A DNA stretch of 56,733 nucleotides from Terriglobia bacterium (GTDB lineage: Bacteria > Pseudomonadota > Alphaproteobacteria > Acetobacterales > Acetobacteraceae). Under the pieces are notes generated by a model that did not search any database, had not been told where the DNA came from, and saw only the letters and a list, made by a program, of their open reading frames with translations. Of this stretch, positions 1-56,733 are shown piece after piece (positions within the stretch are counted from its first letter, which is position 1; each line of letters opens with the position of its first letter). The stretch lies in assembly GCA_023511585.1 (NCBI GenBank), contig JAIMBF010000011.1, forward strand, positions 1-56,733, in the 5' to 3' direction. Made by a program: the position numbers and the translations under genes.

Positions 1-2632
1 CGCTCTGGGCGATCGGCGCAATGGCGGCCGTGAACCGCTTGTCCTGTCCAATTTCGGCAGAGAGCTCCGCCCGGTCGATCTCCGTTCCGTTGTCCGACAC
101 GAAAGCCCTGGCATTGGAGAGCTTTCGTGACGGCCCGAGAACGACTTGTTCGAAAGCCGCGTTTGCTTCCCAGCGCCTATGCTCGGAAGGCTTCTTTTGT
201 TCGCGCGCCGGTTGTGCGCCGGCAGGGCTGGCTGGTTTGGCGGAAGGACGCGGTTCCTCCACCCCGAGCTTTTTTGCCGACAACCGCTGCGAAAGATCAA
301 GGGTGGAGCCGGAAAAGCTCGCCCGAAGCGAATGATTAGGCAAGAAGACCAAGTCGCCTCTGGCTCTGGTCTGCCCCAGCATGATCTCGGTGACGTTGAC
401 CCGCTGCGGTGCGTTATCGACAAAGCTCGCCCCCCCGGCGATGCGGAGGCCTGCCCCGGAAAGCTCTAGCGTATCGATCGCGGCGAGGTGCTCATGCTCC
501 AGCCGGGCGCGTAGGGAGAGATGGGCGGTCTGCCCGGCGGGTTTTTCCCAACCAAGCTCGGGAACAGCAAGCCGCACCGGGGTAAAATCGGCGGCGAGGG
601 AGAGGCTGCCCTCGCCGCTGCGCCGCTCAATCAATGTCGCCTTCGTGCCTGCCGCCCCCGCAGCATATTCGCCGAGATCCAGCCCAAAACGGGCGAGCGC
701 CGCGGTTTCTACGATGCCGCTGAATGAAGCCTCTTGCAGTACCTGCGTCGGCGGGCCCGGCGCGAAATCCATCCGCACCGCAAGCCGCGTGGGAATATCG
801 GCAAGCTTTGCGGTGCCGTCGATGCGCATGCCGGCTTGATCGACATCGAAGTTGAGCATGGCTTGATCCAACGGCTGGCCGGCGAAGACATTGCTCAAAT
901 GGCCATCTTTGATCTCGCCGTTTGCATGGAGCGCAATGCGGTCCATGGTGACCCGCTCTTCCAAAGGCACGGTCGCCGAAATTTTGGCACGTACGGTGCC
1001 TGCGGGCTCGGTAAGGGGAAACGAGCGGCGCTCGAACAGATGCAGGCGCGGATGGCGCAGCAAATCGACCGCGTCCGCAATCGGCCCGGCCACGTCGAGG
1101 TCAAGGCTCGCCACTTGGTCTTTGGTCATCATGCCATCGATGCGCATGGTGCCACCTTGCACGGCGATGCCGCCGGCCTTCCCGCCCGCTTCCACGCCGC
1201 CGCTGACGCTGAGCAGCAAAGCATCGGGGGAAAGCAAAGTCAGCTCCGCCGGCACGTGCTCAAGCGGAGGCAGGGGGCGGAGCCAATGCACACTGAGATC
1301 ATCGCCCTGGAGGTGGCCGGAGGCGTTCGTCAACGTGAGATCCGAACCATCGGCCGCGCCCTCCATCTCCAACGCGACGTGGCCCGCGCGCGCGACGCCT
1401 TCGGTAATGTTTTCCGTCACCCACTTGCGGGCGCCTTTGGCAGCGCCCTCCGGCCAATAGCGCGAGAGATCCGCGAAGCGCACTTGGTCAAGATCGGCGC
1501 TCAAGGTGGCCTTCAACCGGTCCTGCCCCAATGCCAGGCTTCCGCTGCCGGAAAGTTGCGGCCCGGCGCTGCCGTCCGTTGCAGCGAGGACGGCGCGCCA
1601 TTCTCGGATGTGCAGCTCCTGCCCCCGGATCGTCCAGGCAACCCTGGCCGCGACAAGAGGAACGATGCCCCCGGCGACGTGCACTATGCCTTGGCCGGCT
1701 TCCACCGTGCCGGTGGCCTCCTCCCAACCGGAGAGCCCTTTCAGGCTGATCTCCGCACTGGCGGAAAGCGGCGCATCCAGCGCGGCAAGGGAGGCAAATT
1801 TCGGGCTGAGTGCAGCGAGCGAAGGGGGCGAGAAAGGATCGACATGCACCCGCACGCTCGCTTGCGGAGCGTCCGGCGGCACGTGCACCATGAACTCCGC
1901 CCGCAGCGGATGCGGTGCAAGCGCGAGTTCGGCATCGCCGAAAGCGTCGGCCCCGCCGGCGCGATGATGCCGTAGCCGGGCCTTTATCTTGGTAATGGTC
2001 CAAATGGTATGAAGCGCATGATCGTCGATCACGACATGGCCGTCGGCGATGCGGACCTCGCGGAGCGCCGACCAACGATCGTCCGGAACCGAGCCGGGGC
2101 TTATGCCTCTCGGGCCGGCCATAGCCCCAAGCAGGGCCTGCGCGGAATTTGCGCCGGTTTGGGATGCCCCTTCCTTGGCAAGACCTATCGCAAAAGAGCC
2201 GTCTTGCTTACGGGTGAGGGTAATTGCCGGTTCTTCCAAGATAATGGCGCGCGGAGCGATTTGCCCCCGCACGAGCGCGAGAAGAGAAAGCTCGATTTCC
2301 GCCCGAGGAACGACGGCAATCTCCGTGCTTTCCGGTGTGACGGCACGGAGGTCCTCGACGCGGATTACCAGAGGCTGGCCAAGGCCCAACCGCCAGCCAT
2401 TCCACGCGAGGCTTGCTTTTCCGATCGAGAGGCGAAGCGTGCCCAATACGGGACGATCTTCAATTTGTAATCGGCGAACAAGCCATTCCATCTGCAGGGG
2501 CTTTTCTCCGACGCGCCAAGCCAATACGCCGAGACCGACGGTCGCAAAGAAAATAAAAGCCAACGCCACCGCGAGGGTGTGATGCAAAAGCCAGAAACTG
2601 ACGCGCGCAACTTGACCGGCCAGCCGTCTCAT
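1..2632 (-). CDS. AsmA-like / DUF3971 (YhdP-type) envelope protein, 3' end cut by window edge
   Basis: An open frame without stop runs leftward from an ATG at 2632 to the window edge (877 codons visible), so the C-terminus is missing. Residues about 14-38 form one N-terminal membrane helix (LAVALAFIFFATVGLGVLAW), followed by a long beta-rich, low-cysteine region with repeated short amphipathic strands, typical of AsmA/YhdP-like proteins thought to bridge inner and outer membranes and carry phospholipid. The start has GAGG 7 nt upstream. It diverges from glnE with only 17 bp between the two start codons, so at least one promoter must lie inside the neighbouring gene. Family assignment rests on architecture and wording of the strands (for example RVHVDPFSPPSLAALSPKF), not on a catalytic motif. 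Confidence 0.75.
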   Translation of the reverse strand, partial: MRRLAGQVARVSFWLLHHTLAVALAFIFFATVGLGVLAWRVGEKPLQMEWLVRRLQIEDRPVLGTLRLSIGKASLAWNGWRLGLGQPLVIRVEDLRAVTPESTEIAVVPRAEIELSLLALVRGQIAPRAIILEEPAITLTRKQDGSFAIGLAKEGASQTGANSAQALLGAMAGPRGISPGSVPDDRWSALREVRIADGHVVIDDHALHTIWTITKIKARLRHHRAGGADAFGDAELALAPHPLRAEFMVHVPPDAPQASVRVHVDPFSPPSLAALSPKFASLAALDAPLSASAEISLKGLSGWEEATGTVEAGQGIVHVAGGIVPLVAARVAWTIRGQELHIREWRAVLAATDGSAGPQLSGSGSLALGQDRLKATLSADLDQVRFADLSRYWPEGAAKGARKWVTENITEGVARAGHVALEMEGAADGSDLTLTNASGHLQGDDLSVHWLRPLPPLEHVPAELTLLSPDALLLSVSGGVEAGGKAGGIAVQGGTMRIDGMMTKDQVASLDLDVAGPIADAVDLLRHPRLHLFERRSFPLTEPAGTVRAKISATVPLEERVTMDRIALHANGEIKDGHLSNVFAGQPLDQAMLNFDVDQAGMRIDGTAKLADIPTRLAVRMDFAPGPPTQVLQEASFSGIVETAALARFGLDLGEYAAGAAGTKATLIERRSGEGSLSLAADFTPVRLAVPELGWEKPAGQTAHLSLRARLEHEHLAAIDTLELSGAGLRIAGGASFVDNAPQRVNVTEIMLGQTRARGDLVFLPNHSLRASFSGSTLDLSQRLSAKKLGVEEPRPSAKPASPAGAQPAREQKKPSEHRRWEANAAFEQVVLGPSRKLSNARAFVSDNGTEIDRAELSAEIGQDKRFTAAIAPIAQS

Positions 2633-2649
2633 GATGAGCCTCGGCAGTC

Positions 2650-5592
2650 ATGGAAAAGCGTTTTCGCCCACGGAATCGTTGGCCGTTTGCGGCTGACCCC
2701 AGAGCGGCCGAACACTTTGTTCGGCAATTCGCGGCCATCGGTGCGGACGAAGCGGCATTGGTCGAGAATGCCGATGCGTCCGCCATGCTGGTCGCGCTCG
2801 GCGGCAACAGCCCGTTCTTGGCCGAGCTTGCCTTGTCTCACAGTGATGTCATCTGCCGATTGTTTGCACAAGGCCCCGAGGTGGTGCTGCACGAAACGAC
2901 CGCGACCATCGCTGCTTTGCCGCCCACGACGCCGCGGGCACAAGTCGCCGCAAGTTTGCGACAGGCGCGGCAACGCGCGGCGCTTGCCATTGCCATTGCC
3001 GATATCGGCGGCTTTTGGACGTTGAGGCGCATCACCGCCGCGCTCTCCGAGTTCGCCCAAACGGCGATCGGCGCTGCGGTTGCGCATTTGCTGGACGAGG
3101 CTGCATCGCGCGGCGCGCTCGTGCTGCCCAATCCGGGAAACCCCCAGCAAGGCTCGGGCTTTGCGGTGCTGGGAATGGGGAAGCTCGGAGCACAAGAGCT
3201 CAATTTCTCGAGCGATGTCGACTTGGTATTGCTCTACGACCCCGAGCATCATGCCTCCGAACCTGATGTGCTTGCGACTCTTTTCAACCGCCTTGCCCGA
3301 GCGCTGGTCGGGCTGCTGCAAGATCGCACGGCAGACGGTTATGTCTTTCGCGTGGACCTGCGGCTTCGTCCAGACCCCGGGGCAACGCCTTTGGCTGTAG
3401 CCCTGCCGGCCGCGCTTGCCTATTACGAAAGCATGGGCCAAACCTGGGAACGCGCCGCGATGCTGAAGGCCCGCCCCATCGCCGGCGATCTTGCCCTGGG
3501 CCGCGCGTTTTTGGACGCCATTCGGCCGTTTGTCTGGCGCCGGCATCTCGACTTTACCGCCATTGCCGATATCCATGCCATGAAGCGCCGCATCGACGCC
3601 CAGGCCGGCCCGTCGCGGCAAAGCGCAGAGCCGCTTGCACGCATTGCCGGCCGGAACGTGAAGCTTGGGCGCGGCGGCATCCGCGAGATCGAATTTCTCG
3701 TGCAGACTTTGCAATTGATCTGGGGCGGACGCGACCCGGCTTTGCGGATCCCGGCAACGGTGCCGGCATTGTCTGCGCTTGCGCGCGCAGGTCATTTGCC
3801 GCGCCAGGCTGCGGGTGAGCTGGCACGTGCCTATCGGTTTTTGCGCAAGGTGGAACACCGCTTACAGATGGTGTCCGATCGGCAAACCCACACCCTCCCC
3901 GAGACGCCCGATCAGCTGGAACGGTTCGCAACCTTCCTCGGCTACCGCTCGGCTGCCGCCTTGGCACAAGCGCTGATTGCCAAAGTGGATGCGGTGCAAC
4001 GCCATTGGACAGCGTTCTTTGAAACCCTGCCCCCGCCGCCAGAGGAAATTCCATCTCTCTACTTCGATGGCCCGGATGATTCGCCGGCCACCCTTTCGGC
4101 GCTTGCGGAGATGGGTTTTCACAATCCCGAATCCGTCTCGGCCGCGGTGCGAAGTTGGCTCGCCGGGCGGGTGCCTGCGCTCCGCTCGGAACGCGCGCGG
4201 GATTTGATGCGCGCCACTTTGCCGCATTTGCTCTCCGCTTTCGCGCGTCTGCCGGAACCCAACGCGGCCTTTGCCCGGTTTGAGGAATTCCTCTCTCGCC
4301 TGCCCGCCGGCGTGGCATTGCTCTCGTTGTTTCAGCACCACCCCGATCTGGTGCAACGTTTGGCAGCGATTTTCGGCGCGGCACCGGCATTGGGTGAATA
4401 TCTCGCCCGCTCGCCGGCAGCGCTGGACGGCCTGCTGGCTCCGGCGCCACAGCTTCCCCCCGCGCGCCTTTTGCGAACGCGTCTTGCGGGCGTGCGTGGA
4501 TTGGAACGCACGCTGACGGTGCTCGCCCATTTGTTGCGCGAGCAGGAGTTCCGCCTGGCCGTGGCGAGCATGGAAGGCGCCATGGACATCGACGCTTTGG
4601 GCCTAGCCCGCGCGGACTGGGCCGATGCCGTGATTTCCGTGCTGCTGCCCGTAGTCTTGGACGATCTCGCCACCCGTTACGGGCGCGTGCGCGGCGGCGG
4701 CATGGTGGTAGTGGCCTTAGGCAAAGCCGGCTCACGCGAGATGCTGGCAGGTTCCGATCTCGATTTGATGCTGATCTACGACTTTCCTCAACACGTCGCC
4801 GAAAGCAGCGTGAAGGGCGGCAGCACCGCGCGGCAGTTGCCCGCGAGCCAATGGTTCATTCGAGCAGCCCACGCCTTCGTTGCCGCATTGACCGCCCCCG
4901 GAGCGGAAGGCGCGCTCTATGCAGTGGACATGCGGCTGAGACCGTCCGGCAGCAAGGGGCCGGTTGCGGTCTCGCTCTCGGCGTTTGAGCGCTATCATGC
5001 CGAATCGGCATGGACCTGGGAACGGATGGCGCTGACTCGGGCGCGGGTTATCACAGGGCCGCCGCATTTGCGGGCGCGGGTGGAAGCCGCCATTGCCGCA
5101 GCGCTCGCGGCCGGTGGCCCCGCCGAGAAAATCCGGGCCGATGCCGCGGCCATGCGCGCCCGTCTCGCCCGCGATGCACCGCCCGCCAGCCCCTGGGATG
5201 TGAAACTCAGAGCCGGCGGGCTTGTGGAAGTGGAATTCATCGTGCAGGTGCTGGAGCTTATTCACCTGCGCGAGCGGCCGGAGGTCCGCCATCCCACCAC
5301 ACGGATCGCGATTGATGCGCTGGCCAAGGCGGGGTTCTTGGAAGCCCAAGATGCCGCCTTGCTTCACCGTGCCGATCGGGCATGGCGAACAGTCCAGGAA
5401 ATCTTGCGGATTACGCTCGGCCGCCTGCCGCGGGGGGATCTGCCGCGATCCGTCGCCGAAACCCTCGCACGGGCACTTGCTTTAAGTTCGCCCGAAGCAC
5501 TTGGCCCCGAGCTTGAGAACCTGGCCGCGAGCGTTAGGGAATGCTTTATTCGCCTTGTCGGCAAACCGGAGCCGGAACGCCTTGCCGTGTGA
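2650..5592 (+). CDS. glnE: Bifunctional glutamine synthetase adenylyltransferase / deadenylyltransferase
   Basis: The 980-residue protein carries two nucleotidyltransferase domains, each with the G-x-GK-x(12)-SD-x-DL type signature: GMGKLGAQELNFSSDVDL near residue 173 and ALGKAGSREMLAGSDLDL near residue 687. By family knowledge the N-terminal half removes AMP from glutamine synthetase and the C-terminal half adds it, under control of PII (GlnB), tuning nitrogen assimilation in the cytosol. Length matches the family. Both metal-binding SD-x-D motifs are intact, so both activities are expected. The ATG at 2650 follows the divergent AsmA-like gene by 17 bp with only a weak ribosome site (GGCAG). 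bcp follows 170 bp downstream. Confidence 0.96.
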   Translation: MEKRFRPRNRWPFAADPRAAEHFVRQFAAIGADEAALVENADASAMLVALGGNSPFLAELALSHSDVICRLFAQGPEVVLHETTATIAALPPTTPRAQVAASLRQARQRAALAIAIADIGGFWTLRRITAALSEFAQTAIGAAVAHLLDEAASRGALVLPNPGNPQQGSGFAVLGMGKLGAQELNFSSDVDLVLLYDPEHHASEPDVLATLFNRLARALVGLLQDRTADGYVFRVDLRLRPDPGATPLAVALPAALAYYESMGQTWERAAMLKARPIAGDLALGRAFLDAIRPFVWRRHLDFTAIADIHAMKRRIDAQAGPSRQSAEPLARIAGRNVKLGRGGIREIEFLVQTLQLIWGGRDPALRIPATVPALSALARAGHLPRQAAGELARAYRFLRKVEHRLQMVSDRQTHTLPETPDQLERFATFLGYRSAAALAQALIAKVDAVQRHWTAFFETLPPPPEEIPSLYFDGPDDSPATLSALAEMGFHNPESVSAAVRSWLAGRVPALRSERARDLMRATLPHLLSAFARLPEPNAAFARFEEFLSRLPAGVALLSLFQHHPDLVQRLAAIFGAAPALGEYLARSPAALDGLLAPAPQLPPARLLRTRLAGVRGLERTLTVLAHLLREQEFRLAVASMEGAMDIDALGLARADWADAVISVLLPVVLDDLATRYGRVRGGGMVVVALGKAGSREMLAGSDLDLMLIYDFPQHVAESSVKGGSTARQLPASQWFIRAAHAFVAALTAPGAEGALYAVDMRLRPSGSKGPVAVSLSAFERYHAESAWTWERMALTRARVITGPPHLRARVEAAIAAALAAGGPAEKIRADAAAMRARLARDAPPASPWDVKLRAGGLVEVEFIVQVLELIHLRERPEVRHPTTRIAIDALAKAGFLEAQDAALLHRADRAWRTVQEILRITLGRLPRGDLPRSVAETLARALALSSPEALGPELENLAASVRECFIRLVGKPEPERLAV

Positions 5593-5646
5593 GTCCGCGA
5601 AAAGGCTGAAATCGCTCGGTTTTGTTACGAAATTGAGGGCAGGATT

Positions 5647-5658
5647 TTTCGATCGAAA
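5647..5658. promoter_or_regulatory. 12-bp perfect palindrome TTTCGATCGAAA in the glnE-bcp gap
   Basis: TTTCGATCGAAA is self-complementary over its full length and sits 104 bp before the bcp start codon. An extended -10-like element (TGATAAAAT near 5692-5700) lies downstream of it. It could be an operator for bcp, but no regulator is known to me for this exact sequence, and CGATCG is a common word in GC-rich alphaproteobacteria. Confidence 0.25.
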
Positions 5659-5762
5659 CATATCTTCGTAGCGAATGCACGGTTGATAAAATCCCACGGC
5701 AGCGGCACCCTTACGAATTCCACGATGTCTGAAGAAAACCGAACGAGCAAGGAAAGCAGAAC

Positions 5763-6287
5763 ATGCCATTGAAGGAAGGGGATCCCGCGCCGGATTTTAC
5801 AATGCCGGCCACGCGAGGGCGCACGGTGAGCTTGAGCGCCATGCGCGGCAAGCCGTTTGTTTTATATTTCTACCCAAAAGCCGACACCCCGGGCTGCACG
5901 CGGGAAGCTTGCGCGTTTCAGGAAGCGCTTGCCGAACTTGGCAGCATCGGGGTTGAGGTGATCGGTGTTTCCAAAGACAAAATGCCCGCGCTGGAGAAAT
6001 TCGCCGATAAATACCAGCTCTCGTTTCCGCTGGCCTCGGATGCGGACACCAAAGTGGCAGAGGCTTATGGCACTTGGATCGAAAAATCCCGCTACGGAAG
6101 GAAGTATATGGGAATGGAACGCAGCACGTTCCTGATCGATGCCACCGGGCATATCGCGCGTATCTGGCGCAACGTGAAAGTTGACGGCCATGCGCAGGCG
6201 GTCTTGGAGGCTGTCCGGAATTTGGCCCAAGGCGCGGCCGGCAGCCAGGAAACGGGGAAAAAGGCGGCGACAAAAAAGCGCGCTTGA
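5763..6287 (+). CDS. bcp: Thioredoxin-dependent thiol peroxidase (Bcp/PrxQ peroxiredoxin)
   Basis: This 174-residue protein has the AhpC/TSA fold signature with peroxidatic Cys45 in DTPGCTREAC and the resolving Cys50 five residues later, the arrangement of the Bcp/PrxQ subgroup. It reduces hydrogen peroxide and organic hydroperoxides in the cytosol using thioredoxin. The C-terminus ends in a lysine-rich tail (KKAATKKRA), slightly longer than usual. It has its own 170-bp upstream gap and is convergent with rppH, only 7 bp separating the stop codons. Confidence 0.95.
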   Translation: MPLKEGDPAPDFTMPATRGRTVSLSAMRGKPFVLYFYPKADTPGCTREACAFQEALAELGSIGVEVIGVSKDKMPALEKFADKYQLSFPLASDADTKVAEAYGTWIEKSRYGRKYMGMERSTFLIDATGHIARIWRNVKVDGHAQAVLEAVRNLAQGAAGSQETGKKAATKKRA

Positions 6288-6294
6288 CGAAGGC

Positions 6295-6813
6295 TTAGCC
6301 CTCGGCCGAGGCCGCTTGCACGAAAGGCGCGAAAAATGCCGCAATGGTGCGGTAGATGTCACGTTTGAACGGCGCACCGAGGCTTGGAATTTCCGCGAGC
6401 TCACCCCAGCGCCAGGCGATAAACTCCTGCGGTTGATGCGCATCCAGGTGGATGTCCTCGTCTTTACCAAGAAAGCGAAGAGCGAACCACCGTTGTGCTT
6501 GGCCGCGATAGCGACCCTTTAACGCGCGCCCGAGCAGCTCCGGCGGAAGATCGTAGGTGAGCCACTCCGGATATTCACCGATAATTTCTGCATTGGCCGT
6601 GCCGATCTCTTCCGCAAGCTCGCGCAGCACCGCGATCCGAGGATCCTCGGAAGCATCCATCCCGCCTTGCGGCAGCTGCCAGAATTCCGGACGATCTTCT
6701 GTTTGCGGCATGTCGGCCCGGCGGCCGAGGAAGACCTTTCCGGCACGGTTGAACAAAACCGCGCCGACATTGCGCCGGTAGGGCAATTTTGAAAAATCTT
6801 TTTCCTCATTCAT
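6295..6813 (-). CDS. rppH: RNA 5'-pyrophosphohydrolase (Nudix)
   Basis: The 172-residue protein contains a Nudix box at residues 50-72 (GGMDASEDPRIAVLRELAEE followed by IG), matching G-x5-E-x7-RE-x2-EE-x-G. The flanking words YRRNVGAVLFN and PEFWQLPQGG are typical of RppH/IalA, which trims the 5' triphosphate of mRNAs to start decay. The ATG at 6813 is preferred over an upstream in-frame start because MNEEKDFSKLPYRRNVG matches the family N-terminus. It overlaps the end of the deacetylase gene by 8 bp, so translation is probably coupled. It is the last gene of the gpmI-envC-ctpA-yibQ-rppH string. Confidence 0.93.
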   Translation of the reverse strand: MNEEKDFSKLPYRRNVGAVLFNRAGKVFLGRRADMPQTEDRPEFWQLPQGGMDASEDPRIAVLRELAEEIGTANAEIIGEYPEWLTYDLPPELLGRALKGRYRGQAQRWFALRFLGKDEDIHLDAHQPQEFIAWRWGELAEIPSLGAPFKRDIYRTIAAFFAPFVQAASAEG

Positions 6814-8029
6814 GGTTTTTGTTTTGGGAGAGCGTTCCCGGCGGATTTTGCACAAGGGCGCTGACGGGAACCAAGATCACACCCCGCTCGGAGAGCGTTT
6901 TTGTCCATGCAGCGATCTTTTCCACCGTGACCGGACGGGGCAAACCGGCAAGCCCGACGGCAGTACCGCGCGCCTTGGCAAGACGCTCCAATTGCGCAAG
7001 TTTCGCTTCGATTTCAGACCCCACGCCGGGCTCATCCACAACAATGTCCACGGTGCATCCGCTCACATGCGCGGGAGGCGGCTGCCCCGGCCGCGGGTCT
7101 ACATAATAAAGTCCGCGGGAGGCAAGCTCGTCTTCGAGAGCCAGCAACAGCGGTCCGACGGCGGCGTATCGTTCTCCGCGCATGCCGTCCAAGGCCCCGG
7201 TTGCGCCGGCATAACCGGCAATCCGGGAAAGCGCCCATTCCAATCGCTGGTGATTCAGCGCAGGGTCTGCCCCGGTGAGGAGTGCTTCGGGACCTTCGTC
7301 ATTCAGGGGATAGCCTTGCGGCTCCATCGGGATCGAAATCAGGAATTCATGTCCATGGGAGCGTGCCTCGTTCAGCAGCTTTTCCGGCTGCACGGCATAG
7401 GGCGAAAATGCCAAAGTTACGGCAGGCGGGGTGGAAACAATCGCATCATTGCTTTCGGTTACGGAAAGCCCGATCCCGGCAATGATCAGCGCAACCTTGG
7501 GCCTTGTCTCGTTGGGATCGAATTTGCCGGCGTAGACGCGCATGGGCAGCCGCCCGTCTGCGCCGATTTTCGGCAATTGCGCGCTCGGCGAAAAACTCGC
7601 CGGCTCCAGTAAGGAGAGATCCGGCGGGGGGATCGGTGTCGGCAACGAAGGGCCGGTCTGTTCACCACCCGCAGGCGTTGGAGGGCCCTTGGCCGCCGCG
7701 GGCGATGAGCCGGATGAAGGGGCCTCTTGCCGAGCTGCGGGAGGCTGGCCGTGACCCGGCTTCTGCGGGGGGGAAGAAAGTGGATTGGCGCCGGAAGCCA
7801 AACGGGCCGCTTGCGTGGCCGGCGAAACCGAAGACGCGGAGGGTTTGCCCGCTTGCAAGGGCATCGGCTTTGTGGAGTTTCCCGGCGGCCCGAGAATCTC
7901 CAAAGTCAATGCAAGCAGCACAAAGCCCACTAAAATGACGCCCCAGAAGACGCCAAGCGCCCGTGCCGCTCGACTGAAACGCCGGGGCGCGTAGGGTTGC
8001 CTTGGCGCTTCAGTCATCGGTGTGGTCAT
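6806..8029 (-). CDS. Divergent polysaccharide deacetylase family protein (YibQ/DUF610-like)
   Basis: The 407-residue protein has a short cytoplasmic N-terminus, one membrane helix at about 27-47 (GVFWGVILVGFVLLALTLEI), a Pro/Ser/Ala-rich linker to about 140, and a C-terminal divergent polysaccharide deacetylase domain (KVALIIAGIGLS, SIPMEPQGYP, YYVDPR, DIVVDEPG). Orthologues sit beside envC from Enterobacteria to Alphaproteobacteria. Activity on a glycan is inferred from the fold only; the metal-site histidines of classical deacetylases are not evident. It starts 38 bp after the ctpA stop and overlaps rppH. Confidence 0.85.
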   Translation of the reverse strand: MTTPMTEAPRQPYAPRRFSRAARALGVFWGVILVGFVLLALTLEILGPPGNSTKPMPLQAGKPSASSVSPATQAARLASGANPLSSPPQKPGHGQPPAARQEAPSSGSSPAAAKGPPTPAGGEQTGPSLPTPIPPPDLSLLEPASFSPSAQLPKIGADGRLPMRVYAGKFDPNETRPKVALIIAGIGLSVTESNDAIVSTPPAVTLAFSPYAVQPEKLLNEARSHGHEFLISIPMEPQGYPLNDEGPEALLTGADPALNHQRLEWALSRIAGYAGATGALDGMRGERYAAVGPLLLALEDELASRGLYYVDPRPGQPPPAHVSGCTVDIVVDEPGVGSEIEAKLAQLERLAKARGTAVGLAGLPRPVTVEKIAAWTKTLSERGVILVPVSALVQNPPGTLSQNKNHE

Positions 8030-8067
8030 TCCCGATCCGCTGCTACCTCTTTGCGCGCGCGGGCAGT

Positions 8068-9468
8068 TCAGTCACGCGAGACATGTTTGGTTGCAGCCAT
8101 GGCGTCCACGAGCTTGACCGCCTCCTGCAGCTGAAAATCGGTCGAGGGTTTTGCGGGGTCGAACTCGGGCCAATCTTTGGGCGGCCGGTTTGGGATTTCC
8201 TTAACGATAGGCGGCAGGTCCGTGCGCGGCAGGACAAGTTGCCCGTTGGTACCACCTTCCCTACGCAGGACTCGGTTAAGATCGGATTCGTGCTCGGGCA
8301 GGAAATGCGGCTGTTCTTCCCGCGATTCATGCACCACGACATCCGGCTCTATTCCGAAGCCCTGAATGGACCGACCGGAGGGGGTATAGTAGCGAGCCGT
8401 GGTCAAGCGAATAGCGCCGTTGCCGGCAAGCGGGATCACGGTCTGCACCGAGCCTTTGCCGAAGCTTTGTGTACCGAGAAGTATCGCGCGCCGGTTATCT
8501 TGCAATGCGCCGGCGACGATTTCGCTTGCGGATGCCGTGCCGTTGTTGATCAGCACGACAAGCGGGGCACCATGGGTGATGTCACCGTCGGGCTTGGCGT
8601 TAAAGCGCTGGCTGTCTTCGGGGTGCCGGGCGCGGGTTGAGACGATCTCCCCTCGATCGAGGAAATCATTGGCGACCGCGACCGCTTGGTCCAACAACCC
8701 GCCAGGATTGTTGCGCAGATCCAGAATATAGCCCTTTAAACGGCCGCCGCTTTGTTGACGCAGTTTTTCAATGGCTTGGCGAATTCCGGTGTCGCTCTGT
8801 TCATTGAACTGGGTCAGCCGGACATAGCCCACATCGCCTTCGATATGCGAACGCACCACCTGGATGTGGATGATCTCGCGTTGCATCGTGACTTGAAATG
8901 GCTTGTCCACGCCTTCGCGCTTAATCGTCAGCGTGATTTTCGTGTTGGGCGGCCCGCGCATGCGATCGACCGCCTCATTGAGGGTTAACCCCTGAACGCT
9001 CTTTCCATCCAACGCCAGAATAATATCTCCGGCTTTGATGCCTGCGCGCGCCGCCGGGGTATCGTCGATCGGGCTGATGACCTTGATCAGGCCATCTTTG
9101 TCTTCGGTCACTTCCAACCCGAGGCCGCCGAACTCACCGCGCGTTTGCACCTGCATGTCGCGAAAAGCCTTAGCGTTCATGTAACTTGAGTGTGCATCCA
9201 GCCCGGTAAGCATTCCGTTGATGGAATTCTCGATGAGGTCGCGATCGGAAACCGGATCGACATAATCGGCACGCACCCGCTCAAACACATCGCCGAAGAG
9301 GCTGAGCATGCGGTAGGTATCGGAATTATCCGTGCTCGAGGTTTCGGCAAATGCCACAGGCACGGCAAGGTTGATTCCCAGCCGCTCAAACAAGAACCCT
9401 GCCGCCGGCGGAGTGGCAACCCCTGCCAGGAAAGCAGCACCCAACAATAGGCTCGTGCGTCGTTTCAT
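8068..9468 (-). CDS. ctpA: C-terminal processing peptidase, S41 family
   Basis: The 466-residue precursor begins MKRRTSLLLGAAFLAG, an export signal, followed by a PDZ domain (about 105-190, with the GLGLEV and AGIKAGD words) and the S41 protease core. The Ser-Lys dyad is S313 in NNGTASASE and K338 in SFGKGSVQ, 25 residues apart as in E. coli Tsp. It is predicted to cleave periplasmic or membrane protein C-termini, possibly regulating the neighbouring EnvC-type amidase activator or other wall enzymes. The ATG at 9468 was chosen because AGGGTG lies 7 nt upstream and it gives a clean signal peptide; the frame is open further upstream without supporting features. Confidence 0.94.
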   Translation of the reverse strand: MKRRTSLLLGAAFLAGVATPPAAGFLFERLGINLAVPVAFAETSSTDNSDTYRMLSLFGDVFERVRADYVDPVSDRDLIENSINGMLTGLDAHSSYMNAKAFRDMQVQTRGEFGGLGLEVTEDKDGLIKVISPIDDTPAARAGIKAGDIILALDGKSVQGLTLNEAVDRMRGPPNTKITLTIKREGVDKPFQVTMQREIIHIQVVRSHIEGDVGYVRLTQFNEQSDTGIRQAIEKLRQQSGGRLKGYILDLRNNPGGLLDQAVAVANDFLDRGEIVSTRARHPEDSQRFNAKPDGDITHGAPLVVLINNGTASASEIVAGALQDNRRAILLGTQSFGKGSVQTVIPLAGNGAIRLTTARYYTPSGRSIQGFGIEPDVVVHESREEQPHFLPEHESDLNRVLRREGGTNGQLVLPRTDLPPIVKEIPNRPPKDWPEFDPAKPSTDFQLQEAVKLVDAMAATKHVSRD

Positions 9469-9556
9469 CGCTTTCACCCTATCTGCGCCCAGAGCGCATT
9501 TCCCGAATCGATAAAACCACGTCCTTGGCTTTTGTCTAGCCCAACAAATGAGCGGC

Positions 9557-10843
9557 TCAGCTCTTTGAGCGAAACCAAGGCGTCGGGTCGATTGCCTCTC
9601 CGCTGTGGCGGAGCTCGACATAAAGCTCCGGCCTTTCTCCTTGGGTGCGCGGATCCCAGCTCGGCATTTCGCCCACGGGATCGCCGGCCTGCAAGTGCTG
9701 GCCCACACGCACGTTGAGCTTGGCAAAACCGGCCAAGACAAAGTGGTATTGGCCGCCACAATCGATAATCAAGAGCAGACCGTAGCTTCGAAACGGCGCG
9801 GCAAAAACCGCGGTGCCGGTGCAGGGGGCAAGCACGCGCGCGGAGGGAGCGGCGAGGTACAAAACCCCCTCGGCGGGGCCTGCCTCCGTCGGCGCGCCGA
9901 ATGCGCGGACTTTGGTGCCAATCACCGGCACGATCGCCGAATTGTGGCTGAATGCCAACCCGGGGCCTGCCGTAGGCGCAAGCGATGCGGCTTCTGCTTG
10001 CTCGGCCGCCGCCGCTTGCGAAGAGTGGCGCGCGCGCTTGGCGCGGAAGCGTTCGAGGCGCGCCTGAGCAGCCGCGAGCCTGGCATCTCTCTCCAGCCGC
10101 GCCAATACGCTTTTGAGATCATCGGCTTTTGCGGCGTCTGCCGCCGCCTGCTCGGCCGCCTGGCTGGCTGCACCGAGCTCCGTTTTCACATTGGCGTTGG
10201 CTTGCGCAATCGCCGCATCAAGTGCGGCGGCAGCCTTTGCTTGCTCTTGTTCTGCATGTTGCAGTTGGGACAGTTCTTCTTTGATATTTTCCGAGATTTG
10301 TTTGAGTTCCTCCTGCTCACGAACAAGCGCTTTGGCCTCCTCGGCAAGAGTTCGGCCGAGCCCTTGCAGCACAAGCAGCCCGCGTAAGGCGGTTTCTGCC
10401 GGAACGGGCACCGCAAGAAGCGTTTCCGCCGGATAGAGCGAGAGCCTCTCGGCCAACGGTAACAGGGATTCGAAATCAGCGCCGCGGCGCGCAATCTCCT
10501 CTTCCAAAGTGCGCCTTTGGTGCTCCAATGCATCGAGTTTTTCGGCGGCCTCTACCGTCGCCTGCTCTGCCGCCTGCAGCCGTGAAATAGCAACGGCCCG
10601 CTCCGCGCTGAGCTTTTCCGCCAACGCCTTTGCCGCTTGCGCGCGTGCCGTTGCCGCCTTTTCGTTGGCCAGCGCGGCGGCGCGCTCCTGCTCCAAAGCT
10701 TTTAACCGGGCGCGCGTATTTTCGACGTTCTCCGGAGTGGCCGGTGCCGGCGTATCCGGCGGGGCTGCCTTTGGCTGCGCCAGACCCGCAAGCAGCAAGC
10801 CCAAGCACAAGGCAAGCGCGCGGGCCGCTTTTCCCCTTTGCAT
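9557..10843 (-). CDS. envC: Murein hydrolase activator, EnvC family
   Basis: The 428-residue protein has a signal peptide (about 1-26, ending PKAA), a long Ala/Glu-rich coiled coil from about 40 to 280, and a C-terminal LytM-like domain. The zinc ligands of active LytM enzymes are missing: the usual HxH is replaced by YVELRHSGEAIDP and the DHG region reads IDCGG. This degenerate form is what EnvC uses to activate periplasmic amidases at the septum instead of cutting peptidoglycan itself. The start codon overlaps the gpmI stop by one base (TGATG), pointing to translational coupling. Confidence 0.92.
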   Translation of the reverse strand: MQRGKAARALALCLGLLLAGLAQPKAAPPDTPAPATPENVENTRARLKALEQERAAALANEKAATARAQAAKALAEKLSAERAVAISRLQAAEQATVEAAEKLDALEHQRRTLEEEIARRGADFESLLPLAERLSLYPAETLLAVPVPAETALRGLLVLQGLGRTLAEEAKALVREQEELKQISENIKEELSQLQHAEQEQAKAAAALDAAIAQANANVKTELGAASQAAEQAAADAAKADDLKSVLARLERDARLAAAQARLERFRAKRARHSSQAAAAEQAEAASLAPTAGPGLAFSHNSAIVPVIGTKVRAFGAPTEAGPAEGVLYLAAPSARVLAPCTGTAVFAAPFRSYGLLLIIDCGGQYHFVLAGFAKLNVRVGQHLQAGDPVGEMPSWDPRTQGERPELYVELRHSGEAIDPTPWFRSKS

Positions 10844-12369
10844 CAGGTCAACAGGGACTCACCCGTCATCTCCTTGGGCTTCGGCAAGCCCATGATGGAC
10901 AAAAGCGTCGGGGCAACGTCCGCAAGCCGCCCCGGGCGAAGGTGCGCCCCCGGCATGCCGTAGAGAATGGCGGGAACGGGATTCGTCGTGTGCGCTGTAT
11001 GCGGACCGCCGGTTTCCGGATCTCGCATCAATTCGCAATTGCCGTGATCGGCGGTCAAGAACATCACGCCATTCTTTTCCGCGAGCGCCTGCACCACGTG
11101 TCCAAGCCCGTTATCCACCGCCTCCACCGCACGGATTGCCGCCGACAAACTTCCCGTATGGCCCACCATATCGGGGTTGGCGTAATTCAAGACGATAAAA
11201 TCGTAAGTGTCCGCGGCAATTGCCGCCACCACCCGGCGGGTGACCTCGGGGGCCGACATCTCGGGCTGCAAATCGTAGGTGGCCACTTTGGGAGAAGGGA
11301 CGAGGATACGGTCCTCGCCGGGGAAGGGCGTTTCTTGCCCGCCATTGAAAAAATATGTCACGTGCGCGTATTTCTCGGTTTCCGCGATCCGCAACTGGCG
11401 TTTGCCGGCGGCGGAAACCTCTTCTCCCAAAATATGCGCCATACTCTGCTGAGGAAACAGCACCCCAAGATAGGGGGCAAGTTCATCGCTGTAGAACGTC
11501 ATGCCCGCCGCGGCGGCGAATTGAAGATTGCGCGCACGGGAAAATCCATTGAACGCCGGATCCAGCAAAGCGCCGAGCAATTCTCGCACCCGATCGGCGC
11601 GGAAATTGAAGCAGAGCAGCCCGTCTCCGTTCTGCATGCCGCGATAGGGGCCCACCACTCCGGGAGGGATGAATTCATCCCCGAGATTTTCGGCATAAGC
11701 CGCTTCGATCACAGCGAGCGGAGTTGGAAATTGCGGCGCATCGGCCTCGGCAACCGCGGCGTAGGCGCGCTTGACACGGTCCCAGCGCCGATCGCGATCC
11801 ATGGCGTAGTAGCGCCCGGAAACCGTGGCGACTTCCACACCCGAGGGCAACGCCTCTAAAAACGCCCGCATATAGTCCAAGCCGGCGCGCGGGGGGGTAT
11901 CGCGACCATCGGTGAAGGCGTGGATCCGCACCGGGACGCCGGCCTGCGCCAAAAGCCGCGCCAAAGCAAGCGCGTGATCCTGATGGGAATGGACCCCGCC
12001 GGGCGAGAGCAAGCCAAGCAAATGACACGCACCGCCCGAACGGCGCAGCGCCTCGATCAAAGCCAGAAGAACGGGGTTGCGCGCAAGCGAGCCGTCGGCG
12101 ATTGCCGCATCGATCCGCGGGAGATCCTGGAGCACGATCCGCCCGGCCCCGAGATTGAGGTGACCGACCTCGGAATTTCCCATTTGCCCCTTCGGCAACC
12201 CGACGTCGGTTCCGGAAGCGCGCAGCAATGTGTGGGGGCAGGTCTCCCAAAGCCGGCTAAAATTCGGGGTTCGCGCGAGGCGCACGGCGTTGTCGGCGGT
12301 CTCTTCCCGCCAGCCCCAGCCATCAAGCACAACCAGCATTACCGGGCGCGGCGTTTTGATAGCAGTCAT
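10843..12369 (-). CDS. gpmI: 2,3-bisphosphoglycerate-independent phosphoglycerate mutase
   Basis: The 508-residue enzyme shows the alkaline-phosphatase-superfamily metal aspartate D16 in VLDGWGW and the phosphoserine S66 in GQMGNSEVGHLNLGAGR, followed by the PHTAHT and LTADHGN metal-site words near the C-terminus. It interconverts 3- and 2-phosphoglycerate in glycolysis and gluconeogenesis using manganese rather than a bisphosphoglycerate cofactor. Length is typical. It heads the coupled envC-ctpA-yibQ-rppH string; a 9-bp inverted repeat lies 37-64 bp upstream of its start. Confidence 0.97.
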   Translation of the reverse strand: MTAIKTPRPVMLVVLDGWGWREETADNAVRLARTPNFSRLWETCPHTLLRASGTDVGLPKGQMGNSEVGHLNLGAGRIVLQDLPRIDAAIADGSLARNPVLLALIEALRRSGGACHLLGLLSPGGVHSHQDHALALARLLAQAGVPVRIHAFTDGRDTPPRAGLDYMRAFLEALPSGVEVATVSGRYYAMDRDRRWDRVKRAYAAVAEADAPQFPTPLAVIEAAYAENLGDEFIPPGVVGPYRGMQNGDGLLCFNFRADRVRELLGALLDPAFNGFSRARNLQFAAAAGMTFYSDELAPYLGVLFPQQSMAHILGEEVSAAGKRQLRIAETEKYAHVTYFFNGGQETPFPGEDRILVPSPKVATYDLQPEMSAPEVTRRVVAAIAADTYDFIVLNYANPDMVGHTGSLSAAIRAVEAVDNGLGHVVQALAEKNGVMFLTADHGNCELMRDPETGGPHTAHTTNPVPAILYGMPGAHLRPGRLADVAPTLLSIMGLPKPKEMTGESLLT

Positions 12370-12405
12370 CCATGCACCTTACGATCTCGGTTGCCCCTAT
12401 GCCGT

Positions 12406-12433
12406 CTCGCACAACTGACGTGCATTGTGCGAG
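12406..12433. repeat. Perfect 9-bp inverted repeat between ridA-like gene and gpmI
   Basis: CTCGCACAA at 12406-12414 and TTGTGCGAG at 12425-12433 are exact reverse complements around a 10-nt spacer. Neither strand has a T-run after the stem, so it is not a standard intrinsic terminator. It could be an RNA stem-loop in the ridA-gpmI intergenic message or a protein-binding operator just ahead of gpmI. Confidence 0.5.
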
Positions 12434-12459
12434 CGGAATGCGGCGCATCAGTCAAAGCA

Positions 12460-12927
12460 TCAGTCAAGTTCGGCAATAGCCTCGATTTCAACCGTCATTT
12501 GATGTGGCAGGCTTCCCACACCAATGGCCGAGCGGGCGTGCCGCCCTTTTTCGCCGAAGACCTCCACAAACAAGTCGGAACAGCCGTTGATCACGCGCGG
12601 GTGCTCGCCGAACTCGGGGTCAGCATTGACCATGCCCAAGACCTTGACGATGCGCCTTACTCGGTCAAGCTCGCCACCCGCGGCAACGCGCAGCACCGCG
12701 ATCAGCTGGAGGCCGACCAGCCGCGCATGTTGATAGCCCTGCTCAATGCTGACCGTGCTTCCCACTTTGCCGGAGAAGAAACCGCCCTCCGGTTGGCGTG
12801 GCCCTTGGCCGGAGAGAAACACGAGCGAGCCGGAGCGTACAAACGGCACGTAATTCGCAACCGGCGTCGGCACGCTGGGCAGCGTGATCCCCAATTCTTT
12901 GAGCTTGGCTTCAATGCGACCGCTCAT
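12460..12927 (-). CDS. RidA-family protein (YjgF/YER057c/UK114; YjgH-like branch)
   Basis: The 155-residue protein has the RidA fold words FLSGQGP, GCSDLFVEVFGEKGRHARSAIG and the C-terminal LPHQMTVEIEAIAEL. R132 in HARSAIG corresponds to the conserved arginine that binds the imine substrate carboxylate in RidA. RidA members deaminate reactive enamine/imine products of PLP enzymes; the YjgH-like branch with a longer N-terminus (about 15 extra residues before VPTPVANYVPF) is less studied, so the precise substrate is unknown. It lies 90 bp upstream of gpmI on the same strand and diverges from the D-amino-acid deacylase gene. Confidence 0.88.
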   Translation of the reverse strand: MSGRIEAKLKELGITLPSVPTPVANYVPFVRSGSLVFLSGQGPRQPEGGFFSGKVGSTVSIEQGYQHARLVGLQLIAVLRVAAGGELDRVRRIVKVLGMVNADPEFGEHPRVINGCSDLFVEVFGEKGRHARSAIGVGSLPHQMTVEIEAIAELD

Positions 12928-13058
12928 GCCTCATTCCCCTTGTCGTCTCTTCCGGTCAATGCGTTTCATGGTGATCCGCCAGCGCGAAACCGACCAGGGT
13001 GTGGCGTACTTTCGCCAGGAATGCAATCTTAAGAGGATTTCGGAGAGCAGGAGGCAGA

Positions 13059-14504
13059 ATGGGCTACGATATCGTTTTCAAAGACGTCCGGTTGGTTGAC
13101 GGCTCCGGCAAGCCCGCGCGCGCTGCGGATCTTGCGGTGGAGGGGGATCGGATTGCACGGATCGATGCGCCCGGCCTCATTCCGACGGGGGATGCACGGC
13201 ACGTGATCGACGGGCAAGGCGCGGTGCTTGCCCCCGGCTTTATCGATACCCACACGCATGATGATCGCGCGGTTTTGATCGACGCCGAGATGATGGCGAA
13301 GATCAGCCAGGGCGTCACCACCGTGGTTACCGGCAATTGCGGTATCAGCCTTGCCCCCTTAACGCTTTCCAAGCCGCCGCCGGCGCCGCTGAACTTGTTG
13401 GGCGATCAAACGAGCTTTGTCTTCGAGTCTTTTGCAGACTACGCGGAGGCGATCGCGCACACGCAACCGGCGGTGAACGTGGCGGCGCTTATCGGCCACG
13501 GGACGCTTCGGGTTCGGACAATGGATGACATAACTCGCCCCGCAACCCCTACCGAGATCGACAAGATGCGTCGCCTGCTTCGGCAAAGCCTCGCCGAAGG
13601 GGCGATCGGCTTTTCCACCGGGCTGTTCTACCCCATCAATGAAGCCGCCGACGCGGATGAAGTTGTTGCGCTTGCCGAGCTGCTTGCCGATTTCAACGGC
13701 ATTTATGCGACGCATATGCGCGACGAAGGCCGCGGTGTTATGGATTCGATCGAAGAAACCATTTTAACGGCGAAGCGGGCCAACACCGCCGCCGTGATCT
13801 CGCACCACAAATGCGCGGGGCCGGAAAATTGGGGGCGTAGCGTGGAAACCCTGGCGAAGATCGCTGCCGCTGCAAAAACTCAGCCGCTGGGTTTGGATGC
13901 CTACCCGTATGCGGCCTCGTCTACCGTTCTTAATCCGAAATATGTTCGTGACGATATCCGTATTATGGTTTCCTGGTCCGATGCCGTTCCCGAAGCAGCG
14001 GGACGAGAGCTTTCCGAAATCGCGCGCGATTGGGGGTGCACGGCAAAGGAAGCGGCCGAGCGGCTACAGCCTGCAGGAGCAATCTATTTTCAAATGGATG
14101 AAGCAGATGTCCGCCGCATTCTGGCGTTTCCGCTTACCATGATCGGCTCCGACGGGCTGCCGCACGATCGCCATCCGCACCCGCGGCTTTGGGGCACGTT
14201 CACGCGCGTGTTAGGCTATTATTGCCGCGAGGAAGGCCTTTTTCCTCTTGAAGAAGCAGTGCGTAAAATGACCGGGCTCCCCGCCGAACGTTTCGGCCTT
14301 TCTGAGCGGGGTTATCTCCGTGAAGGCTATGCGGCAGATCTCGTGCTCTTCGACCCGCTTTCGGTGCGCGATTGCGCAACGTTCGAATCTCCACGCGAGA
14401 TCAGCGAAGGAATACTCTGCGTCGTCGTCAACGGCGCGCTTGCATGGCGGCCGGGGGATGAACATGTGCAACGTCACGGCAGATTGCTGCGCCATGCCGT
14501 ATAA
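13059..14504 (+). CDS. N-acyl-D-amino-acid deacylase (amidohydrolase superfamily)
   Basis: The 481-residue enzyme shows the metal-binding HxH at H65/H67 (PGFIDTHTHDD), the bridging cysteine C94 in VVTGNCGIS that marks D-aminoacylases, then ATHMRDEG, ISHHKCAG and the C-terminal aspartate in IGSDGLPHDRHPHPRLWG. It is expected to hydrolyse N-acyl-D-amino acids (or related D-amino-acid conjugates) in the cytosol. The ATG at 13059 is chosen for its GGAGG 4-9 nt upstream; an in-frame start 60 bp earlier has no ribosome site. A second amidohydrolase follows 74 bp downstream. Confidence 0.93.
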   Translation: MGYDIVFKDVRLVDGSGKPARAADLAVEGDRIARIDAPGLIPTGDARHVIDGQGAVLAPGFIDTHTHDDRAVLIDAEMMAKISQGVTTVVTGNCGISLAPLTLSKPPPAPLNLLGDQTSFVFESFADYAEAIAHTQPAVNVAALIGHGTLRVRTMDDITRPATPTEIDKMRRLLRQSLAEGAIGFSTGLFYPINEAADADEVVALAELLADFNGIYATHMRDEGRGVMDSIEETILTAKRANTAAVISHHKCAGPENWGRSVETLAKIAAAAKTQPLGLDAYPYAASSTVLNPKYVRDDIRIMVSWSDAVPEAAGRELSEIARDWGCTAKEAAERLQPAGAIYFQMDEADVRRILAFPLTMIGSDGLPHDRHPHPRLWGTFTRVLGYYCREEGLFPLEEAVRKMTGLPAERFGLSERGYLREGYAADLVLFDPLSVRDCATFESPREISEGILCVVVNGALAWRPGDEHVQRHGRLLRHAV

Positions 14505-14578
14505 ATTGCAGCGAGAAGAAAAGATTGGGTAAGCTCGAATATAACAAAATCTTTTTACTGGCAGGATCTGAAAAGCAG

Positions 14579-15460
14579 ATGGATATTTCGGTCGCATTCC
14601 ATCAACCCCTCTCCTCGGAGCCGTTGACGCTTCTTCGCCCGAAGCAGCAAACGGTGCCGCTTATTTTTGTTTCCGCGCATTCCGGTAGGAATTATTTGCC
14701 GGATTTTCTTGCCGAAAGCCGGCTTGATCTTTTAAGTTTGCGCCGTAGCGAAGACAGCTTTGTCGATGAGCTTTTCGCCAGCGCGCCGCGCTTTGGAGCG
14801 CCGCTTTTGTTAGCAAACTTTCCGCGCGCTTTTTGCGACGTCAATCGCGAAGCCTGGGAACTTGATCCCGCCATGTTTGAAGATGCGCTGCCACCGTTTG
14901 TGAACGCTGCAAGCGCAAGGGTTCTCGCGGGGCTTGGCGTTATCCCCCGCATCGTAGCCTCCGGCGAGCCGATTTATGCGCGCAAACTCCGCTTTGACGA
15001 AGCTCTCTTTCGCATCCGCGAGTTTTGGCAGCCGTTTCATGCAAGCCTTGCCGAGCTCATCCAAGAAACGACGGCAATTTTTGGCGCGTGCCTGGTGGTT
15101 GACTGCCATTCCATGCCGACAATCGGGGAAACGGCGCGCCATCGGGTGGAATTCGTGCTCGGCGATGCGCACGGAACCAGCTGCGCGAGCGGAATTGCGC
15201 ACCTCTTGGAAAGCAAGCTTGCCGCACTGGGTTATACCGTTCGCCGTAATAACCCCTACGCGGGCGGATACATCACCCGCCATTACGGGAGACCGGAGAC
15301 AGATGTGCATGCGATCCAAATCGAAATCGCGCGCGCGCTCTACATGAATGAAATAACGATAGAAAAACTTCCAAGCTTTGAGGAGCTCAAAGCACACTTG
15401 GATCTTTTCATCGCGAATCTTACGCGCGAAATTCCCCCCCTGCTCGAAAGGGGATTATGA
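14579..15460 (+). CDS. N-formylglutamate amidohydrolase
   Basis: This 293-residue protein has the family words FVSAHSGR, CDVNREAWELDP, VVDCHSMP and TRHYGRPETDVHAIQIEIAR. The family deformylates N-formyl-L-glutamate, the last step of one histidine-degradation route (HutG), but no other hut gene is present, so the substrate here may differ. The ATG at 14579 gives MDISVAFHQPL; a TTG 54 bp upstream is in frame but lacks a ribosome site. It probably forms a unit with the preceding D-aminoacylase gene, suggesting a role in salvaging N-acylated or N-formylated amino acids. It is convergent with the M32 carboxypeptidase. Confidence 0.88.
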   Translation: MDISVAFHQPLSSEPLTLLRPKQQTVPLIFVSAHSGRNYLPDFLAESRLDLLSLRRSEDSFVDELFASAPRFGAPLLLANFPRAFCDVNREAWELDPAMFEDALPPFVNAASARVLAGLGVIPRIVASGEPIYARKLRFDEALFRIREFWQPFHASLAELIQETTAIFGACLVVDCHSMPTIGETARHRVEFVLGDAHGTSCASGIAHLLESKLAALGYTVRRNNPYAGGYITRHYGRPETDVHAIQIEIARALYMNEITIEKLPSFEELKAHLDLFIANLTREIPPLLERGL

Positions 15461-15489
15461 AGCACGCAACTGCCGCAGTCCGCGCTCCG

Positions 15490-16989
15490 TTACCTATCCC
15501 CGAGATAGCGCGCCTTGAGATGCTGCTCGAAGGCGGCGGTTTCCAGCGGGCGCCCGGTTGCTTGCCGCAAAAGCTCATGGACGCTGTAAAGGCTGCCCTT
15601 GCTGTGCACATGCTCGCGAAGCCAGTGAAGCAGCGGCGAAAAATCCCCTTCGGCCAACGCCACATCAAGCTCGGGCACGGCCGCACGCACGGCCGCCATC
15701 AACTGAGCCGCGGCCATGGCACCTAGGGTATAGCTTGGAAAATAGCCGAAACTTCCGTCGTACCAGTGAATATCCTGAAGGCAGCCAAGGGCGTCATTCG
15801 GCGGCGTGATGCCGAGCAGGGAATGCATTCCCTCGTTCCAGGCCGCGGGCAAATCCGCCACGGCAAGCTGCCCGGCAATGAGAGCCTCCTCTAAGCGGAA
15901 GCGAAGAATAACGTGCAGCGGGTAGGTGAGTTCATCCGCGTCAACCCGAATGAAACCGCGCGAGACACGCCGCCAGAGCCGCGCCAGATTCTCTGCCGCG
16001 TAGACCGCCGCATCCCCGCCAAAGGCGGCATGGAGCCGGGGGCCGAGCCAGCCCAGAAACGCATCTGAACGCCCGGCCTGCATCTCGATTATGAGGGACT
16101 GGCTTTCATGCACCGCCATGCCGGCCGCCTCGCCCACCGGTAGCCGCGCAAAATCCCGCGGCAGGTTTTGTTCATAGAGGGCGTGCCCAACCTCGTGCAG
16201 CACGGCTTGCAGGGCTTGGGAGAAATCTGCTTCCTCATAGCGGGTGGTGATGCGAACATCGCTTGGGATGCCCCCGCAAAACGGGTGGAGGGATCGGTCA
16301 AACCGCGCATGGGTGAAATCAAGCCCGAGCTGTTCGGCCAATTCCCGACAGAGCGCCTCTTGAACGGGGATGGGGAACGGGCCCGCGGGCGAAAGCGGGG
16401 GCGCGGTTTGCGCCTGGCGTGCCTCTGCTTCGCGAATGGCATCGCGAAGGAAGGCTTCCAATTGCGCGAAAAGCGGCCGAACCTCGGCCGCACCGATGCC
16501 GCGTTGGTGCCCATCCATCAGCGCATCGTAAGGGGAAAGCCCGAGGGACGCGGAAAGGGCAGCGGCAGCCTCGCGCGTGAGACGCAGCACTTCCTCAAAA
16601 TGCGGCCGTACCAAAGCGAAATCGGCTTCTTTCCTGGCAGTGCGCCAGACTTTCTCGCAGGCCGAATTGGCGCGCGCTTGCGCCTCAACGAGATCCCGCG
16701 GCAAGGCCGCGGCGCGGCTGTAGGCATGCCGCATCAGCTTGAGATTGGCAGCATGCCAAGGGTTTTCCGGCGGCATTGCCTCTGCCGCGGCAAGGCTTTC
16801 CGCAACTCTCGGCGCCGTCAGAATCTCGTGCGAGAGGCCCGCAAGCTCGGCGAGCTGTTCCCCGCGCGCTGCCGCCCCACCGGGAGGCATCATCGTCGCG
16901 GCATCCCAGGTGAGCATGGCCGAGGTTTCGGCCAAAAGCGCTACGCGTCGAAATTGCGTGCAAAGGTATTCATAAGCGGGAGAGGTCAT
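15490..16989 (-). CDS. M32 family metallocarboxypeptidase (thermostable carboxypeptidase Taq-like)
   Basis: The 499-residue enzyme carries the M32 zinc motif HEVGH at 265-269, third-ligand E295 in VHESQS, and the family words HPFCGGIPSDVRITTRY and RVDADELTYPLHVILR. M32 enzymes are cytosolic and remove C-terminal residues from peptides. The start ATG overlaps the surf1 stop in an ATGA, so it is translationally coupled to the cytochrome oxidase assembly gene, an unexpected position for a general peptidase. No signal peptide is present. Confidence 0.94.
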   Translation of the reverse strand: MTSPAYEYLCTQFRRVALLAETSAMLTWDAATMMPPGGAAARGEQLAELAGLSHEILTAPRVAESLAAAEAMPPENPWHAANLKLMRHAYSRAAALPRDLVEAQARANSACEKVWRTARKEADFALVRPHFEEVLRLTREAAAALSASLGLSPYDALMDGHQRGIGAAEVRPLFAQLEAFLRDAIREAEARQAQTAPPLSPAGPFPIPVQEALCRELAEQLGLDFTHARFDRSLHPFCGGIPSDVRITTRYEEADFSQALQAVLHEVGHALYEQNLPRDFARLPVGEAAGMAVHESQSLIIEMQAGRSDAFLGWLGPRLHAAFGGDAAVYAAENLARLWRRVSRGFIRVDADELTYPLHVILRFRLEEALIAGQLAVADLPAAWNEGMHSLLGITPPNDALGCLQDIHWYDGSFGYFPSYTLGAMAAAQLMAAVRAAVPELDVALAEGDFSPLLHWLREHVHSKGSLYSVHELLRQATGRPLETAAFEQHLKARYLGDR

Positions 16990-17681
16990 TCTCGTAATGT
17001 CCGTTGGGCCCAAAGGGCGAAAATCACAATCAGCGCCGCTGCAAGGCCATACCACGTGATCGCATAAGAGAGATGCGCATTTCGCGGCCTGGGAAGCGCA
17101 TGAGCGGGATCCGGCGCGCCACCGGGCGGCGTCGGGCCCAAGGCGATCAGCGTAAAAGGTGCAAGCCGTTCGCCAAGAGCCGCGCCGATCGCGGCGGGAT
17201 CCAATGTATAGAAATGGCGATCTGCCGGGTTATCTTTCGCGCTAAACCAGCCCGGATGCTCCGCCGCACGAATAAAGCCCTCCACGGACCGCTTCCCGGC
17301 CCAAATCTCGGCGGAAGGCAGTGCGCCTTGCGGAACCCAGCCGAGATCGACGAGCAGGGGCGGCCCATCCTTCCGCTCCATCACCGCCAGCAATTCCGCC
17401 CCCATGCGCGGGCCTTGCGGCGATTCCCGCACAAAAGCTCCGTAAAGCGCCGTGCGATCAGCGCGGATCGTTCCTTCCGCGCGCACCTTTTGGTAGGGCT
17501 CCGGATTCGCAGGGAGCGGAACCGCGGGGGAGGCTTCCGCTTGTGCGATTTGCGCAAGCAATTCCTGCTTCCAGGCCAGCCGCCGGAGCTGCCAATTCCC
17601 AAGCGAGACAAGCACGCCCAGCATCGCAAGCGTCATAACGGCCGGGAGAATGAGACGGCGCAACGTTGTGCGGGACGTCAC
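16986..17681 (-). CDS. surf1: SURF1-family cytochrome oxidase assembly protein
   Basis: The 231-residue protein has the SURF1 layout: an N-terminal membrane helix (LILPAVMTLAMLGVLVSLGNWQL), a periplasmic domain with NWQLRRLAWKQEL, LLVDLGWVP and HLSYAITWYGLA, and a C-terminal membrane helix. It helps insert or stabilise haem a in subunit I. The GTG at 17681 overlaps the DUF983 stop as GTGA, and the gene's own stop overlaps the M32 start as ATGA, giving two consecutive coupled junctions. Confidence 0.94.
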   Translation of the reverse strand: MTSRTTLRRLILPAVMTLAMLGVLVSLGNWQLRRLAWKQELLAQIAQAEASPAVPLPANPEPYQKVRAEGTIRADRTALYGAFVRESPQGPRMGAELLAVMERKDGPPLLVDLGWVPQGALPSAEIWAGKRSVEGFIRAAEHPGWFSAKDNPADRHFYTLDPAAIGAALGERLAPFTLIALGPTPPGGAPDPAHALPRPRNAHLSYAITWYGLAAALIVIFALWAQRTLRE

Positions 17682-18037
17682 AACCCCATCTCGCTTGCGC
17701 GATGCCGGTATTGCAATGCAATGAGCGCGGCTTTGATCGGGCGCATCAGCGCAATTGCCGCGGGGATGGTGACGATAGGCCACAGGATGGCATGCACCCA
17801 AAGCGGCGGGGAAAAGGTGAACTCCACCCAAAACGCCAAGCCGACGATCACTGCTCCGAGAATGAAAATGACAAAGACGGCCGGCCCGTCACCGGCGTCA
17901 TGCGCGGAAAGGTCCAAACCGCAGACGGGGCAACGCGGGCGAACCGTCAGCAATCCGTCAAAAACCGGACCCTTACCGCAACGCGGGCAACGGCCACGCA
18001 GTGCTGCTTCGAAGACGGAAATGTTGGCTTCTACCAT
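17678..18037 (-). CDS. DUF983 membrane protein of the cox cluster
   Basis: The 119-residue protein has two CxxC pairs (C17/C20 in RCPRCGKG and C36/C39 in RCPVCG), resembling a small zinc ribbon, then two membrane helices (about 52-72 and 78-98). It sits between ctaE and surf1, as DUF983 genes do in many alphaproteobacterial cytochrome oxidase operons. A role in oxidase assembly or metal handling is inferred from context only. Its stop overlaps the surf1 GTG start. Confidence 0.92.
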   Translation of the reverse strand: MVEANISVFEAALRGRCPRCGKGPVFDGLLTVRPRCPVCGLDLSAHDAGDGPAVFVIFILGAVIVGLAFWVEFTFSPPLWVHAILWPIVTIPAAIALMRPIKAALIALQYRHRASEMGL

Positions 18038-18055
18038 CCCCTGATGGCCGACGGC

Positions 18056-18907
18056 CTAGCCTGCCGTGACCGGCGCTTGGCCCCACCAGTAGATGCAGCT
18101 GAACAGGAACAGCCACACCACGTCCACGAAGTGCCAATACCAAGCGGCGGCCTCGAGACCGAAGTGCCGTTCAGGCGTGAAGTGACCGGCAAGGGCGCGG
18201 AAGAAACACACCGTTAAAAACAGCGTGCCCACGATCACGTGAAAGCCGTGAAACCCGGTGGCCAGGAAAAACACCGAAGGATAAACCCCGCCCCGGAACG
18301 GAAACGGCGAATGGGCGTACTCATTGGCCTGCAAAGCCGTGAAACAAAGGCCGAGAAGAATGGTCAGTGCCAAGCCCTGCAACAGGCCCTTTCTGTCGTT
18401 CTGCAACAGGCTATGGTGCGCCCAGGTGACGGTGGTGCCGGAGAGCAGCAAAATCATGGTATTGAGGAACGGCACGCCGAACGGATCAACGGTGATGATC
18501 CCTTGCGGCGGCCAAACCGCCACCTTTGCCCCTGCAACGTTTTCCGGAAACAACGCGAAATTGAAATAAGCCCAGAAAAAGGCGACGAAAAACATCACCT
18601 CGCTGGAAATAAACAGCAACATGCCGTAGCGCATTCCCAGCCGCACGATAGGCGTATGGAGACCCGGGGTGCGGGATTCCCGCAACACGTCGCGCCACCA
18701 GCCGAACATGGTCCCCAAGACCCAAAGCAGGCCGATCACCAACGTGATATAGTTGTTGTAATGCGCGACAAAGATAATGCCGAGCACAACAAGGAGCCCG
18801 CCGATAGCACCGACGATTGGCCAAGGGCTTGGCTCAACCAAATGATAAGGTTGCTTCAAGCCGGAAGGGGCATAGGTTATTTCGTGCGTTTCCGTTGTGC
18901 TGCTCAT
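18056..18907 (-). CDS. ctaE: Cytochrome c oxidase subunit III
   Basis: The 283-residue polytopic protein has the subunit III pattern of seven membrane helices and the words PYHLVEPSPWPI, SSEVMFFVAFFWAYF, TWAHHSLLQNDR, FFLATGFHGFHVIVGT and WYWHFVDVVWLFLF. It binds lipid and stabilises the aa3-type oxidase core in the inner membrane. It is separated from coxF by 102 bp in which ctaG would normally lie. Confidence 0.97.
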   Translation of the reverse strand: MSSTTETHEITYAPSGLKQPYHLVEPSPWPIVGAIGGLLVVLGIIFVAHYNNYITLVIGLLWVLGTMFGWWRDVLRESRTPGLHTPIVRLGMRYGMLLFISSEVMFFVAFFWAYFNFALFPENVAGAKVAVWPPQGIITVDPFGVPFLNTMILLLSGTTVTWAHHSLLQNDRKGLLQGLALTILLGLCFTALQANEYAHSPFPFRGGVYPSVFFLATGFHGFHVIVGTLFLTVCFFRALAGHFTPERHFGLEAAAWYWHFVDVVWLFLFSCIYWWGQAPVTAG

Positions 18908-19009
18908 GCTGTATCCGTTCCGTTTCCGATCAGATCGCCCGAAGCGAATTCCGCTGCATCATCCTTAAAACCGCGCCCTATGCAAGAGGGCAAAATATTC
19001 CGTTCCTTT
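18908..19009 (-). other. coxF-ctaE gap where ctaG (cox11) is normally found
   Basis: Only 102 bp separate coxF from ctaE. I find no CtaG/Cox11 sequence in it, only a short hairpin (GCCCT-N7-AGGGC on the minus strand) and a repeated 8-mer GGAACGGA at the two ends. In related clusters the CuB-insertion protein CtaG of about 200 residues is encoded here. Confidence 0.6.
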
Positions 19010-19165
19010 TCAAAGATGTTGGTGCATCTTCACCATCGCCATCGCATAGAAAAGCGCGGACAACCCAAGAAGCACGATCAACATGGCGATGTTCCGCCCA
19101 CGCCTGCGCCGCTCTGCTGCGGGATCGAGCTTTGCCGGGCGCGGCCATCGCTCTTCCTTTTCCAT
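19010..19165 (-). CDS. coxF: Small single-helix CoxF-like protein of the cox operon
   Basis: This 51-residue ORF reads MEKEERWPRPAKLDPAAE followed by a basic patch ERRRRGRN and one membrane helix (IAMLIVLLGLSALFYAMAMV). Arg-rich start, single helix ending FYA-x-x-VK and position right after ctaB match the small CoxF proteins of alphaproteobacterial cytochrome oxidase operons; their function is unclear. Its ATG overlaps the ctaB stop by one base (TGATG), which strongly supports it as a real coupled gene despite its size. Confidence 0.8.
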   Translation of the reverse strand: MEKEERWPRPAKLDPAAERRRRGRNIAMLIVLLGLSALFYAMAMVKMHQHL

Positions 19166-20130
19166 CAAAACGATGCCCCCAAACGGTCGACCAACAAAGC
19201 CCCGAACAGACAAAACAGATAGAGAATGGAAAAACGAAAGGCCATTTTTGCGGGTTTGTCCTTGGTTTGGCTGACGCCGTTTTCGTCTTGCACATCCCAG
19301 AGAACCCGCCAAGAGGCAAGAAGATAACCCATCCCCAGTATAGCGGCCGAAATGCCGTAGAAGCTGCCGGCAAGGCCGAGCAGCCATGGCAACAGCGTCA
19401 GCGGCACCAAAATGATCGTATAAACAAATATCTGTCGGCGCGTTTCCCGTGCCCCGTGCGTCACCGGCAGCATGGGCACTCCCGCTCGGGCGTAATCACC
19501 GTGAGCGAACAGGGCAAGCGACCAGAAATGCGGCGGAGTCCAGAAAAACACGACGGCGAAAAGCAAAAGCGGCATGATGTCCACCGAACCGCTGGCAGCC
19601 GCCCACCCGATCAGCGGCGGAAACGCCCCGGCGGCTCCGCCGATCACGATGTTTTGCGGCGTCCGCCGCTTGAGCCACATCGTATATATGAAGACGTAGA
19701 ACCCGATCGAAGCCGCAAGCAAACCTGCCGCAAGCGCATTGGTCGCAAGCCCCATCAGCACCACCGAAGCCGCCGCCAGCGTGATGCCGTAGCCGAGCGC
19801 CGCTTGGGGCGCGATCCTTCCGGCCGGGATAGGTCGCGATGCCGTCCGCCGCATCAGCGCATCGATATCGCGATCGTACCACATATTGATGGCTCCGGCC
19901 GCCCCGGCGCCGACTGCGATTGCTAGCACACCGGCGAAAGCGATGACGGGATGCACCCGCCCCGGTGCAATCAGAAGCCCCACAAGCCCCGTGAAGACCA
20001 CAAGCGACATGACCCTTGGCTTAAGCAGGGTAATCCAGTCGCCGGCGGAGGAATCAAAAAACGCCGGTGCTTCCAAAGCGAGAGGGGGAATTTCCCCCCT
20101 CTCGGCAACCGGATGGGCTCCTTCGCTCAT
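19165..20130 (-). CDS. ctaB: Protohaem IX farnesyltransferase (haem O synthase)
   Basis: The 321-residue UbiA-family prenyltransferase has the Asp-rich prenyl-diphosphate site NMWYDRDIDALMRRTASRP and about eight membrane helices, with WVGAASGSVDIMP-like loops and TPPHFWSLALF typical of CtaB. It farnesylates haem b to haem O, the precursor of haem a for the oxidase encoded around it. It begins 6 bp after the ctaD stop. Confidence 0.95.
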   Translation of the reverse strand: MSEGAHPVAERGEIPPLALEAPAFFDSSAGDWITLLKPRVMSLVVFTGLVGLLIAPGRVHPVIAFAGVLAIAVGAGAAGAINMWYDRDIDALMRRTASRPIPAGRIAPQAALGYGITLAAASVVLMGLATNALAAGLLAASIGFYVFIYTMWLKRRTPQNIVIGGAAGAFPPLIGWAAASGSVDIMPLLLFAVVFFWTPPHFWSLALFAHGDYARAGVPMLPVTHGARETRRQIFVYTIILVPLTLLPWLLGLAGSFYGISAAILGMGYLLASWRVLWDVQDENGVSQTKDKPAKMAFRFSILYLFCLFGALLVDRLGASF

Positions 20131-20136
20131 GCCCCG

Positions 20137-21838
<1,702 letters not shown>

Positions 21839-21850
21839 CCCAATTCTCCG

Positions 21851-22714
21851 TCAGTTCTCCGTCACCTTCATGGCGGGCGGAAGCGCCGCAGAGGCCGGTT
21901 CGGCAGGAACGCGGTTTTGCGAGCTTTGCTGGGCTTTCATCTGCTTGACCCAGCCCGCGAATTCTTGCGTGGAAACACCCTTCACCTCAATCGGCATCTG
22001 GCTGTGACCGATGCCGCAGATTTGGTTGCATTCGCCGTAATAGGTTCCGGGTTTATCAATGCGCACCCAGGTTTCAATCTCTCGGCCGGGAATGGCGTAG
22101 CGCTGCACGCCGAGACTCGGGATCAAAAAGCTGTGGATCACGTCGGAGCTGGTGATCAGAATGCGTACGTTTTTGCCCACCGGCAATTCGATCGGCTGAT
22201 CCACGGTGAGCAAGCGCGGTTGACCGGGCTTCAATGCATCATCGGGCACGAGGTGACTTTCCACATTCAGTCCGCCTTGGTCGGGATAAGCGTATTCCCA
22301 GTACCATTGATGAGCGGTGACTTTCAGCGTCAGATCCGGATCATGGGTGCGATCCTCATAATAGACCAAGCGAAAGGACGGGATCGCGATGATCACCAGG
22401 ATCAACACCGGCACAACCGTCCAGGTGATTTCCAAAACGGTGTTGTGGGCTGTGCGGGTCGGGTTCGGATTGCGCTTGGCACTGTAGCGATACAGCACCC
22501 AGATCAGGAGGCCGGCAACGAGCAGGCAGATCAGGGTGATAATCACCAGCACGAAGTCGTGAAGCGCGATGATCTCCCGCTTGACCGGGCTGAAGCCTGG
22601 TTGCATGCCCACCTCCCAAGGGGTGGGGGCTTGCGCCAGCGCGCGATGAAAGAAGCTCGCGCAAAAAAGGAACAAAGCAGGCAAAGCTGCAATACGCTGC
22701 AGAAGAACGTGCAT
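21851..22714 (-). CDS. ctaC: Cytochrome c oxidase subunit II
   Basis: From the ATG at 22714 the 287-residue precursor begins with a signal peptide (MHVLLQRIAALPALFLFCAS, cleavage near ALAQA), then two membrane helices and a cupredoxin domain. The CuA site is intact: YGECNQICGIGHSQM supplies both cysteines, the glutamate, histidine and methionine, and VIHSF supplies the other histidine. WYWEYAYPD is the aromatic electron-entry patch. It receives electrons from cytochrome c. Longer in-frame starts exist (22759, 22840) but have no better ribosome site. An 11-bp tandem duplication (TTCTCCGTCA twice, 21844-21864) straddles its stop. Confidence 0.96.
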   Translation of the reverse strand: MHVLLQRIAALPALFLFCASFFHRALAQAPTPWEVGMQPGFSPVKREIIALHDFVLVIITLICLLVAGLLIWVLYRYSAKRNPNPTRTAHNTVLEITWTVVPVLILVIIAIPSFRLVYYEDRTHDPDLTLKVTAHQWYWEYAYPDQGGLNVESHLVPDDALKPGQPRLLTVDQPIELPVGKNVRILITSSDVIHSFLIPSLGVQRYAIPGREIETWVRIDKPGTYYGECNQICGIGHSQMPIEVKGVSTQEFAGWVKQMKAQQSSQNRVPAEPASAALPPAMKVTEN

Positions 22715-22829
22715 CGGCCAAAGGTCCCGGGATAGTGGCACCGGGCGAGCGCGCTCCATCACAGCTACACGCTTTCGCTGGAACTCGACACGTCCGGCTA
22801 TCGGCGGGTTGGGACTAGCCGAGATATGG

Positions 22830-22843
22830 CCCTTGATCAAGGG
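22830..22843. promoter_or_regulatory. 14-bp perfect palindrome upstream of ctaC
   Basis: CCCTTGATCAAGGG is fully self-complementary and lies between the pmtA stop and the ctaC start, in the region that must hold the cox promoter if one exists. It has the TTGAT/ATCAA half sites seen in FNR/FixK boxes but overlapping rather than spaced by four bases, so it is not a standard FNR box. Confidence 0.4.
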
Positions 22844-22845
22844 GT

Positions 22846-23553
22846 TTAAAATTTTTCTCCTCGCGTAGCTTCCGTCGCGTTTTGAAGCCGAACCAGGGTG
22901 AACAACCCAAAAGGCGGTAAGGGCCGCATTTCCGCGCGCGCCAGTGCACTCTCATCCAACAGGGCCGTGAACGCGAAATCTGGATGCCAGCCGAGTGCAC
23001 GCGAAGCTGGAGCGAGAGCCCGCTCGACCCACCAACGCGGCCCGCGCGTGGCCGCGAAGTGGTTGACAAAAAGAATCCAGCCGCCGGGCTTCGTGAGGCG
23101 CCGCATCTCCATCAGCAACCGGCGCGGATGCGGCACCACGGAGGCCACAAACATGGCCACAGCGATATCGAAAGAGGCATCGGGCAAGCCGGTGGCTTCC
23201 GCATCCAATTCCAGCAGCGCCTCTACCTGCGAAAGGCCGAGCCGGGCCACCTTCTCGCGCGCCTTTACCAGCATTTCGGCGGAAAGATCGATCCCGGTAA
23301 CCTGCTTTTCCGGCCCATAGAGAGGCAGCGAGAGCCCGGTGCCGACGCCCACCTCCAGGACCTTTCGCCCGGGAAGGTGATTGATTTCCGCAACCGTTGC
23401 CTCTCGCGCGCGGGAAGAGACGGCACCGAAAGACGCATCGTAAATTTTTGCCCAACGCCGATAAGCCGCGCGCACCGCTTCTCGATCGAGCGCGAAGCGC
23501 GGTTCGGACGAAGCGGACGACGAAGAAGGGCGCGAAGAGAGCACACCGCGCAT
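22846..23553 (-). CDS. pmtA: Class I SAM methyltransferase, PmtA-like phospholipid N-methyltransferase
   Basis: The 235-residue protein has the SAM-binding motif I VLEVGVGTGLSLPLYG, motif II IDLSAEML and the start RRWAKIYDASFGAVSSRAR, which resembles Rhodobacter-type PmtA. Such enzymes methylate phosphatidylethanolamine stepwise to phosphatidylcholine at the inner membrane. The ATG follows the DMT transporter stop by 4 bp with AAGGA as ribosome site. It precedes the cox operon on the same strand. A ubiquinone-type methyltransferase is a less likely alternative. Confidence 0.78.
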   Translation of the reverse strand: MRGVLSSRPSSSSASSEPRFALDREAVRAAYRRWAKIYDASFGAVSSRAREATVAEINHLPGRKVLEVGVGTGLSLPLYGPEKQVTGIDLSAEMLVKAREKVARLGLSQVEALLELDAEATGLPDASFDIAVAMFVASVVPHPRRLLMEMRRLTKPGGWILFVNHFAATRGPRWWVERALAPASRALGWHPDFAFTALLDESALARAEMRPLPPFGLFTLVRLQNATEATRGEKF

Positions 23554-23557
23554 CGAA

Positions 23558-24508
23558 CTATCCTTTTACCTCCGAAGGTTTGTTTCCCGTGCGAGCCGAT
23601 AAGGCAAAAACACCCGCTGCGGCGATAACCGCGGCACCGACGCTTGTATAACGATCCGGCCACTCGCCAAACAGGGTCAGACCAAACAAGCTTGCCCAGA
23701 TCAACTGGGCATAACTGATCGGCGCCAAAATGCTTGCCGGCGCCCATTCGTAGGCCAGCACAAGAAGAAAATGGCTCAACGCTCCCAAAGCGCCCACCAA
23801 AAGCATGAGCGCCCAGGCCCACAACGGCGGCGGCACCCACACCAGCGGCACCAGCGCCGAGCCCAAAAGGGCCGCCCACAGGCCGGTGTGGAAAATGGTC
23901 GTCAGCGGCGTGTCCACGCCGGCAAGTTTACGGGTAAACACATGATAGAAAGCATAAACCGTCGCCGAGCCCAGCGCCCAGAACGCCGAAGCATGGATAT
24001 TGTCCGGTCTGGGATGCAACACGATCGCAACGCCAGCCAAGCCCATGACAACCGCCAACCAGCGCGTCAACCCCACCCGTTCTTTAAGCCATAGCGCGGC
24101 GAGAATCACCGTCAAGAGCGGAGCGACGAAGTTGATCGCGGTGACCTGCGCCAGAGCCGCATGGGTCAGCGCCGCCACAAAAAATAAGTTCGACCCTGCC
24201 AAGGTAAGGCTCCGGATCGCCTGCAACCCGGGCGCTCGCGGCCAAACCTGCAGTCTGCGGCCGGAAAGCCAAAACAGGAGCGCCACCCAAAGCAAGTGAA
24301 ACGTAAATCGCGCCCACATGACCTCGAGCAGGGGCAAAGCGGCAGCCAAGCGTTTGGTGGTGGCATCCATGCTGGAAAACAGCGCGAGCGCGAGCAGGTA
24401 GAGCAAAACCCCCCGCGCAATTCCCCGGACCGGTATAAACCTTACCCTCGCGGCAAGAAACCTGGCTGACATTGAGACAAAAGCGGCGTTTCCCTCGCGC
24501 GTCCCCAT
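23558..24508 (-). CDS. DMT-superfamily transporter with two EamA domains
   Basis: The 316-residue protein has about ten membrane helices arranged as two EamA repeats (for example LLYLLALALFSSMDATTKRL at the start of the first and SATVYAFYHVFTRKLAG at the second). These transporters export metabolites or amino acids; the substrate cannot be told from sequence. Start is uncertain: MGTREG at 24508 or MSARFL at 24472; neither has a good ribosome site. It lies between the cold-shock gene and pmtA. Confidence 0.9.
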   Translation of the reverse strand: MGTREGNAAFVSMSARFLAARVRFIPVRGIARGVLLYLLALALFSSMDATTKRLAAALPLLEVMWARFTFHLLWVALLFWLSGRRLQVWPRAPGLQAIRSLTLAGSNLFFVAALTHAALAQVTAINFVAPLLTVILAALWLKERVGLTRWLAVVMGLAGVAIVLHPRPDNIHASAFWALGSATVYAFYHVFTRKLAGVDTPLTTIFHTGLWAALLGSALVPLVWVPPPLWAWALMLLVGALGALSHFLLVLAYEWAPASILAPISYAQLIWASLFGLTLFGEWPDRYTSVGAAVIAAAGVFALSARTGNKPSEVKG

Positions 24509-24524
24509 GCCGGGAGGGTTCGCA

Positions 24525-24549
24525 GAATAGAGCTTTTCGGTCTCTATTC
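24525..24549 (-). repeat. 8-bp stem-loop overlapping the cold-shock gene stop codon
   Basis: GAATAGAG (24525-24532) and CTCTATTC (24542-24549) form a perfect stem with a 9-nt loop. The stem includes two bases of the csp stop codon and lies 17 bp before the DMT transporter start. No U-tract follows, so it may stabilise the csp 3' end or reduce read-through rather than terminate fully. Confidence 0.5.
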
Positions 24550-24757
24550 AGTCAAGCTTGGAAAGGTTAACTGCTGCCATGCGGCCGTTTTGTTGCTGTT
24601 CGATTTCAAAGCCCACCTTCTGCCCTTCGGTCAATGTGCGAAGGCCGGCTCGCTGAACAGCACTGATATGAACGAAGATATCCTTGCCGCCGTTGTCCGG
24701 CGCAATGAATCCGTAACCTTTGGTCGGATTAAACCACTTTACGGTGCCCTGCGGCAT
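24548..24757 (-). CDS. Cold-shock domain protein (CspA family)
   Basis: The 69-residue protein is a single cold-shock domain with RNP1 KGYGFIAP and RNP2 DIFVHISAV, both intact, and the usual start [11 protein letters not shown]. It binds single-stranded RNA or DNA and acts as an RNA chaperone. A likely promoter lies at 24903-24931, implying a leader of about 140 nt, long as in cold-inducible csp genes. Confidence 0.97.
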
Positions 24758-24902
24758 CGCCTGGCTGCCTTTCTGTTATGGGCGGAACGGTTCTACACCG
24801 CGTGCGCCCTTGCCGTTGGGCACGCTCCTCCTTTGTCGGCGCGCCCCTCCCTTTGACAGTGGCGAGAAGCTCTTGGCATCCCCTCTCGCCATTGCCGCAG
24901 GT

Positions 24903-24931
24903 AGAATACGCGCCCCTCAGCCGCTTCGCAA
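24903..24931 (-). promoter_or_regulatory. Probable promoter of the cold-shock gene
   Basis: On the minus strand TTGCGA (24931-24926) and TATTCT (24908-24903) are exactly 17 bp apart, each 4 of 6 to sigma70 consensus. The start site would be near 24896. The rest of the 225-bp gcrA-csp gap shows no ORF; it would be the transcribed leader. Confidence 0.45.
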
Positions 24932-24982
24932 CGCCGGCGAATCAAATCTTTTGCAGGCAGCGCGCTTTGCCGAAACGCTCTC

Positions 24983-25519
24983 CTAGGCCGCTTCTTCCCG
25001 TCGGTCGCGCATCCGGACATAGGCGAGCCCGGCGTGCTCGGCGCAGTACGGCTTACCAGGCAGCACCTCGGCGTTGCAAAACCGAAATCCAGGCTTACCA
25101 GGGTCCCCGATCGGCCAACAGCAAACGTGCGAGCGCGTGCTCTGATAAGAAATCCGCGTTGACGGCGCGGGTTTGACCGGCACGGATGAGGCGGGCCGCC
25201 GCGCGCGCGTTTCCTCCGACCCTGAAACCTCCGCCCATTGGCCGGCAGCCGCATGCCGAGCGGGAACTTCGGCGCCCGCCGCCGGAGGCTGCGGTTTGGC
25301 TTGCCTGCGGCGGCGCGGACGCGGCTCGGAAGCCGTTGCTGCCGCTTCACCTTGCGTTTCACGCCGGATCGGCGAAGGGCGCGCGGCCAATTGCAGCCGA
25401 TGCGCCTTGCCGATGACCGCGTTTTTCGAGATTCCCAATCTCCGGCCGATTTCGGCGGTCGAAAGTCCCTCTTCCCAAAGTACGCGCAATTGCGCGACTG
25501 TTTCTTCGGTCCACCCCAT
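24983..25519 (-). CDS. gcrA: GcrA cell-cycle transcription regulator
   Basis: The 178-residue protein begins with the GcrA DNA-binding domain MGWTEETVAQLRVLWEEG, STAEIGRRLGISKNAVIGKAHRL, has a basic Ala/Pro/Arg-rich linker, and ends in a Cys/His cluster (HVCCWPIGD, FRFCNAEV, KPYCAEHAGLAYV). GcrA binds sigma70 and methylated GANTC promoters and drives S-phase genes in Caulobacter. The ATG at 25519 is supported by GGAGGA 9 nt upstream. Its promoter and a DnaA box lie just upstream. Confidence 0.95.
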   Translation of the reverse strand: MGWTEETVAQLRVLWEEGLSTAEIGRRLGISKNAVIGKAHRLQLAARPSPIRRETQGEAAATASEPRPRRRRQAKPQPPAAGAEVPARHAAAGQWAEVSGSEETRARRPASSVPVKPAPSTRISYQSTRSHVCCWPIGDPGKPGFRFCNAEVLPGKPYCAEHAGLAYVRMRDRREEAA

Positions 25520-25547
25520 ATCGTGGTCCTCCGCCTGGTTTGACCAC

Positions 25548-25576
25548 AAAATACAGTATCTGAGCCTGCCACTCAA
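25548..25576 (-). promoter_or_regulatory. Probable gcrA promoter
   Basis: Minus-strand TTGAGT (25576-25571) and TATTTT (25553-25548) have a 17-bp spacer. The predicted start near 25541 leaves a leader of about 22 nt with a strong ribosome site before the ATG at 25519. Confidence 0.5.
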
Positions 25577-25596
25577 TCAACCCGGCTCAGAAAAGT

Positions 25597-25605
25597 TGTG
25601 GAAAA
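25597..25605 (-). promoter_or_regulatory. DnaA box upstream of gcrA
   Basis: Minus-strand TTTTCCACA matches the DnaA-box consensus TTWTNCACA at all positions. It is about 20 bp upstream of the gcrA -35 element, a position suited to activation. DnaA is known to activate gcrA in Caulobacter crescentus, so the site is biologically plausible. Confidence 0.55.
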
Positions 25606-25693
25606 CTCTTTCCCGAGCGTGTTTTTATCGCCACAGTTCGACAAGAAGCGTTTCTTTCGCTTCTGGCGAACCGATCTCTAGGGCCCGAAGCCT

Positions 25694-25945
25694 TCATCCG
25701 GACTGGGCTGTTGTGCTCTGGCCTGCCTTGTTGGCGCTTGCCGCCGCAGTCGGTGCGCTGATATGCCCCGCCGGCTGCTCTACCGATGCTTGCATCGAAG
25801 CATCCGGCTCTTCCGCCAGATTCTTCTTAAACGCTTTGATACCCTTGGCAAAATCGCCCATCAGACTGCTCACCTTCCCGCTGCCGAAAAGCAGCAGGAC
25901 GACCATGAGCACAACCAACCAATGCCAAATGCTGAAACTACCCAT
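25694..25945 (-). CDS. tatA: Twin-arginine translocase subunit TatA
   Basis: The 83-residue protein has the TatA form: short periplasmic start MGSFSIWHW, one membrane helix ([11 protein letters not shown]), the hinge [22 protein letters not shown] as amphipathic helix, and a disordered tail. It oligomerises to let folded proteins pass the inner membrane. The ATG at 25945 has GGAGGG 5-6 nt upstream; the frame is open upstream without family similarity. tatB and tatC are not adjacent. Confidence 0.93.
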
Positions 25946-26065
25946 AATCCCTCCGATCCCGGGACGATACCGGACCAAGGAGTGGAACCGCGACCTTCCG
26001 GGTAGCCTCGAATCTGGGCCAAATGGCGCCGAAGTCAAGCCGTTCCTGCGTTGAGCCGTTTCCGC

Positions 26066-26581
26066 CTATTCGACGGCGGCGCGAGGAGCCTCGGCAAGAA
26101 TGGCTTGGTGTGAAGGTGGTCGGGGCGGAACAATAAAGCCGTAAGTCGGATACTTCGTAACCCCCATTTGACCGACCGGAGGCCACCACACGCGCACCAA
26201 GGTCCAGTCATTTCGCGGGGATACGTCGATAACGGGCTGATCCAGGCTGACCATGCCGGGCGCCCAGTTGGCATGCGAGACCAGGATCTCGCGGGAGGAC
26301 AAGACCGCCGAGACCACCGAGACATGCCCCTCCGGAAGGCGGCGCGTACGGCGGAACACTAAGATACTGCCCACTTCCGGCGTATGGGTTTGCCGATAGA
26401 GCCCTTCCGCCTCTTCCCACCATTCCGCGCTGTTCCCTGCGAGCGTGACATGGGTGAGATGTCGCGCGAAGGGCACGCAATCAATTCGTCCGGCATGCCA
26501 ACTTGTTCCTGCCGGGCCCTGGCTCGGGCGGCTTGCACATCCCGCGAGCAGCAACAGGCCAAGCAGGATGCACGAACGCAT
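26066..26581 (-). CDS. CHAP-domain lipoprotein, probable peptidoglycan amidase/endopeptidase
   Basis: The 171-residue precursor has a lipoprotein signal with lipobox LLAGC (C15). The mature part contains a small CHAP-like cysteine hydrolase domain: nucleophile C35 in RIDCVPFAR and H86 in EGHVSVVSAV, with SILVFRRTRRLPEGH typical of CHAP proteins. It is expected at an envelope membrane, cutting peptidoglycan peptides. Its ATG lies 2 bp after the CaiB-type gene stop, so the two genes are probably co-translated, although no functional link is evident. Confidence 0.82.
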   Translation of the reverse strand: MRSCILLGLLLLAGCASRPSQGPAGTSWHAGRIDCVPFARHLTHVTLAGNSAEWWEEAEGLYRQTHTPEVGSILVFRRTRRLPEGHVSVVSAVLSSREILVSHANWAPGMVSLDQPVIDVSPRNDWTLVRVWWPPVGQMGVTKYPTYGFIVPPRPPSHQAILAEAPRAAVE

Positions 26582-26583
26582 GC

Positions 26584-27765
26584 CTAGCCTTCGCCAAGCA
26601 GAACTTTGCGCACATATTCATTGTGGGCGCCAACCGCCGGCCCGGGCCAGCTTATTACCGTTTCCGGCGGATCGCCGTCGAATCGGATGGCCGGGCCGGG
26701 GTGCAGCGTGCGGCCGATCAGCGGATCTTCCACCTCCAGCACAGAGTAACGGGCGCGGAAATGCGGGTCCGCCACGCAATCGGCGATATCATAAAGCCGG
26801 GAAGCGGGCACATCGGCTAAGCTCAAAATCTCTTCCGCTTCCTTTGCGGTTTTCCCGCTGCACCAGGCACCGATGATCCGATCCAGTTCCTCGACATGCG
26901 CGCAACGCCCGGCATTGGTGGCAAAGCGCGGGTCCTCGGCGAGCTCCGCCTTGCCGATCGCCGCCATCAAGCGGCGGAAGATCGGGTCGGAATTGCCGGC
27001 AATGCAAAGCCATTTGCCGTCGGCACACAAATAGGTGTTGCTGGGGGCAGCTGTCGGGATTCCGGCACCCGTCGGCTGACGAATGCGGCCGTCGAGGGCA
27101 TATTCGGCAAGCATACCTTCCATCAGGCTGAACACGGAATCGACGAGATTAACGTCGATTACCCGCCCCCGCCCGCCGCCGGCCAGATCGCGTTGATAGA
27201 CGGCGGCCAGCACGCCCAGCGCTCCGTAGAGGCCCGCAAGATCGTCGGCGATGGAAATGCCGCACCGGGGCGGCGGCAGGTCTGTGCGTCCGGGATAACC
27301 CGTAAGATGCCGTAACCCGCCCATCGCCTCGCCGATCGCGCCGAACGAGGGTTTGTCGCGGTACGGGCCGTCCTGACCGTAACCCGAGATGCGCGCAATG
27401 ATGAGCCTCGGGTTCAGCGCATGGAGCCGAGACGGCCCAAGCCCAAGCTTTTCCAGCTGGCCGGGGCGGAAGTTTTCAACCAAAACATCGGCGCGCGCGG
27501 CGAGCTTTTCAGCCACGGCAGTTTCGCGTTTGAGATCAAGCTCCACCGAAAGCTTGTTGCGGCCGTGCAGGCTGAACCAGACGGAATGCCCGTGCTTGTG
27601 GGCTCCCCAGCCACGAATCGGATCCCCGCCCGGCGGTTCCACCTTGATGACCTCCGCGCCGAGATCCGCAAGCAGCCGAGTACAAAAAGGGCCGGCAATA
27701 TAGTGGCCGAGCTCCAAAACTTTCAGCCCGACCAGGGGTCCGACGCGGGGTGGCGGTTTCAGCAT
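26584..27765 (-). CDS. CaiB/BaiF family (family III) CoA-transferase
   Basis: The 393-residue protein has the family III words LKVLELGHYIAGPFCTRLLADLG split over GAEVIKVEPP, NKLSVELDLK, VLVENFRPGQLEKLGLG, and the region ISIADDLAGLYGALGVLAAV that carries the catalytic aspartate. Such enzymes move CoA between carboxylic acids; the substrates are not predictable. The ATG at 27765 is chosen because it gives the family N-terminus and a suitable promoter lies 37 bp upstream; the frame runs open 252 bp further without similarity. Confidence 0.9.
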   Translation of the reverse strand: MLKPPPRVGPLVGLKVLELGHYIAGPFCTRLLADLGAEVIKVEPPGGDPIRGWGAHKHGHSVWFSLHGRNKLSVELDLKRETAVAEKLAARADVLVENFRPGQLEKLGLGPSRLHALNPRLIIARISGYGQDGPYRDKPSFGAIGEAMGGLRHLTGYPGRTDLPPPRCGISIADDLAGLYGALGVLAAVYQRDLAGGGRGRVIDVNLVDSVFSLMEGMLAEYALDGRIRQPTGAGIPTAAPSNTYLCADGKWLCIAGNSDPIFRRLMAAIGKAELAEDPRFATNAGRCAHVEELDRIIGAWCSGKTAKEAEEILSLADVPASRLYDIADCVADPHFRARYSVLEVEDPLIGRTLHPGPAIRFDGDPPETVISWPGPAVGAHNEYVRKVLLGEG

Positions 27766-27801
27766 TTCCCACTCTCTGAACAAATTTTCTTGGTTAGAGA
27801 G

Positions 27802-27831
27802 ATTCTGACGAAAAAAGCTTCTCGTTTGCAA
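27802..27831 (-). promoter_or_regulatory. Possible promoter of the CaiB-type gene
   Basis: Minus-strand TTGCAA (27831-27826) and CAGAAT (27807-27802) are 18 bp apart, predicting a start near 27795 and a 30-nt leader. Both elements match consensus at 4 of 6 positions. Confidence 0.35.
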
Positions 27832-27914
27832 GACTTCGTAAACCTGCGCCCGATACTCTTGCTTTGGAAGCCGGATTTCGTCGTGCCGGGTTCCGTCTCC
27901 TCCGTTTGTTGCCT

Positions 27915-27975
27915 CCCTTTCAAGGGCGGAGATGAATCTCTCTCGGGCGGGGAAAGCTTCCCCGCCCCCCTTTTT
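27915..27975 (+). terminator. Hairpin cluster ending in an intrinsic terminator; possible attenuator before DUF302
   Basis: This is the notable content of the 317-bp gap between the divergent CaiB-type and DUF302 genes. Three stems follow each other on the plus strand: CCCTT-TC-AAGGG (27915-27926), GAGAT-GA-ATCTC (27929-27940) and a 10-bp stem GGGCGGGGAA / TTCCCCGCCC (27945-27954 and 27958-27967), then CCC and five T. No gene upstream on this strand needs a terminator. The 6-mer GGGCGG occurs at 27924-27929 and again in the terminator 5' arm, so either copy could pair with CCGCCC at 27962-27967, giving mutually exclusive folds. The reading is either a leader attenuator for DUF302 or the end of a small RNA. 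Confidence 0.5.
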
Positions 27976-28082
27976 CCGCATCGGTCCTTTGCCGCGGCTC
28001 GGGCATCGACCTTCCACCTTGCCCTTCTTACATTACGCATAACGCGCGGGCCGGATTGTCCGCACCCTGGATGGAGGAGAAG

Positions 28083-28469
28083 ATGAGCTATTATTTCGCC
28101 AAAACTCTCGATGTTCCGTTCGATACCGCGATTGCGCGCACGCTCGCGGCGCTTAAGGAGCGAGGGTTCGGCTTGGTTTCGGAAATCGACGTAAAAGAGA
28201 CGCTCAAGCAGAAAATCGGGGTGGAATTTCGCCCCTATCGCATTCTCGGCGCTTGCAACCCCAAGCTTGCGCATCGCGCATTGACGCTGGAAGACAAGGT
28301 TGGGACCATGCTGCCCTGCAATGTTATCGTGCAAGAGCTGGAACCGGGGAAAAGCGAGGTGGCAGCCATCGATCCGGTGGCCTCCATGCAGGCGATTAAC
28401 AATCCGCGTCTTAGAGATTTGGCCGAAGAAGTGCGCCGGGAACTTCAAGCCGTGGTGCAATCGCTATGA
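28083..28469 (+). CDS. DUF302 domain protein
   Basis: The 128-residue protein matches the DUF302 pattern: YYFAKTLDVPFDTAIARTLAALKERG, FRPYRILGACNPKLAHRAL and a central Cys (CNP) and LPCNVIVQE. The family is widespread, small and of unknown function. GGAGGAGAAG directly precedes the ATG at 28083, an excellent ribosome site. It overlaps the reductase gene in an ATGA. A hairpin/terminator cluster lies 108 bp upstream. Confidence 0.88.
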   Translation: MSYYFAKTLDVPFDTAIARTLAALKERGFGLVSEIDVKETLKQKIGVEFRPYRILGACNPKLAHRALTLEDKVGTMLPCNVIVQELEPGKSEVAAIDPVASMQAINNPRLRDLAEEVRRELQAVVQSL

Positions 28470-29032
28470 GCGGAGGGGAAGCGGTTTCGGTTCTCGGCAT
28501 CTGCGGCAGCCTCCGACGCGGCTCTTACAACGCGGCCGCGCTGCGCGCCGCGGAAGAACTGGCCCCCGAAGGCTTACGTATTGAGCAAGCAAGCATTGCC
28601 GAAGTACCGCTTTATAATGAAGACCTGCGGCTTGCTTCCGGGTTCCCGCCTGCGGTGGAAGCGCTTCGGGAAAAAATCCGCGCGGCCGATGCCGTATTGA
28701 TTGCTACCCCGGAATACAATTATTCCGTGCCCGGTGTGTTAAAAAATGCGATCGATTGGATTTCGCGCCCGCCGGAACAGCCGTTCTCGGGCAAGCCCAT
28801 CGCGCTCATGGGCGCCAGTCCCGGCAGGCTCGGCACCGCACGGGCGCAGTATCATTTGCGTCAGATATTCGTGTTTCTCAACGCCTATGTGATGAACCAG
28901 CCGGAGATTTTTATCGCCGACGCCCCTGCCCGATTTGATACGGAAGGCAGACTTGCGGACGAACCGACGCGTTCGCTTTTAAAGACGTTTCTGGTTGCGC
29001 TGCGCGCCTGGGCCCTGCGGTTCAAGCGTTAA
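28466..29032 (+). CDS. NADPH-dependent FMN reductase (YieF/ChrR-like quinone reductase)
   Basis: The 188-residue flavodoxin-fold protein has the FMN phosphate loop GSLRRGSYNAAALRAA and the isoalloxazine site TPEYNYSVPGVLKNAIDWIS, both typical of YieF/ChrR enzymes that reduce quinones, chromate and other electrophiles with NAD(P)H. Its start overlaps the DUF302 stop by four bases, so the two are one translational unit and likely respond to the same stress signal. Confidence 0.92.
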   Translation: MSGGEAVSVLGICGSLRRGSYNAAALRAAEELAPEGLRIEQASIAEVPLYNEDLRLASGFPPAVEALREKIRAADAVLIATPEYNYSVPGVLKNAIDWISRPPEQPFSGKPIALMGASPGRLGTARAQYHLRQIFVFLNAYVMNQPEIFIADAPARFDTEGRLADEPTRSLLKTFLVALRAWALRFKR

Positions 29033-29184
29033 CAGGCTGGCGTAGGAAGCTCCGCCTTTGCGGAATGAGCACGGGTTGGGCTTCCCGCAGGCTTCTTATT
29101 GCTTATTTTACTCATACTTTCGGATTTGCGCGGCACCGGCGCGGCTGGAAAGCGGGACATATTGATCTCTTAACAGGCGGGATT

Positions 29185-29739
29185 TCAATTATCGGCTTTT
29201 TTTATCAGCCCCCTTTTGTTTAAAAGATCGATCAACCCCAAAAGCCATTTGTCTTCCGGCAATGTTGTCTTCTTCGATTTGCGGGGCAGCTTTCTGTAGC
29301 GTACGAAGCTTTGCAACACCTCGTTCCGAACAAATTCTTCCCCCGTGAGAATCTTGATGCCGAGCCCTTTCAGAGCGTTTTGAACCTCGCACGAAGCTTC
29401 GAAGGTGATTACCCATTTCTCGTAATCGGCCTTGTCAACAGCTTCCTTCCCAAAAATACAAGCAAAGTGCTCTTTCACACAGTCCTGAATTTCGCCCGAA
29501 AACTTACCTTTAAATTTTTCTTTGACTTTCTCACGTTCCTGGTTCAGGAACATCGTGGGCTCGCAATGGCGAATCAAAAGCTTCTTTTTTCCCTCGTCTT
29601 GCCATTTCGCGCCCACTACGTCAGGCGACCAGCGTCCCCCTCCTTCGGCAGGGACACCGATATTCGTTGTCGTTACGAACCCTTCGAGGTCCAGCCATTC
29701 AATAACCAATTCCTCCAGCCAGTTCTTCGGAAACGGCAT
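29185..29739 (-). CDS. Orphan lysine-rich protein, possible PD-(D/E)XK-like fold
   Basis: The 184-residue protein has no name I can give with confidence. An N-terminal segment reads WLEELVIEWLDLEGF, then GGGRWSPDVVGAKW and KLLIRHCEPTMF, a helix / Asp-strand / strand order like the start of PD-(D/E)XK nucleases (D in SPDVVG, E in RHCEPT), but the catalytic lysine is not in the standard E-x-K form. The middle is Lys/Glu-rich. Composition is lower in GC and much richer in lysine than the neighbours, suggesting horizontal gain. It has its own strong promoter with a palindrome and GGGAGG as ribosome site, and no partner gene. Confidence 0.7.
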   Translation of the reverse strand: MPFPKNWLEELVIEWLDLEGFVTTTNIGVPAEGGGRWSPDVVGAKWQDEGKKKLLIRHCEPTMFLNQEREKVKEKFKGKFSGEIQDCVKEHFACIFGKEAVDKADYEKWVITFEASCEVQNALKGLGIKILTGEEFVRNEVLQSFVRYRKLPRKSKKTTLPEDKWLLGLIDLLNKRGLIKKADN

Positions 29740-29777
29740 TGCGCTGCAACCTCCCGGCTCGTGTAACGAAATTTGTT

Positions 29778-29807
29778 ATTTTATTCGCAAAAGGACTTAT
29801 AAGTCAA
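29778..29807 (-). promoter_or_regulatory. Strong promoter with embedded palindrome for the orphan gene
   Basis: Minus-strand TTGACT (29807-29802) and TAAAAT (29783-29778) are 18 bp apart, each 5 of 6 to sigma70 consensus. A 12-bp perfect palindrome GACTTATAAGTC (29794-29805) overlaps the -35 box, ideally placed for a repressor. The predicted start near 29771 leaves about 31 nt before the ATG. Confidence 0.6.
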
Positions 29808-29827
29808 TATCTTGCTCTGCATTCTTG

Positions 29828-30166
29828 TTACTTACTTTGTTCATATTTTCTCATTTGGCCGGCAATCGCGGGATCCGTCTGCTCTTGTTGAAGCAATTGC
29901 TTTGCGAGATCCTCAACCTCGGTATTCAGCCGGCGTTGCTGGTTGGGCGGCAGCTCGAGGCCTTGTTGCTGAAGAGCGCCTTCCACTTCGCTCTCGGTGG
30001 GCTGGTGCGATAGCCCCTCCCACACATTGCCGACCCGCGGAGGCGGCACATTTTCCTGGGTCTGTTCCTGAGCTTGAACGTGCAGCGAAATCCCGCCCGC
30101 CGTCCCGATCAGAAAGGCGGAGCATAAAACCATCCGGCACATCCGCCCGGTGCTGGGCTTGGACAT
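29828..30166 (-). CDS. Small secreted Gln-rich protein, unknown function
   Basis: The 112-residue precursor starts MSKPSTGRMCRMVLCSAFLI, a signal peptide with likely cleavage at VQA-QEQ. The mature part is Gln/Glu-rich and helical (SEVEGALQQQGLELPPNQQ, EVEDLAKQLLQQEQ) and has no recognised domain. AGGAGG lies 7 nt before the ATG at 30166; a GTG immediately upstream is in frame. Expected in the periplasm. It sits between the orphan gene and another small exported protein on the same strand. Confidence 0.7.
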   Translation of the reverse strand: MSKPSTGRMCRMVLCSAFLIGTAGGISLHVQAQEQTQENVPPPRVGNVWEGLSHQPTESEVEGALQQQGLELPPNQQRRLNTEVEDLAKQLLQQEQTDPAIAGQMRKYEQSK

Positions 30167-30286
30167 CACCTAGCCTCCTCGCCAGCAACGTGACACTCGG
30201 CGTTAGAATGGCACGTTGGTGTAACAGTGTCTATCCTTTTTACATGTCCGAACACTGAAATTTTGAAAAGCAACGGCCGGTGAGGC

Positions 30287-30664
30287 TTAATCGCCGTGTA
30301 GCAGATCCCGCGCCGGCGGGCCGGAAAGGATATCTTCCCCGCTTTCGTTGCCGAGCAAATTCTTTGCCGGATCCCCGTGAAGAATGTCGCTCGGCAGCGC
30401 GGGTTCGGCAGGTGTGCAAAGCGTCCCTTCCGCCGGAAGATGATCAAGATCCAACGCGCCGACGGCCCCACCGCTTCCGGGCAAGCCCAAGATGCCCGGC
30501 AGCCCGAAAAAAAGCCCGAGGGAAAACGTATCCGGCCCGGCGGGCTCGGCGGGGCAATCGGCCGGCAGCGGCGGCTCTCTCTGCGCACGTGAAGGCCGAG
30601 CGGGAAGGAAGAGGGCAATCGCCGCAAAGGTTGCGCAAATGGCAAAAACACGCGTGGTACACAC
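30287..30664 (-). CDS. Small secreted protein with short C-terminal repeats, unknown function
   Basis: The 125-residue precursor begins at a GTG with GGAG about 10 nt upstream. MCTTRVFAICATFAAIALFL is a signal peptide, cleaved near SRA-QRE. The mature part has four cysteine-poor, Gly/Pro-rich segments and ends with imperfect repeats of the form D-(I/L)-L-x-G: DILHGD, NLLGN, DILSGP, DLLHGD. I do not recognise the family. It lies 45 bp downstream of hpnN on the same strand, so it may be co-transcribed. Confidence 0.65.
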   Translation of the reverse strand: MCTTRVFAICATFAAIALFLPARPSRAQREPPLPADCPAEPAGPDTFSLGLFFGLPGILGLPGSGGAVGALDLDHLPAEGTLCTPAEPALPSDILHGDPAKNLLGNESGEDILSGPPARDLLHGD

Positions 30665-30709
30665 AGAGACCGCTCCTCTCTTGGGAGCGCATAGGAAAAC
30701 GCATTCGTG

Positions 30710-33343
30710 TTAACGCTTTCCTCCCTCGGCAGGGTGAAGGCCGCTTAAGAGCGCAGGCATAAAGACAAGCGTGGTGATCAGTGTGGCGCCAAGGCTCAGC
30801 AGCAGAAGCTCGCCCATGCTGGCCGTGCCGGGATGCGCGGAAAGCGCGAGGGAGCCGAAGGCCGTTCCGGTGGTGAAAGCCGAAAACAGCACCGCCCGTG
30901 CGGTCGCCGAACCAAGGAAGCGAGTTGCTCCCGCGCGCCAGTTCATCACGAAGTAAACGTTGAAGGAAACGCCGACACCCAGAAGCAAGGGAAGCGCGAT
31001 GATATTGGCGAAATTGAGCGGCAAAGGAAGCAACACGGCAATCAGTGCCGTGAGCAGCGCCGAAAGCAAGAGCGGGACCATGACCAGCGCCGCATCGACA
31101 ATCCGCCGCAAAACCAGCAGCAAGATCACGCCGATGGCAAGCAATGCCCCGATCACGGCTGAGCGGAACGCGCTGAGGATGGTATCAGAGGTATCGATAA
31201 TAATCCCGGCAGATCCGCCTGCTTCCGGTATGATCTTTCGTACCGAATCGACCAATGCACGCATGCCAGCACTGCTGCGGGTGGCAGGCGTGCCGAGCAC
31301 TTGGATCCGCGCGCGCCCGTCCGGAAGCAGCCAATCGCGTGTTATTTCCTCGGGCAGATCTTTCAGCGTCACTTTTTTTGCTTGAAGCGCAGTGCGCAAC
31401 CGTTGCAGCTCATCGGGTAAAAACAGCGTCAATGCCCGATTAAGCGCGAGCAAGCTCGCATCGGATGCGCCCTTCAGCGCATGCAAATCGGCAGCAATGC
31501 GCACCAAGGGATGTTCGGGCTCGAGCTTTCGGGCGGCAGGATCAAGCGATGCCAACGCGGTATCCATTGCCATGCGGATTTGCGCTGCATCCAAGGGGGC
31601 GGGCGAGTCCTGCGCAGCCAGGGTCGGGGCGAGAATGTTCTCTGCATCGGCGATCATCTCGAGCTTTTCCGTTTGATCTTCCGGAACGAAACTTCCCAGT
31701 GTCAGCACGGTGTCAACCAGCGGCAATTTCCGCAAACGTTCGGCTAGTGCTTCGGCTTGCTGCAAGGAGGGTTCCAGGCTTTCCACGCTGTAGGGGTTTG
31801 TCAGCGGGTTATCGAGCAGATCATAAAGCGTGCGCATGGCCTCGGTGTTCGGATCTTTTGTGTGCAGAGGATCGGCATCGAAAACCAGATGAGGAACCAT
31901 CGCCGCTCCGGAAAGCCCGACTGCAATGAACACCGCGATCACCGCCAAACGCCAGCGCTGCAGAAGCCGATCTGCATGAGCACCGAAGGGCAACGCAACT
32001 TCTGCGGTTTCTCCGGGCGGGCGGAACAAAGCCAGCGCTGCCGGCAAGAAGCCAATTGTGCAAACAAAGGCAATCAGCATGCCGCTGCCCGCGATAAGGC
32101 CGAGTTCCGCAACACCGCGAAACTTTGTTGGAACAAAAGCGTAAAATCCGGCCGCGGCCGTGACCGCCGCAAGCAAAATCTGCACACCGACTCGCCGGGC
32201 GGTTTCCGCCAATGCAGCGGAGACATCGCCTAAGGCATAAAGCATCTCGCGGAATCGGACACTGAACTGAATTGCGAAATCCACCGCAATTCCGACAAAC
32301 AAAATTGCGAACGCAAGCGAGATCAGATTAAGCGTGCCCACAGCGGCGGCGGCAAATGCGCTCGTGAAAGCAAAACCCACAAGCAAAGTCAGCAAGATCG
32401 GCACAATGAGCCGCCAAGAGCCGACCGCTAAAAACAGCCAAAGTGTAATCAGCGCAAGACTGGCAAGCGTTCCGGTCAACATGCCGTGGGCCACGGTGGC
32501 AAATTCTTCATCCGAGAGCGCAACCGAACCGGTGATGCGGAGTTTTGCCGCCCCAGAGCGGATGAATTCCAGCGTGCTTGCTGCGCGGCGCATGGCACGC
32601 GTTGCTTCCGCTCCGGGCTCCAGCGCGCCGTAATTCATCTTGGGCTGCACCAGAACGAAACGATATTTTCCTGCAACGTCTCCTGCCGAACCCCCGATCA
32701 GCTTTTGCCAGGAAAGCGGCTGATAGACGCCTCTCCGCGCGGCAGCGAGGCTTTTCTCAAAGGCGCGAAGAGAAGGGAGATAAGGGCCGAGATCCACTTC
32801 GCCGCGTTCTACGCCGACACCAAGCAGGCCGAGCGCCCCGAACAGGCCGCGTGCGGTGGGATCCGGAGCAAGCTGGCCAAGAAAAGGCTGCGCATCAATG
32901 ACCCGATTGAGCAAATCTTCGAGTTCTTTCTTGCTCAGAAAAAGCATTCCCTCGCGGTCAAAGAACGGCATTGCGTCGGGTCTTCTGACGCTGATGAAAT
33001 GGGCTTTATCCTGCGCGAGGAGATCGGCCAGGGCGGCGGCGGTGGCATCCGCTTCCTCGGGGATTTCTGCTTCGATCACGCCGACCAAAAGATCGGTGAA
33101 TTGCGGAAAAGCCTGGCTAAAAGCAATCTGGCGTTGGCGCCATGGGAGGCTCTCGGAAAACAGCGTATCCACATCGCTGTTGAGACCCAGGGAATGGAAT
33201 GAATACCACCCCATGACCCCTGCCAAGAGCAAAACACCCACGACCACAAGAACAGCATGCCGGCGGGCGAAATTCGCCACACCCAACAGAAACAGCGATA
33301 CAGGCATAAGAAGCGTGGTAACCCAGTCTGCGGCGCGAGACAA
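30710..33343 (-). CDS. hpnN: Hopanoid transporter, RND/MMPL superfamily
   Basis: The 877-residue protein has the HpnN/MMPL layout: an N-terminal membrane helix (VLVVVGVLLLAGVMGWYSF), a large periplasmic loop (about 55-270), a cluster of five helices (about 280-450), a second loop (about 480-700) and another helix cluster to the end. The word FVGIAVDFAIQFSVRFRE in the fourth-helix region is typical of HpnN. It moves hopanoids to the outer membrane. The start is uncertain: TTG at 33343 or ATG at 33307. No other hpn gene is in the window. Confidence 0.88.
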   Translation of the reverse strand: MSRAADWVTTLLMPVSLFLLGVANFARRHAVLVVVGVLLLAGVMGWYSFHSLGLNSDVDTLFSESLPWRQRQIAFSQAFPQFTDLLVGVIEAEIPEEADATAAALADLLAQDKAHFISVRRPDAMPFFDREGMLFLSKKELEDLLNRVIDAQPFLGQLAPDPTARGLFGALGLLGVGVERGEVDLGPYLPSLRAFEKSLAAARRGVYQPLSWQKLIGGSAGDVAGKYRFVLVQPKMNYGALEPGAEATRAMRRAASTLEFIRSGAAKLRITGSVALSDEEFATVAHGMLTGTLASLALITLWLFLAVGSWRLIVPILLTLLVGFAFTSAFAAAAVGTLNLISLAFAILFVGIAVDFAIQFSVRFREMLYALGDVSAALAETARRVGVQILLAAVTAAAGFYAFVPTKFRGVAELGLIAGSGMLIAFVCTIGFLPAALALFRPPGETAEVALPFGAHADRLLQRWRLAVIAVFIAVGLSGAAMVPHLVFDADPLHTKDPNTEAMRTLYDLLDNPLTNPYSVESLEPSLQQAEALAERLRKLPLVDTVLTLGSFVPEDQTEKLEMIADAENILAPTLAAQDSPAPLDAAQIRMAMDTALASLDPAARKLEPEHPLVRIAADLHALKGASDASLLALNRALTLFLPDELQRLRTALQAKKVTLKDLPEEITRDWLLPDGRARIQVLGTPATRSSAGMRALVDSVRKIIPEAGGSAGIIIDTSDTILSAFRSAVIGALLAIGVILLLVLRRIVDAALVMVPLLLSALLTALIAVLLPLPLNFANIIALPLLLGVGVSFNVYFVMNWRAGATRFLGSATARAVLFSAFTTGTAFGSLALSAHPGTASMGELLLLSLGATLITTLVFMPALLSGLHPAEGGKR

Positions 33344-33483
33344 ATGCAGGCCGGTATTCGAGCAGGGGCTGGCGTTCCACCCTGCTGCCAGTTGGCGTGG
33401 ATTTTTCCATAGTATAGAAGCAGCATCGAGAGCCCGGCTCCGCGATCGGCGGAGAACAGGGCGTGAACCGTGGACCTTTATGC

Positions 33484-35403
33484 ATGATTTCCAGCTTACG
33501 CGCCGCGCTGAATACCTGGGTTGTCCGGGCTCTGTTTCTGATTTTGGTGGTTGCCTTCGCGGCTTGGGGCGTGGGCGATATGATCCGCGTCATCGGCACC
33601 GACACGGCCGTGGCCTCGGTGGCCGGGGAAAAGCTGCAGCTGCCGCTGGTGCAAGAGGCTTATCAGCAGGAGCTGGCGCAATTCCGCCGCGCCCGGCCGA
33701 ACGAAGAGCCGACGCCGGCGATTCGCCAACAGCTCGCCGAGCAAGCCTTGCAACGGTTGATTACGCAAACGGTGATCGCCAAGAAAGTCGCTGACCTCGG
33801 ACTGCAAACGCCGGATGAAGCCGTGCGCGCAGCCGTCTTGGCCATACCCGGACTGCGCAAGTCCGATGGAACGCTTGATCGCATCGCTTTGGAACGGCTG
33901 TTGAGTTCCGCCAATCTCTCCGAGGAGCGATTTTTGGGGTTGATGCGAAGCGACCTTGCTCAAGAACAATTGCTCAGCGCAATCCATGCCGGCGCCGTGG
34001 CGCCGGATCTCCTGGTGCATGCCGTTTATGCCTTTCGGAACGAAAAGCGCGTGGCAATGGCCGTGACCTTCCCTTTCGCTGCCGCCCCTGCCCCTCCTTC
34101 GCCGACCGAAGCCGAGCTTACCCGTTACTGGGCAAATCATCCGGAAAAGTTCGGCAGGCCCGAATACCGGCGGATCAAGGCGGTGATTTTGACCCCGGAA
34201 GCCATTGCCAAGACGCTCCCCGTGAGCGAGGAGGAAATCGCCGCCGCCTATGAGAGCCGCAAGGCGGAATTCGATGTTCCGGAAAAACGTTCGGTGCAAA
34301 TCGTGCTCGCCCCGAACGAAGCACGCGCCAAAGCCTTGGCCGAGCAATGGCGCGCAGGGGCGGACTGGGCAACGATCGAAAAAGCTGCCAAGACACCGGA
34401 CGGCAACGCCGTGCAACTGGATAACGCGAGCCGCGCGGAAATTCCGGTGCCTCAGCTTGCGGACGAGGTCTTCAAGGCGCCGCTCAATGTGATATCCGCG
34501 CCCATCAAAACCGATCTGGGCTATTACCTGGTGCGGGTTACCGCCATCCACCCGGGCGGCAAGCGCACGCTCGCCGAAGTGAAAAACGAGCTTCGCCAGC
34601 AAGTGGCACTGCAGAAAGCGGCCGATGTTATTTATGATCGCGCCAATAAAGTTGAGGATCTGCTGGCTGGTGGAGCGAAATTGGAGGAGCTTCCGGGAGA
34701 TCTGGGGCTGGTCGCCGTAACCGGCACGCTGGATGCGCAAGGCATAACCCCGCAAGGTGTGCCGGCGCCGATCCCCGGTCCCGAGGAGCTCCGCAAAGCG
34801 GTGGTGGAGGCGGCCTTCCAAACCAAGCCCGGCGACCCGCCGAGATTGGTCGAGGTGCCGGCAAGCGGCGGGCAAAGTGGGTCCTCGCAAGCGTCTTCCT
34901 ACTATGCCCTGGTGGTCGAGAGCATCACCCCGCCGGCGGAAAAGCCGTTCGCCGAGGTAAGGGCAGAAGTGGAGCAGGCCTACAAGCAAGACGCGATGCG
35001 CCACGAGCAGGAAACCGCCGCGGCAAAGCTTTATGCCGCCGTAAAGGACGGCAAGCCGCTTTCGGAAGCAGCAAAGGCGGCGGGGTTGGAAACGCACGTG
35101 TTGCCCCCGGCCGCCCGCGGCGTGCCCACTCCCGGCGTGCCCATGCAGCTCTCCATGTTGCTCTTCAGCATGAAGCGCGGCGAGGCCACCATGGTGGAGA
35201 CAGAGGACTCCTTCGTCGTGGCGCAATTGACGGAGATTCAACAGCCCGATCCCAAGGCCGATCCGGTAGGCTATGGCCGCATGCGCGATCAACTCACGCG
35301 GCAGATCGCCAACGACCTCGATTCGGTTTATGTCATAGGGCTGCGCGAGGCCGCAAAGCCCCGTGTGAATGAAAAACTGCTGGAAACCATTGCCCAGCCT
35401 TAA
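33484..35403 (+). CDS. PpiD-like periplasmic peptidyl-prolyl isomerase (SurA N-terminal domain)
   Basis: The 639-residue protein has an N-terminal membrane anchor (VVRALFLILVVAFAAWGVG), a SurA-like chaperone domain (about 35-170, with PAIRQQLAEQALQRLITQTV), a parvulin-like domain near 245-350 (FDVPEKRSVQIVLAPNEARA and IKTDLGYYLVRVTAI) and a long C-terminal region, the PpiD order. It folds or holds exported proteins at the inner membrane. Start chosen at 33484 so that the anchor begins at residue 10; a GTG at 33463 is possible. trpE follows 33 bp downstream. Confidence 0.9.
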   Translation: MISSLRAALNTWVVRALFLILVVAFAAWGVGDMIRVIGTDTAVASVAGEKLQLPLVQEAYQQELAQFRRARPNEEPTPAIRQQLAEQALQRLITQTVIAKKVADLGLQTPDEAVRAAVLAIPGLRKSDGTLDRIALERLLSSANLSEERFLGLMRSDLAQEQLLSAIHAGAVAPDLLVHAVYAFRNEKRVAMAVTFPFAAAPAPPSPTEAELTRYWANHPEKFGRPEYRRIKAVILTPEAIAKTLPVSEEEIAAAYESRKAEFDVPEKRSVQIVLAPNEARAKALAEQWRAGADWATIEKAAKTPDGNAVQLDNASRAEIPVPQLADEVFKAPLNVISAPIKTDLGYYLVRVTAIHPGGKRTLAEVKNELRQQVALQKAADVIYDRANKVEDLLAGGAKLEELPGDLGLVAVTGTLDAQGITPQGVPAPIPGPEELRKAVVEAAFQTKPGDPPRLVEVPASGGQSGSSQASSYYALVVESITPPAEKPFAEVRAEVEQAYKQDAMRHEQETAAAKLYAAVKDGKPLSEAAKAAGLETHVLPPAARGVPTPGVPMQLSMLLFSMKRGEATMVETEDSFVVAQLTEIQQPDPKADPVGYGRMRDQLTRQIANDLDSVYVIGLREAAKPRVNEKLLETIAQP

Positions 35404-35436
35404 CCCGATGACGTCTCTTCGCAGAGTAGTGCAACC

Positions 35437-36948
35437 ATGAACGTTTCCGTCGCTCCGGGCTTTGCTGCTTTCCGTGCGGCCTATGAGGCCGAGCGGGGCA
35501 GTTTGCTTTGGCGCCGAGGGGTGGCGGATCTGGAAACCCCGGTTGCGGCCTTTCTGAAGCTCGCGCAGGGCCGCCCCAACAGTTTTCTTCTGGAAAGCGT
35601 CGAGGGCGGCGCCGCGCGCGGTCGTTATTCCATTATCGGAATGGAACCGGATCTCATTTGGCGGTGCCGCAACGGTGTGGCCGAGATCAATCGCCACGCC
35701 CGCTCTGCGCCGCATGCGTTCGTGGCAGACCCGAGACCCGCGCTGGCAAGCCTGCGCGCGCTGATCGCCGAAACCCGGGTAGAAGTGCCGGAAAGCTTGC
35801 CGCCCATGGCCGGCGGGTTGGTGGGGTATTTGGGCTACGACATGGTGCGGCTAATGGAACGGCTTCCCGCGAAAAACCGCGATGACTTGGGTTTGCCGGA
35901 AGCCATTCTGGTGCGGCCGACCCTTTTTGCGATTTTCGACAACGTCAACGACGAGCTGACCCTGGTTGCGCCGACCTTTCCCCGCCCCGGGGTTTCGGCC
36001 GAACGCGCCTATGCCGAAGCCGAAGCGCTTTTGGACCAAGCGCAAGCGGCTCTGAACCGCCCCTTGCCGCGCGCGGCGCCGCCGGTGGAGCTGCCGCCGA
36101 TGCCCCCTCCTTCGTCTAATTTCACCAAGGAGGAATTCCTGCAGGCTGTGGAACGGGCAAAGGAATACATCTTCGCCGGCGATGCGTTCCAGATCGTCAT
36201 CAGCCAGCGCTTTTCCGCCCCCTTCGCGCTGCCCCCGTTTGCGCTTTACCGGGCGTTGCGACGGATCAACCCCGCACCTTTCCTATTCTATCTGGATTTC
36301 GGGAATTTCTCGGTGGCCGGCAGCAGCCCGGAAATTCTGGTGCGTGTGCGAAACGGGATCGTGACGATCCGCCCGCTCGCCGGAACACGTCCGCGCGGCG
36401 CCACGCACGAGGAAGACATTCGGCTTGAGCAGGAGCTTCTGGCGGATCCGAAAGAACGGGCGGAGCATTTGATGCTGCTCGATCTCGGCCGCAATGACGT
36501 GGGCCGCGTCGCCGAGCTGGGCAGCGTGCGTGTGACCGAAAGCTTCGCAATCGAACGCTTTAGCCATGTCATGCACATCATGTCTGATGTGCAAGGCAAA
36601 CTCCGGGCGGGGCTCGATGCGGTGGATGCGTTGATTGCCGGCTTTCCGGCCGGCACGCTGACCGGGGCGCCCAAAGTTCGAGCAATGGAAATTATCGAAG
36701 AGCTGGAGCCGACAAAGCGCGGTATTTATGCGGGCTGCATCGGCTACTTTGCGTCCAACGGCACGATGGACACCTGCATCGGATTACGCATGGCGGTCAT
36801 CAAGGATGGTATGATGCATGTGCAGGCCGGCTGCGGCGTGGTTGCGGATTCGCGCCCCGAGGCCGAATATGAAGAAACGCGCCAAAAAGCCCGCGCTCTG
36901 TTCCGCGCAGCCGAAGAAGCCGTCCGCTTTGCCGCATTAGGCGGCTAG
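35437..36948 (+). CDS. trpE: Anthranilate synthase component I
   Basis: The 503-residue enzyme has the N-terminal tryptophan-binding region (FLLESVEGGAARGRYSIIGM) and the chorismate-binding C-terminal domain with AGDAFQIVISQRF, RPLAGTRPRG, ERAEHLMLLDLGRNDVGRV, GTLTGAPKVRAMEII and QAGCGVVADS. It converts chorismate plus ammonia or glutamine to anthranilate. The LLES feedback element is present, so tryptophan inhibition is expected. trpG and the rest of the trp genes do not follow; yebC does. Confidence 0.97.
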   Translation: MNVSVAPGFAAFRAAYEAERGSLLWRRGVADLETPVAAFLKLAQGRPNSFLLESVEGGAARGRYSIIGMEPDLIWRCRNGVAEINRHARSAPHAFVADPRPALASLRALIAETRVEVPESLPPMAGGLVGYLGYDMVRLMERLPAKNRDDLGLPEAILVRPTLFAIFDNVNDELTLVAPTFPRPGVSAERAYAEAEALLDQAQAALNRPLPRAAPPVELPPMPPPSSNFTKEEFLQAVERAKEYIFAGDAFQIVISQRFSAPFALPPFALYRALRRINPAPFLFYLDFGNFSVAGSSPEILVRVRNGIVTIRPLAGTRPRGATHEEDIRLEQELLADPKERAEHLMLLDLGRNDVGRVAELGSVRVTESFAIERFSHVMHIMSDVQGKLRAGLDAVDALIAGFPAGTLTGAPKVRAMEIIEELEPTKRGIYAGCIGYFASNGTMDTCIGLRMAVIKDGMMHVQAGCGVVADSRPEAEYEETRQKARALFRAAEEAVRFAALGG

Positions 36949-36967
36949 GGTTTGGCCCCATACGGTT

Positions 36968-36998
36968 GGCGCTTCCGGGCTCTGCTGCTAGAAGCGCC
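36968..36998 (+). repeat. 8-bp stem-loop between trpE and yebC
   Basis: GGCGCTTC (36968-36975) and GAAGCGCC (36991-36998) are exact complements around a 15-nt loop. No T-run follows, so this is an intercistronic RNA hairpin rather than a classical terminator. Confidence 0.45.
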
Positions 36999-37029
36999 CA
37001 TCACGAACACGAAGATGTGAGAGACGGCG

Positions 37030-37779
37030 ATGGCCGGGCATTCCCAATTCAAGAATATTATGCATCGGAAGGGCGCACAGGATGCGCGGCGCGCTCGTCA
37101 ATTTGCGAAACTAATACGTGAAATTACGGTGGCGGCGCGCAGCGGGTTGCCGGACCCGGCCGCGAATCCAAGATTGCGGGCAGCCGTAGCGGCGGCGCGC
37201 CAAGCCAACATGCCCAAAGATACGATCGATCGCGCCATCAAGAAAGCAACCGGCGAGGCAGGCAGCGACGATTACGCCGAAGTGCGCTACGAAGGCTACG
37301 GCCCTTCCGGGGTGGCCATTATCGTCGAAGCGCTGACCGATAACCGCAACCGCACGGCCGGTGAAATTCGGTCGGCCTTCGCCAAGCACGGCGGCACGCT
37401 CGGGGAAACGAACTCGGTTGCTTTTCTCTTCCAAAGACTCGGCGTTATTCGCTATTCGGCCAAAAGCGCCACCGCGGATGCCATGCTGGAGGCGGCAATC
37501 GAAGCCGGAGCCGAAAACGTGGAAACCACGCCGGACGGCCACGAAGTAACGACTTCCGTGGAAGATTTTTTTGCCGTGCGCGACGCCTTGGAAAGCCGCT
37601 TCGGCGCCCCCGAAAGTGCACAGCTGGAATGGCGCCCGCTGAGCACTGTTACCCTGGATGAAACCACCGCGCCGGTGGTGATGAAATTGCTGGAAGCATT
37701 GGAGGAAAATGACGACGTCCAAAACGTCTATGCCAATTTTGAAATTTCCGAAGCGCTCTTGCAAAAGCTTTCCGCGTGA
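37030..37779 (+). CDS. yebC: YebC/PmpR-family translation/transcription factor
   Basis: The 249-residue protein starts [20 protein letters not shown], and has [37 protein letters not shown] and GCT-type domain II words of the YebC family. Recent work links YebC proteins to relief of ribosome stalling as well as DNA binding. It is directly joined to ruvC, whose GTG start overlaps its stop, a long-conserved neighbourhood. Confidence 0.96.
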
Positions 37780-38294
37780 GCCCGAAGATGGTCCGGGTGC
37801 TGGGGCTTGACCCCGGTCTACGCGTTACGGGCTGGGGGATTATCGACGTTGAGGGCTCGCGGCTCAGCCATATCGGCGATGGCGTGATCGCGACCAATCC
37901 TTCGCTCTCGGTGCCGGACCGTCTAAAAACCCTGCACGATGCTTTGGGCGCGCTGATCCTTCGCTACAGTCCGAACGAAGCGGCGCTTGAGGAAACCTAT
38001 GTGAACCGCAATGGTGCCGCCACCTTAAAACTGGGTTATGCGCGCGCGATTGCGCTTTTGGTTCCCGCGTTGGCAGGGCTGCCGGTGAGCGAATATGCTG
38101 CCAAGACCGTCAAGCAAACGGTGGTTGGAACCGGAGGGGCGGAAAAATCGCAAGTGCAGATGATGGTGCAACGCTTGTTGCCGGGAACGGCTATAAAACG
38201 CGCCGATGCGGCGGACGCGCTGGCAGTTGCCATTTGTCATGCGCATCACCGGAGCACCCGCCGCGCATGGATGGCTCTCTCCGCCGGCCAATGA
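37776..38294 (+). CDS. ruvC: Crossover junction endodeoxyribonuclease RuvC
   Basis: The 172-residue nuclease has its acidic residues in [13 protein letters not shown], in EEAL-like [11 protein letters not shown] and in [17 protein letters not shown]. It cuts Holliday junctions as part of RuvABC. The GTG start overlaps the yebC stop (GTGA); an internal ATG (37788) is the alternative and gives MVRVLGLD. I see no GTTC-N7-GTTC SOS box upstream of the operon. Confidence 0.96.
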
Positions 38295-38307
38295 GCAGGC
38301 GCTCGGG

Positions 38308-38931
38308 ATGATCGCCAAACTGACCGGGCGGGTGGATACGCTGGAAGCGGATCGCTGCGTCATTGACGTGGGCGGGGTTGGGTATTTGGTGTTCGCATCA
38401 ACCCGGACATTGGCTGCGTTGCCGCGCCCACCGGCGTTTGCGCAGGTTTTAATAGAAACGCAGGTGCGTGAGGACGCCATCGCCCTTTATGGTTTTCTCG
38501 ATGCTGCAGAACGGGAATGGTTCCGAATGCTGACTGCGGTGCAGGGGGTCGGCGCACGGCTTGCGTTGCATATTCTCTCGGCCTTCTCTCCGCGCGAGCT
38601 CGCCGTTGCGATCCGCGGGGGGGATGCGAAGGCATTAACCCGTGCGCAAGGCGTCGGCGCACGACTTGCGACACGACTCGTGAGTGAGCTGAAAAACCGG
38701 GCAGAGGCATTGGAGATTCCCGCCGGGGGTGAATCGGCTTTGGCCCCCTCTCCGGCCTTTAGCAAGCTGGAAGAGGACGCCGTGTCCGTGCTGATCAATC
38801 TCGGCTATCGACGTGGCGAGGCCGCGCCGGTGCTCCGCGAGGTCTTGCAGCGTCTTGGCCCGGAGGCGCCCTTAGAAGACGCGATCCGCGCTTGCCTGCG
38901 TGAACTTGCCCCCAAGGAGATGCGCAAATGA
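38308..38931 (+). CDS. ruvA: Holliday junction branch migration protein RuvA
   Basis: The 207-residue protein starts [20 protein letters not shown], the OB-fold domain I, followed by helix-hairpin-helix motifs ([16 protein letters not shown] and [19 protein letters not shown]) and a flexible link to the RuvB-binding domain III ([20 protein letters not shown]). The ATG at 38308, 13 bp after ruvC, fits the family start. Its end overlaps ruvB in ATGA. Confidence 0.97.
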
Positions 38932-39998
38932 GCACAAGCTCCGAGGCCATGCGTGCCGTCTCCCCCGGGCTGAGCGAGACCGATGCGGCGGAAGCGAGCC
39001 TTCGCCCGCAAAGCCTGGCAGAGTTCGTCGGCCAGCAGACGATCCGGGAAAATCTTTCAGTGTTCATTGCTGCCGCCCGCGCGCGCCATGAAGCGCTTGA
39101 CCACGTTCTGCTGCACGGGCCGCCCGGCCTCGGCAAGACCACGCTCGCCCAAATTATCGCCCGTGAACTGGGAGTCGGCTTTCGCGCGACATCCGGGCCG
39201 GTGCTGCAGCGTGCCGGGGATCTCGCCGCGATTCTCACCAATCTGCAGCCGCGCGATGTGCTTTTCATCGACGAAATTCACCGGCTGCAGCCCGCCATTG
39301 AAGAAGTGCTTTATCCGGCAATGGAGGATTTTCAGCTCGATCTGATTATCGGCGAAGGGCCCGGCGCGCGGAGCATACGCATCGACCTGCCCCCGTTCAC
39401 GCTGATCGGGGCCACCACCCGAGCGGGTTTGCTCGCCACACCCTTGCGGGAGCGGTTCGGCATTCCGCTCCGTCTGGTATTTTACACGCCGGCCGAACTG
39501 GAAATGATTTTATCCCGCGCAGCAAGGCTGCTGAACGTTGTGCTGACCAAAGAGGGAGCGGCGGAGATCGCCCGCCGCTCGCGCGGCACACCGCGTATTG
39601 CGGGGCGGCTGCTTCGTCGGGTTCGGGACTTCGCCCTGGTGCAGGGTGCGCATGCGATCGATCGAACCTTGGCCGATGCCGCGCTTGCTCGGCTGGAGGT
39701 CGACCGGCTAGGACTGGACGCGATGGATCTCAAATATCTCTCCCGAATTGCCGAACATCATGGCGGCGGACCGGTAGGGATCGAAACGCTGGCCGCCGCG
39801 CTGGCGGAAACACGGGACACGCTTGAGGATGTGATCGAGCCGTTTTTAATCCAGGAAGGGTTTGTGTTGCGCACCAGCCGCGGCCGTGTGCTGGGCGAGG
39901 TAGGATGGCGTCACCTCGGGCTGCCGCCGCCACCGCGGGCGCAGCTCGAGCTTGATCTCTTGGCGCAATCCCGCGCAGATGAAGATGCAGAAGAATGA
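38928..39998 (+). CDS. ruvB: Holliday junction branch migration ATPase RuvB
   Basis: The 356-residue AAA+ motor has Walker [13 protein letters not shown], Walker [11 protein letters not shown], sensor words [18 protein letters not shown] and the winged-helix C-terminus with [18 protein letters not shown]. It drives branch migration with RuvA. Start overlaps ruvA and stop overlaps ybgC, so the whole ruvCAB-ybgC string is translationally coupled. Confidence 0.98.
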
Positions 39999-40486
39999 TG
40001 CAGCCTCAGGGCTTGACGAACGGAGCGGGACGGCATTGTTACCGGTTGCGCGTGTATTTTGAGGATACCGACGCGGCAGGGATTGTCTATCACGCGCGCT
40101 ATCTCGGCTTTGCCGAACGGGCACGAACCGAGCTTCTGCGCGATTTGGGCGTGCCGCACGCGGAGCTTTTGGAGCAACACGGCCTGATGTTTGTGGTGCG
40201 GCACGTCAGGGTGGAGTATCGCAGCCCCGCTCGGCTCGACGATTTGCTTGAGGTATGCACCGAGCCGGTGGCCATGGGGGCAGCTTCGGTGGCGTTGCGA
40301 CAGAAACTCTTTCGCGTGAAAGAAGACACGCCGCTCACAGTGGTTGATCTCGGCCTTGCCGTGGTGCGCCGGGCCGACCAAAAGCCCGCGCGGTTGCCGG
40401 AGCGCTGGCGCGAAGCATTTTTGCGCTGGGGACAGTGGAAAGGAAAGAGCGCGGCACGTGAAGTGCGGACCAATGAAGGAGTTTAG
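39995..40486 (+). CDS. ybgC: Tol-Pal system-associated acyl-CoA thioesterase
   Basis: The 163-residue hotdog-fold enzyme has the catalytic aspartate and surrounding motif [20 protein letters not shown] typical of YbgC. It hydrolyses short- to long-chain acyl-CoA and has been linked to phospholipid enzymes at the inner membrane. It starts within the ruvB stop and ends 2 bp before the tolQ start, linking DNA-repair genes to the tol operon. Confidence 0.95.
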
Positions 40487-40488
40487 GT

Positions 40489-41205
40489 GTGGATCGAGCG
40501 GTTGAGGCAACAAATCTTGCAGTGGCAAATGGAGATTTGTCTCTGCTTGGCTTATTTTTACATGCGGATATTGTCGTTAAGTTCGTCATGCTGCTTTTGT
40601 TGGCAGCCAGCGTATGGGTTTGGGCGATTATTTTTGAAAAATGGGCTTCGCTGCGCCGGGTTCAGCGGGCCGCCGATGCGTTCGAGGATCGGTTTTGGTC
40701 CGGTGGCAGTCTGGATGATCTTTATGAACAAGAAGGCGTCAAACCTGGCCACCCGATGGCCGCCGTATTCAGCGCCGCTATGGGCGAATGGCGGCGCTCG
40801 GCCCGGGTTGTGGGGGCGGATGTCAGCCGCGGGGGCGTACAAAAGCGCGTCGAACGCGCCATGGGAATTACCATCCAACGCGAAATGGAGCGATTGGAGC
40901 GATGGATGGTATTTCTGGCCTCGGTTGGCTCAACCGCGCCGTTCATAGGGTTGTTTGGCACGGTTTGGGGTATTATGCATAGCTTCTCGGCCATTGCGGC
41001 ATTGCATAATACCAATCTTTCGGTGGTGGCGCCCGGCATCGCCGAGGCTTTGTTTGCTACGGCAACCGGTCTTGTGGCAGCGATACCCGCGGTGCTTGCC
41101 TACAACAAAATTTCCAATGACTTGGCGCGATTTGCGGCCCGGCTCGAGGCGTTCGCCGCCGAGTTTGGGGCAATTCTTTCGCGCCAGATCGAGGAACGGG
41201 TATAA
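40489..41205 (+). CDS. tolQ: Tol-Pal proton-channel subunit TolQ
   Basis: The 238-residue protein has three membrane helices (about 23-46, 140-162, 175-200) with ASVGSTAPFIGLFGTVWGIM and AEALFATATGLVAAIPAVLAYN, the MotA/TolQ/ExbB core. It makes the proton-driven stator with TolR. GTG start with AAGGAG about 9 nt upstream. Its place before tolR-tolA-tolB-pal separates it from ExbB. Confidence 0.97.
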   Translation: MDRAVEATNLAVANGDLSLLGLFLHADIVVKFVMLLLLAASVWVWAIIFEKWASLRRVQRAADAFEDRFWSGGSLDDLYEQEGVKPGHPMAAVFSAAMGEWRRSARVVGADVSRGGVQKRVERAMGITIQREMERLERWMVFLASVGSTAPFIGLFGTVWGIMHSFSAIAALHNTNLSVVAPGIAEALFATATGLVAAIPAVLAYNKISNDLARFAARLEAFAAEFGAILSRQIEERV

Positions 41206-41207
41206 GC

Positions 41208-41747
41208 ATGGCGGTTTCTCTCAACGGCGGCGATGAAAGTCTTGGCAAACGGCGGGGCCGGTATCGCCCGTTATCAGAAATTAATGTGACCCCGCTTGTG
41301 GATGTCATGTTGGTGTTGCTGATCATTTTCATGGTCACAGCGCCGCTGATGACTTCGGGCGTGAACGTAGATTTGCCGCAAACCGATGCGAAGCCGCTCA
41401 ACCAGGATAGCCAACCCCTCACCGTCTCCATCAATGCCGAGGGAAAGATTTTTCTCCAAGACGCGGAGGTCCAACTGCCCGAGCTGGTGACCAAGCTGCG
41501 CGCCATCGCGGAGAACAACCCGGAGCGGCGTATTTTCGTCCGTGGCGACAAAACGGTGAGTTATGGCTTGGTGATGCAGGTGATGGGCACGATCACGCAA
41601 GGCGGTTTCAACAAGGTAGCGCTTTTGGCAGAACAGCCCACGCTGCCGCTTTCAACGGCGCCCCCTGCTTCCGGCTCTCCTGCGCCAGGCCCCGCACAGA
41701 ATCCGGGGAGCACGCGCGGGGCGGCGCCAGCTCAGGGGCGCGGGTGA
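41208..41747 (+). CDS. tolR: Tol-Pal stator subunit TolR
   Basis: The 179-residue protein has the ExbD/TolR helix with the essential aspartate, INVTPLVDVMLVLLIIFMVT, and a periplasmic domain ending GGFNKVALLAEQP. An extra Pro/Ser/Ala-rich tail of about 30 residues (STAPPASGSPAPGPAQNPGS) extends beyond the usual end. It works with TolQ to energise TolA. Confidence 0.96.
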   Translation: MAVSLNGGDESLGKRRGRYRPLSEINVTPLVDVMLVLLIIFMVTAPLMTSGVNVDLPQTDAKPLNQDSQPLTVSINAEGKIFLQDAEVQLPELVTKLRAIAENNPERRIFVRGDKTVSYGLVMQVMGTITQGGFNKVALLAEQPTLPLSTAPPASGSPAPGPAQNPGSTRGAAPAQGRG

Positions 41748-41789
41748 GTAGGATCTTTTGTCGCCGCAGAGCTGGACAATGTGCTTCCG

Positions 41790-42752
41790 ATGAGCCCGCT
41801 GTTGAAGCGTGGCGCGGCGATTTCCGCCGCAGGCCATCTTTTGCTCGTGCTGCTGCTTATTCTGAGCATCCACGCCGGCCCGCCGCCGCATCCGCCGGAG
41901 GAAACCGCATACGCCGTGGCTTTCGAAACCCCGCTCTTGCAGAGCCGCAAGGCCGAAACGGTCGGGCAAGTGCCCGCAGCGGCGGAAGCGCAGGAAGCAA
42001 GCCCCGAAGAGCCGGCCCCAACCCCGCCAAAGCCCGCGCCGATAGAGGCGCCGCCACCACCACCGCCGCCTCCGCCACCGCCCCCGCCTGCGCCGTCGGC
42101 CGAGGCGGCGACGCCGCCTGTTCCCTCGCCGCCGACCGAGCTTTCGCCGCAATCCTTGCCGCTACCACCACCGCCTCCGGCGCCTCCGGCTCCGCCCACT
42201 CAGGCCCAAACACCGCCGGAGCCCGAGTCTCAGCCGACTTCGCCGCCGCCGAAGCCGGCGCCGAAGAGCAGGACCCATCAACCCTTGCCGACCCCCAATA
42301 TGGCCGCCGAAAGCCAAGTGCTTGAGAACACGCTGGAGAAGCTGCGGGCGCTGCAGCGTCAAAAGCAGCCGCCGCGGGCTCACCCGAACCCTGCCGCCGG
42401 TGGAGCACCGCATGGCGGCGGGGCTCTTGAGGGCAGCGACACGGCCAAGCTTTCGGCAGATGAACGGGCGGCGATCGGCGATGAGGTGCGGCGCTGCTGG
42501 ACCTATGATCCCGGTGCAAAGGAAGTCGAGCAATTCCAGGTGCGCCTGCAGGTGGAGACCGATGAAAACGGCGTGGCCCGCGTGGCAAGGGTGGTCGGGC
42601 CGGATATTGCGCGCGTCAATGCAGATCCCGTCTTCCGCGCTTTTGCAGAGCGTGCGGTGCGAGCAGTGCTTGACCCTCTTTGCGCAACTCTACCGTTGCC
42701 CCCTTCACTTCGCGGCCAGCGAAACACATTAGATTTTCGATTCAGACCGTGA
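41790..42752 (+). CDS. tolA: TolA, proline-rich linker type
   Basis: The 320-residue protein has an N-terminal membrane helix (AAISAAGHLLLVLLLILSI), a linker from about 65 to 170 dominated by proline (including 13 consecutive Pro) in place of the usual long Ala/Lys helix, and a C-terminal TolA domain (LSADERAAIGDEVRRCW, EVEQFQVRLQVETDENGVAR). It links the TolQR motor to Pal/TolB across the periplasm. Start at 41790 is preferred; an in-frame GTG lies at 41781. Confidence 0.93.
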   Translation: MSPLLKRGAAISAAGHLLLVLLLILSIHAGPPPHPPEETAYAVAFETPLLQSRKAETVGQVPAAAEAQEASPEEPAPTPPKPAPIEAPPPPPPPPPPPPPAPSAEAATPPVPSPPTELSPQSLPLPPPPPAPPAPPTQAQTPPEPESQPTSPPPKPAPKSRTHQPLPTPNMAAESQVLENTLEKLRALQRQKQPPRAHPNPAAGGAPHGGGALEGSDTAKLSADERAAIGDEVRRCWTYDPGAKEVEQFQVRLQVETDENGVARVARVVGPDIARVNADPVFRAFAERAVRAVLDPLCATLPLPPSLRGQRNTLDFRFRP

Positions 42753-42821
42753 CGCTTCGGAAAGCGCACGAAGGCTCTTGAGACTATATAGCGTAGACCG
42801 AGAATCCTGATGGTGGAGAAA

Positions 42822-44237
42822 ATGCACGCTCTCTCTCTTTCGCGCCGTTCTCTCACACGCCGCAGGCTGCTTGAGCTTTCAAGCGCTCTTGCCGTGCTGC
42901 CGGTGATTGCCGAGGCGCAGCCTGCGCCCTCCGGCACTGCCGCCGCGGCACCCGCTTCGACTGCCGGAGGCAGCGCCGTTATCGATGTAGACCGCGCGCG
43001 GGCTGCGCCGATCCCGATCGCCATTCCGGATTTCTTCGGTGGCGCCGGCGAGCTTGCGCATCTCAACCACGACCTGGCGCAAGTGATCACCAACGACTTG
43101 GCCAATTGCGGTCTGTTCAAACCGATCAACCCGGCTGCTTTCGTGGCTCCTGCGCAAGCCTTTGAGCAAAGCGGGGTCCCGGCTTGGCATGACTGGCAGG
43201 CAATCGGCGCTCAGGCGCTGGTTACCGGCCGCATCAGCGGAGCAAGCGGAGACAGCATAAGGGTGGAATTCCGCCTCTGGGACATTCTCCCGCAACAGCA
43301 GATTCAGGGAACCGCATACACCACTTCAGTAAAGAATTGGCGGCGTGTGGCTCACATGATCGCCGATGCGGTTTACGAACGGCTCTTGGGTGAGCAGGGC
43401 TATTTTGACACGCGGATTGTGTATGTCTCGGCCGTCGGGCCTATGGCACACCGCATCAAGCGGTTGGCGATCATGGATCAAGATGGCGCCAATTTGCGTT
43501 ATCTGACCGACGGCTCCTGGTTGGTGCTCACCCCGCGCTTTCACCCCAAGCGCGACGAAATTGCCTTTATGAGCTTTGCCCATCGCCAGCCGCGGGTCTA
43601 CTTGTTCGATCTCACCACGGGGGCCGAAAATCTCCTTGGAATGTGGGAGGGAATGACCCTTTCTCCCCGGTTTTCTCCGGACGGAAATAGCGTTGTGCTC
43701 GCTGCCACCCGGGGCGGGGCATCCAACATCTATGTTGTGGATCTCGCCACGGGGCGGAAGCGGCAATTGACCGACTCCGGGGCCATAGACGTCAGCCCCT
43801 GCTATAGCCCCGATGGGCAGCAAATTGTGTTTAATTCCGACCGCGGCGGCGACCAGCAGCTTTATATTATGAACGCCGACGGTTCGAACGTGCGCCGAAT
43901 CAGCTTCGGGCAAGGCCGCTATGCCACGCCGGTATGGTCCCCCCGGGGAGACTTGATTGCCTTTACCCGTCTTGGAAAAGACACCTGGAATATTGGTGTG
44001 ATGCACCCCGACGGAACCGGGGAACGCCTTCTTTCCGAAGGTTTCGCGGTAGAGGGGCCGACATTCTGCCCGAACGGACGGGTGATTATGTTCTGGCGTG
44101 CCACCCCGGCTCGGGATGCCAGCGGCGCCGGGCGAACTTCTCGGCTGGTCACCGTCGATATTACGGGCTTTAACGAGCGTGAAGTGCCCACCCCTACCGA
44201 TGCCTCCGACCCGGCATGGTCACCGCTTGGGGCATAA
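42822..44237 (+). CDS. tolB: TolB, periplasmic beta-propeller, with Tat-like signal
   Basis: The 471-residue precursor has an N-terminal domain ([18 protein letters not shown]) and a six-bladed propeller with repeated SPDG/WSP words ([39 protein letters not shown]). The signal peptide contains two arginine pairs ([16 protein letters not shown]) and an AEA-Q cleavage site; TRRRLL fits the Tat consensus (S/T)RRxFL. ATG 42822 follows GGTGGAGAAA and is favoured over 42810. TolB binds Pal and outer-membrane proteins. Confidence 0.96.
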
Positions 44238-44420
44238 GGGTTCCTATTTGGCAACAATTGATCGGGGATATCTTATAGAAAACAAACCAGACCTTGACCG
44301 AAACGCTGCTGCTGCGTATTGGGCAGAGAGCTTGCCGTGCGAAAGCAGGGCAAGCGAAAAGCGCTTATCGCGCAGGGTCTTTCCACTCACTCGGCTTGGC
44401 ACCTATCGAGGACGCACCAA

Positions 44421-44900
44421 ATGAACATTCGCATTCTTGCCGCATTCGCCGTAGCGGCTCTTGTTGCGGCATGCGGCGCACAAAAAGAAACGGCAGCTAC
44501 CACGACCGGGGCAGGCGCAACTGCGGCGCCTTCCGGCCCGGTTCCCGGCAGTGAGCAGGATTTCGTGCAAAATGTCGGTGATCGGATCTACTTTGATTTC
44601 GATCGCTCTACGCTCCGCCCGGAGGCGAAAGAGACGCTCGATCGGCAGTCCGCGTGGTTGGAGAAATACCCCCAGGTTAAAGTCCAGGTTGCCGGAAACT
44701 GCGACGAACGCGGCACCGAGGAATACAACCTGGCGCTGGGCCAGCGCCGCGCCGATGCCGACCGCGACTATGTCGTTGCGAAGGGCGTATCCGCTGCACG
44801 TATGACGACGATCAGCTACGGCAAAGATCGCCCGGTTGCTCTTGGCTCGACCCCGGAGGCTTGGGCCCAGAATCGGAACGCGATTACATCGGTGCAGTAA
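44421..44900 (+). CDS. pal: Peptidoglycan-associated lipoprotein Pal
   Basis: The 159-residue lipoprotein has lipobox LVAAC (C18) and an OmpA-like peptidoglycan-binding domain with RIYFDFDRSTLRPEAKETL and NCDERGTEEYNLALGQRRAD, which holds the diaminopimelate-binding Asp and Arg. It anchors the outer membrane to the wall. GAGGA lies 8 nt before the ATG. The gap from tolB (183 bp) holds no other gene; a terminator follows. Confidence 0.96.
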   Translation: MNIRILAAFAVAALVAACGAQKETAATTTGAGATAAPSGPVPGSEQDFVQNVGDRIYFDFDRSTLRPEAKETLDRQSAWLEKYPQVKVQVAGNCDERGTEEYNLALGQRRADADRDYVVAKGVSAARMTTISYGKDRPVALGSTPEAWAQNRNAITSVQ

Positions 44901-44939
44901 CCTTCGCTCGCCGATCCGCTCGCTGGACGGTGCAAAGCA

Positions 44940-44971
44940 CGGCGGCTCGCCGAAGCCGCCGGTTTTGCTTT
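44940..44971 (+). terminator. Intrinsic terminator after pal
   Basis: CGGCGGCT (44940-44947) and AGCCGCCG (44954-44961) form an 8-bp GC-rich stem with a 6-nt loop, followed by GTTTTGCTTT. It lies between pal and cpoB, so it may partly separate the tol genes from cpoB-tilS-ftsH. Confidence 0.75.
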
Positions 44972-45007
44972 CCATTCGCCTGAGCGAGGCGCGCGGGATA
45001 TGTTGCC

Positions 45008-45889
45008 ATGAAACTGTTCTTCGCCGCCGTGCTTTCCGGCGCGGCCTTGGCGACAAGCCTTTCAAGCCAGGCTTTCGCGCAGGTTGAAAGCCGCGAGGGA
45101 ATTTATCTCCAAAACCAAATCTTGGAGCTGAAACATCAGCTTCAGGCGCTGCAAAGCCAAGGAGGCGGCTCCGCCCTTGGCGCTGCTTCCCAGGAGAAAG
45201 GCGGAGGCGGCGCGTCTCCGGACCTGGTGCCCGAGCTTCTGGACCGAATCAGCGTACTGGAAGATCAGGTCCGCGTTCTTCGTGGGCAAGTGGAAGAGCT
45301 TTCCCACACGGTGGACCGTCAGGGACAGGAGCTGGGAAAGCGCATCGACGATCTGAAATTCCAGGTTGAAGGCGGTGCCTCCAGCGGATCGGCAGCCCCT
45401 GCCGGAGCGGCAACAAAAGAGGGAGGGGTTTCGCCCACCTCGCCCCCCCCAACCCCGCTTGGAGTTGTCGGCTCCGGCCCGGGAAAAACAGAAAAACCGG
45501 CACCGAAAACGCCGGAGCAATTGCTTGCGGAATCCCAAGCGGCGCTGGATCGACACGATTATGTCACCGCGGAGAAATCCGCGCGCGCGGCGCTCACGCG
45601 CAGTCGGGGCGAAGCCGCTACCAAGGCCCAATACCTGATGGCGGAGGCGCTCGCCGGGCAAAAAAACTATCAGCAGGCGGCACTAGCCTTCGATGACGCC
45701 TACAACCGCGCGCGCACGGGGCCTTTCGCTCCACCGTCCTTGCTTGGGCTTGCCGATTCGTTGCTAAACATCAACGCCAAGCCTGCCGCTTGTGCGACCT
45801 TGAACAAACTCAGGGCCGAGTTCCCCAACCTGAAAGGCGAATTACGCCAACGCATGGCAGCCTTGCGCGAGAGGGCGGGCTGCCATTGA
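45008..45889 (+). CDS. cpoB: Cell division coordinator CpoB (YbgF)
   Basis: The 293-residue secreted protein has a signal peptide (MKLFFAAVLSGAALATSLSS, ending AFA-Q), an N-terminal coiled coil (LQNQILELKHQLQALQSQ and LLDRISVLEDQVRVLRGQVE), a Gly/Pro linker, and C-terminal TPR-like repeats (AQYLMAEALAGQKNYQQA). It couples peptidoglycan synthesis with Tol action. Its stop overlaps the likely TTG start of tilS. Confidence 0.95.
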   Translation: MKLFFAAVLSGAALATSLSSQAFAQVESREGIYLQNQILELKHQLQALQSQGGGSALGAASQEKGGGGASPDLVPELLDRISVLEDQVRVLRGQVEELSHTVDRQGQELGKRIDDLKFQVEGGASSGSAAPAGAATKEGGVSPTSPPPTPLGVVGSGPGKTEKPAPKTPEQLLAESQAALDRHDYVTAEKSARAALTRSRGEAATKAQYLMAEALAGQKNYQQAALAFDDAYNRARTGPFAPPSLLGLADSLLNINAKPAACATLNKLRAEFPNLKGELRQRMAALRERAGCH

Positions 45890-47178
45890 AGGCTATCTCG
45901 GCGGCCGAATTCGCCACCGCAATGGCCGAGCTCGGGCCGTTTGAGGAAACGCCGCGATTGGCGGCCGCGGTCTCCGGCGGAGCCGATAGCATGGCCCTTG
46001 CCGTTCTTGCCGATACGTGGGCACGGGCCCGTAGGGGCAGCCTTCTTGCCTTAATTGTGGATCACGGCTTGCGTGCCGAATCACGCGCAGAGGCGATCTT
46101 GACGCAAGAACGGCTTGCTGCACGGGGTATCGCCAGCCGGATTTTGCCGCTCTCCACGCTTTCGAATGGCACAGCATCGGCGGCGCGGGCCAGGGAAGCG
46201 CGATATCAGGCGCTGATGGAAGCGTGCCGCGCCATGGGGCTTCTGCACCTTCTGCTCGGGCACCATGCCGCCGATCAAGCGGAAACGATATGGATGCGCA
46301 AGCAAGCGCAGAGCGGGCTGATCGGGCTTGCCGGCATGGCGGCGCTTCGAGAGTTGCCCTTTGTGCGGCTTCTGCGCCCATTGCTGCGATTTCCACCAGA
46401 ACGGTTGCGGGCCACGTTGGAAGCGGCCGGCGTGGCATGGGTGGAAGACCCCTCCAACCGCAACCGCCGCTTTCTTCGCGCGCGGCTTAGGGCGCAGCTC
46501 GCCACTGCGGAAGCAAAGCCGTTGGGGCCAATTCTTCTGACGCAAGCAAAAGAAGCGGCTATGGCGCGCAAAACGGCCGAGCATAGGTCTGCGGAGGCAC
46601 TTGCACAGAGTGTGCGGTTCTTCCCCGAGGGATACGCGCTGCTGACGTCCTGGCCGTTGCCGCCCGCCGCCCTGGCCTCCTTAATCCAGGCGCTCACCGG
46701 CGCCGCTTACCCGCCTCCGCTTCGGCAGGTTGCCCCGCTCGCCGCCTCGCCGCGTTCCGCAACGCTCGCGGGCATCCGCGTTCTCCCTGCGGGCAAGCTC
46801 GGCCACGGATGGCTTTTGGTGCGGGAGGCGGCCGCCATGGCTCCGGCCGTGCCGGCAGCACCCGACCGGTGCTGGGACGGCCGGTTTCGCTTGGCTGTGA
46901 ACGCACGGCCGCCGGAGGGATCCGTGCTCGGGGCGCTCGGTGCAAGCTCGGCAGTGCGGTTACGCAAGATGAGCCATTTGCCAGCCGCCATCATGCAGAC
47001 CTTACCGGCAATTTGGTGCAAATCGGTGTTGGTAGCGGTGCCGCATCTCGGTTATCCTGATAGTGCCGCCTGTCGGGCCATGCCGGTGGTGCTTTGCCCC
47101 CCTGTTCCTGCTGCGGGGGGAATGTTTCTCTCTGCCACGGAATGGGGCTGCAGAGCGGCAGCGGACACCCTATCTTGA
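45886..47178 (+). CDS. tilS: tRNA(Ile)-lysidine synthetase
   Basis: The 430-residue enzyme has the ATP pyrophosphatase P-loop SGGADS at 30-35, then LIVDHGLRAESRAEA, LLGHHAADQAETI and RPLLRFPPERLR. It adds lysine to C34 of the CAU anticodon so that it reads AUA. The likely start is a TTG overlapping the cpoB stop (TTGA); an ATG 36 bp later is possible but trims the family N-terminus. Confidence 0.94.
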   Translation: MKAISAAEFATAMAELGPFEETPRLAAAVSGGADSMALAVLADTWARARRGSLLALIVDHGLRAESRAEAILTQERLAARGIASRILPLSTLSNGTASAARAREARYQALMEACRAMGLLHLLLGHHAADQAETIWMRKQAQSGLIGLAGMAALRELPFVRLLRPLLRFPPERLRATLEAAGVAWVEDPSNRNRRFLRARLRAQLATAEAKPLGPILLTQAKEAAMARKTAEHRSAEALAQSVRFFPEGYALLTSWPLPPAALASLIQALTGAAYPPPLRQVAPLAASPRSATLAGIRVLPAGKLGHGWLLVREAAAMAPAVPAAPDRCWDGRFRLAVNARPPEGSVLGALGASSAVRLRKMSHLPAAIMQTLPAIWCKSVLVAVPHLGYPDSAACRAMPVVLCPPVPAAGGMFLSATEWGCRAAADTLS

Positions 47179-47233
47179 AGCAAGCGGGGTCCGGCGTCCC
47201 AAAAGGAGCTAGGTTCCCGCGCTGCCGTAAAGT

Positions 47234-47256
47234 CTCGCCGCGGACAAATCGGCGAG
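47234..47256 (+). promoter_or_regulatory. 7-bp stem-loop just ahead of the ftsH ribosome site
   Basis: CTCGCCG (47234-47240) and CGGCGAG (47250-47256) pair perfectly around a 9-nt loop. The 3' arm ends four bases before the AGAGG of the ftsH ribosome site, so the structure may influence translation or mark a message 5' end. Confidence 0.4.
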
Positions 47257-47272
47257 CAAGAGGATGAACGGA

Positions 47273-49204
47273 ATGAGCAATTTTGGTCGCAACCTCGCGC
47301 TTTGGGTGATCATCGCCCTGCTCCTGGTTGTACTTTTCAACCTGTTTCAACCCGGAACTTCCCATCAGGCCGCGGCACAAGTTGCCTATTCCGATCTGCT
47401 CGCTGAGGTGAATGCGGGCCATGTGCGGGATGTCGTTATCCAAGGCCATACGGTCACCGGCCAACTGACCGACGGGCGGACTTTCCAAACCTACACGCCC
47501 GAAGATCCCACCCTCGTCCAGCGGCTCACGGATAAGGGGGTGCGGGTGATCGCCAAGCCCGAGGAGACCGACGTTAACCCCCTGCTGCATTATTTGCTGT
47601 CTTGGTTTCCGATGCTGCTTTTGATCGGCGTGTGGGTGTTCTTCATGCGCCAGATGCAGACCGGCGGCGGGCGCGCCATGGGTTTCGGCAAATCACGCGC
47701 GCGGCTTCTGACGGAAAAACAGGGGCGGGTCACCTTTGACGACGTCGCCGGCATCGACGAGGCCAAGAGCGAGCTGCAAGAAATTGTCGAATTTCTGCGG
47801 GATCCGCAAAAATTTCAGCGTTTGGGCGGCAAAATCCCGAAAGGGGTGTTGCTGGTCGGTCCCCCGGGAACCGGGAAGACTTTGCTTGCCCGCGCCATCG
47901 CCGGCGAAGCGAATGTGCCCTTCTTTACTATCTCCGGGTCGGATTTCGTCGAGATGTTTGTGGGTGTCGGGGCCTCGCGCGTGCGGGATATGTTCGATCA
48001 AGGCAAGAAAAACGCACCCTGCATTATTTTTATCGACGAAATTGACGCGGTCGGACGGCATCGCGGTGCGGGGCTCGGCGGCGGCAACGATGAGCGAGAA
48101 CAGACTTTAAACCAGATGCTGGTTGAGATGGACGGTTTTGAGAGCAACGAAGGCGTGATCCTGATCGCCGCTACGAACCGCCCGGATGTGCTCGACCCTG
48201 CGCTATTGCGCCCCGGCCGGTTTGACCGGCAAGTCGTGGTCCCCAACCCCGATGTGAACGGGCGCGAAAAAATCCTCAGAGTGCATATGCGCAAGGTCCC
48301 GCTGGCGAGCGATGTCGATCCAAAGATTATCGCGCGCGGCACGCCCGGCTTTTCCGGAGCAGATCTCGCCAATCTGGTCAACGAGGCCGCGCTGCTTGCG
48401 GCACGGCTTGGGCGGCGGGTCGTCTCTATGGCTGAATTTGAAGCCGCCAAAGATAAGGTCATGATGGGTGCCGAGCGCCGCTCGCTGGTGATGAGCGAGG
48501 AAGAAAAGCGCATGACCGCCTATCATGAAGCCGGCCATGCTCTCTGCGCTCTGTATGAGCCGGAATGTGACCCGGTACACAAAGCAACCATTATTCCCCG
48601 TGGTCGGGCTTTGGGACTGGTCATGAGCTTGCCGGAGGGAGATCGCTATTCCAAGAGCAAGGCAAAGCTCCTGGCCGAATTGACCATGGCCATGGGCGGG
48701 CGCGCGGCGGAAGAAATTATTTTCGGCCCCGAGAAGGTCTCGAACGGTGCGGCCGGCGATATCAAGATGGTCACCGACCAGGCGCGTCGCATGGTTACGG
48801 AATGGGGCATGAGCGAACGTCTGGGCATGATTGCCTACGGCGATAACAGCCAAGAAGTCTTTCTCGGCTATTCCGTGACGCAGCAGAAAAATCTTTCGGA
48901 AGCGACGGCGCGCGCGATCGATGCCGAAATCAAGGCCATCATCGACGCCGCTTACACGCGCGCCAAAACTATTCTTACCGAGAATATCGAAGAACTCCAT
49001 CGATTGGCACGCGGTTTGCTGGAATACGAAACGCTGACCGGCGAGGAAATCCGCCAGGTGCTGCGGGGCGAACCGGTGATCCGCAAGGTCGCCGAGGAGC
49101 CCCTGGAGCGCGGCCGCGCCTCGGTGCCGAGCACGTCGCGACCGGCCGTGCCTGCCCCGCCGCCGCCAGCCCCGGGGCTCGGGCCGGCGCCACAGCCGGG
49201 CTGA
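47273..49204 (+). CDS. ftsH: ATP-dependent zinc metalloprotease FtsH
   Basis: The membrane protease has two N-terminal helices ([18 protein letters not shown] and [18 protein letters not shown]), an AAA+ domain with Walker A GPPGTGKT, Walker B IIFIDEID and SRH region [17 protein letters not shown], and the zinc motif HEAGH in the M41 domain. It degrades membrane and regulatory proteins. I prefer ATG 47273 (643 residues, [11 protein letters not shown] matching the family); ATG 47264 adds three residues. A Pro/Ala-rich tail ends the protein. Confidence 0.97.
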
Positions 49205-49233
49205 GCTTTCGGCATGCCAGATAGCGCTGCGCA

Positions 49234-50274
49234 ATGCGGCTGATTGAACCACTCGGGCTGCTTGATGGTCCCGAAGCGGAAGCTTGCGTGGCTGCAGGAC
49301 TTGCGTTCCGGCTTGGGAACACAGGATTAGCGTTCACCCTTGCACGCTTGATCGACTGGAACCACGGAATCGACCGCGTGGAACGTGCGGCGGATCTTGC
49401 TCCGCCTTGGCGGGAGAGGTTGGAGGAGCTGGTAAAGCCGCTAACGGCTTGGGCCGGCATGCCGCTTTCGCGACCGGCAGTGATGGGGATTGTGAATGTT
49501 ACCCCGGATAGCTTTAGCGATGGCGGCGAGCACTTGCGGGCCGAGGATGCCGTTGCCGCTGGCGAAGCGATGGCAAAAGCCGGGGCCGACATTCTTGATA
49601 TCGGCGGCGAAAGCACGCGGCCCGGAAGCGCGCCGGTTCCCGTGGAGGAGGAGCAGGCTCGGATCCTGCCGGTGATACGTTCGCTCACCGGACTCGGCCT
49701 GCCTATTTCCGTCGATACGCGCAACGCCGCCACCATGGCGGCCGCGCTGGACAGCGGTGCTGCGATCATTAACGATGTTTCTGCTTTGCAGCACGATCCG
49801 GATGCACTTGCCACGGTTGCAAAGCGGGATTGCTACCTGGTGCTTATGCACATGCGCGGCACGCCGAGCGATATGGCCGCGCACGCGCACTACCGAGATG
49901 TCGCCGTGGAGGTTACACTGGAGTTGGCCGAACGGGTTGCCGCGGCGGAACGGGCAGGGATTGACCGCGCGCGCATCGCCGTTGACCCGGGGATCGGCTT
50001 TGCCAAGAACTCCGTGCAGAACCTTATGCTACTCCGGCGATTGCCGCTGTTGATGAACCTTGGTTGCACAATCTTGGTGGGGCTTTCCCGCAAACGTTTT
50101 CTTGCCGGCTATTCCGGCGGCGCCGGACCGAAGCAGCGCGGCCCCGCCTCACTTGCCGGAGCCCTTTTTGCTCTCGCACGGGGAGCGCGCGTGTTGCGTG
50201 TGCATGACGTTGCGGAAACCGTTCAAGCCGTGCGCACATGGCACGGGTTGACACGGCCCGCATTGATACCGTGA
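49234..50274 (+). CDS. folP: Dihydropteroate synthase
   Basis: The 346-residue protein has all pterin- and pABA-site words: MGIVNVTPDSFSDGG, DIGGESTRPGS, INDVSALQHD, LMHMRGTP, VDPGIGFAKN and GLSRKRFL. About 80 residues precede the barrel (GLAFRLGNTGLAFTLARLI), an extension of unknown role, longer than E. coli FolP. It joins pABA to dihydropterin pyrophosphate in folate synthesis. It follows ftsH by 29 bp. Confidence 0.96.
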   Translation: MRLIEPLGLLDGPEAEACVAAGLAFRLGNTGLAFTLARLIDWNHGIDRVERAADLAPPWRERLEELVKPLTAWAGMPLSRPAVMGIVNVTPDSFSDGGEHLRAEDAVAAGEAMAKAGADILDIGGESTRPGSAPVPVEEEQARILPVIRSLTGLGLPISVDTRNAATMAAALDSGAAIINDVSALQHDPDALATVAKRDCYLVLMHMRGTPSDMAAHAHYRDVAVEVTLELAERVAAAERAGIDRARIAVDPGIGFAKNSVQNLMLLRRLPLLMNLGCTILVGLSRKRFLAGYSGGAGPKQRGPASLAGALFALARGARVLRVHDVAETVQAVRTWHGLTRPALIP

Positions 50275-50322
50275 GAAGTTGCCTTCAAGGTAGAACCTAT
50301 AGGGAACGAGGGTTGAAGAATC

Positions 50323-51711
50323 ATGGCCAACAAACGCCGCCTGTTCGGCACCGATGGCATTCGCGGCACGGCCAATACCGAGCCGATGACTGCGGAAACA
50401 GCGTTAAAGCTTGGTCAGGCAGCGGGGCTTTTGTTCACGCGCGGCAGCCACCGCCATCGTGTAGTGATCGGCAAAGACACGCGGCTTTCGGGATATTTGA
50501 TTGAACCGGCGCTGACCGCGGGGTTTATCGGTGCGGGAATGGATGTGGTGTTGGTGGGGCCGCTGCCCACACCGGCGATCGCCATGCTGACCCGAAGCCT
50601 GCGGGCCGATCTTGGGGTCATGATTTCCGCTTCCCACAATCCGTTTGAAGATAATGGAATCAAGTTGTTTGGCCCGGACGGGTTCAAGCTTTCCGACGAA
50701 ACGGAAGCGGAAATAGAACATCTGATGGGCTCGGCCCTGCAGCCGCGCTTGGCGGCGCCGGCCGCGCTTGGTCGTGCGTCCCGACTTAACGATGCGGCCG
50801 GCCGCTACATCGAAAGCGCAAAATCCACCTTGCCACGCGGATTGCGGCTGGATGGGCTTCGCATCGTGGTGGATTGCGCGAACGGCGCGGCCTATCGCGT
50901 GGCACCAACCGTATTATGGGAACTCGGCGCCGATGTTATCGCGGTCGGTGTCACCCCGGACGGGCTCAACATCAATCGCGACTGCGGTTGCACCGTCCCC
51001 GAGTTTCTCTGCAAACAAGTCTTAGAGCACAAGGCGGATATCGGAATCGCGCTGGATGGCGATGGCGACCGACTGGTTCTTGCCGACGAAAAGGGAGCAT
51101 TGGTGGATGGCGATCAGGTTCTCGCGCTGATTGCTGATTGGTGGGCAGAGGAAGGGCGTCTGGCGGGAGGGGGGATTGTGGCAACCGTCATGTCCAACCT
51201 CGGGCTCGAGCATTTCCTTGCCAAAAGAGGCCTAAGCGTAGACCGCGTGCGGGTGGGCGACCGCTACGTGGCCGAGCGCATGCGGGCGGTTGGGAAAAAT
51301 CTCGGCGGCGAACAGTCGGGCCATATTATTCTTTCGGATTTTGCCACGACCGGCGACGGCCTTATTGGGGCCCTGCAGGTTTTGGCGGCGCTTTTGCAGC
51401 GAGGGAAGGCCGCCAGCGAAGTGTGCCGAATGTTTACGCCATTGCCGCAAAAGCTCCGCAGTATCCGTTACGGCAGGCATTCCCCGCTGCGCGAGTCGGC
51501 GGTGCAAGCAGCCGTTGCAAAAGCCACGGCAGTGTTAGGGGAAAACGGCCGACTGGTCATTCGCGAAAGCGGCACGGAGCCCGTTGTGCGGGTTATGGCG
51601 GAAGCTGAGAACGAAGCTTTGGTGGAACGCGTGGTGGAGGATCTCTGCGAAACGCTTACTGCAGCGGCAAACCGCCTTGGCGAGGCTAATTCGGAAGCCA
51701 AAGCAGATTAA
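50323..51711 (+). CDS. glmM: Phosphoglucosamine mutase
   Basis: The 462-residue enzyme has [17 protein letters not shown], the phosphoserine S104 in [13 protein letters not shown], the metal loop [18 protein letters not shown] for sugar recognition and [12 protein letters not shown] for phosphate binding. It converts glucosamine-6-phosphate to the 1-phosphate for UDP-GlcNAc, feeding peptidoglycan and lipid A. It lies in line with folP and thiD, the ftsH-folP-glmM order seen widely. Confidence 0.98.
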
Positions 51712-51729
51712 GAAAGGAGCTCTCTGAAG

Positions 51730-52569
51730 GTGCGTGGACGGGTGCTTGTGATCGGGGGCTCCGATTCCAGCGGAGGCGCCGGAATTCAGGCAGACGTTAA
51801 AACCCTCACGGCTCTCGGGGCTTACGCCGCCACCGCTATTACCGCACTGACCGCGCAAAACAGCCAAGGGGTTCAGGCGACAATTCCGGTGCCGCCTTCG
51901 TTCATTGGGCTGCAAATCGCACTGGCTTTGGCCGAACCCGGAAGCGATGCGGTGAAGACCGGAATGCTCGTCAACGCCGCGACAGTGGCGGCAGTTTGTG
52001 ACGCGTTGCAAGCTGCTTCCGCCCCTCCGCGCTATGTGGTGGTTGATCCGGTTCTCCGGGCTTCGTCCGGGGGGGTTCTTTTAAATGAAGAAGGGCTTCG
52101 GGCGTTGAAGCAGCGCCTGCTGCCGATGGCTTATCTCATCACTCCCAATGTGCCGGAAGCTGAGCAATTGAGCGGCATGCACGTTGGCAGCATTGCTTCC
52201 ATGCAGCGCGCCGCAGAAGCCCTCTTGGGCTTGGGGGTCCCGGCCGTGCTTGTCAAAGGGGGGCACTTGCCCGGCCCGATTGTGGTCGATGTGCTGGCAA
52301 CGGCGCGAGGAACAGAATGCTTCCAAACCCCGCGACTCACAAAGCCACGGACCCATGGCACGGGTTGCACTTTGGCCAGCGCCATTGCAGCGGGGCTGGC
52401 CCAAGGACTCGATCTTTCGGCTGCGGTGGCTCGCGCACGTCGCTATGTGCAGGACGCAATCACCCATGCCCCGGATTTTGGTGCGGAAGCAGGGCTTCTC
52501 AATCACGCCGTGTGGAAGGAAGAAAAAGAAGCCGGGCCGCTCTCTCCGACTAAAGCCGCTCGAGAATAG
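51730..52569 (+). CDS. thiD: Bifunctional hydroxymethylpyrimidine (phosphate) kinase
   Basis: The 279-residue ribokinase-family enzyme begins GGSDSSGGAGIQADVKTLTA and has VKGGHLPG and the anion-hole HGTGCTLASAIAAGLAQG. It phosphorylates hydroxymethylpyrimidine twice for thiamine synthesis. GTG start with AGGAG about 11 nt upstream. Its 3' end overlaps that of the opposite thiolase gene by 20 bp. A C-terminal stretch of about 15 residues (EEKEAGPLSPTKAARE) is extra. Confidence 0.95.
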   Translation: MRGRVLVIGGSDSSGGAGIQADVKTLTALGAYAATAITALTAQNSQGVQATIPVPPSFIGLQIALALAEPGSDAVKTGMLVNAATVAAVCDALQAASAPPRYVVVDPVLRASSGGVLLNEEGLRALKQRLLPMAYLITPNVPEAEQLSGMHVGSIASMQRAAEALLGLGVPAVLVKGGHLPGPIVVDVLATARGTECFQTPRLTKPRTHGTGCTLASAIAAGLAQGLDLSAAVARARRYVQDAITHAPDFGAEAGLLNHAVWKEEKEAGPLSPTKAARE

Positions 52570-53716
52570 AGACGTAATTCGCCACGGCTGCGCCGCCCAT
52601 ATTGAAGACCCCGGCAATGTCCGCCTTAGGCAGTTGCATATCGCCCGCTTCGCCGGTGAGCTGCATAGCTGCCATTACATGCATGGAAACCCCCGTCGCC
52701 CCGATCGGATGCCCTTTGGATTTGAGCCCGCCTGAGGGGTTTATCGGCAGCCGGCCATCTTTGGCGGTCCAGCCTTCCAGGGCGGCACGGGCGCCCTGGC
52801 CATACGGGGCTAGGCCCATGGCTTCGTAAATCATGAGCTCCGCGATGGTAAAACAATCATGTACCTCGGCAAAGGAGAGATCCGCGAGCTTTATTCCCGC
52901 TTGATCCAGCGCACGTCGCCAAGCTTCGGCCGCCCCTTCGAAACGCGTAATATCGCGTTTGGAGATGGGGAGAAATTCGTTCACTTGTACGGCTGCGCGC
53001 AGGCGCACGGCTTTGCTGAGGCCCCGGGCGGTATCCGCATCCGTCAGAACGAGGGCGGCCGCTCCGTCGGAAACCGGGGAACAATCGGTCCGCTTCAGCG
53101 GGGGTGCGACGTAGGGGTTCTTTTCGCTCGCCTCGCGGCAAAAGGCAAAGCCTAGGTCCTTGCGCAGCTGCGCATAAGGATTGGCGACCCCGTTCTTATG
53201 GTTTTTTGCCGCGATCGTTGCCAAAGCGTCGGACTGATCGCCGAAACGCTGGAAATATCGCTCGGCAATGCGTGCAAACACGCCGGCAAAACCGGCGGGG
53301 ATATCCCCCTCTTCTTTGCGGTAGCAGGCGTTCAGCAGGATATCGCCCACTTCTGGGCCCGGTGTTGCCGTCATCTTCTCGACCCCGACCACAAGCGCAA
53401 ACCGCCCTCGGCCGGCGGCCAGAAAGTCTCGCGCGCCGTGGATGGCAGCAGAGCCCGTCGCGCAGGCATTCTCATAACGCGTAATGGGTTTGAAGCGAAG
53501 CTCCGGCAGGAACTGCAACACAAGCGAGGCGGGAAAGTCTTGACGAGAGAAGCCGTTGTTGAACAAGCCTACGAAGGCGGCATCGATATCTTGCGGTGCC
53601 ACCCCGGCATCGGCAATGGCTTTGCCGGCAACTTCGCCGATCAGCGTTTCAATGTCCGGTTCTTCCAGCTTGCCGAATTTGGTGTGAGCCCAGCCCACAA
53701 TGCAGAAATCTGGCAT
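52550..53716 (-). CDS. Thiolase-family acetyl-CoA acetyltransferase (SCP-x/lipid-transfer type)
   Basis: The 388-residue enzyme has the nucleophile C85 in ENACATGSAA, VGVEKMTATPG, the base region EVHDCFTIAEL and the C-terminal NPSGGLKSKGHPIGATG. The SCP-x-like branch cleaves or forms 3-oxoacyl-CoA, often in degradation of odd substrates; the true substrate is open. The ATG at 53716 is set by AAGGAG 8 nt upstream. No other beta-oxidation gene is beside it. Confidence 0.9.
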   Translation of the reverse strand: MPDFCIVGWAHTKFGKLEEPDIETLIGEVAGKAIADAGVAPQDIDAAFVGLFNNGFSRQDFPASLVLQFLPELRFKPITRYENACATGSAAIHGARDFLAAGRGRFALVVGVEKMTATPGPEVGDILLNACYRKEEGDIPAGFAGVFARIAERYFQRFGDQSDALATIAAKNHKNGVANPYAQLRKDLGFAFCREASEKNPYVAPPLKRTDCSPVSDGAAALVLTDADTARGLSKAVRLRAAVQVNEFLPISKRDITRFEGAAEAWRRALDQAGIKLADLSFAEVHDCFTIAELMIYEAMGLAPYGQGARAALEGWTAKDGRLPINPSGGLKSKGHPIGATGVSMHVMAAMQLTGEAGDMQLPKADIAGVFNMGGAAVANYVSILERL

Positions 53717-53999
53717 GGCGTTTCGCTCCTTGCCGCAGGAGAGACCCCAGGGTTCGGGAAGAGCGTAGAGGGAGAAGAGAAAATGGTCAAATGCGAGGGG
53801 GCTTGAGCGGCCTGCCATGCCCGCGTAACATTTTGCAAAAGTTGTGACATGCTGAGGTAAGCTCGGCATGGAAAATGCCGGCAGCGTGCTGGATTGCGTT
53901 TGCGCGAGCAGATGACTAGCTACGGAAGACCCCGTGGAGGGGCGCCGATTGAAGCCGAGGTGAAGCGGCCTTGACCGCATGCTGCGGCACTGAGCGAGA
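53717..53999. promoter_or_regulatory. Divergent control region between thiolase and RND efflux genes
   Basis: This 283-bp gap has no convincing ORF. It holds a 10-bp palindrome TTTTGCAAAA (53831-53840) with partly symmetric flanks, and a hairpin CGGCAT-GGAAA-ATGCCG (53864-53880) on the plus strand. Both genes must be started from here, and no regulator gene is adjacent. Confidence 0.4.
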
Positions 54000-55289
54000 A
54001 TGGACGAGCGTGTACGCGAGATAGAGCTTGAATCGACGACTGCCCGAACCGCGCCGGGCAGCCGGGTGCGGCTGCCCCGCCCTTTGCTCTGGCTTGCCGC
54101 CCTTGCGGTGCTCGGCGGGCTTGGCGTGGCGATCGGGCTTTACCCGGCACGTCAGCCGGCGCCCGCTCCAACCCGCTCCGCAACCCAGATAGCGCCCGCC
54201 GTGCGGACGGTTACAGCCCGGCTCGGTGATTTGCCGATCGAGCTTGTGGGCCTCGGAACCGTCACCCCGGTCGCCACGGTAACGGTGGTGCCCGTTTTGA
54301 GCGGCCCGTTGACCGAGGTTGCCTTTCAAGAGGGACAGTTTGTCAAAGAAGGGGATTTTCTCGCCCAGATCGACCCGCGCCCCTACCAGGTACAACTCGA
54401 GCAACACCAAGCCCAGCTCGCGAAAGATCAAGCCTTGCTGGCACAGGCGCGCATGGACCTGAGACGTTACCAAATCCTCAACCGGCAGGATTCGATCGCG
54501 CGGCAACAGGCTGAAGACCAAGTTTACGTGGTGCAACAATATGAAGCAGCGGTAAAGCTCGATCAGGCGCAGATCGATAACGACAAGCTGAATTTGGTTT
54601 ATGCCCATATTACCTCGCCGGTCACCGGCCTTATCGGGTTACGGCGGGTTGATCCCGGCAACTATGTGTTCACCACGAGCTCGACCGGGATTGCCGTTAT
54701 TACGCAGATGCAGCCGATCACCGTGGTTTTCGTGTTGCCTGAAGATCAAGTGCAAGATGTCTTGAAACGATATAAAGCGGGGGCAGTATTGCCGGTGACC
54801 GCCTATGATCGAAGTGATAGCCATCCGCTCGAAGAAGGAATGCTCTACGCGATCGGCAGTGCTATCGACAACACGACCGGAACGTTTAACCTTCGTGCCA
54901 TATTCCCGAACAAAAACAATCAACTGTTTCCCCAGCAATTCGTGAATGCGCATCTGCTTTTGGATACGCTGCACAATGTGCCGCTCGTACCGGTTTCTGC
55001 AGTGCAGACGGGCGCCCCCGGAAGCTATGTTTATGTAATGGATAAGGATCATCGGGTTCACCTCCGTCCGATAAAACTCGGGCCTCAGCATGGCGAACTC
55101 GTCGCCGTACAAAGCGGCCTAGCCCCCGGCGAAGAGGTCGTTACCGACGGCATTGATCGGCTGCGTGAAGGGATGAAAGTCCGGCCCGTGAACGGGCAAA
55201 GCGAACCTTCCGCTCCGCCCCCTCACCTTGAGCGCGGCTCTCCGGCCGCTGCGCGCGATGCTGCACCCGCCCGCGCCGCGCAACGTTAG
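54000..55289 (+). CDS. RND efflux periplasmic adaptor (MdtA-like membrane fusion protein)
   Basis: The 429-residue protein has one N-terminal membrane helix ([19 protein letters not shown]), a split lipoyl domain ([20 protein letters not shown] and [20 protein letters not shown]) around a coiled-coil hairpin (about 125-195), a beta-barrel ([20 protein letters not shown]) and a membrane-proximal domain. The wording resembles MdtA/MuxA adaptors. It links the pump that follows to an outer-membrane channel. A Pro/Ala-rich tail ends it. Confidence 0.93.
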
Positions 55290-55324
55290 GGAAGGCGCAC
55301 CAGAGGCTTGCTGACAAAAGCGCC

Positions 55325-56733
55325 ATGAATCCCTCGCGTATCTTCATTCTTCGCCCGGTCGGAACAACGCTGCTGATGGCGGCAATCTTGCTTGTGGGAT
55401 TGGTTGCGCTTCGCTTTCTTCCTGTTTCGGCGTTGCCTCAGGTCGACTACCCCACCATCCAGGTGCAGACTTTTTATCCCGGGGCAAGCCCTGAGGTTAT
55501 GACGTCTTCGGTCACCGCCCCTCTGGAACGACAATTCGGCCAGATGCCGGGGCTTGCACAAATGATTTCCGCAAGCTCCGCAGGCGCCTCCATCATCACG
55601 TTGCAGTTCAGTCTCGACCTCAGCTTGGATGTCGCCGAACAGGAAGTTCAGGCAGCCATTAATGCCGCCAGCAATTTATTGCCTGCCGATCTGCCCACGC
55701 CCCCTGTCTATGCCAAGATTAACCCGGCGGATGCCCCGATACTCACGCTCGCTTTGACTTCGGAAAGTCTGCCGCTGACAAAGGTTGAGGAACTGGCCGA
55801 AACACGCCTTGCGCAGAAAATTTCAGAGCTTCCCGGGGTGGGGTTGGTGAGCATCAGCGGGGGGCATCGGCCGGCGGTACGCGTTCGCGTGAATATGCAG
55901 GCGCTTTCGGGCTATGGCCTCAACCTTGATGATTTGCGCACCACACTCACCAATATCAATGTGAATATCCCGAAAGGCGCGTTTGACGGGCCGTCCCGCT
56001 CGTACACGATCTTTGCGAACGACCAGCTCCCAAATGCGAAGGCTTTCGCCGACCAAGTTATTGCCTATCGAAATGGCGCGCCGGTCCGCCTCGGCGATGT
56101 GGCAAGCACGATTGACGGAGCGGAAAACGACGAACTCGCTGCCTGGATGAACCAAACGCCCGCCATTATTCTCAACATCCAGCGTCAGCCGGGAACCAAT
56201 GTGATTGCCGTTGCCGATCGCGTTAAGGCGTTATTGCCGCGTTTGCAAGCCACCTTGCCGCAATCGATTGATGTCACTCTGCTTTCCGATCGCACGCAAT
56301 CCATTCGGGCCAGCGTTCGCGGTGTCAGCCGCGAATTGATGATCGCCGTTGCGCTTGTCGTGCTAACGATTTTTCTTTTTCTCCGTAATATTCCGGCGAC
56401 GATCATACCAAGCCTTTCCGTTCCGTTGTCTCTGGTCGGGACGCTTGCCGCCATGTACTTGGCAGGTTTTAGCTTGAACAATCTTTCATTGATGGCGCTT
56501 ACCATTGCCACCGGTTTTGTCGTCGACGACGCTATTGTCATGATAGAAAATATCGCCCGCTATATCGAAGCTGGCGACCATCCGCTCGAGGCTGCTCTCA
56601 AGGGAGCTCGGCAAATTGCTTTCACGATTATATCGCTTACCGCTTCACTGGTAGCTGTGTTCATCCCCTTGCTTTTCATGGGGGACGTGATCGGGCGGCT
56701 GTTTCATGAATTTGCGGTGACGCTGGCAATTAC
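55325..56733 (+). CDS. RND multidrug efflux permease, MdtB-like, 3' end cut by window edge
   Basis: 469 codons are visible from the ATG at 55325, 35 bp after the adaptor stop. The start [20 protein letters not shown], then [29 protein letters not shown] and the fourth-helix word [16 protein letters not shown] (with the two proton-relay aspartates) match the MdtB/MuxB class of HAE1 pumps. It exports drugs or metabolites by proton antiport. A second pump subunit (MdtC) is expected just beyond the window. Confidence 0.95.

Follow-up and report, generated by a model that had tools for sequence, protein, structure and literature searches.

The question raised by this locus is which transcript is ended by a terminator that stands in the gap between two divergent genes. 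In the window, that is, the whole stretch of 56,733 nucleotides analysed here, this gap measures 317 bp (27766-28082), given an ATG at 27765 for a CoA-transferase gene and at 28083 for a DUF302 gene. Reading of the sequence confirmed the three plus-strand stems that had been described in it, namely CCCTTTCAAGGG (27917-27928), GAGATGAATCTC (27930-27941) and GGGCGGGGAA-AGC-TTCCCCGCCC (27945-27967), the last of which is followed by CCC and then by TTTTT at 27971-27975, together with the two copies of GGGCGG (27924-27929 and 27945-27950) and the CCGCCC at 27962-27967. The original prediction held that the terminator ends either a leader or a small RNA, and regarded a stress- or redox-sensing leader of the DUF302 and FMN reductase genes as conceivable. 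It is the small-RNA branch that is supported by the comparisons reported below: the hairpins are the 3' half of a small RNA gene of about 110 nt, located at about 27866-27975 on the plus strand (Table 1). The hairpins first noticed are thus real and their extent was incomplete, since the element begins some 50 nt upstream of where it had been placed and also comprises a 5' stem (27866-27894) and the motif CTCCTCC (27897-27903).

Table 1. Positions in the window of the small RNA gene, its parts, its putative promoter elements and the surrounding genes.
Feature	Position	Strand	Basis or remark
Small RNA gene, about 110 nt	27866-27975	+	best window match of models R1 and R2, 27866-27974; presumed 5' end, from homologues
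Stem 1, GGAAGCCGG / CCGGGTTCC, one mismatch	27866-27894	+	window fold; same element in homologues
CTCCTCC, anti-Shine-Dalgarno motif	27897-27903	+	homologues have UUUCCUCCC/CUCCCUCC at this place
Second CCTCCC motif, seen in the window copy	27912-27917	+	sequence reading
Two small hairpins of the original prediction, at the place of the homologues' stem 2; stem 2 of the window not recognisable	27917-27941	+	
Terminator stem (27945-27967) and CCCTTTTT tail	27945-27975	+	scan; helix covaries in homologues
Degenerate CtrA-type box GCAAgacttcgTAAA, at -38	27828-27842	+	three mismatches to TTAA-N7-TTAA
-10-like GATACT	27852-27857	+	by eye; homologues have CATATT near this place
CoA-transferase family III gene, conserved divergent neighbour	26584-27765	-	
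CHAP-domain protein gene, conserved neighbour	26066-26581	-	
tatA, conserved neighbour	25694-26038	-	Pfam TatA_B_E from residue 36 of the frame
gcrA (cell-cycle regulator), at a distance of 2.3 kb	24983-25519	-	Pfam GcrA from residue 20; some relatives share the linkage
DUF302 gene, variable downstream neighbour	28083-28469	+	
NADPH-dependent FMN reductase gene	28466-29032	+	

At the level of the downstream genes, a cis-acting attenuator or leader of DUF302 and FMN reductase, whose terminator and antiterminator folds would set stop versus read-through under stress, would account for a same-strand terminator 108 bp ahead of DUF302 and for a second GGGCGG that could pair with the terminator 3' arm, and DUF302 follows the RNA in three more genomes (loci L209, L222 and L235), all from one other genus. 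This redox-leader idea fails because the downstream gene changes and because terminator-like hairpins are rare upstream of DUF302. Among the 81 members of the RNA family defined below (80 loci at 38 bits or more plus the window), 29 are followed by an amidase and only 4 by DUF302, these being the window and the three loci just named. Examination of homologous DUF302 loci, set beforehand as a check of the leader, revealed a terminator-like hairpin upstream in 3 of 83, in every case at least some 240 nt away from the start, and in none similar to that of the window; nor did blastn (E <= 1) find any similarity between the window leader and the upstream stretches of these 83 loci. The set was drawn from named genomes, in which 80 loci were kept of 379 confirmed, plus 5 loci in relatives besides the own one; the comparison used 79 of the 80, as hardly any sequence preceded the gene in one, and all but the weakest of the 5, with upstream stretches of up to 400 nt, a few of them of only 220-370 nt. 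DUF302 was likewise discarded as an anchor, its distribution being patchy and wide and its loci sharing no leader. Regarding the switch itself, computation for the one pairing that had been proposed, that of GGGCGG with the terminator arm, gave a probability of 0.0000 as printed in the window RNA; forcing this pair costs about 14 kcal/mol (-31.8 versus -46.2), and among 80 homologues 4 repeat the first 6 nt of their own terminator arm. Neither a conserved link to the downstream gene nor a conserved and energetically possible antiterminator was found, and a cis-acting attenuator is, in our estimation, very unlikely. Beside the FMN reductase gene, an open frame of 184 aa (29185-29739, minus strand) has no Pfam match.

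The evidence for a stand-alone RNA gene came from the other side of the gap. The search for CoA-transferase orthologues covered 150 genomes from the same family, 77 of which had a match at E <= 1e-80 (the own one included), and the best 29 others were kept; for viral contigs, a search with the CoA-transferase returned nothing. These loci carry, at an about constant distance upstream of the gene, a hairpin and T-run on the opposite strand, and a clear RNA is present at 22 of the 28 testable ones, L122 having been left out as it ends too early. Three of the 28 (L134-L136) are doubtful, with a terminator present, a degenerate motif and genomes that are not among the reported matches of the model described next, and three more (L115, L116 and L137) have no RNA there, the genome of L115 carrying it elsewhere (L234, 51.7 bits). 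A covariance model, R1, was built from 21 of the CoA-transferase-locus RNAs with the window left out. When 299 genomes of the family were searched with it, 105 matched at E <= 0.01, of which 83 remained under the stricter limit of E <= 0.001. A score of at least 38 bits was reached by 80 loci in 79 of the 299 genomes, 58 of these 79 lying outside the training set, with the proviso that related sequences inflate all counts. Members are 91-127 nt long. Among 385 genomes drawn from the class, 10 matched R1 at E <= 0.001; in the six of these loci that were aligned, L271 is plausible, L272 and L274 are doubtful and three are chance-like or terminator-only, and two of the loci outside these six are terminator-only by model range. 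Similarity at the DNA level (the gap against 60 relatives and the RNA against 397 family genomes) was limited to short matches, with no real homologue among those read. The 18-mer CTCTCGGGCGGGGAAAGC at 27940-27957 of the window was rejected as a homology signal: it recurs in several genomes, mostly in what appears by eye to be uvrA, where it encodes an LSGGES-type ABC motif, and was taken as a coincidence of letters. For the family, the support for a conserved small RNA gene is good; for the window copy it is fairly good.

The position of the RNA is also conserved. The CoA-transferase gene lies divergently upstream of it in 43 of the 81 members, and the CHAP gene or tatA takes the place of the CoA-transferase in 22 more; four of the other 16 have under 300 nt of upstream sequence. 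As judged from these genomes, the RNA resides mostly at a tatA - CHAP - CoA-transferase locus, to which it is divergent, in one alphaproteobacterial family, probably the Acetobacteraceae. For the host of the window, the presence of gcrA and CtrA indicates an alphaproteobacterium; its GlmM has 70-80% identity in three genomes of the family, 70% in the acetobacterial genus Roseicella, 59-65% in Bosea, Xanthobacter, Phenylobacterium, Hyphomicrobium, Ensifer and Novosphingobium, and 65% and 57% in Sphingomonas, where the match is in two pieces, which makes the Acetobacteraceae probable. The locus is near genes of cell-cycle regulators (gcrA or ctrA) in some genomes. gcrA is in view in 4 of the 13 longer stretches (the window, L286, L288 and L289) and, among the short ones, in L109, L110, L125 and L253. 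In one genome (G075, contig 79, locus L130) a ctrA gene (85% identity to the query CtrA) is found on the far side of the CoA-transferase gene adjacent to the RNA.

In the family, the fold follows the order stem 1, an anti-Shine-Dalgarno pyrimidine linker (UUUCCUCCC or CUCCCUCC), stem 2 and terminator. Over 94 distinct rows, which include weak and minus-strand matches and whose alignment to the terminator helix itself favours that helix, 96.9% of the cells of the terminator helix are paired as compared to 83.3% after shuffling (0 of 500 shuffles as high), double-sided changes occur in 8 of 10 pairs and the covariation score reaches 0.428 versus 0.165. Two subgroups of 32 and 25 sequences, picked by motif type and aligned with MAFFT, with the structure read from the alignments, show pairing in 83.8% and 93.5% of cells, respectively; pairs with double changes number 18 of 24 in the first and 8 of 22 in the second. 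These double changes are distributed over stem 1 (4 of 7 pairs), stem 2 (7 of 7) and terminator (7) in the first subgroup, and over stem 1 (1 of 7), stem 2 (2 of 5) and terminator (5) in the second; stem 1 of the first, UUUCCUCCC-bearing subgroup has only 73.1% of its cells paired. Transcription from the plus strand is favoured because on this strand G-U off-pairs outnumber A-C ones (87 versus 47 in A3 plus A4, mostly A4, and 33 versus 8 in the A2 terminator) and because of the T-run. The linker motif takes the form UUUCCUCCC in 36 of 80 members, ACUCCCUCC or ACUCCUCC in 26 and another CCUCC in 10, with none of these in 8. Folding of its flanks in 77 of the 81 members, the 4 without a recognised motif having been dropped, indicated that the stretches on both sides fold better than their shuffles, with a mean z of -2.2 on the 5' side and of -2.5 on the 3' side (74 measurable members), and the motif itself is fully open in 42 of the 77 minimum-energy folds.

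Comparison with known RNAs provided no ready assignment. At gathering score, neither the window nor any of 20 homologous loci matched Rfam, and at relaxed E its 9 matches on the gap are all at chance level and far below the cut-offs. The literature search, whose coverage is thin for subscription papers, returned no description of the family, and the accessible part of an RNA-seq paper on Gluconobacter oxydans (PMC5756330) does not describe the RNA. The closest resemblance is to alphaR8 (RF00519 suhB/mmgR, Sinorhizobium MmgR, Caulobacter SisA-D). As far as the accessible part of the source goes, alphaR8 is characterised by a single-stranded 10-mer, UUUCCUCCCU, lying 3' of a weak hairpin, an anti-Shine-Dalgarno signature that is the pairing site common to SisA-D, for which no conserved promoter motif is reported there (PMC12559287). 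The family described here likewise consists of stand-alone genes in which UUUCCUCCC follows a 5' hairpin and an intrinsic terminator lies 3' of the motif. That the RNA is a diverged member of alphaR8 would explain this single-stranded motif between 5' hairpin and terminator, the 11.9 bits that RF00519 scores on a good member (L193) on the RNA's own strand, and the fact that R2, which models the three stems of the UUUCCUCCC subgroup and was built with the window left out, also picks up two true RF00519 members in the same genome. However, 11.9 bits are far below the cut-off of 41, and unlike alphaR8 the present family has an additional stem 2 with compensatory changes between motif and terminator, spans 91-127 nt versus the 77 positions of the RF00519 model, sits mostly at one locus and has a CtrA-type box in most members. 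On score and on the extra stem, membership in alphaR8 is judged improbable. As to the 10-mer, the form UUUCCUCCC occurs in the 36 members counted above, and in the window CUCCUCC is paired in its own minimum-energy fold. The comparison suggests that the alphaR8-type anti-Shine-Dalgarno motif is found on more than one RNA scaffold. The two genuine RF00519 members of the same genome are L281:1494-1566 (minus strand, 49.8 bits) and L282:1508-1580 (plus strand, 47.1 bits), on contigs 161 and 119, and L284 and L283, also of this genome, look like further short CCUCC/UUCC small RNAs below the Rfam cut-off. A CCUCC-type anti-Shine-Dalgarno motif is also shared with other alphaproteobacterial small RNAs, the CcsR/cuckoo RNAs (RF02791 CcsR1) and SmelA075/SmelA099. 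According to the part of the source at hand, the motif of the latter two, CCUCCUCCC, is in hairpin loops (PMC3927594), whereas here it forms the linker between two stems, and RF02791 scores 11 bits on L193 versus a cut-off of 65.3.

The window copy itself is a divergent member of the family, with a poor stem 2 and a poor promoter box. On the window alone, both models place their best match at 27866-27974, R1 with 22.6 bits (E 0.0011; next best 15.9 bits) and R2 with 25.7 bits (E 0.00026; next best 14.3 bits). In the R1 search of the 299 family genomes the window's own genome was absent from the reported matches, and the R2 search of that whole genome, whose loose first look was incomplete, did not report the window locus and gave other loci of up to 35.3 bits. 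The scan found 1 terminator-like site versus a mean of 1.1 in shuffles, so that the count of bare terminator patterns is not above chance and the evidence beyond chance is comparative. The predicted local fold of 27880-27978 has a modest stability (z = -2.08), matched by 5 of 200 shuffles. CTCCTCC, paired in the minimum-energy fold of this copy, is 14% unpaired, and stem 2 is not recognisable in its R2 match. This low model score, the unclear stem 2 and the degenerate promoter box are what would be expected if the copy were a decayed relic of the RNA gene, or the terminator a product of chance or a remnant of a lost gene in a divergent gap. No other genome of the window's genus was met in the searches. 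Nevertheless, three elements are kept in the right order and at the right distance from the CoA-transferase gene (101 nt), namely a stem 1 whose pairing has a single mismatch, a CCUCC motif and a terminator of 10 perfect base pairs with its T-run, making chance or decay an unlikely explanation. Considered as a whole, 27866-27975 (+) is quite probably a stand-alone gene for a trans-acting small RNA of about 110 nt, a divergent member of a family kept mostly at one locus, and would block ribosome-binding sites, perhaps under CtrA.

In agreement with the remark in the original prediction that no clear promoter could be found, the sigma-70 scan gave no plus-strand site. The stretches upstream of the RNA contain instead TTAA-N7-TTAA, which we take to be the CtrA box; such boxes usually overlap the -35 region. 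With at most one mismatch it occurs in 23 of 81 upstream stretches versus 3.4 per shuffled set, and with at most two in 63 of 81 versus 20.7 per shuffled set and 0.3 when stretches were drawn at random from the same loci. Boxes lie between -45 and -31 in 57 of the 63 cases, and near -38 in most members. In the window, an equally poor alternative match begins one base before 27828. The genome of the window has a CtrA (NF045991, 363.8 bits; cut-off 350), which is also clearly present, at 71% identity or more, in 10 of the 14 other genomes tested; it was found in G106, G134, G079 and G033 as well. Among the 14, no clear CtrA was detected in G004, G100 and G160, all of which carry the RNA, and the best ctrA-like match in G086 (contig 1:2264463-2264945) has two in-frame TAA stops. 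Boxes with 1-2 mismatches are kept in these four genomes (L177, L250, L251 and L232, and again L234). The carriers without a clear CtrA either weaken the CtrA reading or reflect recent loss of the gene or incomplete assemblies. Control of the RNA by CtrA is plausible.

The mechanism suggested by this arrangement would be as follows. The RNA would be transcribed from its own promoter, with a start near 27866, and in most members this promoter may be controlled by CtrA through the box near -38. The C/U-rich linker would pair with the purine-rich ribosome-binding sites of target mRNAs and repress them, as proposed for alphaR8, pairing at ribosome sites being likely as read from the motif. Transcription would finish at the terminator, and the downstream gene would therefore not be a target in cis. 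A precedent for part of this scheme is CcnA of Caulobacter crescentus, which is described, in the part of the source available, as an RNA of 182 nt in the replication origin with a CCCC loop, a C-rich stretch reported to bind the G-rich region of ribosome-binding sites, a CtrA box at 23 bp from its start and the ctrA and gcrA mRNAs as targets (PMC8959179). The RNA described here likewise has a C-rich candidate pairing stretch and, in most members, a putative CtrA box in the promoter (with three mismatches in the window); it differs from what is reported of CcnA in its length of about 110 nt and in its structure, and lies beside tatA/CHAP/CoA-transferase. A more ambitious and still doubtful reading is that of a family-wide small RNA under CtrA whose anti-Shine-Dalgarno linker would tie the state of the cell cycle to translation, with gcrA among its targets, as an independent counterpart of CcnA on another scaffold. 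A structurally conserved small RNA family with no Rfam match, whose locus is mostly constant and adjoins tatA and sometimes gcrA or ctrA, would give this bacterial family, probably the Acetobacteraceae, a defined RNA regulator with CtrA as candidate controller and a candidate pairing site. Inspection by eye of the window gcrA gene showed that its ribosome site, CGGAGGA at 25527-25533 on the minus strand, is complementary to UCCUCCG at 27898-27904 on the plus strand.
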